Part shown: positions 1-46,761 of the stretch, one piece after another
Layout of the letters: each line of letters opens with the position of its first letter
How positions within the stretch are numbered: the stretch's first letter is position 1
Assembly: GCA_030524315.1 (NCBI GenBank)
Contig: JAUNGU010000009.1
Span: forward strand, 1-46,761
Reading direction: 5' to 3'
DNA length: 46,761 bases
DNA from: Peptococcaceae bacterium
GTDB taxonomy: Bacteria > Bacillota > Peptococcia > Peptococcales > Peptococcaceae
Notes under the pieces: model-generated
Told to the model about the DNA's origin: nothing
Databases searched by the model: none
What the model saw: only the letters and a program-made list of their open reading frames with translations
Made by a program: the position numbers and the translations under genes

Positions 1-159
1 GAGAAATGAAAATGTCATTAAATAGAAGTTTTTCAGCGTTATAGAATGAGACTATAACCAATTGCTCGTTATGGATATTTTACACAGGGTTTGCGAGCCT
101 CTATAATAAACACTGTCAAACGAACCAAGAAAAAATTCACAACCAAAGGAGACTACACC

Positions 160-1278
160 ATGAGCAATTTGCACGGACCATTCAGATACGATTTTGTCGG
201 GAGCTTCCTGCGTCCAGAACGTCTCAAGGAAGCCCGCGTTCAATATAAAGAAGGAAAAATCGACGCTGCTGCCTTGAAGGCCGTCGAAGACGAAGAAATC
301 ACTAAGCTCATCCAGCTGCAAAAGGATGCCGGTTATCACGCCATCACCGACGGCGAATTCCGCCGCGCCTACTGGCACCTCGACTTCATGTGGGGGCTCA
401 ACGGCGTTGACGAAATAGAGCTTGACCACGGCTATTATTTCCACGGCGAAGAAACCACCCACGGCTCTGTGGCCTGTGTCGGCAAAATCAGCGGCGAAAA
501 CCACCCATTCGTCGAGCACTACAAATTCGTCAAGCAGTTCGAGGATGACAACACCGTCGCTCGCCAGACCATTCCTGCACCATCCCAGCTCCTCGCTGAG
601 CTCTATCGCGAGGACAACGGCAAGCAGACCGACAGCGTCTACAGCGACAAGGAAGCACTCTACGCCGACATTGCCAAGGCCTACCAGACCGTTATCAAGG
701 ATCTCTACGATGCTGGCTGCCGCAACCTCCAGCTCGACGATTGCACCTGGGGCATGCTCGTTGACGACAGCTACCACAAATTCATGGCAGAAGCCGGCCT
801 GACCCTCGAAGAGGAAGCAGAGAAGTATCTCCGTCTCAACAACCTCGCCCTCGAAGGCCATCCGGAAGATATGACCATCACCACCCACGTCTGCCGCGGC
901 AACTATCATTCCACCTGGGCCAGCAGCGGCGCCTATGACCCAATCGCGCCATTCCTCTTTGCTCAGGAGAACGTCGACGCCTTCTATCTCGAATACGACG
1001 ACGAACGCTCCGGCAGCTTTGCGCCATTGGCAGAAATCGCCCCTGGTAAGAAGGTCGTCCTCGGCCTCGTCACCACCAAGAGCCCAGTCCTCGAGGACAA
1101 GGCCGCCGTCGAGGCCCGCATCAAAGAAGCGGAAGCCTACATTCCAAAGGATCGTCTCTACCTGAGCCCACAGTGCGGCTTCGCCTCCTGCGAAATCGGC
1201 AACAAGCTCACCGTCGACGACGAAAAAGCCAAGCTCGCCCTCGTCAAGGAAATCGCCGAAGACGTCTGGGGCAAATAA
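160..1278 (+). CDS. MetE-like methyltransferase (short, C-terminal-domain type)
   Basis: A 372-aa protein of the cobalamin-independent methionine synthase (MetE) C-terminal-domain family, as in stand-alone YxjG/YxjH-type proteins. It presumably moves a methyl group to a thiol such as homocysteine in the cytoplasm. The zinc-ligand set is visible: His243-x-Cys245, Glu278 and Cys339 in a QCGF context. The MetE N-terminal half that binds the polyglutamate folate is missing, so the methyl donor is uncertain. The ATG at 160 is chosen over an in-frame start at 91 because AAAGGAG lies 8 nt upstream and the upstream codons are not family-like. It is monocistronic, ending in a terminator. The family is confident; the substrate is not. 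Confidence 0.85.
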   Translation: MSNLHGPFRYDFVGSFLRPERLKEARVQYKEGKIDAAALKAVEDEEITKLIQLQKDAGYHAITDGEFRRAYWHLDFMWGLNGVDEIELDHGYYFHGEETTHGSVACVGKISGENHPFVEHYKFVKQFEDDNTVARQTIPAPSQLLAELYREDNGKQTDSVYSDKEALYADIAKAYQTVIKDLYDAGCRNLQLDDCTWGMLVDDSYHKFMAEAGLTLEEEAEKYLRLNNLALEGHPEDMTITTHVCRGNYHSTWASSGAYDPIAPFLFAQENVDAFYLEYDDERSGSFAPLAEIAPGKKVVLGLVTTKSPVLEDKAAVEARIKEAEAYIPKDRLYLSPQCGFASCEIGNKLTVDDEKAKLALVKEIAEDVWGK

Positions 1279-1290
1279 TTCTCGCTCAAA

Positions 1291-1338
1291 ACGCGAGCGC
1301 TGCGCACCTTCCCCTCCGCACAGCGCTTGCGTTTTTTT
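1291..1338 (+). terminator. Rho-independent terminator of the MetE-like gene
   Basis: Inverted arms ACGCGAGCGCTG (from 1291) and CAGCGCTTGCGT (1321-1332) are followed by a run of seven T. Confidence 0.85.
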
Positions 1339-1408
1339 GCATGCACGCAAATTTCTCGCTGGAAAATCTGCCGCGTCCAAGAATTTTTGCGCGGGCGGCG
1401 GCGGGCGA

Positions 1409-1437
1409 TTGACAAGGACCCGCTATAATGGTAGGAT
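1409..1437 (+). promoter_or_regulatory. Probable sigma-A promoter of lon
   Basis: TTGACA at 1409-1414 and TAGGAT at 1432-1437 are separated by exactly 17 bp. A perfect TATAAT at 1424-1429 sits inside the spacer, only 9 bp from the -35, so it cannot pair with this -35. The leader to the lon ATG is about 120 nt. Confidence 0.55.
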
Positions 1438-1511
1438 TAGAATGTTATCGAGATATGACTCAGATTATCCGCTTTAGACGGTGCGATCTGGGTATTTATT
1501 TTCGAGATGTT

Positions 1512-1538
1512 TTAGCACTCAATAAAATAAGTGGCTAA
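1512..1538 (+). promoter_or_regulatory. CIRCE-like inverted repeat upstream of lon
   Basis: TTAGCACTC at 1512-1520 is the exact left half of the CIRCE element (TTAGCACTC-N9-GAGTGCTAA) bound by the heat-shock repressor HrcA. The right half here, AGTGGCTAA at 1530-1538, matches only with a one-base insertion. It is placed in the leader just ahead of the ribosome site, where CIRCE elements often lie. Confidence 0.5.
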
Positions 1539-1552
1539 CATCTTGTGATGGA

Positions 1553-1564
1553 GGTTGATCAACC
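1553..1564 (+). promoter_or_regulatory. Perfect 12-bp palindrome overlapping the lon Shine-Dalgarno
   Basis: GGTTGATCAACC is fully self-complementary, abuts the lon ATG and shares its first GG with the GGAGG ribosome site (1550-1554). As RNA it can form a short GGUU/AACC stem with a GAUC loop, occluding part of the site; as DNA it could be a dimeric-regulator site. Which applies cannot be told from sequence. Confidence 0.45.
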
Positions 1565-3859
1565 ATGTTTGTCATACCATTGTATAATGTACTCATCGTT
1601 CCCCACGTCAACATGTACGTCAAGGTGAGCGAGTTTAAGGAATTTGCCCTCAAGGAACCAGCCCTCTACGAGGATGTGGTGTTGCTCATTGCCAAGGAGC
1701 AGCGGGATCGCCACGCTTATCAGAAGAACGATTTCTACGACATCGGCGTGCGCGGCCAGGTCATTGCCATTTCTGAGGATGGCTTCGTGACGATCCACAG
1801 CGCGAGCCGCGTGCACATTGATGCCGTCCATATCAATACGGATGCAACCATCGATGTGGAGACGACGCCACTGGAAGATATCGCCGACCTCAGCCCCGAG
1901 GAGATGCAGCCCCATCTGGCGGCGATCAAGGAGGCGTTGGCGGATTTTGCCAAGGACTTTGATTGGGGCGCGCGGGTGTTGCCGATGATCGAGGGCTTTC
2001 AGACCATGGAGGATGCGGCGGTGTCCCTTTCGCCATGGCTGACGACGACCAACGAGGATCGCTACGAGGTGCTGACCCACGCCAGCCGTCACGAGCGCAT
2101 GCTGGCACTGGAGCGCATTCTCTACGCCTTTATCGAAATCGCCAAGGCAGGCGCCGAGGCGGCGGAAATGCAGAAAATCGAGTACGAGCAGAACATGAAG
2201 GAGCAGGCGTTGCGCCACCAGATCGAGGTCTTGCAGCGGGAGCTTGACGAGATGCACCCGGAAAATCTCTCGGAGCTCGAGCAATTTGCCACGAAAATCC
2301 AGACCTTGCCCCTCAACGCCCAGGCCAAGGCCGAGGCAGAGAAGGTGTTGCGCCGTCTCAAGCAGGAAAATGGCACCGGCAACGAATACGCCCTGCTCTA
2401 CGATTATATGGAATATCTCCTCTCGATGCCGTGGAAGCGCCAGCGCGCCAAGAAAATCGATGTCGCCTATGCCAAGAAGGTTCTCGACGAGGACCACTAC
2501 GGCCTCAAAAAGGTCAAGACCCGCGTCATCCAGCAGATTGCCGTCATGTCCCTCAAGAAAAAGCAGGCAGGCTCGATTTTGCTCTTTGTGGGCGCGCCGG
2601 GCACCGGCAAGACGTCGGTGGGACAGAGCATTGCCCGCGCCCTCAAGCGCAAATACGTGCGCGTGAGCCTGGGTGGGGTCCGCGATGAGGCGGACATTCG
2701 CGGCCATCGCCGCACCTACATTGGCGCCATGGCCGGGCGCATTGCCGACGGTCTGCACAAGGTCGGCGTCAACAATCCCGTCATGGTCCTCGACGAGGTC
2801 GACAAGCTCTCGGCCAGCTACAACGGCGATCCGGCGAGTGCGCTCCTGGAGGTCCTCGACCCTGAGCAGAACAACACCTTTGTCGATCATTATCTCAACG
2901 TGCCTTTCGACCTCTCGGATGTATTCTTCATTTGCACTGCCAACAGCACTGACACCATCCCGGCGCCGCTCTTGAACCGCATGGAGGTCATCGAATTTTC
3001 CGGCTACACGATGGAGGACAAGCTCGAAATTGCCAAGCGCCACCTGATCAAAAAATCCCTCGATCAGAGCGGCCTCAAGGAAGGGGCGCTGGTGCTCTCG
3101 GATGAAACCCTGCGCACCCTCATCGAGGACTTCACCATGGAGGCGGGCGTTCGCGGCCTGCGCAAGCGCATCGACGCCCTCTGCCGCAGCGCCGCTGTGC
3201 GCGTCGCCACCGGCGAAAAGCCACCGTTTACGATTGTGCCGGAGGATTTGCGCGAGTGGCTCGACATGCAGCCATACCTCCACGAGCACATTCTCTCGGA
3301 GAAGCGCCCGGGCGTCGTCACAGGCCTGGCCTGGACTCAGGCAGGCGGCGACATTCTCTTTATTGAAGCCCTCTTTACCAAGGGCAGCGGCAAGCTCGTC
3401 CTCACCGGCAAGCTCGGCGACGTCATGAAGGAAAGTGCCTACCTGGCGACGAGCCTCGTCAAGGCCCTCTTCCCGGACAAGGCCGCCCTCTTTAAGGAAA
3501 ACGACCTACACATTCACGTCCCTGACGGCGCTGTGCCAAAGGATGGCCCATCGGCGGGCATTACCCTGACCACGGCGATTGCTTCCCTGGTCACCGGCCG
3601 CGCCGTTGCCCCAACCTACGCCATGACCGGCGAGGTCGCCCTGCGTGGCGCCGTCACCGCCATCGGCGGCCTCCAGGAAAAGCTCATGGCGGCTCAACGC
3701 GCTGGTATCACCACCGTCCTCATTCCAAAGGAAAACGAGCGTGATCTCGCCGACATCGACGAAAAAATCACCGCGCCCCTGACCATCATCCCTGTCGAGG
3801 ATGTGCACGAGGTCTTGCGCATCGTCGGCATTTTGGACGCGGCGCAGCCAGCCGAATAA
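1565..3859 (+). CDS. lon: ATP-dependent protease Lon (LonA type)
   Basis: A 764-aa cytoplasmic AAA+ serine protease that degrades misfolded and regulatory proteins. Domain order: N-terminal substrate domain (about 1-200), helical linker with coiled coil (about 200-270), AAA+ module with Walker A GAPGTGKT at 343-350 and Walker B VMVLDEVDK, then a protease domain with catalytic Ser663 (PKDGPSAG) and Lys706 (GLQEK). The 43-residue Ser-Lys spacing matches E. coli Lon. The N-domain is slightly short but the protein is otherwise full length. The ATG at 1565 follows GATGGAGG. It is monocistronic. The CIRCE-like repeat in the leader suggests heat-shock repression by HrcA. Confidence 0.96.
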   Translation: MFVIPLYNVLIVPHVNMYVKVSEFKEFALKEPALYEDVVLLIAKEQRDRHAYQKNDFYDIGVRGQVIAISEDGFVTIHSASRVHIDAVHINTDATIDVETTPLEDIADLSPEEMQPHLAAIKEALADFAKDFDWGARVLPMIEGFQTMEDAAVSLSPWLTTTNEDRYEVLTHASRHERMLALERILYAFIEIAKAGAEAAEMQKIEYEQNMKEQALRHQIEVLQRELDEMHPENLSELEQFATKIQTLPLNAQAKAEAEKVLRRLKQENGTGNEYALLYDYMEYLLSMPWKRQRAKKIDVAYAKKVLDEDHYGLKKVKTRVIQQIAVMSLKKKQAGSILLFVGAPGTGKTSVGQSIARALKRKYVRVSLGGVRDEADIRGHRRTYIGAMAGRIADGLHKVGVNNPVMVLDEVDKLSASYNGDPASALLEVLDPEQNNTFVDHYLNVPFDLSDVFFICTANSTDTIPAPLLNRMEVIEFSGYTMEDKLEIAKRHLIKKSLDQSGLKEGALVLSDETLRTLIEDFTMEAGVRGLRKRIDALCRSAAVRVATGEKPPFTIVPEDLREWLDMQPYLHEHILSEKRPGVVTGLAWTQAGGDILFIEALFTKGSGKLVLTGKLGDVMKESAYLATSLVKALFPDKAALFKENDLHIHVPDGAVPKDGPSAGITLTTAIASLVTGRAVAPTYAMTGEVALRGAVTAIGGLQEKLMAAQRAGITTVLIPKENERDLADIDEKITAPLTIIPVEDVHEVLRIVGILDAAQPAE

Positions 3860-3868
3860 TTTGCAAAC

Positions 3869-3908
3869 AAAAAGACATTGCACGAACGCGCGTGCAATGT
3901 CTTTTTTT
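3869..3908. terminator. Bidirectional terminator between lon and the DUF523 gene
   Basis: AAAAAGACATTGCACG and CGTGCAATGTCTTTTT form a long perfect stem with an A-tract before and a T-tract after. It can end the converging transcripts from both sides. Confidence 0.9.
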
Positions 3909-3918
3909 CTGGGAAAAA

Positions 3919-4617
3919 TTAATCCTCGTCCCAAAATATGCAGTTGACGGGACACATTTTGATGGCGTCCTTGACGTCGGCGAGGGTCTCGGCAGTGACT
4001 GCTTTGGTGGCGCGGGCGGTGCCGAGGTCGGTCATCGCAAAGACGTCCTCGCAAATGGCGGCACAGCTGCCACAGCCGACGCAGCTACCTTCTTCTACAG
4101 CAACGTACAGGGTATTTGCTCCTTTGTCGAGATGGGATTGGGCCTTGTCCATGAGGGCAGAGGCCTCGAAGTCTTCATCAGAAATCACCTGCACGCCCGC
4201 ATCCATGAGCGCCTGCGCCGTGACGCCGGGCGCGTCGATGAGGGTGCCGGAAAAGCTGCCATCGTAGCGGCTCTGGACGCCGCAGGATGGGCTGCGGCTT
4301 TTGAGAATGGCGTAGTCAATGTGAAAATCTCGGCAGATGGCCACCGCTTGCGCCGCGCCCTTGGCATAGGCCGCCGTCACATCCAAGCCCTCCTTGGTGA
4401 GGACGCGCCCGTCGGGCTGGCACTCGGCAGGGACGCGGGGCGTCTGCAGGCCGCCGTAGGTTTCCGGACAGAAGGGCACGAAGGAAAAATGACGGCCATT
4501 ATCGATGATCAGGGGATGGGGCTTGGACTCGCCGTCGTAGCGGCAGGCGATGCCCAAGAGACAGGCACTCACAAGCACCGAGACGGGCTGAGATTTAATG
4601 GATTTGCCGTTTTTCAC
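3919..4617 (-). CDS. DUF523 protein fused to a 4Fe-4S ferredoxin domain
   Basis: A 232-aa protein. Residues from about 12 to 155 are a DUF523 domain with its conserved signatures (SACLLG, CRYDG, PHP, CPE with GGL and TPR, KSRSPSCG). The C-terminal part (about 165-232) is a ferredoxin-like domain with CVGCGSCAAIC and a distal CPVNC, enough for one 4Fe-4S cluster. DUF523 has no settled biochemistry; the many conserved Cys and the fused ferredoxin suggest redox or iron-sulfur chemistry (inference). The start is GTG at 4617, with GGAAGGAGG 10 nt upstream; that site lies inside the end of the upstream 118-aa gene, so the two overlap by 23 nt and are probably coupled. Confidence 0.85.
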   Translation of the reverse strand: MKNGKSIKSQPVSVLVSACLLGIACRYDGESKPHPLIIDNGRHFSFVPFCPETYGGLQTPRVPAECQPDGRVLTKEGLDVTAAYAKGAAQAVAICRDFHIDYAILKSRSPSCGVQSRYDGSFSGTLIDAPGVTAQALMDAGVQVISDEDFEASALMDKAQSHLDKGANTLYVAVEEGSCVGCGSCAAICEDVFAMTDLGTARATKAVTAETLADVKDAIKMCPVNCIFWDED

Positions 4618-4951
4618 GACTGCTGCGCCTCCTTCCGGCGTATTTTGGCCGCACCCGCAAAAGGCTCAGCACCGGCAGATTTTCCTCGTCGCATTTGACC
4701 TCGGCAATGTCCACCCAGAGATCGTCCTCTAGGGCGCTTTTTGCCTTGACGAGCCAGCGACCTGCGTCATCGTCGCGGTCGATGCGGTAGCAGTGGGCCT
4801 CGCCAAAGGGCGGCCGCAGGGCATAATCGATGAGCACATTGTCCATCATCGTGCGCCAAGGCTCGCCCTGGATGACGACCTCGGTCATGCAGCCGCAGGG
4901 CGATTGGCGGGTGGCGCCAATGGGCCGTTTATGTTCACTATAAATGTGCAT
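4595..4951 (-). CDS. Hypothetical protein, 118 aa, coupled to the DUF523 gene
   Basis: I do not recognise this family. It is a soluble, mixed-charge protein with a basic tail (GRRRSSREKRQIH) and two cysteines in PCGCM near residue 20 that could bind metal. The ATG at 4951 is preceded by AAGGAAG at good spacing, and its 3' end overlaps the start of the DUF523 gene, which supports a real two-gene operon. No membrane segment or signal peptide is seen. Confidence 0.65.
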   Translation of the reverse strand: MHIYSEHKRPIGATRQSPCGCMTEVVIQGEPWRTMMDNVLIDYALRPPFGEAHCYRIDRDDDAGRWLVKAKSALEDDLWVDIAEVKCDEENLPVLSLLRVRPKYAGRRRSSREKRQIH

Positions 4952-5320
4952 GATATCGCTTCCTTGTGTTTTGTAAAATCGTCGTTAAAAAATCCCTCCC
5001 CATATTATAGCCGCGCGCGCCGTCGGATACAAGAAAAAAGGCTTCATGAACGGATTTTTCAGGCATCAGTGAGGGTGAGTGAAGAAATCTGACAAATATT
5101 CATACTCAGAAGAATTGCATTAATAGATTGAAAGAACGAATATATTAAAGTTAAAGCATGTAATAAACTACTGGAAAAGTGGGAAATAACCCTTTATAAT
5201 GCCAACATACAAAGAATTCATACAATTTTGCTAAAATCGCAAAAGAAATATGTTTGCAAATTCATTTATTTTTTATGGAAAGACAAGAAGACACTTTCAT
5301 TTAGGAAAAGGAGTTCACAA
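4952..5320. other. Intergenic region between diverging units (369 bp)
   Basis: AT-rich compared with the genes on both sides. It holds the leader of the 118-aa gene on the minus strand and the promoter of the first permease on the plus strand. I see no gene or strong hairpin in it. Confidence 0.6.
5172..5200 (+). promoter_or_regulatory. Promoter of the first APC permease
   Basis: TGGAAA at 5172-5177 and TATAAT at 5195-5200 are 17 bp apart. The -35 is weak (4 of 6) and the -10 perfect. The leader is about 115 nt. Confidence 0.5.
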
Positions 5321-6742
5321 ATGTCACAGTCCGAAGAAACACAGTTAGAAAAAAGTATGAGCCCCCTGAGCGTTTGGGGTCTGGCCCTCGGCGCGATGAT
5401 TGGCTGGGGCTGCTTTGTCATGCCCGGCGACACCCTCTTGCCCGAGGCGGGGCCAATCGGCGCTTCCATCGGCCTCATTCTCGGGGCGCTCTTGGTCGTG
5501 GTCATCAGCTTTAGCTACAATTACCTGATCAGCAAATTCCCTGTCGCCGGTGGCGGCTTCGTCTATGCCGACGCGGCCTTCGGCAAGACCCACGCCTTTA
5601 TTTGCGGCTGGTTCATTGCCATCGCCTACTGGGCGCTGATTCCGATGAACGCCACAGCCGTCGGCCTCGTTGCCCGCTACATTTTCCCGGGGCCGCTGCA
5701 GCAGCTCCCGCTCTACGACATTGCCGGCTGGACCGTCTACGGCGGCGAGCTCTTGGTCGACTTGGCGGCGATTGTCATCATCGGCTTCATCAATTTGCGC
5801 GGCGCTGAGGCGGCCGGCTGGTTTCAGACGGCGGTGGCCATGGGCCTGGTCGGGGCGATCCTCGTGATCCTCTCCTGCATCCTCATCCACGGCGTCGACC
5901 TCTCCAACCTCAAACCGTACTTTGCACCCGAAAAATCCATCTTTGCTTCGATTTTTGCGGTGACAGCGCTGGCGCCATGGGCCTATGTCGGCTTTGACTG
6001 CATCCCCCAGGCGGCAGAGGAATACGCCTTCTCCAACAAGAAAACCAAGGCGCTGTTGATTTCCTCAGTGTCTGTGGCAGCCCTCATGTACATGATCATG
6101 AACATTGCCACTGCCATCGTCGCGCCATGGCAGGATTTCATTGTCGACAACAAAAACTGGGCCACCGGCGCTGCCGTCGAAACCCTCATCGGCTATTTTG
6201 GCTTGATCCTTTTGGCCATCGCCATGCTCTGCGGCATCGTCTCGGGGATGAACGCCTTTTATCTCTCGGGCAGCCGCCTGCTCTACTCGATGGCCATCGC
6301 CGACGCCCTGCCAAAGGCCTTCACCAAGCTCGATCCAAAAACCCACGTACCAAAAAACGCCATTCTCTTTTTGCTCGTGCTCTCGTTTATCGCCCCATTC
6401 TTTGGGCGCCAGGTGCTGAGCTGGCTCGTGGATATGACCTCCGTCGGCGCAGGCATGGGCTTTACCTACACCTCCGCCTCGGCCTTGGCCATGGCGCGAC
6501 GTGAAGGCAACGGCAAGCAATGCTTCTGGAGTGGGCTGGGCGTGCTCTGCTCGCTGTTTTTCATCGGTCTTTTGATCATTCCGGGGATGCCCGGGTTCCT
6601 AGCCCCACAGGCATGGATCTTCCTCGTTGTCTGGCTTGTCATCGGCGCCATCTTCTTCGCCTCAAAATACAAAACCTACTACGCCTCGACAGCCCTCCAG
6701 GAAAAAGTCGCCAAAGCCAGCTTCGGCATGGACGACAAGTAA
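5321..6742 (+). CDS. APC-family amino-acid permease (copy 1)
   Basis: A 473-aa inner-membrane transporter of the amino acid-polyamine-organocation (APC) superfamily, with about 12 hydrophobic segments. The first helix carries the glycine-rich GLALGAMIGWGCF typical of APC substrate sites, and the family loop SKFPVAGGGFVYADAAFGKTH follows the second helix. The substrate cannot be read from sequence; the nearby gdhA makes an amino acid plausible. The ATG at 5321 follows AGGAAAAGGAG; 31 in-frame upstream codons lack a ribosome site. A very similar paralogue follows directly downstream with its own leader, so this looks like a tandem duplication. Confidence 0.9.
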   Translation: MSQSEETQLEKSMSPLSVWGLALGAMIGWGCFVMPGDTLLPEAGPIGASIGLILGALLVVVISFSYNYLISKFPVAGGGFVYADAAFGKTHAFICGWFIAIAYWALIPMNATAVGLVARYIFPGPLQQLPLYDIAGWTVYGGELLVDLAAIVIIGFINLRGAEAAGWFQTAVAMGLVGAILVILSCILIHGVDLSNLKPYFAPEKSIFASIFAVTALAPWAYVGFDCIPQAAEEYAFSNKKTKALLISSVSVAALMYMIMNIATAIVAPWQDFIVDNKNWATGAAVETLIGYFGLILLAIAMLCGIVSGMNAFYLSGSRLLYSMAIADALPKAFTKLDPKTHVPKNAILFLLVLSFIAPFFGRQVLSWLVDMTSVGAGMGFTYTSASALAMARREGNGKQCFWSGLGVLCSLFFIGLLIIPGMPGFLAPQAWIFLVVWLVIGAIFFASKYKTYYASTALQEKVAKASFGMDDK

Positions 6743-6755
6743 ACCTCATCCTCCA

Positions 6756-6789
6756 ACGGTCACCGTTCATAAGCGGTGGCCGTTTTTTT
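6756..6789 (+). terminator. Terminator of permease copy 1
   Basis: Arms ACGGTCACCG and CGGTGGCCGT (one wobble) are followed by seven T. Confidence 0.85.
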
Positions 6790-7142
6790 GCACTTAATAA
6801 TGTCATAAATGGCATATTTTATTAATAAAAACGGCGCTTATGGATGAACGGTGTTCTTTTAACAAAAGCAATACATCCTTTGTATAAAACATAGTCTTTT
6901 AACCATAAATTTTCAATTTTATCCTGTAATATTAAACGCTTAGCAATAAATCCATGAAAGGAACCCCTGGTTTTTTATCGGAATTGTACTTATAATTGCA
7001 AAAAAGATTTGTTGAATAAGTTTCATATATACATGAGATTTGTTCGACAATCGATTTTTTGTTTTTGACGCATTGCTTTCACACAACGAGGAAGGGATGA
7101 ATCAAAAGGAATTACAACACCTTGAGTAAAGGAGCGTTAAAC
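6790..7142 (+). other. AT-rich leader/intergenic region before permease copy 2
   Basis: About 350 bp of AT-rich sequence separates the paired permeases. A TATAAT lies at 6991-6996 but no convincing -35 is found 16-18 bp upstream. No ORF with a ribosome site and no stable hairpin is evident. Because copy 1 ends in a terminator, copy 2 must have its own promoter here. Confidence 0.5.
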
Positions 7143-8609
7143 ATGTCACAACAAGAAAATGTAGAATTCGAGAAAGGCCTAAGCCCGCTTGGGGTTTGGG
7201 GTCTTGCGCTCGGTGCGATGATCGGCTGGGGCTGCTTCGTCATGCCGGGGGACACGCTGTTGCCAAAGGCGGGCCCGATTGGTGCATCCATCGGTCTGAT
7301 TCTTGGCGCCTTAATGATTGTCGTCATCAGCTTTAGCTATAGTTATCTTATTAGTAAATTCCCTGTCGCTGGTGGCGAATTTGTCTATGCCGATACGGCC
7401 TTTGGTAAAACCCACGCCTTTCTCTGCGGGTGGTTCATTGCCATCGCCTACTGGTCACTGATTCCGATGAATGCGACGGCCGTTGGTCTGGTTGCCCGCT
7501 ACATCTTCCCAGGGCCACTGCAAACCTTCGAGCTTTATGACATTGCTGGCTGGACGGTTTACGGCGGCGAGCTGATTGTCGATATTCTCGCAATTCTCAT
7601 CATCGGCTTGGTCAACATGCGCGGCGTTGAAGCGGCTGGCTGGTTCCAGACGGCGGTTGCGCTGGGCCTCGTTGGCTGCATTCTCATCATCGGTGCGGTC
7701 ATCCTCGCCGGTGGCGTCGATTGGAGCAATCTCCAGCCTTACTTTGCACCGGACAAGACGGCGCTGGCGTCGATCTTTACGGTTGCTGCTTTGGCACCAT
7801 GGGCGTATGTGGGCTTTGACTGTATCCCGCAGGCCTCGGAGGAGTACGCCTTTTCCAATAAGAAAACCAAGGCGCTCTTGATTTCTTCGATTTCTGTGGC
7901 TGCCCTCATGTACATGATCATGAACATTGCCACCGCCATCGTCGGCCCTTGGGAGCAATTCATCATCGATTTCAAGGATTGGCCAACGGGCGCTGCTGTT
8001 GAGCATTTGATCGGGACCTTCGGTCTGATTCTTTTGGCGATTGCCATGCTCTGCGGCATCATCTCCGGGCTCAACGCCTTCTATCTGGCTGGTAGCCGCT
8101 TGCTCTATTCGATGGCCATTGCCGAAGCGATTCCTGCTGCCTTTGGCAAGCTCGATCCAAAGCACCACGTGCCTCGTAATGCCATCATCTTTATGATGCT
8201 CTTGGCGATGATCGCGCCATTCTTTGGCCGCCAGGTGCTGAGCTGGCTCGTTGACATGACCGCCGTTGGCGCGGACATGGGCTTTACCTACACGACGGCG
8301 TCGGCCTTTGTCATGGCCAAGCGCGCCGGTGACAAGAAGCAGATGTATATTTCCGGCCTCGGCGTGTGCTTTGCCGTCTTCTTTATTTGCCTGCTCGTGT
8401 TGCCATTTGCACCAGGGTTCCTCTCTGTTCAGGCGTGGGCCTTCCTGATTGTCTGGTTGGCCATCGGCGCCATCTTCTTTGCCGTCAAGCATAAAACCTA
8501 CTACGCATCCACGGCCCTCCAGGAAAAGGTGGCTGTCATCTGCGCAGAAAATGCCGACGACGAGGATGCGCTGGAAGCATTGGATTGTGAACATCTCTCG
8601 AACAAATAA
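7143..8609 (+). CDS. APC-family amino-acid permease (copy 2)
   Basis: A 488-aa APC permease, nearly identical to the preceding copy through most helices (same GLALGAMIGWGCFVMPGDTLLP first helix). It differs mainly at the N-terminus, in some loops (HHVPRNA against THVPKNA) and in a longer acidic C-terminal tail (ENADDEDALEALDCE). Start ATG 7143 is chosen because AAAGGAG sits 8 nt upstream; an ATG 21 nt earlier has no such site. Codons are less GC-biased than in copy 1, so the copies have drifted at silent sites while protein sequence is kept, suggesting both are functional. The substrate is unknown. Confidence 0.9.
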   Translation: MSQQENVEFEKGLSPLGVWGLALGAMIGWGCFVMPGDTLLPKAGPIGASIGLILGALMIVVISFSYSYLISKFPVAGGEFVYADTAFGKTHAFLCGWFIAIAYWSLIPMNATAVGLVARYIFPGPLQTFELYDIAGWTVYGGELIVDILAILIIGLVNMRGVEAAGWFQTAVALGLVGCILIIGAVILAGGVDWSNLQPYFAPDKTALASIFTVAALAPWAYVGFDCIPQASEEYAFSNKKTKALLISSISVAALMYMIMNIATAIVGPWEQFIIDFKDWPTGAAVEHLIGTFGLILLAIAMLCGIISGLNAFYLAGSRLLYSMAIAEAIPAAFGKLDPKHHVPRNAIIFMMLLAMIAPFFGRQVLSWLVDMTAVGADMGFTYTTASAFVMAKRAGDKKQMYISGLGVCFAVFFICLLVLPFAPGFLSVQAWAFLIVWLAIGAIFFAVKHKTYYASTALQEKVAVICAENADDEDALEALDCEHLSNK

Positions 8610-8647
8610 TTTTCCCCGCGGAAAATCCCTCAATACAAACGCATCGG

Positions 8648-8680
8648 AAAAGCCTGCGCCACTATTGGTGCAGGTTTTTT
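8648..8680 (+). terminator. Terminator of permease copy 2
   Basis: AAAGCCTGCGCC and GGTGCAGGTTTTTT form a stem (with a wobble) around ACTATT, followed by T. Confidence 0.8.
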
Positions 8681-8773
8681 CATGGGCGAATCAAAAAATA
8701 GAATTGATTGTTGCAATAAAAAATTGTAAGATTTGCGCCTTGGCATGATTTTATCTGAAAGTTAAGATAGCTT

Positions 8774-8802
8774 TTGACATTGCCTATATTCAATCCTATA
8801 AT
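8774..8802 (+). promoter_or_regulatory. Perfect consensus sigma-A promoter of gdhA
   Basis: TTGACA (8774-8779), a 17-bp spacer and TATAAT (8797-8802): a full consensus match, implying high constitutive expression. The short leader contains a small hairpin (GGAGC, GATAAA, GGCTCC) near 8812-8828. Confidence 0.85.
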
Positions 8803-8870
8803 GAAACCATAGGGAGCGATAAAGGCTCCGTAAATAACGTAAAGATCAATTTTTAGGAGGAATGTAAATA

Positions 8871-10217
8871 ATGAATGCTTACATGGAACGTGTACTGGAA
8901 GACGTTAAAAAACGTAATGCCAACGAACCTGAATTTCTGCAAACTGTAGAAGAAGTTTTCAAATCCATCGAGGTTGTTGTTGATCAGCATCCTGAATTTG
9001 AAGCCACCAACCTGCTCGGCCGTCTGACCGAACCGGAACGCCAAATCAGCTTCCGTGTCACCTGGGTTGATGACAACGGTGAAGTTCACGTCAACCGCGG
9101 CTATCGTGTACAGTTCAATGGCGCTATCGGGCCTTACAAGGGCGGTCTGCGCTTCCATCCTTCTGTTTATATCGGTATCATCAAATTCCTGGGCTTTGAA
9201 CAGATCTTCAAAAACGCACTGACCGGTCTTCCTATCGGCGGCGGCAAGGGCGGCTCTGACTTCGACCCACGCGGCAAGAGCGACAACGAAATCATGCGTT
9301 TCTGCCAGGCTTTCATGACCGAGCTCTATCGTCACATTGGTCCTAATGTCGACGTTCCTGCTGGGGACATCGGTGTTGGCGGCCGTGAAATCGGCTTCCT
9401 CTATGGCCAGTATCGCCGCATCCGTGGCGCCTTCGAAAACGGCGTTCTCACCGGCAAGGGCATGAGCTACGGCGGCTCCCTGATCCGTCCGGAAGCCACC
9501 GGCTTCGGCGCTGTATACTTCGCTGATGCTGTCATGAAGCATTGCGGCGACACCCTCGAAGGCAAGACCGTTTCCGTCTCCGGCTTCGGTAACGTTGCTT
9601 GGGGCGTTTGCTTGAAGATGACCGAAGCTGGCGCCAAGGTTGTCACCCTCTCTGGCCCAGATGGCTACATCTACGATCCAGACGGCATCAACACCGACGA
9701 AAAGATTTCCTACCTCCTCGAAATGCGTGCTTCCGGCCGCGACAAGGTTCAGGATTACGCTGACAAGTTTGGTGTCAAGTTCTATCCAGGTGAAAAGCCA
9801 TGGGGCGTCAAGGTTGACATTGCAATGCCATCCGCTACCCAAAACGACGTCAACATGGACGAAGCCAAGAAGATCGTTGCCAACGGCGTCAAGTACTACA
9901 TCGAAGTTGCCAACATGCCTACTACCAACGATGCAATGGAATACATCCAGAGCCAGGGCGTCATCATGGCTCCATCCAAGGCTGTAAACGCCGGTGGTGT
10001 TGGTGTATCCGCACTCGAAATGAGCCAGAACTCCGAACGTCTCTTCTGGACCGAAGAAGAAGTCGACGGCAAGCTCCGTGCCATCATGAAAACCATCCAT
10101 GACAACTCTGCAGCCGCTGCTGAAAAGTACGGCCTGGGCTACAACCTCGTTGCCGGTGCCAACATCGCTGGCTTCCTGAAGGTTTCCGAAGCCATGATGG
10201 AACAGGGCATCATCTAA
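8871..10217 (+). CDS. gdhA: Glutamate dehydrogenase, hexameric NADP-type family
   Basis: A 448-aa cytoplasmic enzyme interconverting glutamate with 2-oxoglutarate and ammonium. The length and sequence fit the 50-kDa hexameric class. The substrate domain holds the catalytic-lysine motif PIGGGKGGSDFDPRGKS and the DVPAGDIGVGGREIG segment; the dinucleotide domain carries SVSGFGNVAWG. Family resemblance favours NADP(H), but cofactor choice cannot be proven by eye. The ATG at 8871 follows a strong TTAGGAGGAA site. It is monocistronic between its own consensus promoter and terminator. Next to two amino-acid permeases it may serve glutamate catabolism or ammonium assimilation. Confidence 0.96.
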   Translation: MNAYMERVLEDVKKRNANEPEFLQTVEEVFKSIEVVVDQHPEFEATNLLGRLTEPERQISFRVTWVDDNGEVHVNRGYRVQFNGAIGPYKGGLRFHPSVYIGIIKFLGFEQIFKNALTGLPIGGGKGGSDFDPRGKSDNEIMRFCQAFMTELYRHIGPNVDVPAGDIGVGGREIGFLYGQYRRIRGAFENGVLTGKGMSYGGSLIRPEATGFGAVYFADAVMKHCGDTLEGKTVSVSGFGNVAWGVCLKMTEAGAKVVTLSGPDGYIYDPDGINTDEKISYLLEMRASGRDKVQDYADKFGVKFYPGEKPWGVKVDIAMPSATQNDVNMDEAKKIVANGVKYYIEVANMPTTNDAMEYIQSQGVIMAPSKAVNAGGVGVSALEMSQNSERLFWTEEEVDGKLRAIMKTIHDNSAAAAEKYGLGYNLVAGANIAGFLKVSEAMMEQGII

Positions 10218-10236
10218 TTACAATCACACAGCCATC

Positions 10237-10268
10237 AAAAGCAGGTGCAAATGCGCACCTGCTTTTTT
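10237..10268 (+). terminator. Terminator of gdhA
   Basis: AAAAGCAGGTGC and GCACCTGCTTTT form a perfect stem followed by further T. Confidence 0.9.
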
Positions 10269-10366
10269 TATTTGCCCACTTTACACAAGCTTCATGCGAC
10301 TGACACAGGATTTTCACGCCGCTGTGTTAAAATGAGGCAAAAAGGAATGAAAGAAGGGATGCATCA

Positions 10367-11026
10367 TTGAAACTCAAATTTGAAACCGTCAAGGACAACA
10401 AGACCATCTGCACCTACATCGAAAAGGCCGACCGCACTCTGGCAGGCATGGGCTTTACCGAGCACAGCTTTGCCCACGTGACCCATGTGGCGTCGGTGGC
10501 GGGCAAGCTCCTCAAGGACCTCGGCTACAAAAAGCACGACATCGAGCTGGCGCGGGTGGCAGGCTATATGCACGACATTGGCAACGTCGTCAATCGCCAC
10601 GACCACGCTCAGACCGGGGCGCTCATGGCGATGCGCATTCTTGACCACCTCGGCGCTTGCGACGAGGACGTGGCGGCGGTCATCACTGCCATCGGCAACC
10701 ACGACGAGCCCAACGCCTACCCCGTCGACGCCATCACCGCGGCGATCATCATCGCCGACAAGACCGACGTGCGTCAGACCCGCGTGCGCAACAAGGACCA
10801 GACGGCCTTTGACATTCACGACCGCGTCAATTACGCCGTCAAGCAGAGCAGCATCAGCGTCGAAAACGGCCACCTCATTGAGGCGCGCCTCAAGCTTGAC
10901 AAGAGCGTCTGCTCGGTGATGGATTATTTCGAGATTTTTCTCGAGCGCATGGTGCTCTGTCGCAAGGCTGCCGAGACCCTCGGCTGTGAATTTGCGCTGG
11001 TCATCAACAAGGAACGCGTCATCTGA
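10367..11026 (+). CDS. HD-domain phosphohydrolase
   Basis: A 219-aa cytoplasmic HD-superfamily protein. Metal ligands are visible in the order expected for the fold: His in HSFAHVTHV, the His-Asp pair in GYMHDIGN, further His in NRHDHAQTG, His-Asp in GNHDEP and a late Asp in IADKTD. Such proteins hydrolyse phosphoesters, often nucleotides; the substrate here is not identifiable. The start is TTG at 10367, set by AGAAGGG 8 nt upstream; the nearby ATG at 10359 is out of frame and meets a stop after two codons. It is monocistronic, and a terminator overlaps the stop codon. Confidence 0.8.
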   Translation: MKLKFETVKDNKTICTYIEKADRTLAGMGFTEHSFAHVTHVASVAGKLLKDLGYKKHDIELARVAGYMHDIGNVVNRHDHAQTGALMAMRILDHLGACDEDVAAVITAIGNHDEPNAYPVDAITAAIIIADKTDVRQTRVRNKDQTAFDIHDRVNYAVKQSSISVENGHLIEARLKLDKSVCSVMDYFEIFLERMVLCRKAAETLGCEFALVINKERVI

Positions 11027-11045
11027 GGATGGGCGCGTTTTTTTG
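11013..11045 (+). terminator. Terminator overlapping the end of the HD gene
   Basis: AACGCG (11013-11018, inside the last codons) pairs with CGCGTT (11034-11039), followed by T. Confidence 0.6.
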
Positions 11046-11065
11046 TGGCGCGAGTTAGCCGCCGC

Positions 11066-11094
11066 TTGCTAATTGCAAAATCCCATATTATAAT
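11066..11094 (+). promoter_or_regulatory. Promoter of the LigB-family gene
   Basis: TTGCTA (11066-11071) and TATAAT (11089-11094) are 17 bp apart. Confidence 0.7.
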
Positions 11095-11128
11095 AGGATT
11101 ATTGACAATACGCAAGGGGATGACTCCT

Positions 11129-11902
11129 ATGGAAAAATATAAAAAAGCGCCGGTGCTCTTTGTCGGCCACGGCTCGCCGATGGTCGCCATCGAAGATAGC
11201 CCAGCCCGCGCCGGCATGTGGAACATGGGCAAGCGGCTCGACCCGCCGCGGGCGATTCTCGTCATGTCGGCCCATTGGATGACCGAGGGCCTCAAGATTC
11301 GCACCGCCGCCGACAATCCCAAAATTGACGACATGTACGGTTTCCCCATGGCCCTCTACGAGGTTCGCTACAATCCGCCGGCAGATCCTGCCCTCGCCGA
11401 AAAAATCCTCCGCCATCTCGGCGGCGAGGCCGAGGTCGACAACAGCTGGGGCATGGACCACGGCGCCTGGACGGTGCTCTGCAACATGTTCCCCGAGGCC
11501 GACGTGCCCGTGATCATGATGAGCACGCCGATCAACTACCCACCGGCGAAAATGATTTCCCTGGGCCGTCGCCTGCGCAAATTTGTCGACCAGGGCGTCA
11601 TGTTTCTCGCCAGCGGCAACGTCGTCCACAACCTGAACCTCGTGAAAAGGCGCATGGCAGGCAAGGGCGAGGATTGGGCCGTGGAGTTTGACACCTACGT
11701 CAAAAATGCCGTTGTTAAGGGCGACGAGGCCAAGCTCCTGGCCGCCAGTGACCATCCCGACTTCCTCAAGGCCGTCTACACCACCGACCATTTTTGGCCC
11801 CTCTACACCGCCTTCGGCGCAGGCACCGGCCGCCCCGTCAAGGTCTGGAACCACAGCTTCGACATGGGGGCGCTGTCGATGACGTCCTATCTTTTCAAAT
11901 AA
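11129..11902 (+). CDS. LigB/DODA-family extradiol dioxygenase-like protein
   Basis: A 257-aa protein of the class III extradiol dioxygenase (LigB) superfamily, closest in style to bacterial YgiD/DODA proteins. Metal-site residues seen include His14 in VGHGSPM, the His of MSAHWMTEG and the His of ASGNVVHNL; SWGMDHGAWTVL is a family signature. Characterised relatives open catechol-type rings with O2, which sits poorly with the anaerobic gene content around it, so the in vivo reaction is uncertain. ATG 11129 is preferred over ATG 11120 because AAGGGGA lies 8 nt before it but would abut the earlier codon. It is monocistronic and convergent with the MFS gene. Confidence 0.8.
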   Translation: MEKYKKAPVLFVGHGSPMVAIEDSPARAGMWNMGKRLDPPRAILVMSAHWMTEGLKIRTAADNPKIDDMYGFPMALYEVRYNPPADPALAEKILRHLGGEAEVDNSWGMDHGAWTVLCNMFPEADVPVIMMSTPINYPPAKMISLGRRLRKFVDQGVMFLASGNVVHNLNLVKRRMAGKGEDWAVEFDTYVKNAVVKGDEAKLLAASDHPDFLKAVYTTDHFWPLYTAFGAGTGRPVKVWNHSFDMGALSMTSYLFK

Positions 11903-11906
11903 ACGC

Positions 11907-11958
11907 AAACGACCGCCACAGATTTGTACGTGCAAACCTGTGGCGGTCGTTTTTTTTA
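11907..11958. terminator. Strong terminator between the LigB-like and MFS genes
   Basis: Perfect 15-bp arms AAACGACCGCCACAG and CTGTGGCGGTCGTTT enclose a 16-nt loop and are followed on the plus strand by a T-tract that overlaps the MFS stop codon. Confidence 0.9.
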
Positions 11959-13167
11959 TTTGCCTTCGCGCCGCGCGAGGATGCGTGGGGCGGTTTCCTT
12001 GAGAAAGAGGAGGCCGAGGATGACGGCTAGGGGTAGGGCGGCGAGGACGAGCATGACGTGGCTGGTACCGAGGGTCCCGGCAAGGACACCGGCGAGGACG
12101 GGCGCGAGGACGCCGCCGACAAATTCACCGCAGGCAGGCGTAAAGGAGGTGGCGGTGGCGACGAGGTGGGGTGGCACCGATTCGCTAGGGACGACGGAGT
12201 TGAGAATGGCCATGGCGCCGGACATGAAGCAGGCGGCGACGGCCAGCGCCAAGGTTTGGCCCAGGGCAGGCATTGGCACAAAGACGAAGGCGGCAAAGCT
12301 TGCGGTGCCGATGACGACGGCCAGAAGGGCGGTGGTTTTGCGGCCGAGGCGGTCAGAAATGCTAGGCGCAGCAAATTCGCCAATGAAGCCGCCGGAGCCA
12401 AAGCCTGCAAAAATCGCCCCGGCAGCCACCGCCGAGAGGCTCCGCGCCTCCATGAGATAAAGAATGGTGTAGGCGGCGGTGGTGAAGTACCACATCATCA
12501 TCAGACAGGCGAGAATCGTCGAGAGGACGACGTTGCGATAGCCAAAGAGCAGGCAAAAGCTCGGCTTCTCCTCCTCGCTTTCCGGCGCAGGTACGTGGGG
12601 AATCGGCCGTCCGAGGAGGGCGATGAGAAGCGCCACGACGATGATCAGCCCGCCCATGATGGCGTAGCAGCCCTGCCAGCCGGCGCTTGTCGCGCCCAGG
12701 CGCGTGAACACCAGCGAGCCAATGGCTGAGCCGATGAGGGTGAAGGCCGATTGGCTCGCGCCAAAAAAGAGGCCGCGATTTTTGGGATCGCTGTGGGCCA
12801 CGAGAAAAGAAAAGCTTGGCGACACCACCGTGCCGCAGCCAAAGCCTGCAATCGCAGTACAAATATAGAGCAGCGCCACGGAATGGTCCAGTGAGAGCGC
12901 CGCCAGCGCCGCCCCGCCAAGGAGCATCCCCGGGGCAATGACGCGAATCTGGCCGATGCGCGCCGCCAGCGGGCCGCAAATGAGAATCGAGAGGGTCCAA
13001 AAAAATGCCAGGGTGCCGGTGAGATAGCCATTGTGAGCAGTGCCCAGGGCGAAATCCTCGGAAAAATATGGAAACAGAAAGGCCACGCAGTTGTGCGCCA
13101 GCCCGGCAAAGCCCCAGGCCAGCACCATCATGAGCAGCGCCCGCCACTGAAATCGATAAGGTGTCAT
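11956..13167 (-). CDS. MFS transporter
   Basis: A 403-aa, 12-helix major facilitator superfamily protein. The first half has the loop 2-3 signature region ARIGQIRV, and the second half its counterpart DRLGRKTTAL, with a charged central loop (PAPESEEEKPS) between helices 6 and 7. The substrate is unknown. The ATG at 13167 is chosen over an in-frame TTG two codons earlier because GGAAGGAG is 8 nt from the ATG. It is the last gene of the run arylsulfotransferase, DASS transporter, MFS on the minus strand, separated from the DASS gene by 57 nt holding a hairpin with a short T run. Confidence 0.9.
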   Translation of the reverse strand: MTPYRFQWRALLMMVLAWGFAGLAHNCVAFLFPYFSEDFALGTAHNGYLTGTLAFFWTLSILICGPLAARIGQIRVIAPGMLLGGAALAALSLDHSVALLYICTAIAGFGCGTVVSPSFSFLVAHSDPKNRGLFFGASQSAFTLIGSAIGSLVFTRLGATSAGWQGCYAIMGGLIIVVALLIALLGRPIPHVPAPESEEEKPSFCLLFGYRNVVLSTILACLMMMWYFTTAAYTILYLMEARSLSAVAAGAIFAGFGSGGFIGEFAAPSISDRLGRKTTALLAVVIGTASFAAFVFVPMPALGQTLALAVAACFMSGAMAILNSVVPSESVPPHLVATATSFTPACGEFVGGVLAPVLAGVLAGTLGTSHVMLVLAALPLAVILGLLFLKETAPRILARREGK

Positions 13168-13185
13168 TGACAAGTCTCCTTCCCC

Positions 13186-13217
13186 AAAAAGCCATGCGCA
13201 CCCGAAGGCGGCATGGC
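13186..13217 (-). terminator. Stem-loop between DASS and MFS genes
   Basis: GCCATGC (13191-13197) and GCATGGC (13211-13217) pair, and on the minus strand five T follow. It may be a partial terminator, reducing read-through into the MFS gene. Confidence 0.6.
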
Positions 13218-13224
13218 GCGTGTG

Positions 13225-14625
13225 TTAATGAATGTAAATCATGTCCATGAGGCTCCAGTATGGAATCAGGAGCGCAAAGACGAGGATGAAATTGAGGACG
13301 ATTTTGACAGCCATCGCCCGTACAAAATGCTTCATCTTGATCATGCCAAAGGCAAAGACCAACAGATACAGCGCATATTCGTATGGGAAGACAATTTGGT
13401 CGAGGCCACTGGTGATAACAAAGTAGAGGGTTGTTGGGTCGATGCCGAGGTTGATGGCGATTTCTGTCAGCGGCTGGGTGAAGGCGGCCATCATTGCCAG
13501 CGGCGTGAGCAGGAAGTTGCAAAGGAAGAACAGCAGCCAGACAAAGAGGAAGAACACATAGTAGCTCTTGCCTTCGAGGACCGGCAGGGCCATGTTGGAA
13601 ATCATTTCGCCGACGCCCAGGCTCCCGGCGACATTGCCGATGGACAAGCAGCCAGCAATGAAGAAAATAAAGCCCCAGTTGATTTTGTAGACGTCCTTGC
13701 TCGAGACAAGGTCAATCCCCGGTACAAAGCTCAGGCAAGGAATCAGTGCAAAGAGCCAGCCCGGTTCAAGACCCGTGAGACTTGAGGTGACCAGGAGCAC
13801 AAAGAGGACGAGGGTGACAAAGGCCGCTTTTTTCTCGTCGGTGCTCATCTTACCCATTTTGGCGAGCTCACTCTGAAAATAATCCTTGCCGTTGATGTGG
13901 CCCTCAGGCTTGAACATGATCAAGCACATGACGCCCAGCCCCAAGGTGTAGAGCACCATTGGCAGCTGATGGACGATGACCGCAAACCAGCCCATGCTCG
14001 CCGGTCCACCGGCCGATTGGCCCAGACCCAAAAGAATCGCCAGGTTGGAGCTGTAGAGCCAGTTCATTGGCGTCAGCGCCGAAAAGGCCGCGCTCAGCAT
14101 GATCCCCGCCGAGGCCTTCCCCGGCTGCAAATCCAGGGCGCGGCAGACGCCGTAGGCCAAGGCCGCCATCGGAATGATGGCATTGTCCATGATGAAGAGG
14201 TTCATGATGACGCCCGTGAGAATCAGCCCGAGGATGATCCCACGGTAGCTGGCGCCGGTGATAAGAATGCAGTGATAAGCGATGCGGCGCATGAGCTGGG
14301 TTTTTTCGAGGACCAGCGAGAGGATCAGCGCGCCGATCATCATCCATGGCACGTAGTTGGTCCAGGCAGCAAAGACGACGCCGCCTTCAGCGAGCCCCGT
14401 CATCACATAGAGCACCGGCAAGGCGATGGCGACACCCGTCTGTGGCAGAGAATCGGTGGCAAAGGAAATGATGGCAATCAGTGTGATCACCAGAAACAGT
14501 CTGAGCTGGCTGGTGAAAAATTCACTGGTTGGTATGAGAAAAATCAAGAGGGGCAAAAGCACCGTGCAGGCCAGCTTAATGAGCTGGTTTTGGGTTCTGC
14601 CCAAAAATAGCGTTTTCGTAGACAT
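13225..14625 (-). CDS. DASS/SLC13-type anion transporter
   Basis: A 466-aa integral membrane protein with about 11-12 hydrophobic segments, of the divalent anion:Na+ symporter (DASS, CitT/SLC13) superfamily. Conserved features are the helical hairpin with LILTGVIMNLFIMDNAIIPMAAL and the second SLGVGEMISNMALPVL segment, plus the C-terminal ITSGLDQIVFPYEYAL. Known members move dicarboxylates, citrate or sulfate. Its place directly downstream of an arylsulfotransferase-family gene makes a sulfur oxyanion or organosulfate possible (inference). ATG 14625 follows AAAGGGAG. A stem-loop lies in the 76-nt gap to the upstream gene. Confidence 0.85.
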   Translation of the reverse strand: MSTKTLFLGRTQNQLIKLACTVLLPLLIFLIPTSEFFTSQLRLFLVITLIAIISFATDSLPQTGVAIALPVLYVMTGLAEGGVVFAAWTNYVPWMMIGALILSLVLEKTQLMRRIAYHCILITGASYRGIILGLILTGVIMNLFIMDNAIIPMAALAYGVCRALDLQPGKASAGIMLSAAFSALTPMNWLYSSNLAILLGLGQSAGGPASMGWFAVIVHQLPMVLYTLGLGVMCLIMFKPEGHINGKDYFQSELAKMGKMSTDEKKAAFVTLVLFVLLVTSSLTGLEPGWLFALIPCLSFVPGIDLVSSKDVYKINWGFIFFIAGCLSIGNVAGSLGVGEMISNMALPVLEGKSYYVFFLFVWLLFFLCNFLLTPLAMMAAFTQPLTEIAINLGIDPTTLYFVITSGLDQIVFPYEYALYLLVFAFGMIKMKHFVRAMAVKIVLNFILVFALLIPYWSLMDMIYIH

Positions 14626-14653
14626 GTGGCTCTCCCTTTCTTTTTTGAAGGCT

Positions 14654-14685
14654 GTCGAGGCATCGCTTTGCTGCGACGCCTCGAC
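14654..14685 (-). other. Intercistronic stem-loop between arylsulfotransferase and DASS genes
   Basis: GTCGAGGC and GCCTCGAC arms with an inner CGC/GCG pair give a stable hairpin without a T run on the coding strand. It is better suited to mRNA processing or stability than to termination. Confidence 0.6.
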
Positions 14686-14701
14686 GGCGACAATTTCTCA
14701 A

Positions 14702-16165
14702 TTAAAATGCGGCACCTGTTGCTTCTTCGTCTTCACCTTCGGTGACACAGGCGGCCATTTCCGAGGTGTAGCCGGTGGCTTCCGGTACGGTCGTGATATT
14801 TTCGAGCATCCCTTCTGCCGCGCCTGGCACACGGAAGCTCATATTGTCGAGCTGTGCCACTGGCACTTCCTCCGGCGCATCGAGCTGCGGCACATAGTCG
14901 TATGGATAACGGTACGCACGGTAAATGGACGGCGTGCGGCTGAGCTTGTCGAATGGTGCGCGGTATTCCCAGACGATTTCCTTGTCAGGCGTGAGCTCAA
15001 AGAGTCGGCAGAAGCAGCCCTCGGTGATCAGGGTGTTGCCATTTGGCAGGCGCTGAGCGGCGCTGATCAGCTGGCTATAGAAGGTGGTGTTGTTGGTCAG
15101 GCCCATCATTCCGGCATCGCTGTCGCTGCCGACATAGCTCCAAACCACCTTGAGAGAGACGGGATCAATTTCGAGAATGCGCGAGTGGTCACGAATGTCG
15201 ACCTTGGTGCCGTCGGTGCTCATGCGGTCAGGAATACCATAGCCTGCCCAGCCGCCATTGTCAAAGAGGAGAATGTTGCCTTCGCCAGGCAGGCCCTTTG
15301 GAATCATGTGGCAATGGTGCTGACCGATGATCTGGCCGATTTTGCGCAGCTCCTTGCTCGTGGTAAAATCTGGGCCGATCTGCCAAACGATTTTGCCCGT
15401 CTTCTTGTCGGTGATCGCCATAATGTTGGCTTCGCGCGCGTCCCAGATGATGTTGTCGGGATGGAAGCGTTCGTCACCTGCATCGTACCATTTATTTGGC
15501 CCGAGAACGCTCATCGAGTTGATGTGCATCCAGTCGCCGAGCTCGCCGTTTTTGGTGAAATGCTGGTTAGGGTTGCGGAAGAGCACATTTTTCGCCGCCT
15601 GAGAAAAGCCCAGCTCGCGGAAATGCTCGCTGGCGCGCCATTCCCAGACAATGTTGCCATCCCAGTCGACCTCGATGAAAACGTCGTCCAGAAGCTGCTT
15701 GTCGCTGATTTTGTGGTTGTGGATGGTTTCGTGGGTGAGGATCAGCGTGTTGCCGCTGGCCGTTTCGCATTCCATCTCCGGCACATAGTAGCCGACAGGA
15801 TTGCCTGCGCGCTGGTAATCGTGATGCTGACGCGCCATCCACTGGGGGTCGTGGCCCTCGTCCTCCACAAGCTCCTTGTGGTCAAATTTCCAGACGACGT
15901 TGCCGTCCCAGTCGACCTGCACCACGTCTGTCTGATCCTGATAGGAAAATGCCGCATCACGCATGCCCAAGCTGCCCAAGCAATAGCCGCCCTTGAGGAG
16001 CTTGTTTGGAAAGCCTTGCAAATCTTTCCACACCTTGACGACACGACCGTTCATGTCAATGAGAATGGCGCCGACATCTTCAAATGGAAATAGGGTATAG
16101 CCGCTCCATGCCTTTTCCGGATTATAAATCGTTGTACCTGTTGGATATATGGTTGGTCTGCCCAT
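14702..16165 (-). CDS. Arylsulfotransferase (ASST) family protein
   Basis: A 487-aa beta-propeller protein of the arylsulfate sulfotransferase family, which moves a sulfuryl group between phenolic compounds without PAPS. Propeller strands recur as V.VDWDGNVVWK, I.VDWDGNIVWEW, ITDKKTGKIVWQIG and IDPVSLKVVWSYVG. Candidate active-site His lie in DWMHINSM and QHHCHMIPKG. Studied enterobacterial AssT is periplasmic, but this protein shows no signal peptide, so it looks cytoplasmic or uses another route. The C-terminus is acidic and low-complexity. ATG 16165 follows a strong AAGGAGG. It is first in a run with DASS and MFS transporters, under a palindromic site and next to a Crp/Fnr regulator. Confidence 0.85.
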   Translation of the reverse strand: MGRPTIYPTGTTIYNPEKAWSGYTLFPFEDVGAILIDMNGRVVKVWKDLQGFPNKLLKGGYCLGSLGMRDAAFSYQDQTDVVQVDWDGNVVWKFDHKELVEDEGHDPQWMARQHHDYQRAGNPVGYYVPEMECETASGNTLILTHETIHNHKISDKQLLDDVFIEVDWDGNIVWEWRASEHFRELGFSQAAKNVLFRNPNQHFTKNGELGDWMHINSMSVLGPNKWYDAGDERFHPDNIIWDAREANIMAITDKKTGKIVWQIGPDFTTSKELRKIGQIIGQHHCHMIPKGLPGEGNILLFDNGGWAGYGIPDRMSTDGTKVDIRDHSRILEIDPVSLKVVWSYVGSDSDAGMMGLTNNTTFYSQLISAAQRLPNGNTLITEGCFCRLFELTPDKEIVWEYRAPFDKLSRTPSIYRAYRYPYDYVPQLDAPEEVPVAQLDNMSFRVPGAAEGMLENITTVPEATGYTSEMAACVTEGEDEEATGAAF

Positions 16166-16227
16166 GATAAGGACCTCCTTGTGTTTTCTTATAAATACAG
16201 TTTATAGATTCCATTGAAAACTGACCA

Positions 16228-16239
16228 TAACGGCCGTTA
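16228..16239 (-). promoter_or_regulatory. 12-bp perfect palindrome upstream of the ASST gene
   Basis: TAACGGCCGTTA lies in the short gap between the crp-like gene terminator and the ASST gene. If TATAAA (minus strand, 16206-16201) is the -10, the palindrome is centred near -39, close to the class II activator position. It is a candidate site for the adjacent Crp/Fnr protein; the sequence is not the classical CRP or FNR box. Confidence 0.5.
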
Positions 16240-16250
16240 AACTTTTGCAA

Positions 16251-16281
16251 AAAAAATCCGCCGTCTCTACAGAGACGACGG
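16251..16281 (-). terminator. Terminator of the Crp/Fnr-family gene
   Basis: CCGCCGTCTCT and AGAGACGACGG pair with one mismatch; on the minus strand a run of eight T follows. Confidence 0.85.
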
Positions 16282-16287
16282 AAATCT

Positions 16288-16941
16288 TCAATCGTATTTG
16301 ATTTTTCGCTTGCCATTAGCGATGGCCTTGAGCTCAGCAATATTAGTAAGACAGAGGCCGTGGGTGGAGCGGGTCACAAAGCCTTCGCGTTGCAAACAAG
16401 CAATAATGCGCGAGACAGTGACGCTGTGAGCGTCGATATATTTGGCGAGCTCGACGTTGGAATATTTCTTGGCCAAGAGAGAGCCTTCGGGCCGTTCCTC
16501 ACTGTGCAGGAGCAAAAATTCACAGAGCCTGGCGGGTGCAGACACTTCTGCTTGTTTATGCCTATCCTCAACCTCATCAAATAATGCAAGGCACATAATC
16601 AGTGCTTCTTCAAGGAGGATTGGATGCGCGCGCAGATACGCCTTACACACCTCAACTGGAATGCGATAACAAATACAGTCATTCTCAGCGATAAAATCAT
16701 CAGGGCTGATATTACCATATTTTGCATCATAGATACCCAAGAGCCCCACAATCGAGCCGGTGATTTTGCCGCTTTCTTTGATGGTCATGATCATCACCGA
16801 GCCTTCGGCGGTGACCACCTCGCGCTTGACGGTGCCGCGAATGAGATAATAGACGTAGGGCATCGCCTCGCCGCGACGAATCAGCACCTCTCGCGGCGCA
16901 AAGCGGCAAGTTTCCACCCCTGGCAAATGGCGAAATGGCAT
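16288..16941 (-). CDS. Crp/Fnr-family transcriptional regulator
   Basis: A 217-aa regulator: N-terminal cupin-like effector domain (about 10-120), long dimer helix, and C-terminal winged helix with recognition region YSNVELAKYIDAHSVTVSRIIACLQREGFV. The N-terminal cysteine cluster of FNR is absent, so it probably senses a small ligand. The start is set at ATG 16941, directly after AAAGGAGGTGCGCC; the frame stays open about 190 nt upstream but that stretch contains a terminator and promoter. It sits between the isl operon and the ASST operon, all on the minus strand, and is the likely regulator of one or both (inference). Confidence 0.88.
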   Translation of the reverse strand: MPFRHLPGVETCRFAPREVLIRRGEAMPYVYYLIRGTVKREVVTAEGSVMIMTIKESGKITGSIVGLLGIYDAKYGNISPDDFIAENDCICYRIPVEVCKAYLRAHPILLEEALIMCLALFDEVEDRHKQAEVSAPARLCEFLLLHSEERPEGSLLAKKYSNVELAKYIDAHSVTVSRIIACLQREGFVTRSTHGLCLTNIAELKAIANGKRKIKYD

Positions 16942-16981
16942 GGCGCACCTCCTTTGTATCGACAACCAGTCATTTTCCTTC

Positions 16982-16990
16982 ATTATAACA
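16982..16990 (-). promoter_or_regulatory. Extended -10 promoter of the Crp/Fnr gene
   Basis: On the minus strand TGTTATAAT gives a TGn extension plus a perfect TATAAT. No good -35 is seen, as expected for an extended -10 promoter. The leader is about 35 nt. Confidence 0.6.
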
Positions 16991-17031
16991 TGACGCCCAC
17001 AGGCAAATGGTGAGACAACTCGCGCCCACGC

Positions 17032-17071
17032 AAAAAAACCGCACAGCCATCGCTCTGCGACAGCCATGCGG
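17032..17071 (-). terminator. Terminator ahead of the Crp/Fnr promoter
   Basis: On the minus strand CCGCA, TGGCTG and TCGC pair (with wobbles) to GCGA, TGGCTG and TGCGG around an AGA loop, followed by seven T. It separates the Crp/Fnr gene from upstream transcription. Confidence 0.75.
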
Positions 17072-17107
17072 CGGGATTGGGTGCAGCGATCACCCTCGGG
17101 ATGAATA

Positions 17108-17199
17108 TAAAAAAATAACCGCGCCCCTACCAAAAGTTGCGGTTATTTTTTGTAACTTACTAGAGGGCTAGCCGTTCATCGAGCAGCACCTCGGTGATT
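17108..17199 (-). ncRNA. Putative small RNA with its own promoter and terminator
   Basis: On the minus strand TTGCAG (17234-17229), a 17-bp spacer and TACAAT (17211-17206) form a good promoter. A start near 17199 would give a transcript of about 92 nt ending in a hairpin (17150-17112) with seven U. Two further short stems (CGAG/CTCG and GGCTAGCC) lie before the terminator. It contains no ORF beyond three codons (ATG AAC GGC TAG). It could instead be an attenuated leader of the Crp/Fnr gene or a tandem terminator for the isl operon. Confidence 0.45.
17109..17150 (-). terminator. Terminator ending the putative small RNA
   Basis: Plus-strand AAAATAACCGC (17112-17122) and GCGGTTATTTT (from 17139) form the stem; a seven-base A tract at 17109-17115 gives U7 on the minus-strand RNA. 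There is also a T tract on the plus side, so it may work both ways. Confidence 0.8.
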
Positions 17200-17205
17200 G
17201 CTTAT

Positions 17206-17234
17206 ATTGTACCACAGGGTGCAGTGTTCTGCAA
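17206..17234 (-). promoter_or_regulatory. Promoter of the putative small RNA
   Basis: TTGCAG, 17-bp spacer, TACAAT on the minus strand, immediately downstream of the amidohydrolase-like gene. Confidence 0.6.
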
Positions 17235-17241
17235 GCGCCGT

Positions 17242-17274
17242 CACAGCGCAGGTTTTCGGACCTGCGCTGTTTTT
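17242..17274 (+). terminator. Plus-oriented hairpin with T tract behind the isl operon
   Basis: CACAGCGCAGGT and ACCTGCGCTGT around TTTCGG are followed by seven T on the plus strand. No plus-strand gene lies upstream; on the minus strand it has no T tract, so there it acts only as a 3'-end stem-loop. Confidence 0.6.
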
Positions 17275-17282
17275 TTGCGCGT

Positions 17283-18131
17283 TTACTCCTCGAGGCCGAG
17301 GACGCGGGCGGCGTTTTTGTATAGGATTTTTTCTTTGACGGCGTCTGTGAAGCCGAAGCTGTCGTAGAGGGCGACGGCGTCTTTGTAGTGGACGAAGGGG
17401 TGGGCGCTGGCAAAGACGACGCGGTCTTGGAGGATGCCTTTGGCGGCGTCGATGAAGGCGCTGCTGGCGGGGAATTTCTCGTATTCGGAGCATTCGACGT
17501 AGACGTTTTTGTTGCGGAAGGCGCAGCCGATCATTTCGTTGATGTATGGCCAGGCGCCGTGGCTGATAATGAGGCGCAGCTCGGGAAAATCATTGGCCAC
17601 GCGGTCGATCTGGTCGGGATGGGCGAAGGCGGCGGTGGTGCCTTCGGTGAAGCGGGCGGGGCCGGTGGTGATGACCATCGGAATGTCGAGCTCGCAGCAT
17701 TTGGCGTAGATGGGGTAGAATTTGGCGTGGTCAATCGCAAGCTTGTTGTAGATCGGGTCGGTGGCGGCGCCCTTGAAGCCCTCTTCCTTGACGAGGCGGT
17801 CGAGATCGCGGACGGCGCTCATGCCCTTGTGGGGGTCGAGGCCCGCAAAGGCGCAGAAGAGGTCGGGGTCTTGGTCGACGAATTTCTTGAGCTCGTCGTT
17901 GTTTGGCTTGAAGCCGTAGGTGGTTTCGGCGTCGCGGCCGACGAGAATCGCCTTTTCGATGCCAAAGGCGCGCAGGTCCTGGCAGATTTTTGCCACCGGC
18001 TCGGCAGTGGCGACGTATTCGTCGAGGTCGAGGCCCATCGCCAGGAGCCCATCGCGGAAGATGGGGCTTTCGGTGAGGCCGCGGAGAATGCTTTCGGTGT
18101 GGGGTCTGAATCGACAATCGATGATGGCCAT
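17283..18131 (-). CDS. Amidohydrolase-fold (Amidohydro_2-like) protein, metal site degenerate
   Basis: A 282-aa TIM-barrel protein resembling the amidohydrolase-2 family (decarboxylases, lactonases, hydrolases). The usual first-strand His-x-His is replaced by CRFRPH (residues 6-11), the strand-5 region reads VITTGPAR without the expected His, and the final-strand Asp (usually GSDxP) is Ala243 in FASAHPF. Only His191 (ISHGAW) looks conserved. A standard binuclear or mononuclear metal centre therefore seems absent. It starts 11 nt after the activating-enzyme gene with AGGAGG before ATG 18131, so it is the third gene of the glycyl-radical operon. Its role in that pathway is unknown. Confidence 0.75.
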   Translation of the reverse strand: MAIIDCRFRPHTESILRGLTESPIFRDGLLAMGLDLDEYVATAEPVAKICQDLRAFGIEKAILVGRDAETTYGFKPNNDELKKFVDQDPDLFCAFAGLDPHKGMSAVRDLDRLVKEEGFKGAATDPIYNKLAIDHAKFYPIYAKCCELDIPMVITTGPARFTEGTTAAFAHPDQIDRVANDFPELRLIISHGAWPYINEMIGCAFRNKNVYVECSEYEKFPASSAFIDAAKGILQDRVVFASAHPFVHYKDAVALYDSFGFTDAVKEKILYKNAARVLGLEE

Positions 18132-18142
18132 GGTCTTTCCTC

Positions 18143-19033
18143 CTATTTAACCAGCGCTTCAAAGGCGGCAAAGCGGTCAGCGTCGAGCTCGAGGTCGCGC
18201 TCGAGGGTGTAATCCTTGCCAATGAAGCTGTATTTGTTGAGTCCAAAGCGGTGATATTTGAGTAGTTCGTATTCGGCGTTCGGCAGCTCGGTTTTGACGA
18301 AGTGCGCGATGGCCGAAAGGGTCACGGCGTCGTCGTTGAAGCCGGGAATGACGGGCGTGCGCACGCGGATGGGCTTGTCGGGAAATTCGGCGTGGATGTG
18401 CTTGAGATTTTCAAGGACCAGGCTATTGTCGACGCCGGTCCAGGCCTTGTGCTTGGCGGGGTCGATGTGCTTGCAATCGACCATGAGATAATCGAGGTCG
18501 GCAAAAATCTCGCGCACCTCCTCCCAGGGCGCGAAGGCCGTGGTCTCGATGGCGGTGTGGATGCTGCGATGCTTGCATTCCTTGATGACGGCGCGCAGAA
18601 AATCTGCCTGCATCAGCGGCTCGCCACCGCTAAAGGTGACGCCGCCGCCGGAGCGAGAATAGAAGGATTCGTCCTTCTCGACCTCGCGCACGGCGTCCTC
18701 GACGCTCATCGTCTGGCCGTAGATGCTCATGGCCTTGGCCGGGCAGAGGCTGCCTGCGCGGACGACGGCAGCGTCGCGGTGATCGGCCAGGATCGGCCGG
18801 TCGGCATCAGCGTCCCAAGAGACGTGGGTAGGTGCCATTTTCAGGCACATTTTGCATTCTCCACCAATGCATTTGTCGGGATTGAATGCCACCTCCGGTC
18901 CCGGAAAATGGCTTTCGGGATTGGAGCACCAGCGGCAGGACAGGGGGCAGCCCTTGAGAAAGATGATCGTGCGAATGCCCGGGCCGTCGTGCACCGAATA
19001 ATGCTGGATGTTAAAAACTGTACCTGTAGGCAT
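18143..19033 (-). CDS. islB: Glycyl-radical-enzyme activating protein (IslB-like, radical SAM)
   Basis: A 296-aa radical-SAM enzyme that uses S-adenosylmethionine to install the glycyl radical on the partner enzyme encoded just upstream. Cys29, Cys33 and Cys36 form the CxxxCxxC cluster site (KGCPLSCRWCSNPES). An insert with Cys55, Cys60, Cys63 and Cys97 can hold one auxiliary 4Fe-4S cluster. The GRE-activase motifs HDGPGIRT and TFSGGEP are present. The start is ATG 19033, directly preceded by AAAGGAGG; an earlier in-frame codon seven residues upstream has no ribosome site. A stem-loop lies between it and the lyase gene. The activase role is certain; the name IslB follows from its partner. Confidence 0.88.
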   Translation of the reverse strand: MPTGTVFNIQHYSVHDGPGIRTIIFLKGCPLSCRWCSNPESHFPGPEVAFNPDKCIGGECKMCLKMAPTHVSWDADADRPILADHRDAAVVRAGSLCPAKAMSIYGQTMSVEDAVREVEKDESFYSRSGGGVTFSGGEPLMQADFLRAVIKECKHRSIHTAIETTAFAPWEEVREIFADLDYLMVDCKHIDPAKHKAWTGVDNSLVLENLKHIHAEFPDKPIRVRTPVIPGFNDDAVTLSAIAHFVKTELPNAEYELLKYHRFGLNKYSFIGKDYTLERDLELDADRFAAFEALVK

Positions 19034-19055
19034 CAGAGATTCCTCCTTTAGCAAA

Positions 19056-19082
19056 GACAGCCGTTGACGAGCAACGGCTGTC
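19056..19082 (-). other. Intercistronic stem-loop between islA and islB
   Basis: GACAGCCGTTG and CAACGGCTGTC form an 11-bp perfect stem with a short loop, just before the islB ribosome site. It has only three T after it on the coding strand. It probably lowers read-through or protects the islA mRNA end, giving more lyase than activase. Confidence 0.65.
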
Positions 19083-19105
19083 CGGGGTTTGACAATGGGC
19101 GATAT

Positions 19106-21628
19106 TTAGATGGTTTCCTGGGTGGTACGTGCAATCAAATCGTCCTGGAGATCTGGCGACAGCTCACAGAAGTATGCGCTGTAACCGGCAACACGCACGA
19201 TCAGGCCGCGATAGTTTTCAGGATGTTTCTTGGCCTCGATGAGGGTTTCGCGGTTGACGACGTTGAACTGGACGTGCCAGAGCTTGAGGTCGCACCAGGT
19301 GCGGATGAAGTTGACAAGCTTCTTGGTCCCGGCATCGCCAGCGACGCAGTTTGGCGAGAATTTGATGTTGAGGAGACGGGCGGCGCGGTTGCGATATTCA
19401 TAGTTCTTGGATTTGAAGTTGGACAGGAGAATCGCCGTTGGGCCGTTGACGTCCATGCCCTGGGTTGGGGAGGAGCCGTCAGACAGTGGCATCGAATCGT
19501 AGCGGCCGTTAGGGGTCGCGCCGACGACCTTGCCGAATGGCACGTGGCTGGTGAATGGCACGAGACGCAAATCGAGCTGGACGCCGAGCTCATCGCTGTA
19601 GGCGCGGGTGAATTCGACGGCGTGCTTGTCGACGGCCTTGCCGATTTCGTCGGCGTATTCGTCGTTGTTGCCATATTTTGGTGCGTTGAGCATGTATTGG
19701 CGAGCGACGGCGTGGCCTTCAAAATTATCCTTGCAGGCGTCGATGACTTCCTGCATGGTCAGCACCTTGTCTTCAAAGACGAGCTTCTTGATGGCTGCCA
19801 GGGAGTCGACGACGGTGCCGTAGCCCATGAGCTCGAAATAGCCGAGGTCGATGCCGCCAGGGATGTTTGGCTGATGCAGGTCAATCTGGTTGGCCATGCA
19901 GAGCTTGTGCATCGAGGAGCCGAGCGGCGTGGCAAAATGCTCGGCACGCAGACGGATGATGTGGTACTGCTGGATGAAGGCGTGCTTGAGCAGGTTGTCA
20001 GTTTGCTTGTTGTAGGCAGCCATAAAATCGTCGAAGCTGGCAAAGGCGTTAGGATCGCCGGTTTCGAGGCCAAGGACGTGGTCGCCAGTGTGCAGGGTTT
20101 TGCCGTTGTAGAGGACCATTTCAAGCGCCGAGGCAAAGTTGACATAGGCGCAGCTCGAGGTATAGGTGTCGCGGTTTGGCATGCGGCATTCGGCGCAGCC
20201 AGAGACGGCGTAATCGTAGGCTTCTTCGAACTGGGCGCCCTTGGACAGGAGCAGTGGCACGACCTCTTCGTCGTTGATCAGCTTAGGGAAGCCGGTGCCT
20301 TCCTTGATGGTCTTGGCAACCTCGGTGACGAAGCGTTCCGGCGAGGTGGAATGGATGCGCGCCGCCAGGTCTGGATAATTGAGTGGGAATTCCTGCTTGG
20401 AGCGCAGGAAGAGGTAGGACAGCTCGTTGGTGGCGTCGAGGCCTTCAGGCGTCTGCCCGCCGATGGTGACGGCTTCCCAGTGGGCGTAGCCTTCGTTGAA
20501 GGCGCCGCCGGTTGGCGAAATGTAGAGGTCGACGAATTCTGCCATGCCGACCCACATGCATTCGAGGAGTTCCATCGCCTGTTCATCGGTGAGGATGCCG
20601 GCGTCCTTGTCGGCCTTGAAGTATGGGTAGAAATATTGGTCCATGCGGCCGTTGGAAATGATGGTCCCGGTTTTTTGCTCAATACGCGAGAACATTTGCG
20701 TGAACCACTGGCTCTGGACGGCATCGCGGAAGTTGGTGGCTGGGAATTCCGGCACGCGATAGCAACGATCGGCGATGGCCAGAAGCTCTTCCTTGCGGCT
20801 GGCGTCGGTGGTGGTGGCAGCCATTTCGCGGGCCTTGTCGCCGTAGCGATGTGCCCAGAGGACGATGGCATCGGCCATGATGATGATGGCTTCGAGGAAT
20901 GGGCGCTTTTCGGTGTTGTCGGTTGGGCTCAACGGATCGAGCTTATCGAGCATGGCCTGGGCTTCTTCCTTGACGCCCTTGAAGCCGACCTTGAGAATCT
21001 TTTCGTAATCGTGAACCCACTGAATCGAGCTACGGAAGGACGCCGTTTCGTTGACAATGTAGGTGGAAATCATTGGGTCGTCCTGGTCGTAGGTCAGGTC
21101 GTAGGTTTCCTTTGGCAGCGCCTTGGTCAAATCTTCGAAGAAGGTCTTGCCCTGCCAATATGGGGCGATTTCTTCGACCATGACGCGGGCGTCCTCTTCG
21201 CTATAGTCAAATGGTGATTCGGTGCGTTCCTTGAGACCTTTGAGAGCGGCTTCGTAAATGTTGCCGTCAAGCTCAGGGAAGAGAATGCCGTAGCGGCCAG
21301 GTTTGGCACCGGCGCGGCCAACGAGGAGATTGTGCTCGTCGATGTAGATGTCGATGTTTTCGGCGATGTGGGCCAAGGCTTTTGCCCAGCGCAGGCAGAG
21401 CATTTCGCCTTCGGTGTCCTTCATGGATTCGGTGAAATATTTGCCGCGTTCGACGTCGATTTTTGGGGTGACGCCGCTGACGCCGTCGAGGATGCTATAG
21501 ATGCGTTCGCGACCGGCGCGGTAGCCCTTGCGGCCCGCCATATCATCGGCAAGCTTTTGCTCGTGAGGGGACATGACGTGGCAGCAAGCATCTGGGGTTT
21601 CGCAGTTTTGCATGGTTTGGGTGGACAT
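19106..21628 (-). CDS. islA: Glycyl radical enzyme, probable isethionate sulfite-lyase
   Basis: An 840-aa glycyl radical enzyme with Cys478 and Glu480 (VSGCAECRMPNR) and the C-terminal radical site RVAGYS at Gly815. Residues I recall for Bilophila IslA (Arg189, Gln193, Cys468, Glu470, Arg678, Gly805; also Trp374) all reappear here at a constant +10 offset (Arg199, Gln203, Cys478, Glu480, Arg688, Gly815, Trp384), arguing for C-S cleavage of a sulfonate. IslA splits isethionate to sulfite and acetaldehyde. The related dihydroxypropanesulfonate lyase HpsG cannot be excluded: position 690, near the substrate arginine, is Val. ATG 21628 follows AAAGGAAG. The TRAP transporter genes lie upstream and islB downstream. 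Confidence 0.82.
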   Translation of the reverse strand: MSTQTMQNCETPDACCHVMSPHEQKLADDMAGRKGYRAGRERIYSILDGVSGVTPKIDVERGKYFTESMKDTEGEMLCLRWAKALAHIAENIDIYIDEHNLLVGRAGAKPGRYGILFPELDGNIYEAALKGLKERTESPFDYSEEDARVMVEEIAPYWQGKTFFEDLTKALPKETYDLTYDQDDPMISTYIVNETASFRSSIQWVHDYEKILKVGFKGVKEEAQAMLDKLDPLSPTDNTEKRPFLEAIIIMADAIVLWAHRYGDKAREMAATTTDASRKEELLAIADRCYRVPEFPATNFRDAVQSQWFTQMFSRIEQKTGTIISNGRMDQYFYPYFKADKDAGILTDEQAMELLECMWVGMAEFVDLYISPTGGAFNEGYAHWEAVTIGGQTPEGLDATNELSYLFLRSKQEFPLNYPDLAARIHSTSPERFVTEVAKTIKEGTGFPKLINDEEVVPLLLSKGAQFEEAYDYAVSGCAECRMPNRDTYTSSCAYVNFASALEMVLYNGKTLHTGDHVLGLETGDPNAFASFDDFMAAYNKQTDNLLKHAFIQQYHIIRLRAEHFATPLGSSMHKLCMANQIDLHQPNIPGGIDLGYFELMGYGTVVDSLAAIKKLVFEDKVLTMQEVIDACKDNFEGHAVARQYMLNAPKYGNNDEYADEIGKAVDKHAVEFTRAYSDELGVQLDLRLVPFTSHVPFGKVVGATPNGRYDSMPLSDGSSPTQGMDVNGPTAILLSNFKSKNYEYRNRAARLLNIKFSPNCVAGDAGTKKLVNFIRTWCDLKLWHVQFNVVNRETLIEAKKHPENYRGLIVRVAGYSAYFCELSPDLQDDLIARTTQETI

Positions 21629-21697
21629 GATTTTTCTTCCTTTCGTGGGTGCGCGGTGCGCAGGTTCTATGTGTCAAAAATATTCTGTCGTTTATTG

Positions 21698-21707
21698 CTC
21701 ATATGAG
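21698..21707 (-). promoter_or_regulatory. CTCATATGAG palindrome in the islA leader
   Basis: A perfect 10-bp palindrome inside TTGCTCATATGAGAA, about 12-20 nt downstream of the predicted islA start point. It could be an operator or a small RNA hairpin. Confidence 0.35.
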
Positions 21708-21830
21708 AATTTCTTATCTGAGTCTATTATCTCGCATTTCAGAAAATAAACAAGGCGTCGGTCACTACTCTCCGGCTTAGCCTCGCCGCTGATACACCCA
21801 GAGGGTGCAACAAATTTTGCGCCGCCGCCA

Positions 21831-21860
21831 AAAATCCGCGCGAGCCCTGTCGGCGCGCGG
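21831..21860 (-). terminator. Second hairpin behind the TRAP operon
   Basis: On the minus strand CCGCGCG and CGCGCGG pair around an 11-nt loop, followed by ATTTTT. It may back up the main TRAP terminator. Confidence 0.55.
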
Positions 21861-21897
21861 CGTTGAACCAATCTGAGAAAATCCGCTCTCCGCCCAC

Positions 21898-21933
21898 AAA
21901 AAAAGATGGATTCGCAATAGGAATCCATCTTTT
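21898..21933 (-). terminator. Terminator of the TRAP transporter operon
   Basis: AAAGATGGATTC and GAATCCATCTTT form a perfect 12-bp stem; seven T follow on the minus strand. It separates dctP-dctQM from islA, so islA needs its own promoter. Confidence 0.9.
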
Positions 21934-21955
21934 GTAGCATCCCGAGCCAAGCTGT

Positions 21956-23863
21956 CTAGTTGAGGATGTTTGGCAGGAAGAGGCAGATCTGCGGAATGTA
22001 GGTCACGAGTAGGAGCAAGAGAATCATCAGCCCGAGCATCGGCATGACGGCCTTGGCGATGCGCTCCAGGCGCAGATTCGCCACGCCGCTGGCGACAAAG
22101 AGGTTGACGCCGACCGGTGGGGTGATGAAGCCGATGGCAAGGTTGACGACCATGATCACGCCGAAGTGGACAGGATCGACGCCCAGCTGGGTGACGATTG
22201 GCAACAGGATCGGCGTGAGAATGACGATGGCAGCCAGCGCTTCCATGAACATCCCGACAATGAGGAGGAGGATGTTGATGAAGAGCAGAATGACAATCTG
22301 GCTCGAGGAAATGCCGAGGATGGCTTCGGCGACAGTCGCCGGAATTTCTTCGAGGGTGAGAATGTTACCAAAGATGTTGGCCATCGCCATGAGCAGAATG
22401 ATCGTCGCCGAGGTGCTGCAGGAATTGACGAGGCAGTCGCCCATGTTCTTGCGGTTGAGCCCCTTGTAAAGAAAGATGCCGACGACGAGGCCGTAGAAGG
22501 CAGCGACGGCAGCCGATTCGGTTGGCGTCATCATGCCGCTGTAGATCCCGCCGAGGATGATGAATGGCACGAGCAGCGCCCACTTGGCATCCCAAATCGA
22601 GGCGAGAACATATTTTGCCGAGAGCTGCTTTTCGTCGCCGTGCCAGTTGTGCTTGCGCGCCAGGTAGTAGGTGTAGACCATGAGCAGGACGCCGACGAGA
22701 ATCCCCGGCACAATCCCTGCCATAAAGAGGTCGCCGACAGAGGTATTGGCAGCGACGCCGTAGACGACGAAAGGATTGGACGGTGGAATCATGACGCCGA
22801 TGGAACCGGCCGCTGCCACGAGGGCGGCGGCAAAATGCTTGTCATAGCCGCGCTCGATCATGGCCGGGATGGTCAGACTGCCGATGGCCGCAACCGTCGC
22901 CGGGCCCGAGCCGCTCATCGCCGCAAAGAGCATACAGGTGAGGACCGTCGCCATGCCGAAGCCGCCATAGCTGCGACCGAGCAGGTTGTCGGCGAGGTTG
23001 AGCAAGCGTTCCGAGAGGCCGCCTTCGCCCATGAAGGTCCCGGCGGCGATGAAGAACGGAATCGCCATGATTGTGACGTTGTCGATGGAGGTGAAGGCCT
23101 GGGTCGCAATGTAGTTGATTGGCAGCGTCGCCGCCGCAAACATGGTGATAAATGCCGAGAGCCCCAGGGCAATCGCAATCGAGACGCCAATGGCGACAAA
23201 GATGATGAAGTAGCCAAAGAGCCAGAGCCCTGGGCTGAGCTGTAGGCCGCTGACCGACGGCAGCATCAGCACGGCAGCAATGGCCGTGCCCTCAAAGAGG
23301 GGCCGCACGCCGCTTTCCTTGTACATGCGCACCACGTCCTGGGCCAGGCGAATGAGAATCAGCCCAAAGCCCAGCGGCAGAATCAGATAAACGTGGGCGT
23401 ATTGCACGCCGAGGACGGCCGTCGTCTGTGGGAAGGTCGAAAGCATGCTCACGTGAGCAATGCCATAGTAGAAAATCCCGCCGCCGAGCACGAGAAAGAG
23501 CACGTCGGCAGTGATCCACAGCGCATCCTGCCAGCGCTTGGAGAATCGCTCCACCAGCGCCGTCACGCGGATCATGTTGCGTTCGCGAATCGAGATTGGC
23601 ACCGCCAGATAGGTCATCCAGACAAAGAGGAAACGCGCCAATTCTTCGGTCCACGCCAGATTCATATTCATCCCCAGCACCTTGACGAAAATATAGCGGC
23701 CAAGGGTCTGGTAGCTCATGAGAAAAATAATTGCCAGCAGCATCACCATCAAGAGCACGCGCTCAATGTTGTCGTCAAGCCATTTGATCGCCCTCTTGAA
23801 GAGGCCCATCGGTGGCTGGGGGGTATCGATGACATCTACTGCTGCAGTTTCTGCGCTCATCAT
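21956..23863 (-). CDS. TRAP transporter fused permease (DctQ-DctM)
   Basis: A 635-aa membrane protein joining the small DctQ subunit (about 1-175, four helices, with the W-TEELARFLFVWMTYL signature) to the large DctM subunit (about 190-635, 12 or so helices, with FFIAAGTFMGEGGLSERL and the GSGPATVAAIGSL motif). Together with the adjacent DctP it forms a Na+- or H+-driven importer for carboxylates or sulfonates. It starts 3 nt after the dctP stop, with GAGAGGAGG before ATG 23863. Upstream of islA on the same strand, it is the likely importer of the lyase substrate. QM fusions are common, not aberrant. Confidence 0.93.
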   Translation of the reverse strand: MMSAETAAVDVIDTPQPPMGLFKRAIKWLDDNIERVLLMVMLLAIIFLMSYQTLGRYIFVKVLGMNMNLAWTEELARFLFVWMTYLAVPISIRERNMIRVTALVERFSKRWQDALWITADVLFLVLGGGIFYYGIAHVSMLSTFPQTTAVLGVQYAHVYLILPLGFGLILIRLAQDVVRMYKESGVRPLFEGTAIAAVLMLPSVSGLQLSPGLWLFGYFIIFVAIGVSIAIALGLSAFITMFAAATLPINYIATQAFTSIDNVTIMAIPFFIAAGTFMGEGGLSERLLNLADNLLGRSYGGFGMATVLTCMLFAAMSGSGPATVAAIGSLTIPAMIERGYDKHFAAALVAAAGSIGVMIPPSNPFVVYGVAANTSVGDLFMAGIVPGILVGVLLMVYTYYLARKHNWHGDEKQLSAKYVLASIWDAKWALLVPFIILGGIYSGMMTPTESAAVAAFYGLVVGIFLYKGLNRKNMGDCLVNSCSTSATIILLMAMANIFGNILTLEEIPATVAEAILGISSSQIVILLFINILLLIVGMFMEALAAIVILTPILLPIVTQLGVDPVHFGVIMVVNLAIGFITPPVGVNLFVASGVANLRLERIAKAVMPMLGLMILLLLLVTYIPQICLFLPNILN

Positions 23864-23866
23864 GGT

Positions 23867-24964
23867 TTATTCCTCCTCTCCGGTTGTCTCGGCATCGCCG
23901 AGCATTTTGTAATCGTCGGTCTGGGTCGCCTGGATTAATTCCACAGCCTTTTCCGGCACGCGGCTGCCGACGAACTGGTCATAGACACCGTCGGTCTTGT
24001 CCTTGAAGGCTTGCATTTCTGCATCGGTTGGGTCGTAAATCGTCACGCCCGAGTCGATCATCGCTTGCTTGGCCTCGACGCTGACCTTGGCGGCATTTTC
24101 GCGCTGCCAATCCAGAGCATCGCGGGCGCATTCGACGAGGAGATCGCGTTCATCCGGGCTCATGGCGTCGTAGCGTTCCTTGTTCATGACGAGAATGTGC
24201 ATCGAGTAATTGTGGCGAGATTCGATGCCGTACTTGAGGGCTTCGTAATGCTTGGCGCTGTAGAGGAGCGACCAGGTATTGCCTTCGCCGTCAATCGCGC
24301 CTTGAGAGAGGGCCGTATAGGTTTCGCCCCAGGCCACTGGCATCGCCTGGGCGCCCAGCGCACGGGCGACGGCGATTTCGACAGGGCTGTCGGTGGTTCT
24401 CAGCTTGACGCCCTTGAAATCATCGGCGCTCTTGACCTCCTTGTCGGCCATGGCAAAATTACGATAGCCAAATTCTGTGAAGCTGATGATTTCAAAGCCC
24501 TTGGAGCGAGCGACCTCTTTGTAATATTCGCCGAGCTCACCGTTGTCCAAGGCGTCATAGAGATTTTCCTGGTACTTTGGATCGGTGATGTACGGTAGGT
24601 CAAAGGCCATGAATTCCGGGATGAACCCGGCAAAGTTTGGCGAGGAGCAGCTGGCCATATCCAGCGTGTTTTCCTGCACCGCCTCTGTCGTCGCACGGTC
24701 ACCGCCGAGGACGGCATTGGAATAGAGCTCGATGCGCATCTTGCCACCGGAGCGTTCTTCCAGGAGATCGGCAAATTTTTCATAGCCCTGGGTGACAACG
24801 TCCCCCGTCGCCTGCGGGTTGGCGATACGCAAAACCAGCGTGCCGTCCTCCTCGCGGTTCGATGATTGCCCGCTGGCAGTATTGACCAAGAGTCCGAGTA
24901 CAACCACGCCTATAAATGCAAACGCCAGCACAGGCATCAGTCTTTTTTTGATGGAGCCATTCAC
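23867..24964 (-). CDS. TRAP transporter solute-binding protein (DctP)
   Basis: A 365-aa extracytoplasmic binding protein with an N-terminal hydrophobic signal/anchor (RLMPVLAFAFIGVVVLGLLV) and the DctP fold. The ligand-arginine region KLRTTDSPVEIAVARALGAQAMPVAWGETYTALSQGAIDGEGN is typical; the Arg in KLR normally salt-bridges an acidic ligand group, which suits a sulfonate or carboxylate. The start is uncertain: GTG 24964 is in frame with AAAGGA 10 nt upstream, while the best-placed ATG (24960) is out of frame by one base because of an A7 run. A still earlier in-frame GTG (25000) has no ribosome site. It is first gene of the dctP-dctQM operon. Confidence 0.9.
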   Translation of the reverse strand: MNGSIKKRLMPVLAFAFIGVVVLGLLVNTASGQSSNREEDGTLVLRIANPQATGDVVTQGYEKFADLLEERSGGKMRIELYSNAVLGGDRATTEAVQENTLDMASCSSPNFAGFIPEFMAFDLPYITDPKYQENLYDALDNGELGEYYKEVARSKGFEIISFTEFGYRNFAMADKEVKSADDFKGVKLRTTDSPVEIAVARALGAQAMPVAWGETYTALSQGAIDGEGNTWSLLYSAKHYEALKYGIESRHNYSMHILVMNKERYDAMSPDERDLLVECARDALDWQRENAAKVSVEAKQAMIDSGVTIYDPTDAEMQAFKDKTDGVYDQFVGSRVPEKAVELIQATQTDDYKMLGDAETTGEEE

Positions 24965-25038
24965 TTCCTCCACATCCTTTCTTGCAGAACACATAAGCAC
25001 AAAAAATATATTCCATCAATAAAATTTTTCTTGGCCCC

Positions 25039-25044
25039 ATTATA
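25039..25044 (-). promoter_or_regulatory. -10 element of dctP
   Basis: TATAAT on the minus strand with no recognisable -35 at 16-18 bp, which suggests activator dependence. A CACAA-N2-TTGTG inverted repeat (25048-25059) lies just upstream of it. Confidence 0.45.
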
Positions 25045-25073
25045 GCCCACAACTTTGTGAAAATTCGTACGCA

Positions 25074-25094
25074 GTTACAACCCTTCGTTGTAAC
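25074..25094 (-). promoter_or_regulatory. Palindromic operator upstream of dctP
   Basis: Perfect 8-bp arms GTTACAAC and GTTGTAAC flank CCTTC. The centre is about 52 bp upstream of the predicted dctP start point. This fits an activator site for a dimeric regulator. Confidence 0.6.
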
Positions 25095-25174
25095 TTCATA
25101 ATATCTGCAACAAAAGGACGTTATTAAACGGTCAGCGAGCGCTCTATTATATGTATTTCATCTCTTTAGAACAT

Positions 25175-25203
25175 AAAAAAACAGCCGGCGATTGCCAGCT
25201 GTT
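25175..25203 (-). terminator. Terminator of the toxin-antitoxin operon
   Basis: AACAGCTGGC and GCCGGCTGTT (minus strand, one mismatch) around AATC, followed by seven T. Confidence 0.85.
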
Positions 25204-25212
25204 GGTGGGATA

Positions 25213-25533
25213 TTAGATTTGCTTTAATTGATTAGGGATGTTTCGTTTGCCATATATGACGCGCATAATGTCTACACGCTGTTTTTCCAAATAAGGTATA
25301 TAGAAGATCAAAAAATTCCCTGTAGGAAGGACTCTCATTCCCCTACTACGCCATGGTTCCCCCTCATAAAGAGGATATCTCTCTGGTAATTCATCTAAAA
25401 GATGCATTTTCTCCCAAAGATAATTGAATAGCTTCGTTGCTGTTAGTGGTGCATTTAAATCAAATGTAACATATAGATAGATATTATCGATATCTCTTAG
25501 AGCTTTATCCGTAACATGAACATCATATACCAT
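25213..25533 (-). CDS. RelE/ParE-family toxin
   Basis: A 106-aa protein of the RelE/ParE superfamily: N-terminal helix pair (DKALRDIDNIYLYV), a central PERYPLYEG segment and the C-terminal beta-sheet MRVLPTGNFLIFYIPYLEKQRVDIMRVIYGKRN. RelE members cut mRNA on the ribosome and ParE members poison gyrase; the motif IMRVIYGKRN is shared, so the target is open. The start overlaps the antitoxin stop by 11 nt, so translation is coupled. The pair is clearly richer in A and T than its neighbours, suggesting horizontal acquisition. Confidence 0.88.
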   Translation of the reverse strand: MVYDVHVTDKALRDIDNIYLYVTFDLNAPLTATKLFNYLWEKMHLLDELPERYPLYEGEPWRSRGMRVLPTGNFLIFYIPYLEKQRVDIMRVIYGKRNIPNQLKQI

Positions 25534-25828
25534 ATTTACTCCGCATTTCGGCCATTGCTTGATCTAATGGTTTCGTTCTTCCAGCCAATATATCAGCATA
25601 ACCTTCCTCCAGTAGTTCATCTAATTCTGACTTCGTAATGTTATCTATAAAAATCGGCTTTTCGTGTGGTAGGCAGACATCAAATGGTAAGCCTCTTTTC
25701 AATACAATTTGCTTAAAAAACATGTCTATTGCATTTGATGTTGGTATCCCTAATGCTGTCAAAATATCTTCTGCTTGCTCTTTTAATACAGGATCTATTC
25801 TTGCATAAACACTCGCTGTCTTTGCCAT
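25523..25828 (-). CDS. RelB/DinJ-family antitoxin
   Basis: A 101-aa protein with the RelB/DinJ ribbon-helix-helix N-terminus (TASVYARIDPVLKEQAEDILTALGIPTSNAIDMFFKQIV) and a C-terminal toxin-binding tail ending in AMAEMRSKYGI. It neutralises the adjacent toxin and should repress its own promoter. ATG 25828 is chosen, with AAAGGA 10 nt before it; an in-frame GTG three codons upstream lacks a site. A promoter TTGCCA-N17-TAAAAT precedes it. Confidence 0.88.
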   Translation of the reverse strand: MAKTASVYARIDPVLKEQAEDILTALGIPTSNAIDMFFKQIVLKRGLPFDVCLPHEKPIFIDNITKSELDELLEEGYADILAGRTKPLDQAMAEMRSKYGI

Positions 25829-25863
25829 ATAGAGCACGTCCTTTCATGAGATTCGTTACCTAT

Positions 25864-25892
25864 ATTTTATTTCAATGCATCGCTTATGGCAA
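25864..25892 (-). promoter_or_regulatory. Promoter of the toxin-antitoxin operon
   Basis: TTGCCA (25892-25887), a 17-bp spacer and TAAAAT (25869-25864) on the minus strand, overlapping the gap behind the LysR gene. Confidence 0.6.
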
Positions 25893-25916
25893 TACATTTT
25901 TCAGTAAGAGATGAAA

Positions 25917-26825
25917 TTACAGATACTGCTGCAAAATGCCGCTGAAGCTGTTGATGAGGCAGCGTTCTTTATTGGTGGCTTCTTTGTTGTAGACCATGTA
26001 GAGCTCGAACTGGACGTTTTTAGCGTTGACGGGCAGGTGGACAAAGTCGGCAAAGACGCGGCGGCCGATGTATTTTGGATAGGAGTACATGAGCGCCTCG
26101 CCCTCGCGCAGGAGTTCCTCGCACATGAAGCAATTATTCGTCGAGAGGACGACGTGCATGTCGGCCATTTTCTGGAAGGCGTGGATCCCCGTCGAGCCGC
26201 CAGCCTCGTAGACGATGAGGGGATAGTCGGCGATGGATTGCACCGACAGCGACCGCTGCTGCGCCAGGGGATGGCGCGGCGACATGGCCATGTAGATGGG
26301 ATAGGTGTTGAGGCGCTCCATGTGGACGTTGGCAGGAATGTCGGCAAAAAACGCATCCAGCGTGTTGGGCACGAGAATGAAGCCGACGTCGCCGGTGTGC
26401 AGCGAGACCTCGCGGACGATTTGGTCGCGGTATTTTTCCTGGCAATAGACCTGCACATCCGGATAGGCGTGCATGTAGTCAACGTAGACCATCGGCAGGA
26501 TGGAAATCGAGAGCATCGGCGAAATGTGAATGTTCATGCGGCCGCTGAGGGCATTTTCCTTGGCCGATTTCATGCGCCGCACCTGGTCCTGCATCTGCTC
26601 AAAGCGGGCGACAATCGCCTGGGCGGCGTTGAAGACGACCTCGCCCTCCTCGGTGAGGCTGACGCCGCGGCGCGTGCGGTTCAAGATGTCGAAGCCGAGC
26701 TCATCCTCGAGGCTGTGCAGGGATTTGTTGAGATTCTGCTGGGAGATGTAGGCCTCCTTGCTCGCGGCGTTGATCGAGCCTGCCTTGACCACCTCGATAA
26801 AATATTCCAGCTGTTCAATCTTCAT
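25917..26825 (-). CDS. LysR-family transcriptional regulator
   Basis: A 302-aa LysR regulator: N-terminal winged helix (MKIEQLEYFIEVVKAGSINAASKEAYISQQNLNKSLHSLEDELG), linker helix, and a two-lobed effector domain from about residue 90. ATG 26825 follows GAGAGGAGG; the longer open frame upstream crosses the divergent small gene and is rejected. It is divergent from the 60-aa orphan, 129 bp apart, which may be its target. No neighbour reveals the effector. Confidence 0.92.
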   Translation of the reverse strand: MKIEQLEYFIEVVKAGSINAASKEAYISQQNLNKSLHSLEDELGFDILNRTRRGVSLTEEGEVVFNAAQAIVARFEQMQDQVRRMKSAKENALSGRMNIHISPMLSISILPMVYVDYMHAYPDVQVYCQEKYRDQIVREVSLHTGDVGFILVPNTLDAFFADIPANVHMERLNTYPIYMAMSPRHPLAQQRSLSVQSIADYPLIVYEAGGSTGIHAFQKMADMHVVLSTNNCFMCEELLREGEALMYSYPKYIGRRVFADFVHLPVNAKNVQFELYMVYNKEATNKERCLINSFSGILQQYL

Positions 26826-26892
26826 GGGAATCCTCCTCTCACGATTTTGGGGCAACCCTCGCAGGCTTACACCCCCTGGGTTTAACGCGTGC

Positions 26893-26922
26893 TTGTCCGC
26901 GGCGTCTATTCTAACGTATAAT
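26893..26922 (+). promoter_or_regulatory. Promoter of the 60-aa gene
   Basis: TTGTCC (26893-26898) and TATAAT (26917-26922) are 18 bp apart, in the LysR divergent gap. Confidence 0.55.
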
Positions 26923-26954
26923 ATCTGTATGAAATCACAAAGGAGTGAAGCACG

Positions 26955-27137
26955 ATGCCATTTTTGAAACGACGCCGCCGCTACAAAATCGTTCGTTGCG
27001 ACGATGCACGCAAACGCGTTCTGTTGACCAGCGGCTATGAAATGGTGTGTCCCGACGATGCCGATTTCCAGGAAACCCTCGAGGAAGATCCTGCACCGGA
27101 CGCAGGGACCACATCCACAGACAGCGACAAGCACTGA
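26955..27137 (+). CDS. Small hypothetical protein, 60 aa
   Basis: Not recognised. The first half is strongly basic (FLKRRRRYKIVRCDDARKR) and the second acidic with a Thr/Ser-rich tail. AAAGGAG is correctly placed before ATG 26955, a promoter lies upstream and a terminator downstream, so it is probably expressed. It is divergent from the LysR gene. No membrane segment is seen. Confidence 0.6.
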   Translation: MPFLKRRRRYKIVRCDDARKRVLLTSGYEMVCPDDADFQETLEEDPAPDAGTTSTDSDKH

Positions 27138-27257
27138 TCTCTGCCCCTATTCTAGCACAAAAATTTTTTGTTACCAGAGCCAATCGCAAAACCCCACCCA
27201 CGTCAGTCGTCGTCCGCGCACCCTCCTGCGCAGGCGATGGAAATATCACTCCCTTAC

Positions 27258-27293
27258 AAAAAGAGCGCTCCTATTTTTTAGGAGCGCTCTTTT
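27258..27293. terminator. Bidirectional terminator
   Basis: AAAGAGCGCTCC and GGAGCGCTCTTT form a perfect stem with flanking A and T tracts. It serves the 60-aa gene and the convergent cytidylate-kinase-like gene. Confidence 0.85.
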
Positions 27294-27315
27294 GCGTGGG
27301 GCGATGGCCCTTCTA

Positions 27316-27948
27316 TTAGTGTTCTTGCTTGATGGCAAACCATTTTTCGGCGTAGGCCGACAGGGCAGGAATGAGGTCCTTGATGGTGATGGTCGTGGTG
27401 TTGACGCAGAGCTCATAGCCGCGGCGGTCACCCCATGGATAGTCGCCGAGGATGGCGTGGGTTTTGGAGCGGTTTTTGTCGATTTGGCGGATTTTCTTTT
27501 CGTACTCCTTGTCGCTGAGGACCTCGCCGGTTTCGCGGCGGCGGCAGCGGGCGATGCGCTCATCCATGTCGGCGTGGACAAAGAGGCGCAGGGGTTCCTG
27601 GTCGGCGAGGATGATATCGGCGTTGCGGCCGACGATGACGCAGTTGCTCTTGGCGGCGAGGCTCAGGATCAGCGTCGTCTGCTTGCGCAGGAGGTCGGTG
27701 GAGTGGTTGGCAAAATAATCCGGCAGCACCGAAAAGGACTGGCCGATGGTGATCGGATAGAGGCTCGAGAGGCCGCTTTCTTCGAGGGTCTGCTCGAGAT
27801 AGTCTTCGTTGAGGTCGGTTTCTTTGGCAAGCATGGTCAGAAGCTCGCGGTCGTAGTAGGCGTAGCCCAAGGCTTCGGCCAGGCGCTTGCCGAGCTCACG
27901 GCCGCCGCTGCCAAATTCACGGCTGATGGTGATGATGTTGTTGTGCAT
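27316..27948 (-). CDS. Cytidylate kinase-like family protein
   Basis: A 210-aa P-loop kinase-fold protein of the cytidylate kinase-like family. The N-terminal ITISREFGSGGRELGKRLAEALGY carries a P-loop variant (GSGGRELG), followed by YDRELL, the central VIVGRNADIIL strand and the lid-like RRRETGEVLSDKEYEKKIRQIDKNRSKTH with conserved Arg. It is distinct from true Cmk, and its substrate is unproven. ATG 27948 follows AAGGAGG. The upstream protease gene ends in a terminator only 37 nt before this start. Confidence 0.85.
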   Translation of the reverse strand: MHNNIITISREFGSGGRELGKRLAEALGYAYYDRELLTMLAKETDLNEDYLEQTLEESGLSSLYPITIGQSFSVLPDYFANHSTDLLRKQTTLILSLAAKSNCVIVGRNADIILADQEPLRLFVHADMDERIARCRRRETGEVLSDKEYEKKIRQIDKNRSKTHAILGDYPWGDRRGYELCVNTTTITIKDLIPALSAYAEKWFAIKQEH

Positions 27949-27984
27949 GGTGATTCCTCCTTGGTGTCGATGCCGGGCATTGGC

Positions 27985-28007
27985 AAAAGGGCGGCAGGTT
28001 GCCGCCC
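27985..28007 (-). terminator. Terminator of the SLH-protease gene
   Basis: On the minus strand GGGCGGC and GCCGCCC pair around AACCT, followed by TTTT. Confidence 0.75.
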
Positions 28008-28013
28008 GGATGT

Positions 28014-30875
28014 TTATGCGATGTCCTCAATGTAGCGCATGAGGAAGGTGGCGAGCTGGGCGCGGGTGGCGCCGCTCTTTGGCGCGAGGGTCGTCGGCGT
28101 GAGGCCGCCAATGAAGCCCGTGTCGACGCCCCAGGCCATGGCGTCGGTGGCCCAGCTGGCAATTTCGGCGCTATCCGTGAAGACGTCCAGACTGGCGGCA
28201 TTCGTCTGCGGCGCGCCGTGGAGCCGGTAGAACATGGTCACGAGCTCCTGACGGCTGACGCCCGCCAGCGGGTTCTGGCCGTCGGAGACGCCGTTGTCGA
28301 CGGCCCATTTCTGGGCACCTGCATACCATGGCTCGCCTGCCGCCGATTGGGTGTCGGCTCCTACCTGGCGGGCGAGGACCGCCCAGACCATGGCGCGGGT
28401 GACGCCCACCTCCGGCTCAAAGCGTGTCTCGTTCATGCCGACCATGAGGCCGTTGTCATAGGCGTAGGCCACGTTGTCGTGGTACCAGGCGTCCTCAGGC
28501 ACGTCGGTAAATGGCAGAGGACAGACGGATTGCTGGCGGAAGGTCGCATCCACCGAGACGTCCTCGGCGGGCATCGTGAAGCGCCAGCGACCGTCGCCGA
28601 GGTTTTCGAGGGCGACGGCCTCACCGTTGTGGTTGGTGACGCGGAGATTTTCCAGCTTGTAGCCGCTCTCCGGCGTCGTCGTCAAGGTCACGGCCGCACC
28701 GGCGCGGGCGTTGGCCAGGTCGGTGCTGACGCTGCCACCCTCGCCAATGTGGGCGAGGGTGACGCTGTAGGTCGTCTGGTCGCCAGGGTCCGTCGGCGTG
28801 CTGCCGTCGCGGGAGAGGTGCAGGGTGATGGTGCGCGTGTCCTTGCCTGCGGCGCTCAGGGTGACGGTGACGGTGGTGGTGCCTGCGGCAGCCACCGGAA
28901 TCTCGCCGCTCCAATCGGCAGCCGAGAGGCGCTGGCCGTTGGCGCGAATCTCATCGGCGCTCTGGGCCATGACGCGCACGCTTTCGGCGCTCTTTGGCAG
29001 GGTGATGGCTTTGCTTGTGAGGCCGTCGGTGGTGATGTGGCTCTTGGTATCGCCGTAGCGAATGGCCAGGTCGCTCAGAGAGGCGGTGGCGTGGGTGTAG
29101 GTTTTGCTCGTGGTGTTGCCGCGCTGGCCGCCTGTGACGGCGTAGGCGCGGACCGTTGTGCGAGCGCGATCGCCAATGGTGATTGGCCCTGTGTAGCGGC
29201 TGTAGCTCGCGCCATCAGTGGAATAATAGATCTCGTCGGCACCCTCGGCACTCAGCGAAAGCGCGGTGCCAGCGGCGATGGCGCCGGATTTTTCCGAGAA
29301 GCGCACGGTAGCGACAGCGGCGCCATCCTCAGGTAGAGGATTGGTGAAGCCCTTGATGCAGACGTTGGTGATGTAGAAGCCGCTGGTGGTTTTGCCGGCG
29401 ACGTCCTCCCATTGGCCGCCGACGAGGGCGTAGCTTTCGCCGCCACTGCCCATGTAGGTCGGTGCTTTCTTGCCGCCGCTGAGTTGGCACCATTCGATGG
29501 CAAGCGGCATCTCGTAGGTCGGATTTTCTAGGGTGATGACGATGCTAAAGCGCTCGCCAGCTGCCAGCGCCACGGCCTTGTCGAGCTCGATGGTGTGGTA
29601 GCCTGCATAGGGCTCGCTGCCGCTCTGGCCGATGAGGCGACAGGTGCCGGAGGTCGGCTTGCCTGCGTCAACGCCTGTGTAGACGGAAATCTCGTAGCGG
29701 GTGTTGGCGTCGGTGGTGTAGAAGGAGACGGCCTCGAGCTGCTCAGCGCTTTCGGCGGTGAAAATATTGGCAGCCGTGGCTGTCTTGGGATCATCGAGAT
29801 TGGTCGAGGTCGAATAGGACCAGCCGGTGGTGTCGTATTGGTAATTGTGGGCGTAGTTGTCGGCCTCCTCCAGGAGGTAGGCGTTGCCCGAGACAATCGT
29901 CGCATCCTCGTAGGAAAGCCAGAAATAGCCGTCGTCGCCCCAATTCGTGCCCCAGCTGTTGCGCACAAGCCAGGCGCCATCGTGGGCGGGACGATTGCCC
30001 TCGAGGAAGTTGTCGCGCGAATAATTGTCGTCCCAGCCGACGACGAGGACGGCGTGGTCGGAGCGGGCAGGGGTGGCGCTGTACCAGGCGTAGGTCTGGG
30101 GATTATAGACGCCGTCGTTGTGGGAATAATAGCTCAAGGTCACCGGCCCCACGTCCATGAGGAGCTGCTTGGTGATGTCCTGGGAAATGGTCAGATCCTG
30201 GTTGTTGCCAAAATAGACGCCGCTCGGCATGTAGTAGGCGTCCTGGAGATGGTAGTCGGCCTTGTAGCGGAGGGATTCGGCGAGGCTGGCGGGCGATTTG
30301 AGATTAAGGGGCGCCTGGTCGTCGGTGATCGGTCCCTTCCAGGCTGCCATGGTGCCGACGGCGCGGCCGTCGTTGCCGCCTGCCATGTAAGGGTCGACCT
30401 TGCCGAAGTATTCCTCCTCGGCGTCGCCTGTGTAGCAGAACCACGCCGTGTGGGAGGACGACAGGCGCAGGGATGGATTTTGCGGCAGGAGCACGCCCGC
30501 CGCTGCGTCGTTGGCGGCAATCGACCAGCAGATGCCGAGGGCGCCCTGGTTGGAGACAGGCGTCACCTTGCCCAGGTCGCGCAAATCGTAGCTAGACGGC
30601 AGGGCGCGGGCGCGATTGCTTGCCGTGCTGACATCGCCCGTTCCCTCGGCGGCGTAGCTATCGGCCAGATAGGAAAAATCCTGGGCGCTCGGCGCCAAGC
30701 CCTCGCCATCCTCGAGCCAATCGAGATAATCGGGGTTGATCTCGGCGCGATCGATGTGCGACGAGAGGGGGCTTTCGGTCTTGCTATCTATCGTATCAGC
30801 GTGGACGGGCGCCGTCACTGCGAGAGCGGCGACGATCACAGCGCTGAGAATGTGTTTGAGCCATCGTCTGTTCAC
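28014..30875 (-). CDS. Secreted papain-like (C1A) cysteine protease with SLH anchor
   Basis: A 953-aa exported protein. Signal peptide about 1-27, propeptide, then a C1A domain from about residue 92 with Gln110 (SNQGALG), catalytic Cys116 (GICWSIA, where GSCWAF is usual), His274 (SDHAVLVVGW) and Asn306 (RNSWGTNWGDDGYFWLSY). A lectin-like domain follows (about 335-505), then a chitobiase-C-like beta sandwich, a cadherin-like domain, an InlB-type repeat (about 700-780) and three SLH repeats (about 785-953) that fix it to the cell-wall polymer. The start is GTG 30875, with AAGGAAG 8 nt upstream, rather than GTG 30884. It probably digests external protein, matching the amino-acid theme. Confidence 0.9.
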   Translation of the reverse strand: MNRRWLKHILSAVIVAALAVTAPVHADTIDSKTESPLSSHIDRAEINPDYLDWLEDGEGLAPSAQDFSYLADSYAAEGTGDVSTASNRARALPSSYDLRDLGKVTPVSNQGALGICWSIAANDAAAGVLLPQNPSLRLSSSHTAWFCYTGDAEEEYFGKVDPYMAGGNDGRAVGTMAAWKGPITDDQAPLNLKSPASLAESLRYKADYHLQDAYYMPSGVYFGNNQDLTISQDITKQLLMDVGPVTLSYYSHNDGVYNPQTYAWYSATPARSDHAVLVVGWDDNYSRDNFLEGNRPAHDGAWLVRNSWGTNWGDDGYFWLSYEDATIVSGNAYLLEEADNYAHNYQYDTTGWSYSTSTNLDDPKTATAANIFTAESAEQLEAVSFYTTDANTRYEISVYTGVDAGKPTSGTCRLIGQSGSEPYAGYHTIELDKAVALAAGERFSIVITLENPTYEMPLAIEWCQLSGGKKAPTYMGSGGESYALVGGQWEDVAGKTTSGFYITNVCIKGFTNPLPEDGAAVATVRFSEKSGAIAAGTALSLSAEGADEIYYSTDGASYSRYTGPITIGDRARTTVRAYAVTGGQRGNTTSKTYTHATASLSDLAIRYGDTKSHITTDGLTSKAITLPKSAESVRVMAQSADEIRANGQRLSAADWSGEIPVAAAGTTTVTVTLSAAGKDTRTITLHLSRDGSTPTDPGDQTTYSVTLAHIGEGGSVSTDLANARAGAAVTLTTTPESGYKLENLRVTNHNGEAVALENLGDGRWRFTMPAEDVSVDATFRQQSVCPLPFTDVPEDAWYHDNVAYAYDNGLMVGMNETRFEPEVGVTRAMVWAVLARQVGADTQSAAGEPWYAGAQKWAVDNGVSDGQNPLAGVSRQELVTMFYRLHGAPQTNAASLDVFTDSAEIASWATDAMAWGVDTGFIGGLTPTTLAPKSGATRAQLATFLMRYIEDIA

Positions 30876-30976
30876 GGAAATCACTTCCTTCGTTTTTGTG
30901 GATTATACTAATATAATAACCTGGAAAAGAAAGAGGTGCAATCAGAATATTTGTCATTTTTCTGCAAATGGGCAAT

Positions 30977-31017
30977 AAAAAATCGCCGAAGAATTCTCGG
31001 CGAGCACCCTTCGGCGA
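30977..31017 (-). terminator. Terminator of the M18 aminopeptidase gene
   Basis: On the minus strand TCGCCGAAG and CTTCGGCGA pair around a 17-nt loop, followed by six T. Confidence 0.8.
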
Positions 31018-31024
31018 AAAATTT

Positions 31025-32266
31025 CTAGCTTTGCAAAAATGCCTGCATCAGGCGCTGCATCGCCGCCTGGTCGTCGAGGCTTGCGAGCTCGCGGATGCTG
31101 TGCATGGCGAGCATGGCATTGCCCACGTCGATGGCCTCGATGCCTGTGGCAACCTCGGCAATGGGGCCGATGGTCGAGCCGCCGCGCATGTCGGCGCGGT
31201 TGGCAAAAACCTGGTAGGGCAGGTTATGGGCGGTGCAGAGGGCGCGGAAGATGGCCTCGCCGCGCGCCGTCGTCGCATAGCTGTGGTTGGCAGCAAGCTT
31301 GAGGACGGGCCCAGCGCCCAGGCGCGGACGCAGCACGGGATCGGCCTTTTCAGGATAGTTGGGATGAGCGGCGTGGGCCTGGTCGCAGCTCAAGATGAGG
31401 GCGTCGGCGCAGAGGGCGGCAGCGCTGGTGCCAAGCTGCTCAGCGATGGCCCCGATGACCTGCGCCAGTCGCAATGATGCGGCGCCGCCGCGGCTGTGGC
31501 TGCCGATTTCCTCATTCTGGTAGCTCACGGCAATGGCCAGCACGTCGTCGGCTGCGCCAGCTGCCAGGGCGCAGGTGGCGGCGTAGGCGTTGGCGAGGTT
31601 GTCGATGCGCGAGGAGGCGTAGAGATCGCCTGCGCCCAGGGTCTGGGCAGGCTCGCGGCTGGCGAGATAGAGCTCACTTGCGAGCACATCCGTCCCTGCG
31701 ACGCCTGCTGCCTCGGCGACAGCGGTGGCAAAATCGGCACCATCCGCGTGGTCCCAGATGGGCAACAGCTCCTTTTGGGGATTGATGTCGCCGGGCTCGC
31801 GCTTCATGTGGATGGCCAGGGAAGGGATCGTTACCGTCTGGGGCAGGGTGACGAGGATGTCCTCGGGATGGGCCCAGTCGCGGCCCGCCGCAAAGACGCG
31901 CCCGGCTATGGCCAGCGGCCGGTCGAACCAAGTGCCAAGGAGTGGCCCGCCGTAGACCTCGAGGTTGAGCAGCGCCAAGCCCTCGCGTTCGATGACGGGA
32001 TTTGGCTTGAGGCGCAACGCCGGCGAATCGTTGTGACAGCCGATGATGCGCAGCCGCGCAGGCAGCGCGCGCGGCAGGGCAAAGGCCAGCGTCGTGCCGT
32101 CGTCTGTGGCGACGACGTAGCGGCCGCCGACTTCGAGCTGCCAGCGGCTCGTATCCGCAGAGAGGGGCGCAAAGCCCGCCTCGGCGAGAATCAGCCGACT
32201 TTCGGCAGCGGCGTGGTAGGGCGTCAGCGAACGGTCGAGATAGGAGAAAAAGGAGAGGGGTTCCAT
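31025..32266 (-). CDS. M18-family aminopeptidase
   Basis: A 413-aa cytoplasmic metallo-aminopeptidase of family M18 (aspartyl aminopeptidase-like). Dinuclear metal ligands can be placed: His in IIGCHNDSPALRL, Asp in SRIDNLANAY, Glu-Glu in SYQNEEIGSHS, Asp in LSCDQAHAAHPNY and the late His in LAMHSIREL. Length fits the family. ATG 32266 is chosen over ATG 32272 because AAAGGAA sits 7 nt before it. An extended -10 promoter lies upstream. It would release N-terminal residues from imported peptides. Confidence 0.92.
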   Translation of the reverse strand: MEPLSFFSYLDRSLTPYHAAAESRLILAEAGFAPLSADTSRWQLEVGGRYVVATDDGTTLAFALPRALPARLRIIGCHNDSPALRLKPNPVIEREGLALLNLEVYGGPLLGTWFDRPLAIAGRVFAAGRDWAHPEDILVTLPQTVTIPSLAIHMKREPGDINPQKELLPIWDHADGADFATAVAEAAGVAGTDVLASELYLASREPAQTLGAGDLYASSRIDNLANAYAATCALAAGAADDVLAIAVSYQNEEIGSHSRGGAASLRLAQVIGAIAEQLGTSAAALCADALILSCDQAHAAHPNYPEKADPVLRPRLGAGPVLKLAANHSYATTARGEAIFRALCTAHNLPYQVFANRADMRGGSTIGPIAEVATGIEAIDVGNAMLAMHSIRELASLDDQAAMQRLMQAFLQS

Positions 32267-32321
32267 AAGCATTTCCTTTCTATATAAATGGCGCGTGAAT
32301 GGTCATTCTATTCTAAAGCTG

Positions 32322-32330
32322 ATTATAGCA
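32322..32330 (-). promoter_or_regulatory. Extended -10 promoter of the M18 gene
   Basis: TGCTATAAT on the minus strand gives a TGn extension plus perfect -10, about 55 nt before the ATG. Confidence 0.6.
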
Positions 32331-32424
32331 AGAATGGCGCGCCGGTCAAGGGCGGAAAATTTCCCCTTCATAGAAAAAATCCCGCGAAAAATTTCCCGGA
32401 AAGGTTTATCTTGACGCGCCCTTG

Positions 32425-32433
32425 TGCTATGAT
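32425..32433 (+). promoter_or_regulatory. Extended -10 promoter of the CcdA-like gene
   Basis: TGCTATGAT. A TTGACG at 32411 is only 11 bp from the -10 and cannot be its -35 at normal spacing. Confidence 0.5.
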
Positions 32434-32481
32434 GAGGAATAATTATGATTCCGTCCAGGAAATTTGAAGGGAGGACCTTAT

Positions 32482-33201
32482 TTGGAAGAATACATCGAAG
32501 GCTTGGTACACCAGGTGATCGGTCTCATCAGCCAGATGCCGTGGCTTGCGCCGCTTCTGGCCCTGTGCGCCGGGATGATCGCCGCCTTTACGCCGTGCTG
32601 CCTTTCGGGGATTCCGCTGATCATCGGCTACATCAGCGGCACCGGCGAGCGCACGCCGCGCCGCGCCTTTTTCTATTCGCTGACCTTTGCCGCAGGGACG
32701 GCGCTGACCTTTGTGCTTTTTGGGATTTTCGCCCATTTTCTGGGGCACCTCGTCGATCTCTCGTCGCCCTTTTGGCATGGCGTCGTCGGCGTGCTGATGC
32801 TTCTCATGGCGCTGGAATTTTGGGATGTCATCCACATCATTCCCGAGACCCAGGTCGTCGCGCACAACGCGCGCAGCGGGTTTGTCGGCGCCTTTCTCAC
32901 GGGGATGCTCGCCGGGGTTTTCGCCAGTCCCTGCTCGGTGCCGATTCTCGTCATGCTCTTGGCCATCGTCGCCGGTGGCGACAATCTGGCGCTGGGCGTC
33001 GTGCTCATGCTCTGCTACGGCATCGGCCACAGCGTGCTCGTGATGATCGCGGGGACGTCGATGGGCTTTGTCGAGCGGGTCAAGAGCGACAGCAAGTATC
33101 AGCTCGTCGCCTTCATCAGCAAATCGGTGCTGGGGCTTCTCATGTGCGCCTTTGCAGCGCTCATGCTCATGGAAGCCTTCGGCGGCCACGTTCACCTATA
33201 A
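32482..33201 (+). CDS. CcdA/DsbD-like transmembrane thiol-disulfide carrier
   Basis: A 239-aa protein with six hydrophobic helices. The paired cysteine motifs of the CcdA/DsbD-beta family are present: FTPCCLSGIP around Cys39-Cys40 and ASPCSVPIL at Cys151. Such proteins carry reducing power from cytoplasmic thioredoxin across the membrane for cytochrome c maturation or disulfide reduction. No cytochrome or extracytoplasmic thioredoxin gene is adjacent. The start is TTG 32482, set by GGGAGG 7 nt upstream; no ATG is suitably placed. It is monocistronic. Confidence 0.85.
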   Translation: MEEYIEGLVHQVIGLISQMPWLAPLLALCAGMIAAFTPCCLSGIPLIIGYISGTGERTPRRAFFYSLTFAAGTALTFVLFGIFAHFLGHLVDLSSPFWHGVVGVLMLLMALEFWDVIHIIPETQVVAHNARSGFVGAFLTGMLAGVFASPCSVPILVMLLAIVAGGDNLALGVVLMLCYGIGHSVLVMIAGTSMGFVERVKSDSKYQLVAFISKSVLGLLMCAFAALMLMEAFGGHVHL

Positions 33202-33207
33202 AATACG

Positions 33208-33250
33208 AGCGCTCTTATTTTTCCCTGCGAGAAATAAGAGCGCTTTTTTG
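33208..33250. terminator. Terminator of the CcdA-like gene
   Basis: AGCGCTCTTATTT and AAATAAGAGCGCT form a perfect 13-bp stem followed by TTTTTT. Confidence 0.9.
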
Positions 33251-33275
33251 CTGCGAAAAAATATTTCCTCACCTC

Positions 33276-33304
33276 TTGACGCTCAGCGAAAATTTTTGTA
33301 GACT
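33276..33304 (+). promoter_or_regulatory. Promoter of the marR-MATE operon
   Basis: TTGACG (33276-33281), 17-bp spacer, TAGACT (33299-33304). Confidence 0.65.
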
Positions 33305-33312
33305 AGGTTTAT

Positions 33313-33328
33313 AGTCCGATATGGGACT
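33313..33328 (+). promoter_or_regulatory. Probable MarR autoregulatory operator
   Basis: AGTCC-N6-GGACT, with partly symmetric AT flanks, lies right at the predicted transcription start of the marR-MATE operon. This is the usual place for MarR autorepression. Confidence 0.55.
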
Positions 33329-33352
33329 TAAACGAGGAGGGAATTTTTTACC

Positions 33353-33796
33353 ATGGACCCACAGACCCGCGCCATTTTAGACGGCATCAACACCGCCATC
33401 ATCACCTTTCGCCACACCTATTCCGAGTGGTCGCGCAAGCATCACCTGTCCTACAACGAGATGCTCGTGCTCTACACCATCTTCGTCGACGGCTCCTGCA
33501 CCCAGAAGCAAATTTGCGACAGCTACCTCCTGCCCAAGCAGACCATCAACAGCGTCTTTGCGTCGATGAGCAAGCGCGGCCTCCTGCAGGTCGATCCGGC
33601 GCTGGGCCAGGGGCGCGAGAAGGCCTTCGTCTTTACGGCGGCGGGCCGGCGCTACGCCGAGCCGTTGATGACGGCGCTGACCGACGCCGAGGCTCGCGCC
33701 TTTGCCGCCAGTGGCGCTGAAAATCTCAAGACGCTGATGGCGTTATTAACTGCGCACACCCAATCCCTCACCCAGGCCCTAGAGGAGGATGAATGA
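33353..33796 (+). CDS. MarR-family regulator
   Basis: A 147-aa winged-helix regulator. Its DNA-binding core is QKQICDSYLLPKQTINSVFASMSKRGLLQVDPALGQGREKAFVFTAAGR, including the beta-wing with the conserved GREK. ATG 33353 follows GAGGAGGG. It shares ATGA with the MATE gene (33793-33796), a coupled two-gene operon. It probably represses this efflux operon through the AGTCC-N6-GGACT operator and is released by a toxic ligand (inference). Confidence 0.9.
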   Translation: MDPQTRAILDGINTAIITFRHTYSEWSRKHHLSYNEMLVLYTIFVDGSCTQKQICDSYLLPKQTINSVFASMSKRGLLQVDPALGQGREKAFVFTAAGRRYAEPLMTALTDAEARAFAASGAENLKTLMALLTAHTQSLTQALEEDE

Positions 33797-35127
33797 TGGA
33801 CACCACCACCCTTTTCGGCACAGAAAAAATCAGCAAGATCCTGCTCAAGCTGGCGCCGCCGGTCATGCTCGCCCAGCTCATTCAGGCGCTCTACAACATT
33901 GTCGACAGCCTCTTTGTCGGCCGCTATTCCGATTCGGGGCTGGCGGCGCTCTCGATGATCTATCCGGTGCAGCTCCTGATGATCGCCCTGGCCGTGGGCA
34001 CCGGCGTCGGCATCAACACGGTCATGGCGGCGCGCCTCGGCGTCGGTAACCAGAAGCAGGCCGACGCCTGCGCGGGCGTGGGCACGCCGTTGGCGCTGGC
34101 GATGTGGCTCGTCTTTGCGGCAGGGCTCTGGGCGTTCATGCCCACCTATGCGCGCATGTCCACCGATTCGCCGGACGTCATCGCCGACATCATCAGCTAC
34201 GGCCGCATCGTTTGCCTCTTTAGCACGGGGCTCTTTGTCGAGAGCATCTGGACCAAGGTCCACCAAGCCACCGGCAATATGAAGACGCCGATGCTCGCGC
34301 AAATCGCCGGAGCCGCCGTCAACATCGTCCTCGACCCGCTGCTCATTTTTGGCCTCTTTGGATTCCCCGAGCTGGGCATCGCCGGGGCTGCCATTGCCAC
34401 CGTCTGCGGCCAGTTCGTGGCGGCGGCGATTGTCTTTCGCGGCGGTTACCGCCCGTCGCCTGCCCTGGCGCGCTATCCCGGCTATATCGCAAGCATCTTT
34501 CGCCTGGGCTTGCCCAACATGCTCATGCAGGCGGCGTACACCTTCTACATCCTCGGCCTCAACCTCATTCTCGCGGGATTTTCCGACCAGGCGGTGACGG
34601 CGCTGGGCCTCTATTACAAGTGGCAGACCTTTTTCTTCATCCCGCTGGGGGCGATGCAGACCTGCATTGTGCCGATTCTGAGCTTCAACTACGCCGCCGA
34701 AAACATCGCCCGCTGTCGCCAGACCCTGGCTGTGGCGATTCGCTTCGGCCTGGCGCTGATGGCTGTGGGCACCGCCTGCTTCGTCTGCATTCCGGTGCCG
34801 ATGTTGCGCGCCTTTAGCAGCGATCCGCAGGTGGTCGAAATCGGCCGCATCGCCTTCCGCTTCATTGGCGTGAGCTTTTTGCCGATGGTGACGTCGCTGA
34901 TTTTCCCGGTCTTTTTCCAGGCCATCGGCGCGAGCCTCAAGAGCGCGCTGTTGACCATTGTGCGCACCATGGTGCTCTTTGTGCCGCTGGGCTACGCCTT
35001 CTCGCAGATTGGCCTCTCCTTTTTCTGGCTCACCTTCCCTGTCACCGAGGTGCTCACGAGCCTCCTCGGCGGCTTTTTCTACCTCGGCTTTCTGCGCCAA
35101 CGGCGCCAGACGGCCGCAGCCCAATAA
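33793..35127 (+). CDS. MATE-family multidrug efflux transporter
   Basis: A 444-aa, 12-helix protein of the multidrug and toxic compound extrusion family, with the typical opening ISKILLKLAPPVMLAQLIQALYNIVDSLFVGRYSDSGLAALSMIYP and an internal repeat in the second half (PNMLMQAAYTFYILGLNLILAGFSDQAVTALGLY). It exports drugs or metabolites using a Na+ or H+ gradient. ATG 33793 or 33796 can both use AGAGGAGG; 33793 is given because of the ATGA overlap with marR. Confidence 0.93.
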   Translation: MMDTTTLFGTEKISKILLKLAPPVMLAQLIQALYNIVDSLFVGRYSDSGLAALSMIYPVQLLMIALAVGTGVGINTVMAARLGVGNQKQADACAGVGTPLALAMWLVFAAGLWAFMPTYARMSTDSPDVIADIISYGRIVCLFSTGLFVESIWTKVHQATGNMKTPMLAQIAGAAVNIVLDPLLIFGLFGFPELGIAGAAIATVCGQFVAAAIVFRGGYRPSPALARYPGYIASIFRLGLPNMLMQAAYTFYILGLNLILAGFSDQAVTALGLYYKWQTFFFIPLGAMQTCIVPILSFNYAAENIARCRQTLAVAIRFGLALMAVGTACFVCIPVPMLRAFSSDPQVVEIGRIAFRFIGVSFLPMVTSLIFPVFFQAIGASLKSALLTIVRTMVLFVPLGYAFSQIGLSFFWLTFPVTEVLTSLLGGFFYLGFLRQRRQTAAAQ

Positions 35128-35186
35128 ACACGCTTTCTCACCCAATTTCACGGCGACGCCGCCCTCCCTTACAGGCAGGCGCCGCC

Positions 35187-35228
35187 AATAAAAAATGTCG
35201 CCCCCGCGTTGGGACGACATTTTTTATT
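35187..35228. terminator. Bidirectional terminator
   Basis: AATAAAAAATGTCG and CGACATTTTTTATT pair around a GC-rich loop. It ends the MATE operon and the convergent 79-aa gene. Confidence 0.9.
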
Positions 35229-35463
35229 GGCGTTTTTTCTCGTCGGCTTCGATTTCCTCGGGCAGGAGCACGGCCATGGCTGAGAGCTTTTCCGAGAGCT
35301 CGGCCAAGAGCACCTCGTTGCGCTCGAGCCTGCGCTCTAATTCTCGCCGCGTCTGCCGAATGTTTGAGAGCACGCAGATAAAGAGGGGCACGACAATGAC
35401 AATCAACAGAAACACCGCGCCCAAAATATACAGCGCACCCTCGCTATCTCCTAGTAAACCCAT
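35224..35463 (-). CDS. Small membrane protein with coiled-coil tail, 79 aa
   Basis: One hydrophobic helix at about residues 10-31 (ALYILGAVFLLIVIVVPLFICVL) is followed by a charged heptad-like tail (RRELERRLERNEVLLAELSEKLSAMAVLL), typical of a single-pass protein with a cytoplasmic coiled coil. No family is recognised. ATG 35463 follows AAGGGAGAAGG. Its stop lies inside the bidirectional terminator. Confidence 0.7.
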   Translation of the reverse strand: MGLLGDSEGALYILGAVFLLIVIVVPLFICVLSNIRQTRRELERRLERNEVLLAELSEKLSAMAVLLPEEIEADEKKRQ

Positions 35464-35587
35464 GATCCTTCTCCCTTCTATGCAATTTCTCCATCAGCTT
35501 GTGCAAAAATCACGTGCGTTTATAAGCTTATCTTAGCATGTCGGTGGTTTTTTGCAAGGGGCGAGGCGCTTCGCATCCACGCGCACC

Positions 35588-35616
35588 TTGACGGATGCAG
35601 CCACCCTTTCTATAAT
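35588..35616 (+). promoter_or_regulatory. Promoter of csoR
   Basis: TTGACG (35588-35593), 17-bp spacer, TATAAT (35611-35616). Confidence 0.8.
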
Positions 35617-35620
35617 GAAG

Positions 35621-35640
35621 CCATACCCCTGTCGGTATGG
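35621..35640 (+). promoter_or_regulatory. CsoR operator at the csoR promoter
   Basis: CCATACC-N6-GGTATGG, perfect 7-bp arms with the TACC/GGTA core of CsoR sites. It starts 4 bp after the -10, so binding would block transcription of csoR itself. Confidence 0.7.
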
Positions 35641-35651
35641 AGGTGGGAAAA

Positions 35652-35927
35652 ATGAGACAATGTATGGATTCGGACAATTTGCACCGCAGGCTCAAAAAAA
35701 TCATCGGCCAGGTGCAGGCGATTGATCGCATGATCGACGAGGACGTGCCCTGTGAGGATGTGCTGGCGCAGATCAACGCTGCAAAATCGGCGCTCCACGG
35801 CTGCGGCCGTGTGGTGCTCGAGGGCCACATCAAGCATTGCGTGCGCGATGGCATTGAGCACGGCGACGCCGACAAAACCATCGAAAGCTTCACCAAGGCA
35901 GTGGAGCGTTTTTCAAACATGGGCTGA
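35652..35927 (+). CDS. csoR: CsoR-family copper-sensing repressor
   Basis: A 91-aa all-helical DUF156/CsoR protein. The Cu(I) ligand triad Cys-His-Cys is present at Cys34 (VPCEDV), His59 and Cys63 (LEGHIKHCV). The His distinguishes it from persulfide-sensing CstR. It represses until Cu(I) binds. ATG 35652 follows GGAGGTGGG; an in-frame ATG five codons earlier contains the ribosome site. It carries its own operator and promoter and is followed by a terminator, then a P1B ATPase with two similar operators: a clear local regulon. Confidence 0.92.
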   Translation: MRQCMDSDNLHRRLKKIIGQVQAIDRMIDEDVPCEDVLAQINAAKSALHGCGRVVLEGHIKHCVRDGIEHGDADKTIESFTKAVERFSNMG

Positions 35928-35970
35928 GATTTTTTACGCGTGCAAGGATTTTGCACCGACAATTTTGCAA

Positions 35971-35998
35971 GCTGCTGGAATATCCGGCAGTTTTTTTA
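35971..35998 (+). terminator. Terminator of csoR
   Basis: CTGCTGG and CCGGCAG (one wobble) around AATAT are followed by seven T. Confidence 0.75.
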
Positions 35999-36008
35999 TT
36001 TGTCTGTG

Positions 36009-36037
36009 TTGGCAACCGTTACCCCCATGGGTATAAT
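36009..36037 (+). promoter_or_regulatory. Promoter of the P1B ATPase gene
   Basis: TTGGCA (36009-36014), 17-bp spacer, TATAAT (36032-36037). The spacer contains the first operator palindrome. Confidence 0.75.
36020..36033 (+). promoter_or_regulatory. CsoR operator 1 of the ATPase gene
   Basis: TACCCCCATGGGTA lies between -35 and -10, overlapping the first bases of the -10. It resembles known copper CsoR sites (TACCC/GGGTA). Confidence 0.75.
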
Positions 36038-36048
36038 CAAAATACAGA

Positions 36049-36062
36049 TACCCCCATGGGTA
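36049..36062 (+). promoter_or_regulatory. CsoR operator 2 of the ATPase gene
   Basis: An exact second copy of TACCCCCATGGGTA, 29 bp downstream of the first and just after the predicted start point. Confidence 0.75.
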
Positions 36063-36089
36063 CCAATTCGAAAGAAGGGAGCGTTCATT

Positions 36090-37988
36090 GTGAATGCAAT
36101 CATAGAAAAGCTAGAGGCGGTGCTCGAATGGGGCGGCACCAAGCGCGACATCGCCTTCCTGATTATTTCCGGTGTGGCGCTGGCGGTGAGCCTCATCCAC
36201 ACAGACCTGCTGCCGTTCAACGCCGCCTGGGTGGCAATCATCCTCTGCGGGCTGCCGATTATTTTGGAGGCGATCATTGGCTTGGTCACCGAGTTTGACA
36301 TCAAGGCCGACGTCCTCGTCTCGATGGCGCTCATCGCCTCGGTCTGCATCGGCGAGGATTTTGCCGCCGGCGAGGTCGCCTTCATCATGCAGCTCGGCGC
36401 CCTCCTCGAGGATCTGACGGTGGCGCGCGCCCGCGCCGGCATCGAAAAGCTCGTGCATCTGACGCCGCAGACGGCGCGCGTCGTGCGTGGCGACAGTGAG
36501 ACGACGATCCCTGCCGAGCAGGTCGTCGTCGGCGATGTGCTGCGCGTGCTGCCCGGGGAAACGGTGCCGGTGGACGGTGTCATTCTCTCGGGCACGACCT
36601 CTGTCAACCAGGCGGTCATGACCGGCGAGTCCTTGCCGGTGGACAAGACCGCAGGCGATGAGGTGTCCAGCGGCACCGTCAACCAGTTTGGTGCCTTTGA
36701 GATGCGCGCCACCAAGGTCGGCGAGGACAGCTCGATTCAGCGCATGATTCGTCTTGTCCAATCCGCCGACGCCGGCAAGGCGAAAATCGTCGGCATTGCC
36801 GACCGTTGGGCGACCTGGATCGTCGTCATTGCCCTGACGGCAGCGGCGCTGACCTGGTTTGTCACCGGCGAAATCATCCGCGCCGTGACCATCCTCGTCG
36901 TCTTCTGCCCATGCGCCCTGGTGCTGGCGACGCCAACGGCGATTATGGCTGCCATCGGCAACGCCACCAAGCACGGCTTCCTCGTGCGTGAGGGCGACGC
37001 CCTCGAGCGTCTCGCCAAGGTGCGCAAAATCACCTTCGACAAGACCGGCACCCTCACCTATGGCACGCCCCACGTCGTTGACGTCGTTGCCGCTGCGGGT
37101 AGCGACCGCGCCGAGGTTTATCGGCTCTGCGCCGCTGCCGAGCAGCGCTCGGAGCACCCGTTGGGCAAGGCCATCGTCCAGAGCTACAAGCGTGACGAGG
37201 ACGCCGCCCTCGCCGCTGTTGACGACTTCCAGATGATTCCCGGCCGCGGTGTCAATGCCAGCGCCAGCGGTCACGCCATTCTCGCAGGCAACGAGGCGCT
37301 CCTCGCTGATCACGACATTGCCATTCCTGCTGCCCTGGCGCAGGACGCCGAAAAATTCCTCAGCCAGGGCTGCACCCTGACCTATGTGGCGATTGACGGC
37401 GTCTGCGCGGGCTGTATCGCCCTGGCCGACACCATGCGTAGCGAAAGCGTCGGCATGATCAAAAAGCTTAAGGCCCTCGGCGTCCAGCCCGTGCTCATGA
37501 CCGGCGACCACAAAAACGCCGCCGCCAGCGTCGCCGCCCGTCTGGGCATCGACGAGGTCCGCGCCAACTGCCTGCCTGAGGACAAGATGCGCTACATCGA
37601 AGGCTATCAGGCCGCAGGTGAAGACGTCTGCATGATTGGCGACGGCATCAACGACGCGCCTGCCCTCAAGCGTGCCAACGTCGGCATCGCCATGGGCGGC
37701 GTCGGCAGCGATATTGCCGTCGATGCGGCAGACATCGCCCTCGTCGACGACGAGGTCAAGGAGCTGCCACACCTCCTCGCCCTCGCCAGCCGCATGATGA
37801 CCACCATCAAGGTCAACATGAGCTTCTCCATGGGGCTGAATTTTATCGCGATCATCCTTGCCATGACCGGCATCCTCAATCCCGTCGTTGGCGCCCTCGT
37901 CCACAACGCCGGGTCCGTCTTTGTCATCATCCACTCGGCGCTGCTCCTCAACTGGCGCAAGAAGGATTATTTCAAATACAACGCCTAA
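36090..37988 (+). CDS. P1B-type heavy-metal translocating ATPase
   Basis: A 632-aa metal pump: CPC motif at 273-275 (VVFCPCALVLATPTA), phosphorylated Asp317 in DKTGTLT, actuator TGES, and the hinge GDGINDAP. There is no N-terminal metal-binding domain. The last helices read HNAGSVFVIIHSALLL rather than the CopA MxxSS or the ZntA Asp, so metal specificity is unclear. The CsoR setting argues for copper; the helix motif leaves Mn, Zn or others open. The start is GTG 36090 with GAAGGGAG 8 nt upstream; the longer frame runs through promoter and operators. It exports metal from the cytoplasm. Confidence 0.93.
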   Translation: MNAIIEKLEAVLEWGGTKRDIAFLIISGVALAVSLIHTDLLPFNAAWVAIILCGLPIILEAIIGLVTEFDIKADVLVSMALIASVCIGEDFAAGEVAFIMQLGALLEDLTVARARAGIEKLVHLTPQTARVVRGDSETTIPAEQVVVGDVLRVLPGETVPVDGVILSGTTSVNQAVMTGESLPVDKTAGDEVSSGTVNQFGAFEMRATKVGEDSSIQRMIRLVQSADAGKAKIVGIADRWATWIVVIALTAAALTWFVTGEIIRAVTILVVFCPCALVLATPTAIMAAIGNATKHGFLVREGDALERLAKVRKITFDKTGTLTYGTPHVVDVVAAAGSDRAEVYRLCAAAEQRSEHPLGKAIVQSYKRDEDAALAAVDDFQMIPGRGVNASASGHAILAGNEALLADHDIAIPAALAQDAEKFLSQGCTLTYVAIDGVCAGCIALADTMRSESVGMIKKLKALGVQPVLMTGDHKNAAASVAARLGIDEVRANCLPEDKMRYIEGYQAAGEDVCMIGDGINDAPALKRANVGIAMGGVGSDIAVDAADIALVDDEVKELPHLLALASRMMTTIKVNMSFSMGLNFIAIILAMTGILNPVVGALVHNAGSVFVIIHSALLLNWRKKDYFKYNA

Positions 37989-38034
37989 AAAATACACCCC
38001 TTGCCAGCGACCATCAGTTGCGGGCAAGGGGTGT
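37985..38034 (-). terminator. Terminator of ohrR
   Basis: ACACCCCTTGCC and GGCAAGGGGTGT form a perfect 12-bp stem; on the minus strand it is followed by ATTTTTTA. It also lies just behind the ATPase stop and may serve both. Confidence 0.8.
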
Positions 38035-38051
38035 TTGCGTTTGTGTGAAAA

Positions 38052-38492
38052 TTATTTTTCGTCGAAGCTTTTGAGAAGCGTGTGTAAAATGCGATAGAGC
38101 TCCGCCGCATCCTGGGGCGATAGGTGGACACATTCGGCCATTTGCTCGGGCACGCGGAGGGCCTTTTCACGCAGGGCTTCGCCGGCCTCGGTAATGCTGA
38201 CAATGAGGACGCGCTCGTCGCCTGTGTCGCGATGGCGCTCCAGGAGCTGCTTTTGCTCCAGGCGCTTGAGCATGGGCGTCAGGGTGCCGGAATCCAGAAA
38301 GAGGCGTTTGCCGAGGGCCTTGGCCGACAGGGCTTTTTCTTCCCAGAGGACCATCATCGCAATGTATTGGGTATAGGTCAGCCCCAGCGCATCCAAAAAT
38401 GGTGTGTAGCGTCGAACAATTTCCTTGGCGCAGGCATAGAGGGGAAAACAGAGTTGGTTATCGAGGTTGAGGGGATCGTGGGTTTCGCTCAT
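38052..38492 (-). CDS. ohrR: OhrR-type MarR-family peroxide sensor
   Basis: A 146-aa MarR-family protein with OhrR hallmarks: peroxidatic Cys15 in DNQLCFPLYACAKEIVRRY and LGLTYTQYIAMMVLWE. The winged helix spans ALGKRLFLDSGTLTPMLKRLEQKQLLERHRDTGDERVL. Oxidation of Cys15 by organic hydroperoxide should release it from DNA. The ATG 38492 is preceded by AAGGAG. It lies 81 nt behind a glutathione peroxidase gene on the same strand, with its own promoter, and probably controls it. No ohr gene is seen, so the peroxidase may be the effector. Confidence 0.9.
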   Translation of the reverse strand: MSETHDPLNLDNQLCFPLYACAKEIVRRYTPFLDALGLTYTQYIAMMVLWEEKALSAKALGKRLFLDSGTLTPMLKRLEQKQLLERHRDTGDERVLIVSITEAGEALREKALRVPEQMAECVHLSPQDAAELYRILHTLLKSFDEK

Positions 38493-38519
38493 GATGACTC
38501 CTTATTTCAATAGATGAGA

Positions 38520-38530
38520 TGATGCCATCA
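38520..38530 (-). promoter_or_regulatory. TGATG-C-CATCA palindrome at the ohrR promoter
   Basis: A perfect 5-bp-arm palindrome abutting the ohrR -10. It is not the classic TACAATT-AATTGTA OhrR box, so assignment to OhrR is tentative. Confidence 0.35.
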
Positions 38531-38558
38531 TTATAGCGCAAAATATCTTTGCGGGCAA
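38530..38558 (-). promoter_or_regulatory. Promoter of ohrR
   Basis: TTGCCC (38558-38553), 17-bp spacer, TATAAT (38535-38530) on the minus strand. Confidence 0.65.
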
Positions 38559-38573
38559 TGATTTGCCCAGCTC

Positions 38574-39122
38574 TCACTGCTCAATGGCTGCTTGGACAGC
38601 CTCGCGCACCTGCGCCATTTTTTTCGTTGGTTCAAAACGTGCCACGAGGGCGCCGTCGCGATTGATGAGGAATTTTGTAAAGTTCCACTTGATGTTGCTG
38701 TTGTTTTTGTAATCGGGGTCCATTTTTTTGACGATGGGCTTGAGCACCAGGCTCATTGGCCCATTGCCCAAGCCTTCAAAGGTGGAATGGTCCTTTAGCC
38801 AACGGTACAAGGGCGCCGTGTCGTCGCCGTTGACGTCGATTTTGTCAAATTGTGGAAAGGTGATGCCAAAACGGCCGGTGCAAAAGGTGTGAATGTCATC
38901 GTTGCTGCCAGGGGCCTGGTTGCCAAATTGGTTGCAAGGAAAATCGAGAATTTCCAAGCCCTGGTCGTGGAATTCGTCATAGATCTTTTGCAAATCGGCA
39001 TATTGCGGCGTAAATCCGCATTCGGTGGCGGTGTTGACGACCAGTAGCACCTTGCCCTTGTAATCCGAGAGGGAGACGTCGTTGCCCTGCTGGTCCTTGA
39101 CTGTAAAATCATAAATGCTCAT
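38574..39122 (-). CDS. Glutathione peroxidase-family (thiol) peroxidase
   Basis: A 182-aa GPx-family protein that reduces peroxides. The catalytic tetrad is visible: Cys35 (NTATECGFTPQY), Gln65 (FPCNQFGNQAPG), Trp146 and Asn147 (IKWNFTKFLI). It has Cys rather than selenocysteine. Most bacterial members take electrons from thioredoxin rather than glutathione, and a further Cys at 63 or 81 could be resolving. ATG 39122 follows AGGAGG. Its promoter is TTGACG-N17-TATGAT, and the gene is followed by ohrR. Confidence 0.92.
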   Translation of the reverse strand: MSIYDFTVKDQQGNDVSLSDYKGKVLLVVNTATECGFTPQYADLQKIYDEFHDQGLEILDFPCNQFGNQAPGSNDDIHTFCTGRFGITFPQFDKIDVNGDDTAPLYRWLKDHSTFEGLGNGPMSLVLKPIVKKMDPDYKNNSNIKWNFTKFLINRDGALVARFEPTKKMAQVREAVQAAIEQ

Positions 39123-39181
39123 AATGGGTACCTCCTAAAATAAACGCGGGAAATTAAATAGCGCGAAATTGATTTGACCAC

Positions 39182-39210
39182 ATCATAACACAGCGGCGCC
39201 TCCTCGTCAA
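39182..39210 (-). promoter_or_regulatory. Promoter of the glutathione peroxidase gene
   Basis: TTGACG (39210-39205), 17-bp spacer, TATGAT (39187-39182) on the minus strand. Confidence 0.7.
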
Positions 39211-39236
39211 TGATTGCGCGCAATTTTATTGCGCGT

Positions 39237-40121
39237 TTATTCAGGATTGAGGGTGGCGCGCAGCTGGCGGAGAAATTCTCGGGAGGCGCGGGAGAAGACC
39301 TGGTGCTTTTTCCAGATGAGGTGGCGCTCGGCGGTGACGAGCGGGGCGAGGGGGCGGAAGGCGAGGCCGCTGTCCGGGCGGGTGTCGATGAGGTTGTCGA
39401 GGACGATGGCCAGGCCCAAGCCGCGCGCGACAAAGTGGGAGGCGTTGTAGATGAGGTCGTAGCGCAGGACGACGCGCGGCGGCGCTTCGTCGGCGTGAAG
39501 CCAGGTTACCAGGGCGCTTGAGACAGAGCCCTGGTGCGAGAGGATGAGGGGCGCACCGGCGAGGTCACTGGCGCAGACGGCGGCTTGAGCCGCCAGCGGA
39601 TGACCCGCAGGCATGAGCACGCCCCAGACGTCGTCGCCCGGCAAGCGGATGGCGTGGTATTTGTCCTCGTCGACGGGCCCGATGACCAGGCCAAAATCCA
39701 CGAGCCCTCGGTCGAGCTTTTCGCAGACGATGGACGCATCGCCGCTGTGGAGCTGGTAGTGCACGAGGGGATGGGCGCGCTGCACCGCCTCGGCGACCTG
39801 CGCCAGGAGGGCGACGGCGTCGGTCTCGGCGCAGGCAATGTAGACGTCGCCTGCGGTGGCCTCGTCTGTCGCCTTGAGCTCGGCCTCGGTTTTGTCCAGG
39901 AGCGCCACGAGCTCCTCGGCGCGTTTTTTGAGGAGGAGACCGTCCTCGGTCAAGGTCACCTGCTTGCTGCCGCGAATGAGCAGGGGCTTGCCGATTTCCT
40001 CCTCGAGATCCTTGAGCTGGCGGGAGAGGGGCGGCTGGGTCATTTGCAGCACCTCGGCGGCGCGGGTGATGTTGCCCTCCTGGGCGACGGCGAGAAAATA
40101 TTTGAGCACGCGAATATCCAT
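39237..40121 (-). CDS. LysR-family transcriptional regulator
   Basis: A 294-aa LysR regulator: winged helix MDIRVLKYFLAVAQEGNITRAAEVLQMTQPPLSRQLKDLEEEIG followed by an effector domain (about 90-294). ATG 40121 follows CGGAGG; the longer frame would cross its promoter. It is divergent from the iron-sulfur flavoprotein gene, and a palindrome covers its own -35, so it likely autoregulates and controls that gene. Confidence 0.93.
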   Translation of the reverse strand: MDIRVLKYFLAVAQEGNITRAAEVLQMTQPPLSRQLKDLEEEIGKPLLIRGSKQVTLTEDGLLLKKRAEELVALLDKTEAELKATDEATAGDVYIACAETDAVALLAQVAEAVQRAHPLVHYQLHSGDASIVCEKLDRGLVDFGLVIGPVDEDKYHAIRLPGDDVWGVLMPAGHPLAAQAAVCASDLAGAPLILSHQGSVSSALVTWLHADEAPPRVVLRYDLIYNASHFVARGLGLAIVLDNLIDTRPDSGLAFRPLAPLVTAERHLIWKKHQVFSRASREFLRQLRATLNPE

Positions 40122-40150
40122 GGCGATGCCTCCGTTCGTGATTTTTCTCC

Positions 40151-40179
40151 AGTATAACGGCAAAGTCCATACCATTCAA
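40151..40179 (-). promoter_or_regulatory. Promoter of the LysR gene
   Basis: TTGAAT (40179-40174), 17-bp spacer, TATACT (40156-40151) on the minus strand. Confidence 0.6.
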
Positions 40180-40185
40180 GTATGG
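40167..40185. promoter_or_regulatory. Candidate LysR operator
   Basis: CCATAC-N7-GTATGG, a perfect 6-bp-arm palindrome holding a T-N11-A core, overlaps the -35 of the LysR gene in the divergent gap. This is the classic site for LysR autorepression and divergent activation. Confidence 0.6.
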
Positions 40186-40290
40186 AAACGCCAACAATAT
40201 ATGTATTTAACATTGACGCGCCGTCGCTGTACAATAATCTCATCATCACACGGTGTCCGTTACACCATGTCAATACAGGAGGTTTTTCTA

Positions 40291-40869
40291 ATGAAGGTAC
40301 TTGCAATCAATGGGAGCGCCCGCAGGGATGGCAACACGGCGGTGCTCTTGCGCCGCGTCATGGACAGGCTCGAGGCAGCGGGCATCGAGACAGAACTCGT
40401 GCAGCTCGCCGGCGAAAGCCTCGAGCCCTGCCGCGCCTGCTGGGCTTGCGCGGGCCAGGAAAATTGCGTGCATCACAACGACGCCTTTGGCGATATTTTT
40501 GAGAAGATGAAGGCTGCCGACGGCATCATTCTCGGCTCGCCTGTCTATTCTGCCAACGTTTCTGCGACAATGCAGGCGCTCATCGAGCGCGCAGCAGTCG
40601 TCGGCGACATGAACCCCGGCCTCTTCACCCACAAGGTCGGCGCTGCCGTCGCTGCTGCCCGTCGCGGCGGCGCCCTCCACGCCATCGACACGTTGCACCA
40701 TTTCTTCCTCAACCACGAAATGTTTGTGGCTGGCGCGACCTATTGGAACATGGGCTACGGCCGCCTGCCGGGCGAGGTCGAAAAGGATGAGGAAGCCCTG
40801 GCGAATATGGACAGCCTCGGCGCCAATATAGCGCACGTCCTCTGCGCCCTCTCCAAGATGGAAAAATAA
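40291..40869 (+). CDS. Iron-sulfur flavoprotein / NADPH-dependent FMN reductase family
   Basis: A 192-aa flavodoxin-fold protein. The FMN phosphate loop is GSARRDGNTA (8-17). Cys47, Cys50, Cys53 and Cys59 (PCRACWACAGQENC) form the compact CX2CX2CX5C motif of Isf-type iron-sulfur flavoproteins that bind a 4Fe-4S cluster. GSPVYSANVSATMQ supplies the flavin ring contacts. Isf proteins pass electrons and are linked to O2 and peroxide defence in anaerobes. ATG 40291 follows CAGGAGG. It is divergent from LysR. Confidence 0.88.
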   Translation: MKVLAINGSARRDGNTAVLLRRVMDRLEAAGIETELVQLAGESLEPCRACWACAGQENCVHHNDAFGDIFEKMKAADGIILGSPVYSANVSATMQALIERAAVVGDMNPGLFTHKVGAAVAAARRGGALHAIDTLHHFFLNHEMFVAGATYWNMGYGRLPGEVEKDEEALANMDSLGANIAHVLCALSKMEK

Positions 40870-40886
40870 TTCTCACCAAAATAATA

Positions 40887-40915
40887 TTGACATCGTGTCA
40901 AAATAGGAATAGAAT
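40887..40915 (+). promoter_or_regulatory. Promoter of the aldo/keto reductase gene
   Basis: TTGACA (40887-40892), 17-bp spacer, TAGAAT (40910-40915). Confidence 0.75.
40888..40900 (+). promoter_or_regulatory. TetR-type operator 1
   Basis: TGACA-TCG-TGTCA overlaps the -35 of the aldo/keto reductase promoter. Confidence 0.6.
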
Positions 40916-40928
40916 ACAACCAGAAAAA

Positions 40929-40941
40929 TGACACAGTGTCA
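40929..40941 (+). promoter_or_regulatory. TetR-type operator 2
   Basis: TGACAC-A-GTGTCA shares the TGACA/TGTCA arms of operator 1 and lies 41 bp downstream centre to centre (about four helical turns), just after the predicted start point. Confidence 0.6.
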
Positions 40942-40981
40942 GAAATAAATCCAACGTTTTTATCAGAAAGGACAAACGACA

Positions 40982-41929
40982 ATGAGCAAGAGCTTCCCAA
41001 AAATCGCCCTGGGCACCTGGTCCTGGGGCGTCGGCGCTGCCGGTGGCGACCAGGTTTTCGGCAATCATCTCGATGCGGCGGCGCTGCGTCCCGTCTTTGA
41101 GGCGGCAATGGACGCGGGCCTCAACCTCTGGGACACGGCTGTCGTCTACGGTATGGGCGATTCCGAGGAGATTCTCTCGACCTTCACCAAGGAACGCGAC
41201 CGCGCCGATTATTTCCTCTCGACCAAGTTCACGCCGCAGATCGCCGGTAATCAGCCGGACCCAGTCGCCGCCATGTGCGACGGCAGCCTGGCGCGATTTG
41301 CCACCGACTACATCGACCTCTACTGGATCCACAATCCCCAGGACGTCGAGCGCTGGACGCCGTATCTGATTCCCCTGGTCAAAAGCGGCAAGGTCAAGCG
41401 CGTTGGCGTCTCCAACCACAACCTCGCCCAGCTCCGGCGCGCCGAGGAGATTCTCGCTGCCGAGGGCGTGCACGTGAGCGCCGTGCAGAACCACTACAGC
41501 CTGCTCTATCGCTCCTCGGAGGATGCCGGGATTCTCGACTATTGCAAGGAGAAGGGCATCGATTTCTTCTCCTACATGGTCCTTGAGCAGGGCGCGCTGA
41601 GCGGCAAGTACAACACCGCAAACCCCCTTCCTGCCGAGAGCCAACGCGGCGAAACCTACAACCCGCTGCTTGCCAAAATCGAATCCCTCACCGCCGTCAT
41701 GGCGCGCATTGCCTGCGCCCACGACGCCACCGTGCCACAAATCGCCATCGCCTGGGCGATCTGCAAGGGCACCACGCCAATCATCGGCGTCACCAAGGCC
41801 GCCCAGGTTGCCGATGCCGCCAAGGCCGCGAGCCTCGTTCTGACAGATGAGGACATGGCGACCCTCGAGGCCGCCTCACGCCAGACCGACGTCGACACCC
41901 GCGGCAGCTGGGAACAGCCGATGGCCTGA
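40982..41929 (+). CDS. Aldo/keto reductase
   Basis: A 315-aa TIM-barrel NADPH-dependent oxidoreductase of the AKR superfamily. Motifs: LNLWDTAVVYGMGDSEEIL with the catalytic Asp and Tyr, a Lys in FLSTKF, DLYWIHNPQ with the catalytic His, KRVGVSNHN and the cofactor region TPIIGVTKAAQV. It reduces aldehydes or ketones; the substrate is unknown. ATG 40982 follows AGAAAGGA. The promoter carries two TetR-type operators, and a tetR gene follows 51 nt downstream. Confidence 0.93.
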   Translation: MSKSFPKIALGTWSWGVGAAGGDQVFGNHLDAAALRPVFEAAMDAGLNLWDTAVVYGMGDSEEILSTFTKERDRADYFLSTKFTPQIAGNQPDPVAAMCDGSLARFATDYIDLYWIHNPQDVERWTPYLIPLVKSGKVKRVGVSNHNLAQLRRAEEILAAEGVHVSAVQNHYSLLYRSSEDAGILDYCKEKGIDFFSYMVLEQGALSGKYNTANPLPAESQRGETYNPLLAKIESLTAVMARIACAHDATVPQIAIAWAICKGTTPIIGVTKAAQVADAAKAASLVLTDEDMATLEAASRQTDVDTRGSWEQPMA

Positions 41930-41942
41930 GCCGCGCCCACTG

Positions 41943-41951
41943 TGCTATAAT
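41943..41951 (+). promoter_or_regulatory. Extended -10 promoter of tetR
   Basis: TGCTATAAT, about 30 nt before the tetR ATG, with no clear -35. No copy of the TGACA/TGTCA operator is seen here. Confidence 0.55.
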
Positions 41952-41980
41952 GAAGTAAACCATCACAAGGAGGGAGCCAG

Positions 41981-42610
41981 ATGCCAAAAGGATCCGCCGA
42001 GCAGACCCGCGCCCGCAAAAACGAAATCATCGACGCCTGCGCCGCGCTCTATGAAACCATGGGCTTCAAGGACATCACCATCAAGGAAATCGGCAAGGTG
42101 ACGAGCTTTGGGCGCACGTCCATCTACAACTATTTCCAGACCAAGGAAGAAATCTTCCTGGCGCTCCTCGAGCGGGAATACGACGCCTGGGTCGCTGATT
42201 TGGACGCGATGCTGGCAGCCAACGAGACCATGGGCACAGACGCCTTTGCCCAGGCACTGGCCCACACCCTGGAAAAACGCACCCGCCTGCTGCGCCTCAT
42301 GAGCATGAACCACTATGACATGGAGGACAACAGCCGCATGGACAACCTCGTCGCCTTCAAAAAATCCTACGGCGAGGCCCTGCGCGCCGTCAGCCGCTGC
42401 CTGGAAAAATTCTTCCCCCAGATGAGCGATCGCCAGGTGCAGGATTTTATCTATGCCTTTTTCCCCTTTATGTTCGGCATCTATCCCTACAGTGTCGTCA
42501 GCGACAAGCAGCGCCAGGCCATGGCAGCCGCTGGTGCCGACTACGTGTTTCTCTCTCTCCATGAACTGACGGTGAATTGCATCCGCACACTGCTGGCGGA
42601 TGTGGAATAA
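41981..42610 (+). CDS. TetR-family transcriptional regulator
   Basis: A 209-aa TetR/AcrR repressor: N-terminal HTH (IIDACAALYETMGFKDITIKEIGKVTSFGRTSIYNYFQTKEEIFLALL) and a helical ligand domain. ATG 41981 follows AAGGAGGG. It lies between the aldo/keto reductase and the nitroreductase, with a 21-nt gap to the latter, and is the best candidate to bind the paired operators upstream of the reductase. Confidence 0.92.
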   Translation: MPKGSAEQTRARKNEIIDACAALYETMGFKDITIKEIGKVTSFGRTSIYNYFQTKEEIFLALLEREYDAWVADLDAMLAANETMGTDAFAQALAHTLEKRTRLLRLMSMNHYDMEDNSRMDNLVAFKKSYGEALRAVSRCLEKFFPQMSDRQVQDFIYAFFPFMFGIYPYSVVSDKQRQAMAAAGADYVFLSLHELTVNCIRTLLADVE

Positions 42611-42631
42611 AATAGAAAGGAAGCAACCATC

Positions 42632-43144
42632 ATGAATTTTTCTGAGCTTATCCAAAATCGCTATTCCTGCAAAAAATTTGACGGCCGTCCTGTCGAGGCT
42701 GACAAGCTGGCTGCCATTCTCGAGGCAGGCCGCATCGCCCCAACGGCGAAAAATCTCCAGGAGCAGCGCATCTATGTGATGCAATCTGCCGACGCCCTCG
42801 CCAAGGTCGATGCCATCACCCGTTGCCGCTACGGCGCGTCCACGGTGATTGTCGTCGCCTTTGACGCGAAGAACGTCTTTACCTATCCGGGCGAGGCGCG
42901 CGACAGCGGCGTCGAGGACGCCGCCATCGTTGCCACCCACATGCTCCTGGCAGCTGCCGCAGAGGGCGTCGACAGCTGCTGGATCAACCTCTTCGACCCA
43001 GCCAAAGCCGCCGAGATTTTGGAACTGCCCGACAACGAAGAGGTCCTCATGATCCTCGACCTCGGCTACGCCGCCGAAGGCACCGGCCCCCTCAAAACCC
43101 ACACCGATCGCAAGCCCCTGTCCGACACCGTCACCTATCTCTAA
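42632..43144 (+). CDS. Nitroreductase-family flavoprotein
   Basis: A 170-aa FMN-dependent nitroreductase-fold protein, short for the family. It opens with the standard FSELIQNRYSCKKFDGRPVEADKLAAILEAGRIAPTAKNLQ, whose R-S/C-R-F-like region binds the FMN phosphate, and ends with LGYAAEG and the KPLSDTV tail. It reduces nitro compounds, quinones or enones. ATG 42632 follows AAAGGAAG. It is co-transcribed with tetR, so the three genes AKR, tetR and nitroreductase form a probable electrophile-detoxification unit. Confidence 0.9.
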   Translation: MNFSELIQNRYSCKKFDGRPVEADKLAAILEAGRIAPTAKNLQEQRIYVMQSADALAKVDAITRCRYGASTVIVVAFDAKNVFTYPGEARDSGVEDAAIVATHMLLAAAAEGVDSCWINLFDPAKAAEILELPDNEEVLMILDLGYAAEGTGPLKTHTDRKPLSDTVTYL

Positions 43145-43195
43145 AACGCCGAGTCTGCACATTAGGCACACAAATTTCATTATTAGTAAAATGTA

Positions 43196-43224
43196 TAGAT
43201 AAATCCCTCGTCATAGTGTACAAT
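43196..43224 (+). promoter_or_regulatory. Candidate promoter of the 34-aa ORF
   Basis: TAGATA (43196-43201), 17-bp spacer, TACAAT (43219-43224). Confidence 0.45.
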
Positions 43225-43274
43225 ATTTCTAATCAGCAAAAATATTTTGCACTTAGAAAGGGAGGGCGTTGAAG

Positions 43275-43379
43275 ATGACCCACGCGCGCGCTAAAATGAG
43301 CCAGCCAGCGGCCGTCGTCTGCCTATTTCGCGCGCTCACCTTCCAGCACAAACCAATAGAGGACGCATCGCGCCTGTGA
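43275..43379 (+). CDS. Small ORF, 34 aa (possible leader peptide)
   Basis: An open frame starting MTHARAKMSQ and ending IEDASRL. A strong site, AAAGGGAGGG, lies 8 nt before ATG 43275, a promoter sits about 50 nt upstream, and a Rho-independent terminator begins inside the last codons. This is a compact transcription unit just before the large SLH gene. It may be a free small protein or a leader peptide controlling read-through into the SLH gene. It has no recognised family. Confidence 0.45.
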   Translation: MTHARAKMSQPAAVVCLFRALTFQHKPIEDASRL

Positions 43380-43405
43380 CTCACAGCCGCCGTGCGTCCT
43401 TTTTT
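43361..43405 (+). terminator. Terminator between the 34-aa ORF and the SLH gene
   Basis: GGACGCA and TGCGTCC arms enclose a second stem (CTGTG/CACAG) and are followed by six T. It lies 33 nt before the SLH gene start, so that gene must depend on read-through or on a promoter within a very short space. Confidence 0.75.
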
Positions 43406-43437
43406 GCTGCCAATTTTTAGAAAGCGAGAGGATAGCA

Positions 43438-46400
43438 ATGACTAGAAAAATCACAGCCATATTTACTGCGCTAGCGATGGTGCTGAGCCTGCTGCCCGCT
43501 GGCGCCCTGCCGAGCTGGGCGGCGGATACAGCGCCGATGACGTATGATATTTCAAAGGGGTCTGTGGGCCTCCCGGATGACTCTGAAAAGGGCGATTGTC
43601 CTGGCCATATCATCACAGGCAGTTCCGACGAGTACGCTATTTTTGTCACGGGTGGTTCCCACAGGATCATCTTGCAAGATGTGCGTATCGATAGGTCAGA
43701 GGGCACTGATGCTGCATGCGCCTTCGATATTTCAGATGGTAAGGTGGATCTCATCCTCAAAGGCGAAAACAGCTTCGTGAGTGGCGAGGAAAGTGCTGGA
43801 ATCCGGGTGCGCCAAGACGATACGCTGAATATATCGGGTGATGGCAGCTTGACAGCGACCGGTTCTAACAGAGGCGGCGCTGGCATTGGCGGTTCATATC
43901 GCGCTGAGTGTGGCAACATCCATATCAGTGGTGGCACCATCACTGCGATAGGACAGGGTGGCGGTGCTGGTATTGGCGGTGGTTGCGGCGATGAATATTA
44001 CAATCAATCAGGCGGCACGATCGAAATCAGTGGTGGCACTGTCATCGCCACGGGCAGCAATGGCAGCGACGACATTGGCAGTGGTGCCTCTAACCAAGGC
44101 GATGCAGGAACCTTTTCGACAGGGGAAAATGGCAACGCCGTGATTTTTGCCGACACTATTGGCGACAAAAGCGCCCAATCCAGCTGGCGCGGCATCTTCT
44201 TTGAGGGCAACACCGGCAAGGTCTATGGCAATCCGACCCTCCAGCAGAATCTGGAAATTCCCGACGGAAAAACCCTGACCGTGCCAGCAGGCACCAGCCT
44301 CACAGTGCCAGCTGGCAAGACCCTCACCATCCCTGAAAACAGCACCCTGACGGTGGATGGCACCTTCGAACTCAAGGGCAAGCTGGATGGTGACGGTCAA
44401 ATTACGCCGAAGCTATCTGCATCCATTACCGATATAAAAGCAGAGGATAAAGACTACGATGGTAAAGAAATCGACGTGACCTACACCTATAACGGCAATG
44501 GCACCGTCGATGAAACATGGTACGCGGATGATAACGGTAGCAGAGGCGATAAGCTCGGCGCTGCCCCAACCGACGCAGGCACCTATTGGCTCGGCCTCTC
44601 TGCTGAAGCTACAGGATTTTATCAAGCAGTGCCAGAACAGACAAAGCAAGTGACCATCACCCCGGCACCGCTTAATGGCAATGTAGAAATAAGTGGTGAG
44701 CCTGCTTTTGGAAAGACACTGACTGCTACATACACTGAGAATGAGCCGGTTACTTTCCAGTGGCAACGCAATGGTCAGGAAATTGCAACCGGTAAAAGCT
44801 ATGAGCTAACTGCTGAAGATGTGAATCAAAAAATCCGCGTTGTTGCCATCCCGGCAAATAACAATTACAGCGGAACGGTTTCGAGCACTGAGCTGACCGT
44901 GAGCAAAGCCCAAGAATCGGTGCCGAACCTATCGATTATCAATGAAACCGAAAGCGTCACCATTCCGGCAGGATATTCCTATAAGCTGGACAATGCCGAG
45001 TGGACACCGTGCACGGAGCAAACGACTGTCACCGTTGCACCGAAGCAAAAGATCAGCATCCGCAAGGATGAAACAGCGACTCACAGTGCCAGTCCGGCGC
45101 TCGAACTGACAGCGCCAGAGCGAGGCAAGACGCCAAATCTTGCGATTGACAACGCCAGCGAAAGCGTCACCATCCCAGCTGGCTATTCCTACAAGCTGGG
45201 AGAGGCTGGTGACTGGACACCGTGCAAAGACGAAACACCTGTCAAGGTTGAACCAAAGCAAAGAATATCCATCCGCAAGGATTTCACAAATGACAACTAT
45301 GCTAGCATTGCCCAGGAACTGACCGCACCAGTACGTCAAGACACGCCAAATCTTGCGATTGACAACACCAGCGAAAGTGTGACGATTCCAGCTGGTCATT
45401 CCTACAAGCTGGGCGAAGCTACAGACTGGACACCGTGTGATAAAGATACGACTGTCACCGTTGCACCAGAGCAAAAGATTAGCATCCGCAAGAATGCAAC
45501 GACAACAGAATACGCCAGCGACCCACAGGCGCTGACGGCGCCAAGTCGCCTTGATGCACCAACCACCGTCGTCGGCAGCATCAATACGCTGAGCGGTCTC
45601 TCCACCGATATGGAATACAGCCGCGATGGTAAGACGTGGACGGCTGTCAAGGGCGCGAGCATGGATCTAACGGCGGGCGACTACTATGTGCGATTCAAAG
45701 CGACGACTGACAACTTCGCCAGCGAGAGCGTCAAGGTGACTGTCAAGCCGTACAGCGGCAAATACAGCTATGAAACATCCGTGACCCAGCCGGAACACGG
45801 CAAGATCTCTGTCGACAAGTATGTGACCGAGGGTGAAACCGTCACCATCACCGTCACACCAGACGATGGCTATGCTGTCGATTCTGTGAGCGTCACTGAT
45901 AAGCGCGGCAAGACCGTCGACGTCACGAAAAACAGCGACGGCACGTACTCCTTCACCATGCCAAAGGGCAACGTGACCATCACCGCGACCTTTGTCGAGA
46001 GCGACGAGCCGGAACCGGAGCCACAGCCGGAACCAAGCGCGCTCCCATTCACCGACGTGAATGCAGACGCGTGGTACATCGACCCTGTGCGCTTTGTCTA
46101 CAGCGAAGGCCTCATGACCGGCACCAGCGCGACGGAATTCTCGCCGAACCTCACGACGACCCGCGGCATGATTGTCGCCATCCTCTACCGCATGGAGGGT
46201 GAGCCGGATCTCAGCGGTGAGAACCTCGGCTACCCATTTGCCGACGTGGATACAAACGCCTACTACGGCGACGCCGTCTACTGGGCGCGACTCAACGGCA
46301 TCGTCTCGGGCTACAGCAGCGACGCCTTCGGCCCAACCGATAGCATCACGCGAGAACAGCTCGCCGCCATCCTCTACAACTACGCTGAATACAAGGGCGT

Positions 46401-46602
46401 CGACACGAGCGCGCGCAATGACCTGTCGAGCTACGATGATAGCGGCAGCATCAGCGGCTGGGCAACTGACGCCATGCAGTGGGCAAACGCAGAGGGCATT
46501 GTGAACGGCATGAGCGCAAGCGAATTGGCACCAAAGGGCAATGCGACAAGAGCGCAGGTAGCTGCCATGCTCGAGCGTTACATCAAGAACGCTCTAACGT
46601 AA
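43438..46602 (+). CDS. Large secreted SLH-domain surface protein
   Basis: A 1054-aa exported protein. Signal peptide about 1-28 (ALPSWAAD cleavage). Residues about 35-260 form a parallel-beta-like region with GGAGIGG repeats, similar to carbohydrate-binding beta-helix domains. Then comes a stretch of short TLTVPAG repeats, an Ig/MBG-like part (about 325-490), three tandem repeats of about 70 aa (496-707), an InlB-type repeat (about 780-855), a Pro-Glu linker and three SLH repeats (about 868-1054). It should bind the secondary cell-wall polymer and may bind glycans. Codons are less GC-rich in the repeats. The ATG 43438 has only a weak GAGAGGAT site. The gene end lies in a tandem repeat. Confidence 0.9.
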   Translation: MTRKITAIFTALAMVLSLLPAGALPSWAADTAPMTYDISKGSVGLPDDSEKGDCPGHIITGSSDEYAIFVTGGSHRIILQDVRIDRSEGTDAACAFDISDGKVDLILKGENSFVSGEESAGIRVRQDDTLNISGDGSLTATGSNRGGAGIGGSYRAECGNIHISGGTITAIGQGGGAGIGGGCGDEYYNQSGGTIEISGGTVIATGSNGSDDIGSGASNQGDAGTFSTGENGNAVIFADTIGDKSAQSSWRGIFFEGNTGKVYGNPTLQQNLEIPDGKTLTVPAGTSLTVPAGKTLTIPENSTLTVDGTFELKGKLDGDGQITPKLSASITDIKAEDKDYDGKEIDVTYTYNGNGTVDETWYADDNGSRGDKLGAAPTDAGTYWLGLSAEATGFYQAVPEQTKQVTITPAPLNGNVEISGEPAFGKTLTATYTENEPVTFQWQRNGQEIATGKSYELTAEDVNQKIRVVAIPANNNYSGTVSSTELTVSKAQESVPNLSIINETESVTIPAGYSYKLDNAEWTPCTEQTTVTVAPKQKISIRKDETATHSASPALELTAPERGKTPNLAIDNASESVTIPAGYSYKLGEAGDWTPCKDETPVKVEPKQRISIRKDFTNDNYASIAQELTAPVRQDTPNLAIDNTSESVTIPAGHSYKLGEATDWTPCDKDTTVTVAPEQKISIRKNATTTEYASDPQALTAPSRLDAPTTVVGSINTLSGLSTDMEYSRDGKTWTAVKGASMDLTAGDYYVRFKATTDNFASESVKVTVKPYSGKYSYETSVTQPEHGKISVDKYVTEGETVTITVTPDDGYAVDSVSVTDKRGKTVDVTKNSDGTYSFTMPKGNVTITATFVESDEPEPEPQPEPSALPFTDVNADAWYIDPVRFVYSEGLMTGTSATEFSPNLTTTRGMIVAILYRMEGEPDLSGENLGYPFADVDTNAYYGDAVYWARLNGIVSGYSSDAFGPTDSITREQLAAILYNYAEYKGVDTSARNDLSSYDDSGSISGWATDAMQWANAEGIVNGMSASELAPKGNATRAQVAAMLERYIKNALT
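44923..45558 (+). repeat. Three tandem 210-213-bp repeats within the SLH protein gene
   Basis: Units start at 44923, 45133 and 45346, each encoding PNLxI, then SVTIPAG, YKL, DWTPC (EWTPC in unit 1), an acidic or polar turn, KISIRK and ending near LTAP. Units 2 and 3 are closest. Each unit has a single Cys in WTPC. Confidence 0.9.
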
Positions 46603-46711
46603 CATAATGAGTGGCGACGCGAAGCTAGTCCTTTAGGGCCACGACGCGTAGCGAAGCGGAGCTAGTCCCGTAGGGATGTTGCAACGATATGTTGAGAACA
46701 TCCTAGCGTAA
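46567..46711 (+). repeat. Duplicated SLH C-terminal tail (109-bp period)
   Basis: The last codons of the SLH gene (MLERYIKNALT, stop; ATG at 46567) recur as MLQRYVENILA, stop, at 46676-46711, exactly 109 bp later. The second copy has no gene body in front of it. Confidence 0.8.
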
Positions 46712-46761
46712 CATGATGGGGCGCGCGACGCGTAGTGAAACGGAGCTAGTCCCGTAGGGGC
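46616..46761 (+). repeat. Direct repeats downstream of the SLH gene
   Basis: A roughly 33-bp unit starting GACGCGTAG and ending AGTCCCGTAGGG occurs at 46643-46675 and again at 46727-46759. A shorter, diverged form (GACGCGAAG then CTAGTCCTTTAGGG) lies at 46616-46638. The array continues to the window edge. Confidence 0.85.
46676..46711 (+). pseudogene. Orphan C-terminal fragment of an SLH gene
   Basis: Twelve codons (MLQRYVENILA plus TAA) match the terminal residues of SLH domains, including those of the gene directly upstream, but nothing else of the domain is present. It is a remnant left by recombination or deletion within the repeats. Confidence 0.6.

Follow-up and report, generated by a model that had tools for sequence, protein, structure and literature searches.

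The contig analysed here ends in an array of SLH gene tails and short repeat units that is probably the footprint of a small 3' cassette spread by gene conversion among the SLH paralogues of the genome. Such a cassette would consist of an alternative set of the last 11 codons followed by TAA, the leader CATGATGAGTGG and one or more copies of a 24- or 34-nt repeat, and would have been placed ahead of the original final 12 to 18 or so codons in several paralogous SLH genes. The window, meaning the whole stretch of 46,761 nt that was analysed, is one entire contig (C81 of G000) of a metagenome-assembled genome (MAG) of 2.14 Mb, which is 87% complete and represents the sole species of its genus in the comparison set. 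In the product of the contig's last gene, Pfam recognises beta-helix repeats (Beta_helix_3), Flg_new_2 and, at the C-terminus, three SLH domains (1.6e-29). Upstream of the SLH domains this gene also holds 213-bp direct repeats at 44949–45500 (2.6 copies, 74% match), and at 1565–3859 the window encodes a second Lon protease that is 46% identical to the other Lon of this genome and 56% identical to a copy in the relative G008.

As the original prediction held, the end of the SLH gene recurs 109 nt downstream (Table 1). The second tail is indeed an orphan, though it was not copied from tail 1: the two belong to different classes and are alike in only 23 of 36 nt, which marks tail 2 as a displaced tail of another class and rules out a recent copy or simple tandem duplication of tail 1 as its source. 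The repeat unit, expected to be about 33 bp long, measures 24 nt once and 34 nt twice, and its 17-nt core GAGCTAGTCCCGTAGGG is present in three copies where chance would give 0.06, all of them in the array and none elsewhere in the window. The array also runs off the window as foreseen, being cut by the contig end, and the final 55 nt of the window are the initial 55 nt of contig C108. Since the overlap between C53 and C121 has equal length, this contact looks like a join in the assembly graph. The array probably continues on C108, which after the overlap holds the third tail, a terminator and then unrelated genes. A single ORF on C108 (L006, 726–2231) joins an EamA transporter and a NUDIX domain. 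Read across the join, the whole array would run SLH - tail - unit - unit - tail - unit - tail - terminator. The middle tail, which closely resembles tail 1 of the SLH gene on contig C23, is itself of the cassette type, so that two cassettes appear to be stacked before an original tail that now lies on C108.

Table 1. Features at the 3' end of the window
Feature	Position	Strand	Basis or remark
SLH protein gene, 1054 aa	43438..46602	+	ORF listing; last gene of the contig
Tail 1, cassette-type: final 11 codons and stop, MLERYIKNALT-stop	46567..46602	+	30/36 nt alike to tail 1 of C65 and C28, same class
Leader CATAATGAGTGG, from stop codon to first repeat unit	46603..46614	+	Counterpart in C65, C23 and C28 is CATGATGAGTGG
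Repeat unit 1, CGACGCGAAGCTAGTCCTTTAGGG, 24 nt	46615..46638	+	Same 24 nt in C65 and, as a tandem repeat, in genome G434
Repeat unit 2, long form, 34 nt	46642..46675	+	Repeat search of the window
Tail 2, orphan, MLQRYVENILA-stop	46676..46711	+	32/36 nt alike to C23 tail 1
Repeat unit 3, long form, 34 nt	46726..46759	+	Repeat search of the window
55-nt contig-end overlap with C108	46707..46761	+	Beyond it, a third tail (LQRYIENVIAYAKL-stop), then a terminator

Genome-wide, 89 SLH domains are found in about 27 genes, several of which tell the same story (genes are referred to by their contigs). Copies of the repeat lie on C81, C108, C23 and C65, with a truncated one on C28, and every one of them stands directly behind an SLH stop codon, against a background of about 27 SLH genes among perhaps 2000 in the genome (gene number assumed). 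A genome search allowing three mismatches added one site only (C27), which is at chance level, the reversed pattern used as control giving six matches. At least four SLH paralogues (the window gene, C65, C23 and C28) end in tail 1, TAA, CATGATGAGTGG and the repeat, directly before an orphan tail. Three sister genes of the cassette carriers, C1, C14 and C19, which are 80–88% identical to them, end in MLQRYITNVI(S/N/G)-stop followed at once by a terminator and have no cassette. In C28, C65 and C23 this MLQRYITNVI-type tail is present solely as the orphan behind the repeat, and the tails in use at the cassette loci (LERYVKNVLA-stop, LQRYVENILA-stop) are of another class; the orphans of C28 and C65 match the tails of C1 and C14 in 33–34 of 36 nt and their own tail 1 in 21–22 of 36 nt. 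Since tail 1 and tail 2 differ in class, each array closes with the displaced original end, and tail 1 with its stop codon and the repeat is the newcomer. The stop codon of the orphan tail has been lost in C65 and C108, as expected of an unselected remnant that decays. Searching the genome for the repeat thus brought up further SLH genes with the same 3' unit (C65, C23 and, truncated, C28, in addition to C108), and the simple local duplication that would have undone the original prediction does not account for a cassette standing behind three further SLH genes and on C108. All units are oriented one way relative to the SLH gene. The junction between repeat and orphan falls at the ATG in C23 and at unit 2 of the window, 15 nt upstream of it in C108 and apparently a few nucleotides upstream in C28 and C65; because these junctions differ between loci, several junction-forming events are needed, beyond one insertion that was then copied.

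The evidence for exchange comes from seven close SLH genes that are about 80–88% identical across 620 nt. The gene-body tree places C65 beside C1 (support 0.999), while C28 falls with C19 and C14. No difference separates C65 from C28, however, in the final 49 nt, the stop codon and the start of the spacer, where an exact tract of 68 nt runs, so the cassette moved between paralogues. Within those 49 nt the two genes have 26 consecutive polymorphic sites in common (p < 5e-5, 20000 site permutations), and C81 and C23 have 20 such shared sites at 112–57 nt before the end (p 0.00015, or 0.003 corrected for 21 pairs); both tracts hold after the 21-pair correction, and the identity-tract test overall gave a global p of 0/2000, within a set of seven genes that offers few independent events. 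The spacer of C28 is itself a mosaic with a C65-like start, a 43-nt middle identical to C23 and a C65-like end. Both marks of gene conversion are thus present, namely tracts longer than chance and a phylogeny of the 3' segment that conflicts with that of the gene body. This bears out the original reading of the array as a recombination scar, in so far as paralogues have traded 3' ends; of the further proposal that SLH genes are swapped or deleted through shared 3' repeats, the swapping of 3' ends stands, whereas there is no sign of it for whole genes. Loci of a second SLH subfamily (C82, C53, C121; L061 1011–1300, L063, L064) lack the repeat but are identical to one another over tracts of 203 and 185 nt, a sign of recent gene conversion, and therefore SLH exchange does not depend on the repeat. 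Gene conversion among surface-protein paralogues is a general bacterial phenomenon, and the case described here resembles it in its mosaic tracts and in a 3' segment that departs from the gene-body tree, but differs in that the converted segment bears a foreign short repeat and strands the recipient's original tail downstream.

The mechanism we propose would begin with the arrival of an outside repeat downstream of the stop codon in a single SLH gene. As tails 1 and 2 flank the repeat and both supply homology to SLH tails, gene conversion could then copy tail 1 together with the repeat into sister genes, each event stranding the recipient's own tail downstream, where decay would follow, and repeated or unequal exchange between tails would yield the tail-unit-tail-unit-tail array of the window. 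Joining assisted by microhomology at the variable junctions is a guess on our part. The homology on the downstream side is 36 nt, which is short for homologous recombination and counts against the conversion model, as does the need for several junction-forming events. The protein keeps a C-terminus of normal length in which the last 11 residues alone differ, and the downstream tails are probably untranslated 3'-UTR ahead of the terminator. Read-through past tail 1 was rejected, as the frame meets a TAG within the spacer, and so was re-initiation at the orphan ATG, where an AGGG abuts the ATG without the spacing of a ribosome-binding site. The scar itself probably does little.

The repeat has a distribution of its own. 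It was found in none of 12 other genomes of the family and in none of all 20 other genomes of the order examined, and in a sample of the phylum it occurs in 5 of 398 genomes, that is the source genome and four of a single other family of Bacillota (f35), in which 18 of 61 genomes carry it. There it is a dispersed and sometimes tandem 24-nt repeat, with perfect tandem arrays in G434 (L146 180–300, L147 150–249, L148 140–211); in L147 and L148 the arrays overlap with sequence that Rfam assigns to group II intron D1-D4 (RF02001), and such an intron is a possible vehicle of its spread. An Anaerovibrio MAG has 50 copies, intergenic and nested in other palindromic repeats, and some of the 50 have long flanks in common with f35 copies. 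Furthermore, plasmid3 of the cyanobacterium Chondrocystis sp. NIES-4102 (AP018284.1; L151 1501–1526) has an intergenic 26-nt exact match to window positions 46614–46639 and two further copies of the core, and a second plasmid has a partial match. No SLH tail accompanies the repeat outside the source genome. From these matches the repeat is widespread and probably horizontally moved, and since another family of Bacillota has it as a common intergenic repeat and the order's other examined genomes lack it, it would have entered from outside the lineage. Searches for a viral or phage origin gave no match. Contamination by a Selenomonas-type genome was rejected on the GC content of 56.7–57.2% on all five contigs, against 40–50% at repeat-rich loci; the window's Lon is nearest to that of the own-family genome G008 (56%) as well, although as a second paralogue it is a weak marker.

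Some integrative elements target tRNA genes or the 3' ends of genes, leaving a replacement 3' end upstream and the displaced original 3' end downstream. The arrangement described here is alike, so that repeat and tail 1 might together be a mini mobile element targeted to SLH 3' ends and carrying a replacement tail, with the orphan as its far attachment site. In several genes the cassettes do sit at nearly one position, the ATG codon of MLQRY; the ORF is restored by the replacement tail, with the displaced tail at the far end, and in other genomes the repeat is clearly dispersed by itself. We nevertheless consider targeted insertion unlikely, as the inserts are only about 80–110 nt long, hold no gene beyond the SLH tail and have no terminal inverted repeats, as the repeat occurs elsewhere without the SLH tail and as the junctions vary by up to 15 nt. 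Moreover, no integrase, transposase or recombinase was found among 20 proteins scanned at the loci, and the array contains no inverted-repeat pair, so that both the terminal inverted repeats and the target-site duplication of a MITE are missing at these variable junctions. A related and likewise doubtful idea is that the repeat, which is common to different Bacillota classes and a cyanobacterial plasmid, is, once coupled to an SLH tail, a self-spreading 3' cassette: a homing unit by virtue of its two flanking tails, copied into SLH paralogues by host recombination with no protein of its own. The orphans could also be remnants of deleted neighbours, a tandem SLH pair with the repeat between them having lost all but the last 36–54 nt of the second gene. 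Tandem SLH genes are known in this genome, several of them within 20 kb on C79, and terminators follow the orphan tails; still, such deletions are an improbable source, since the nearly constant remnant length at all loci is unexpected from independent deletions and since C1, C14 and C19 are single genes that end in the orphan-type tail. On C79 (about 20.8–38.1 kb; L068–L071), four SLH genes lie in some 17 kb and have exact tracts of up to 69 nt in common.

The occurrence of the repeat exclusively behind SLH stops could also reflect selection for a regulatory 3'-UTR structure that serves as mRNA stabiliser, terminator or attenuator. This is very improbable: units and spacer fold no better than shuffles (z -0.75 and -0.30), the repeat contains no terminator while ordinary ones come after the orphan tails, and three close paralogues lack it. 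An Rfam search of the window gave no match. DNA and RNA folds of the unit gave no REP-type hairpin better than shuffles, and a reading as two GNA-loop mini-hairpins was rejected as well, since the inner variants GC-GAA-GC, GT-GAA-AC, AC-GAA-GT and AT-GAA-AT look compensatory, yet the folding energies do not surpass those of shuffles, and the downstream stem is paired in 19 of 30 distinct types (permutation p 0.73). Least probable of all is a phase-variable site at which a site-specific recombinase reshuffles SLH genes through the repeats, as in shufflons or Campylobacter fetus sap, for although paralogous surface-protein genes have the repeats in common and the 55-nt overlap points to a probable branch of the assembly graph within the array, the units have one orientation instead of forming inverted sites, no recombinase gene lies among the scanned neighbours, the last 11 residues alone differ, and the other SLH subfamily has its long tracts without the repeat.

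Among known short repeats, the RU-1 and RU-2 elements of Enterobacteria are small, mobile and MITE-like (103–168 bp) and themselves encode a new C-terminus at gene 3' ends (PMC2759123). The SLH cassette is likewise a short dispersed repeat at a gene 3' end that alters the C-terminus, except that its new C-terminus is an SLH tail, with the repeat placed after the stop codon. REP elements of the GTAG/CGTC type are also short, dispersed, intergenic and often tandem or clustered (PMC3733652); the repeat described here differs from them in having no supported hairpin or palindrome and no transposase found nearby. Among the 20 proteins scanned at the loci there was no RAYT, the tyrosine transposase associated with REP elements.

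Taken together, the repeat, whose exact sequence had no occurrence in the literature searched, is an unexplained short and probably mobile sequence with 24–26 nt of identity between bacterial phyla. Within this genome the repeat, probably foreign, serves as a tracer for which SLH genes have exchanged, and the arrays are a clear natural archive of the exchange of 3' ends between SLH paralogues, in which the newcomer and the displaced tail are both still legible.
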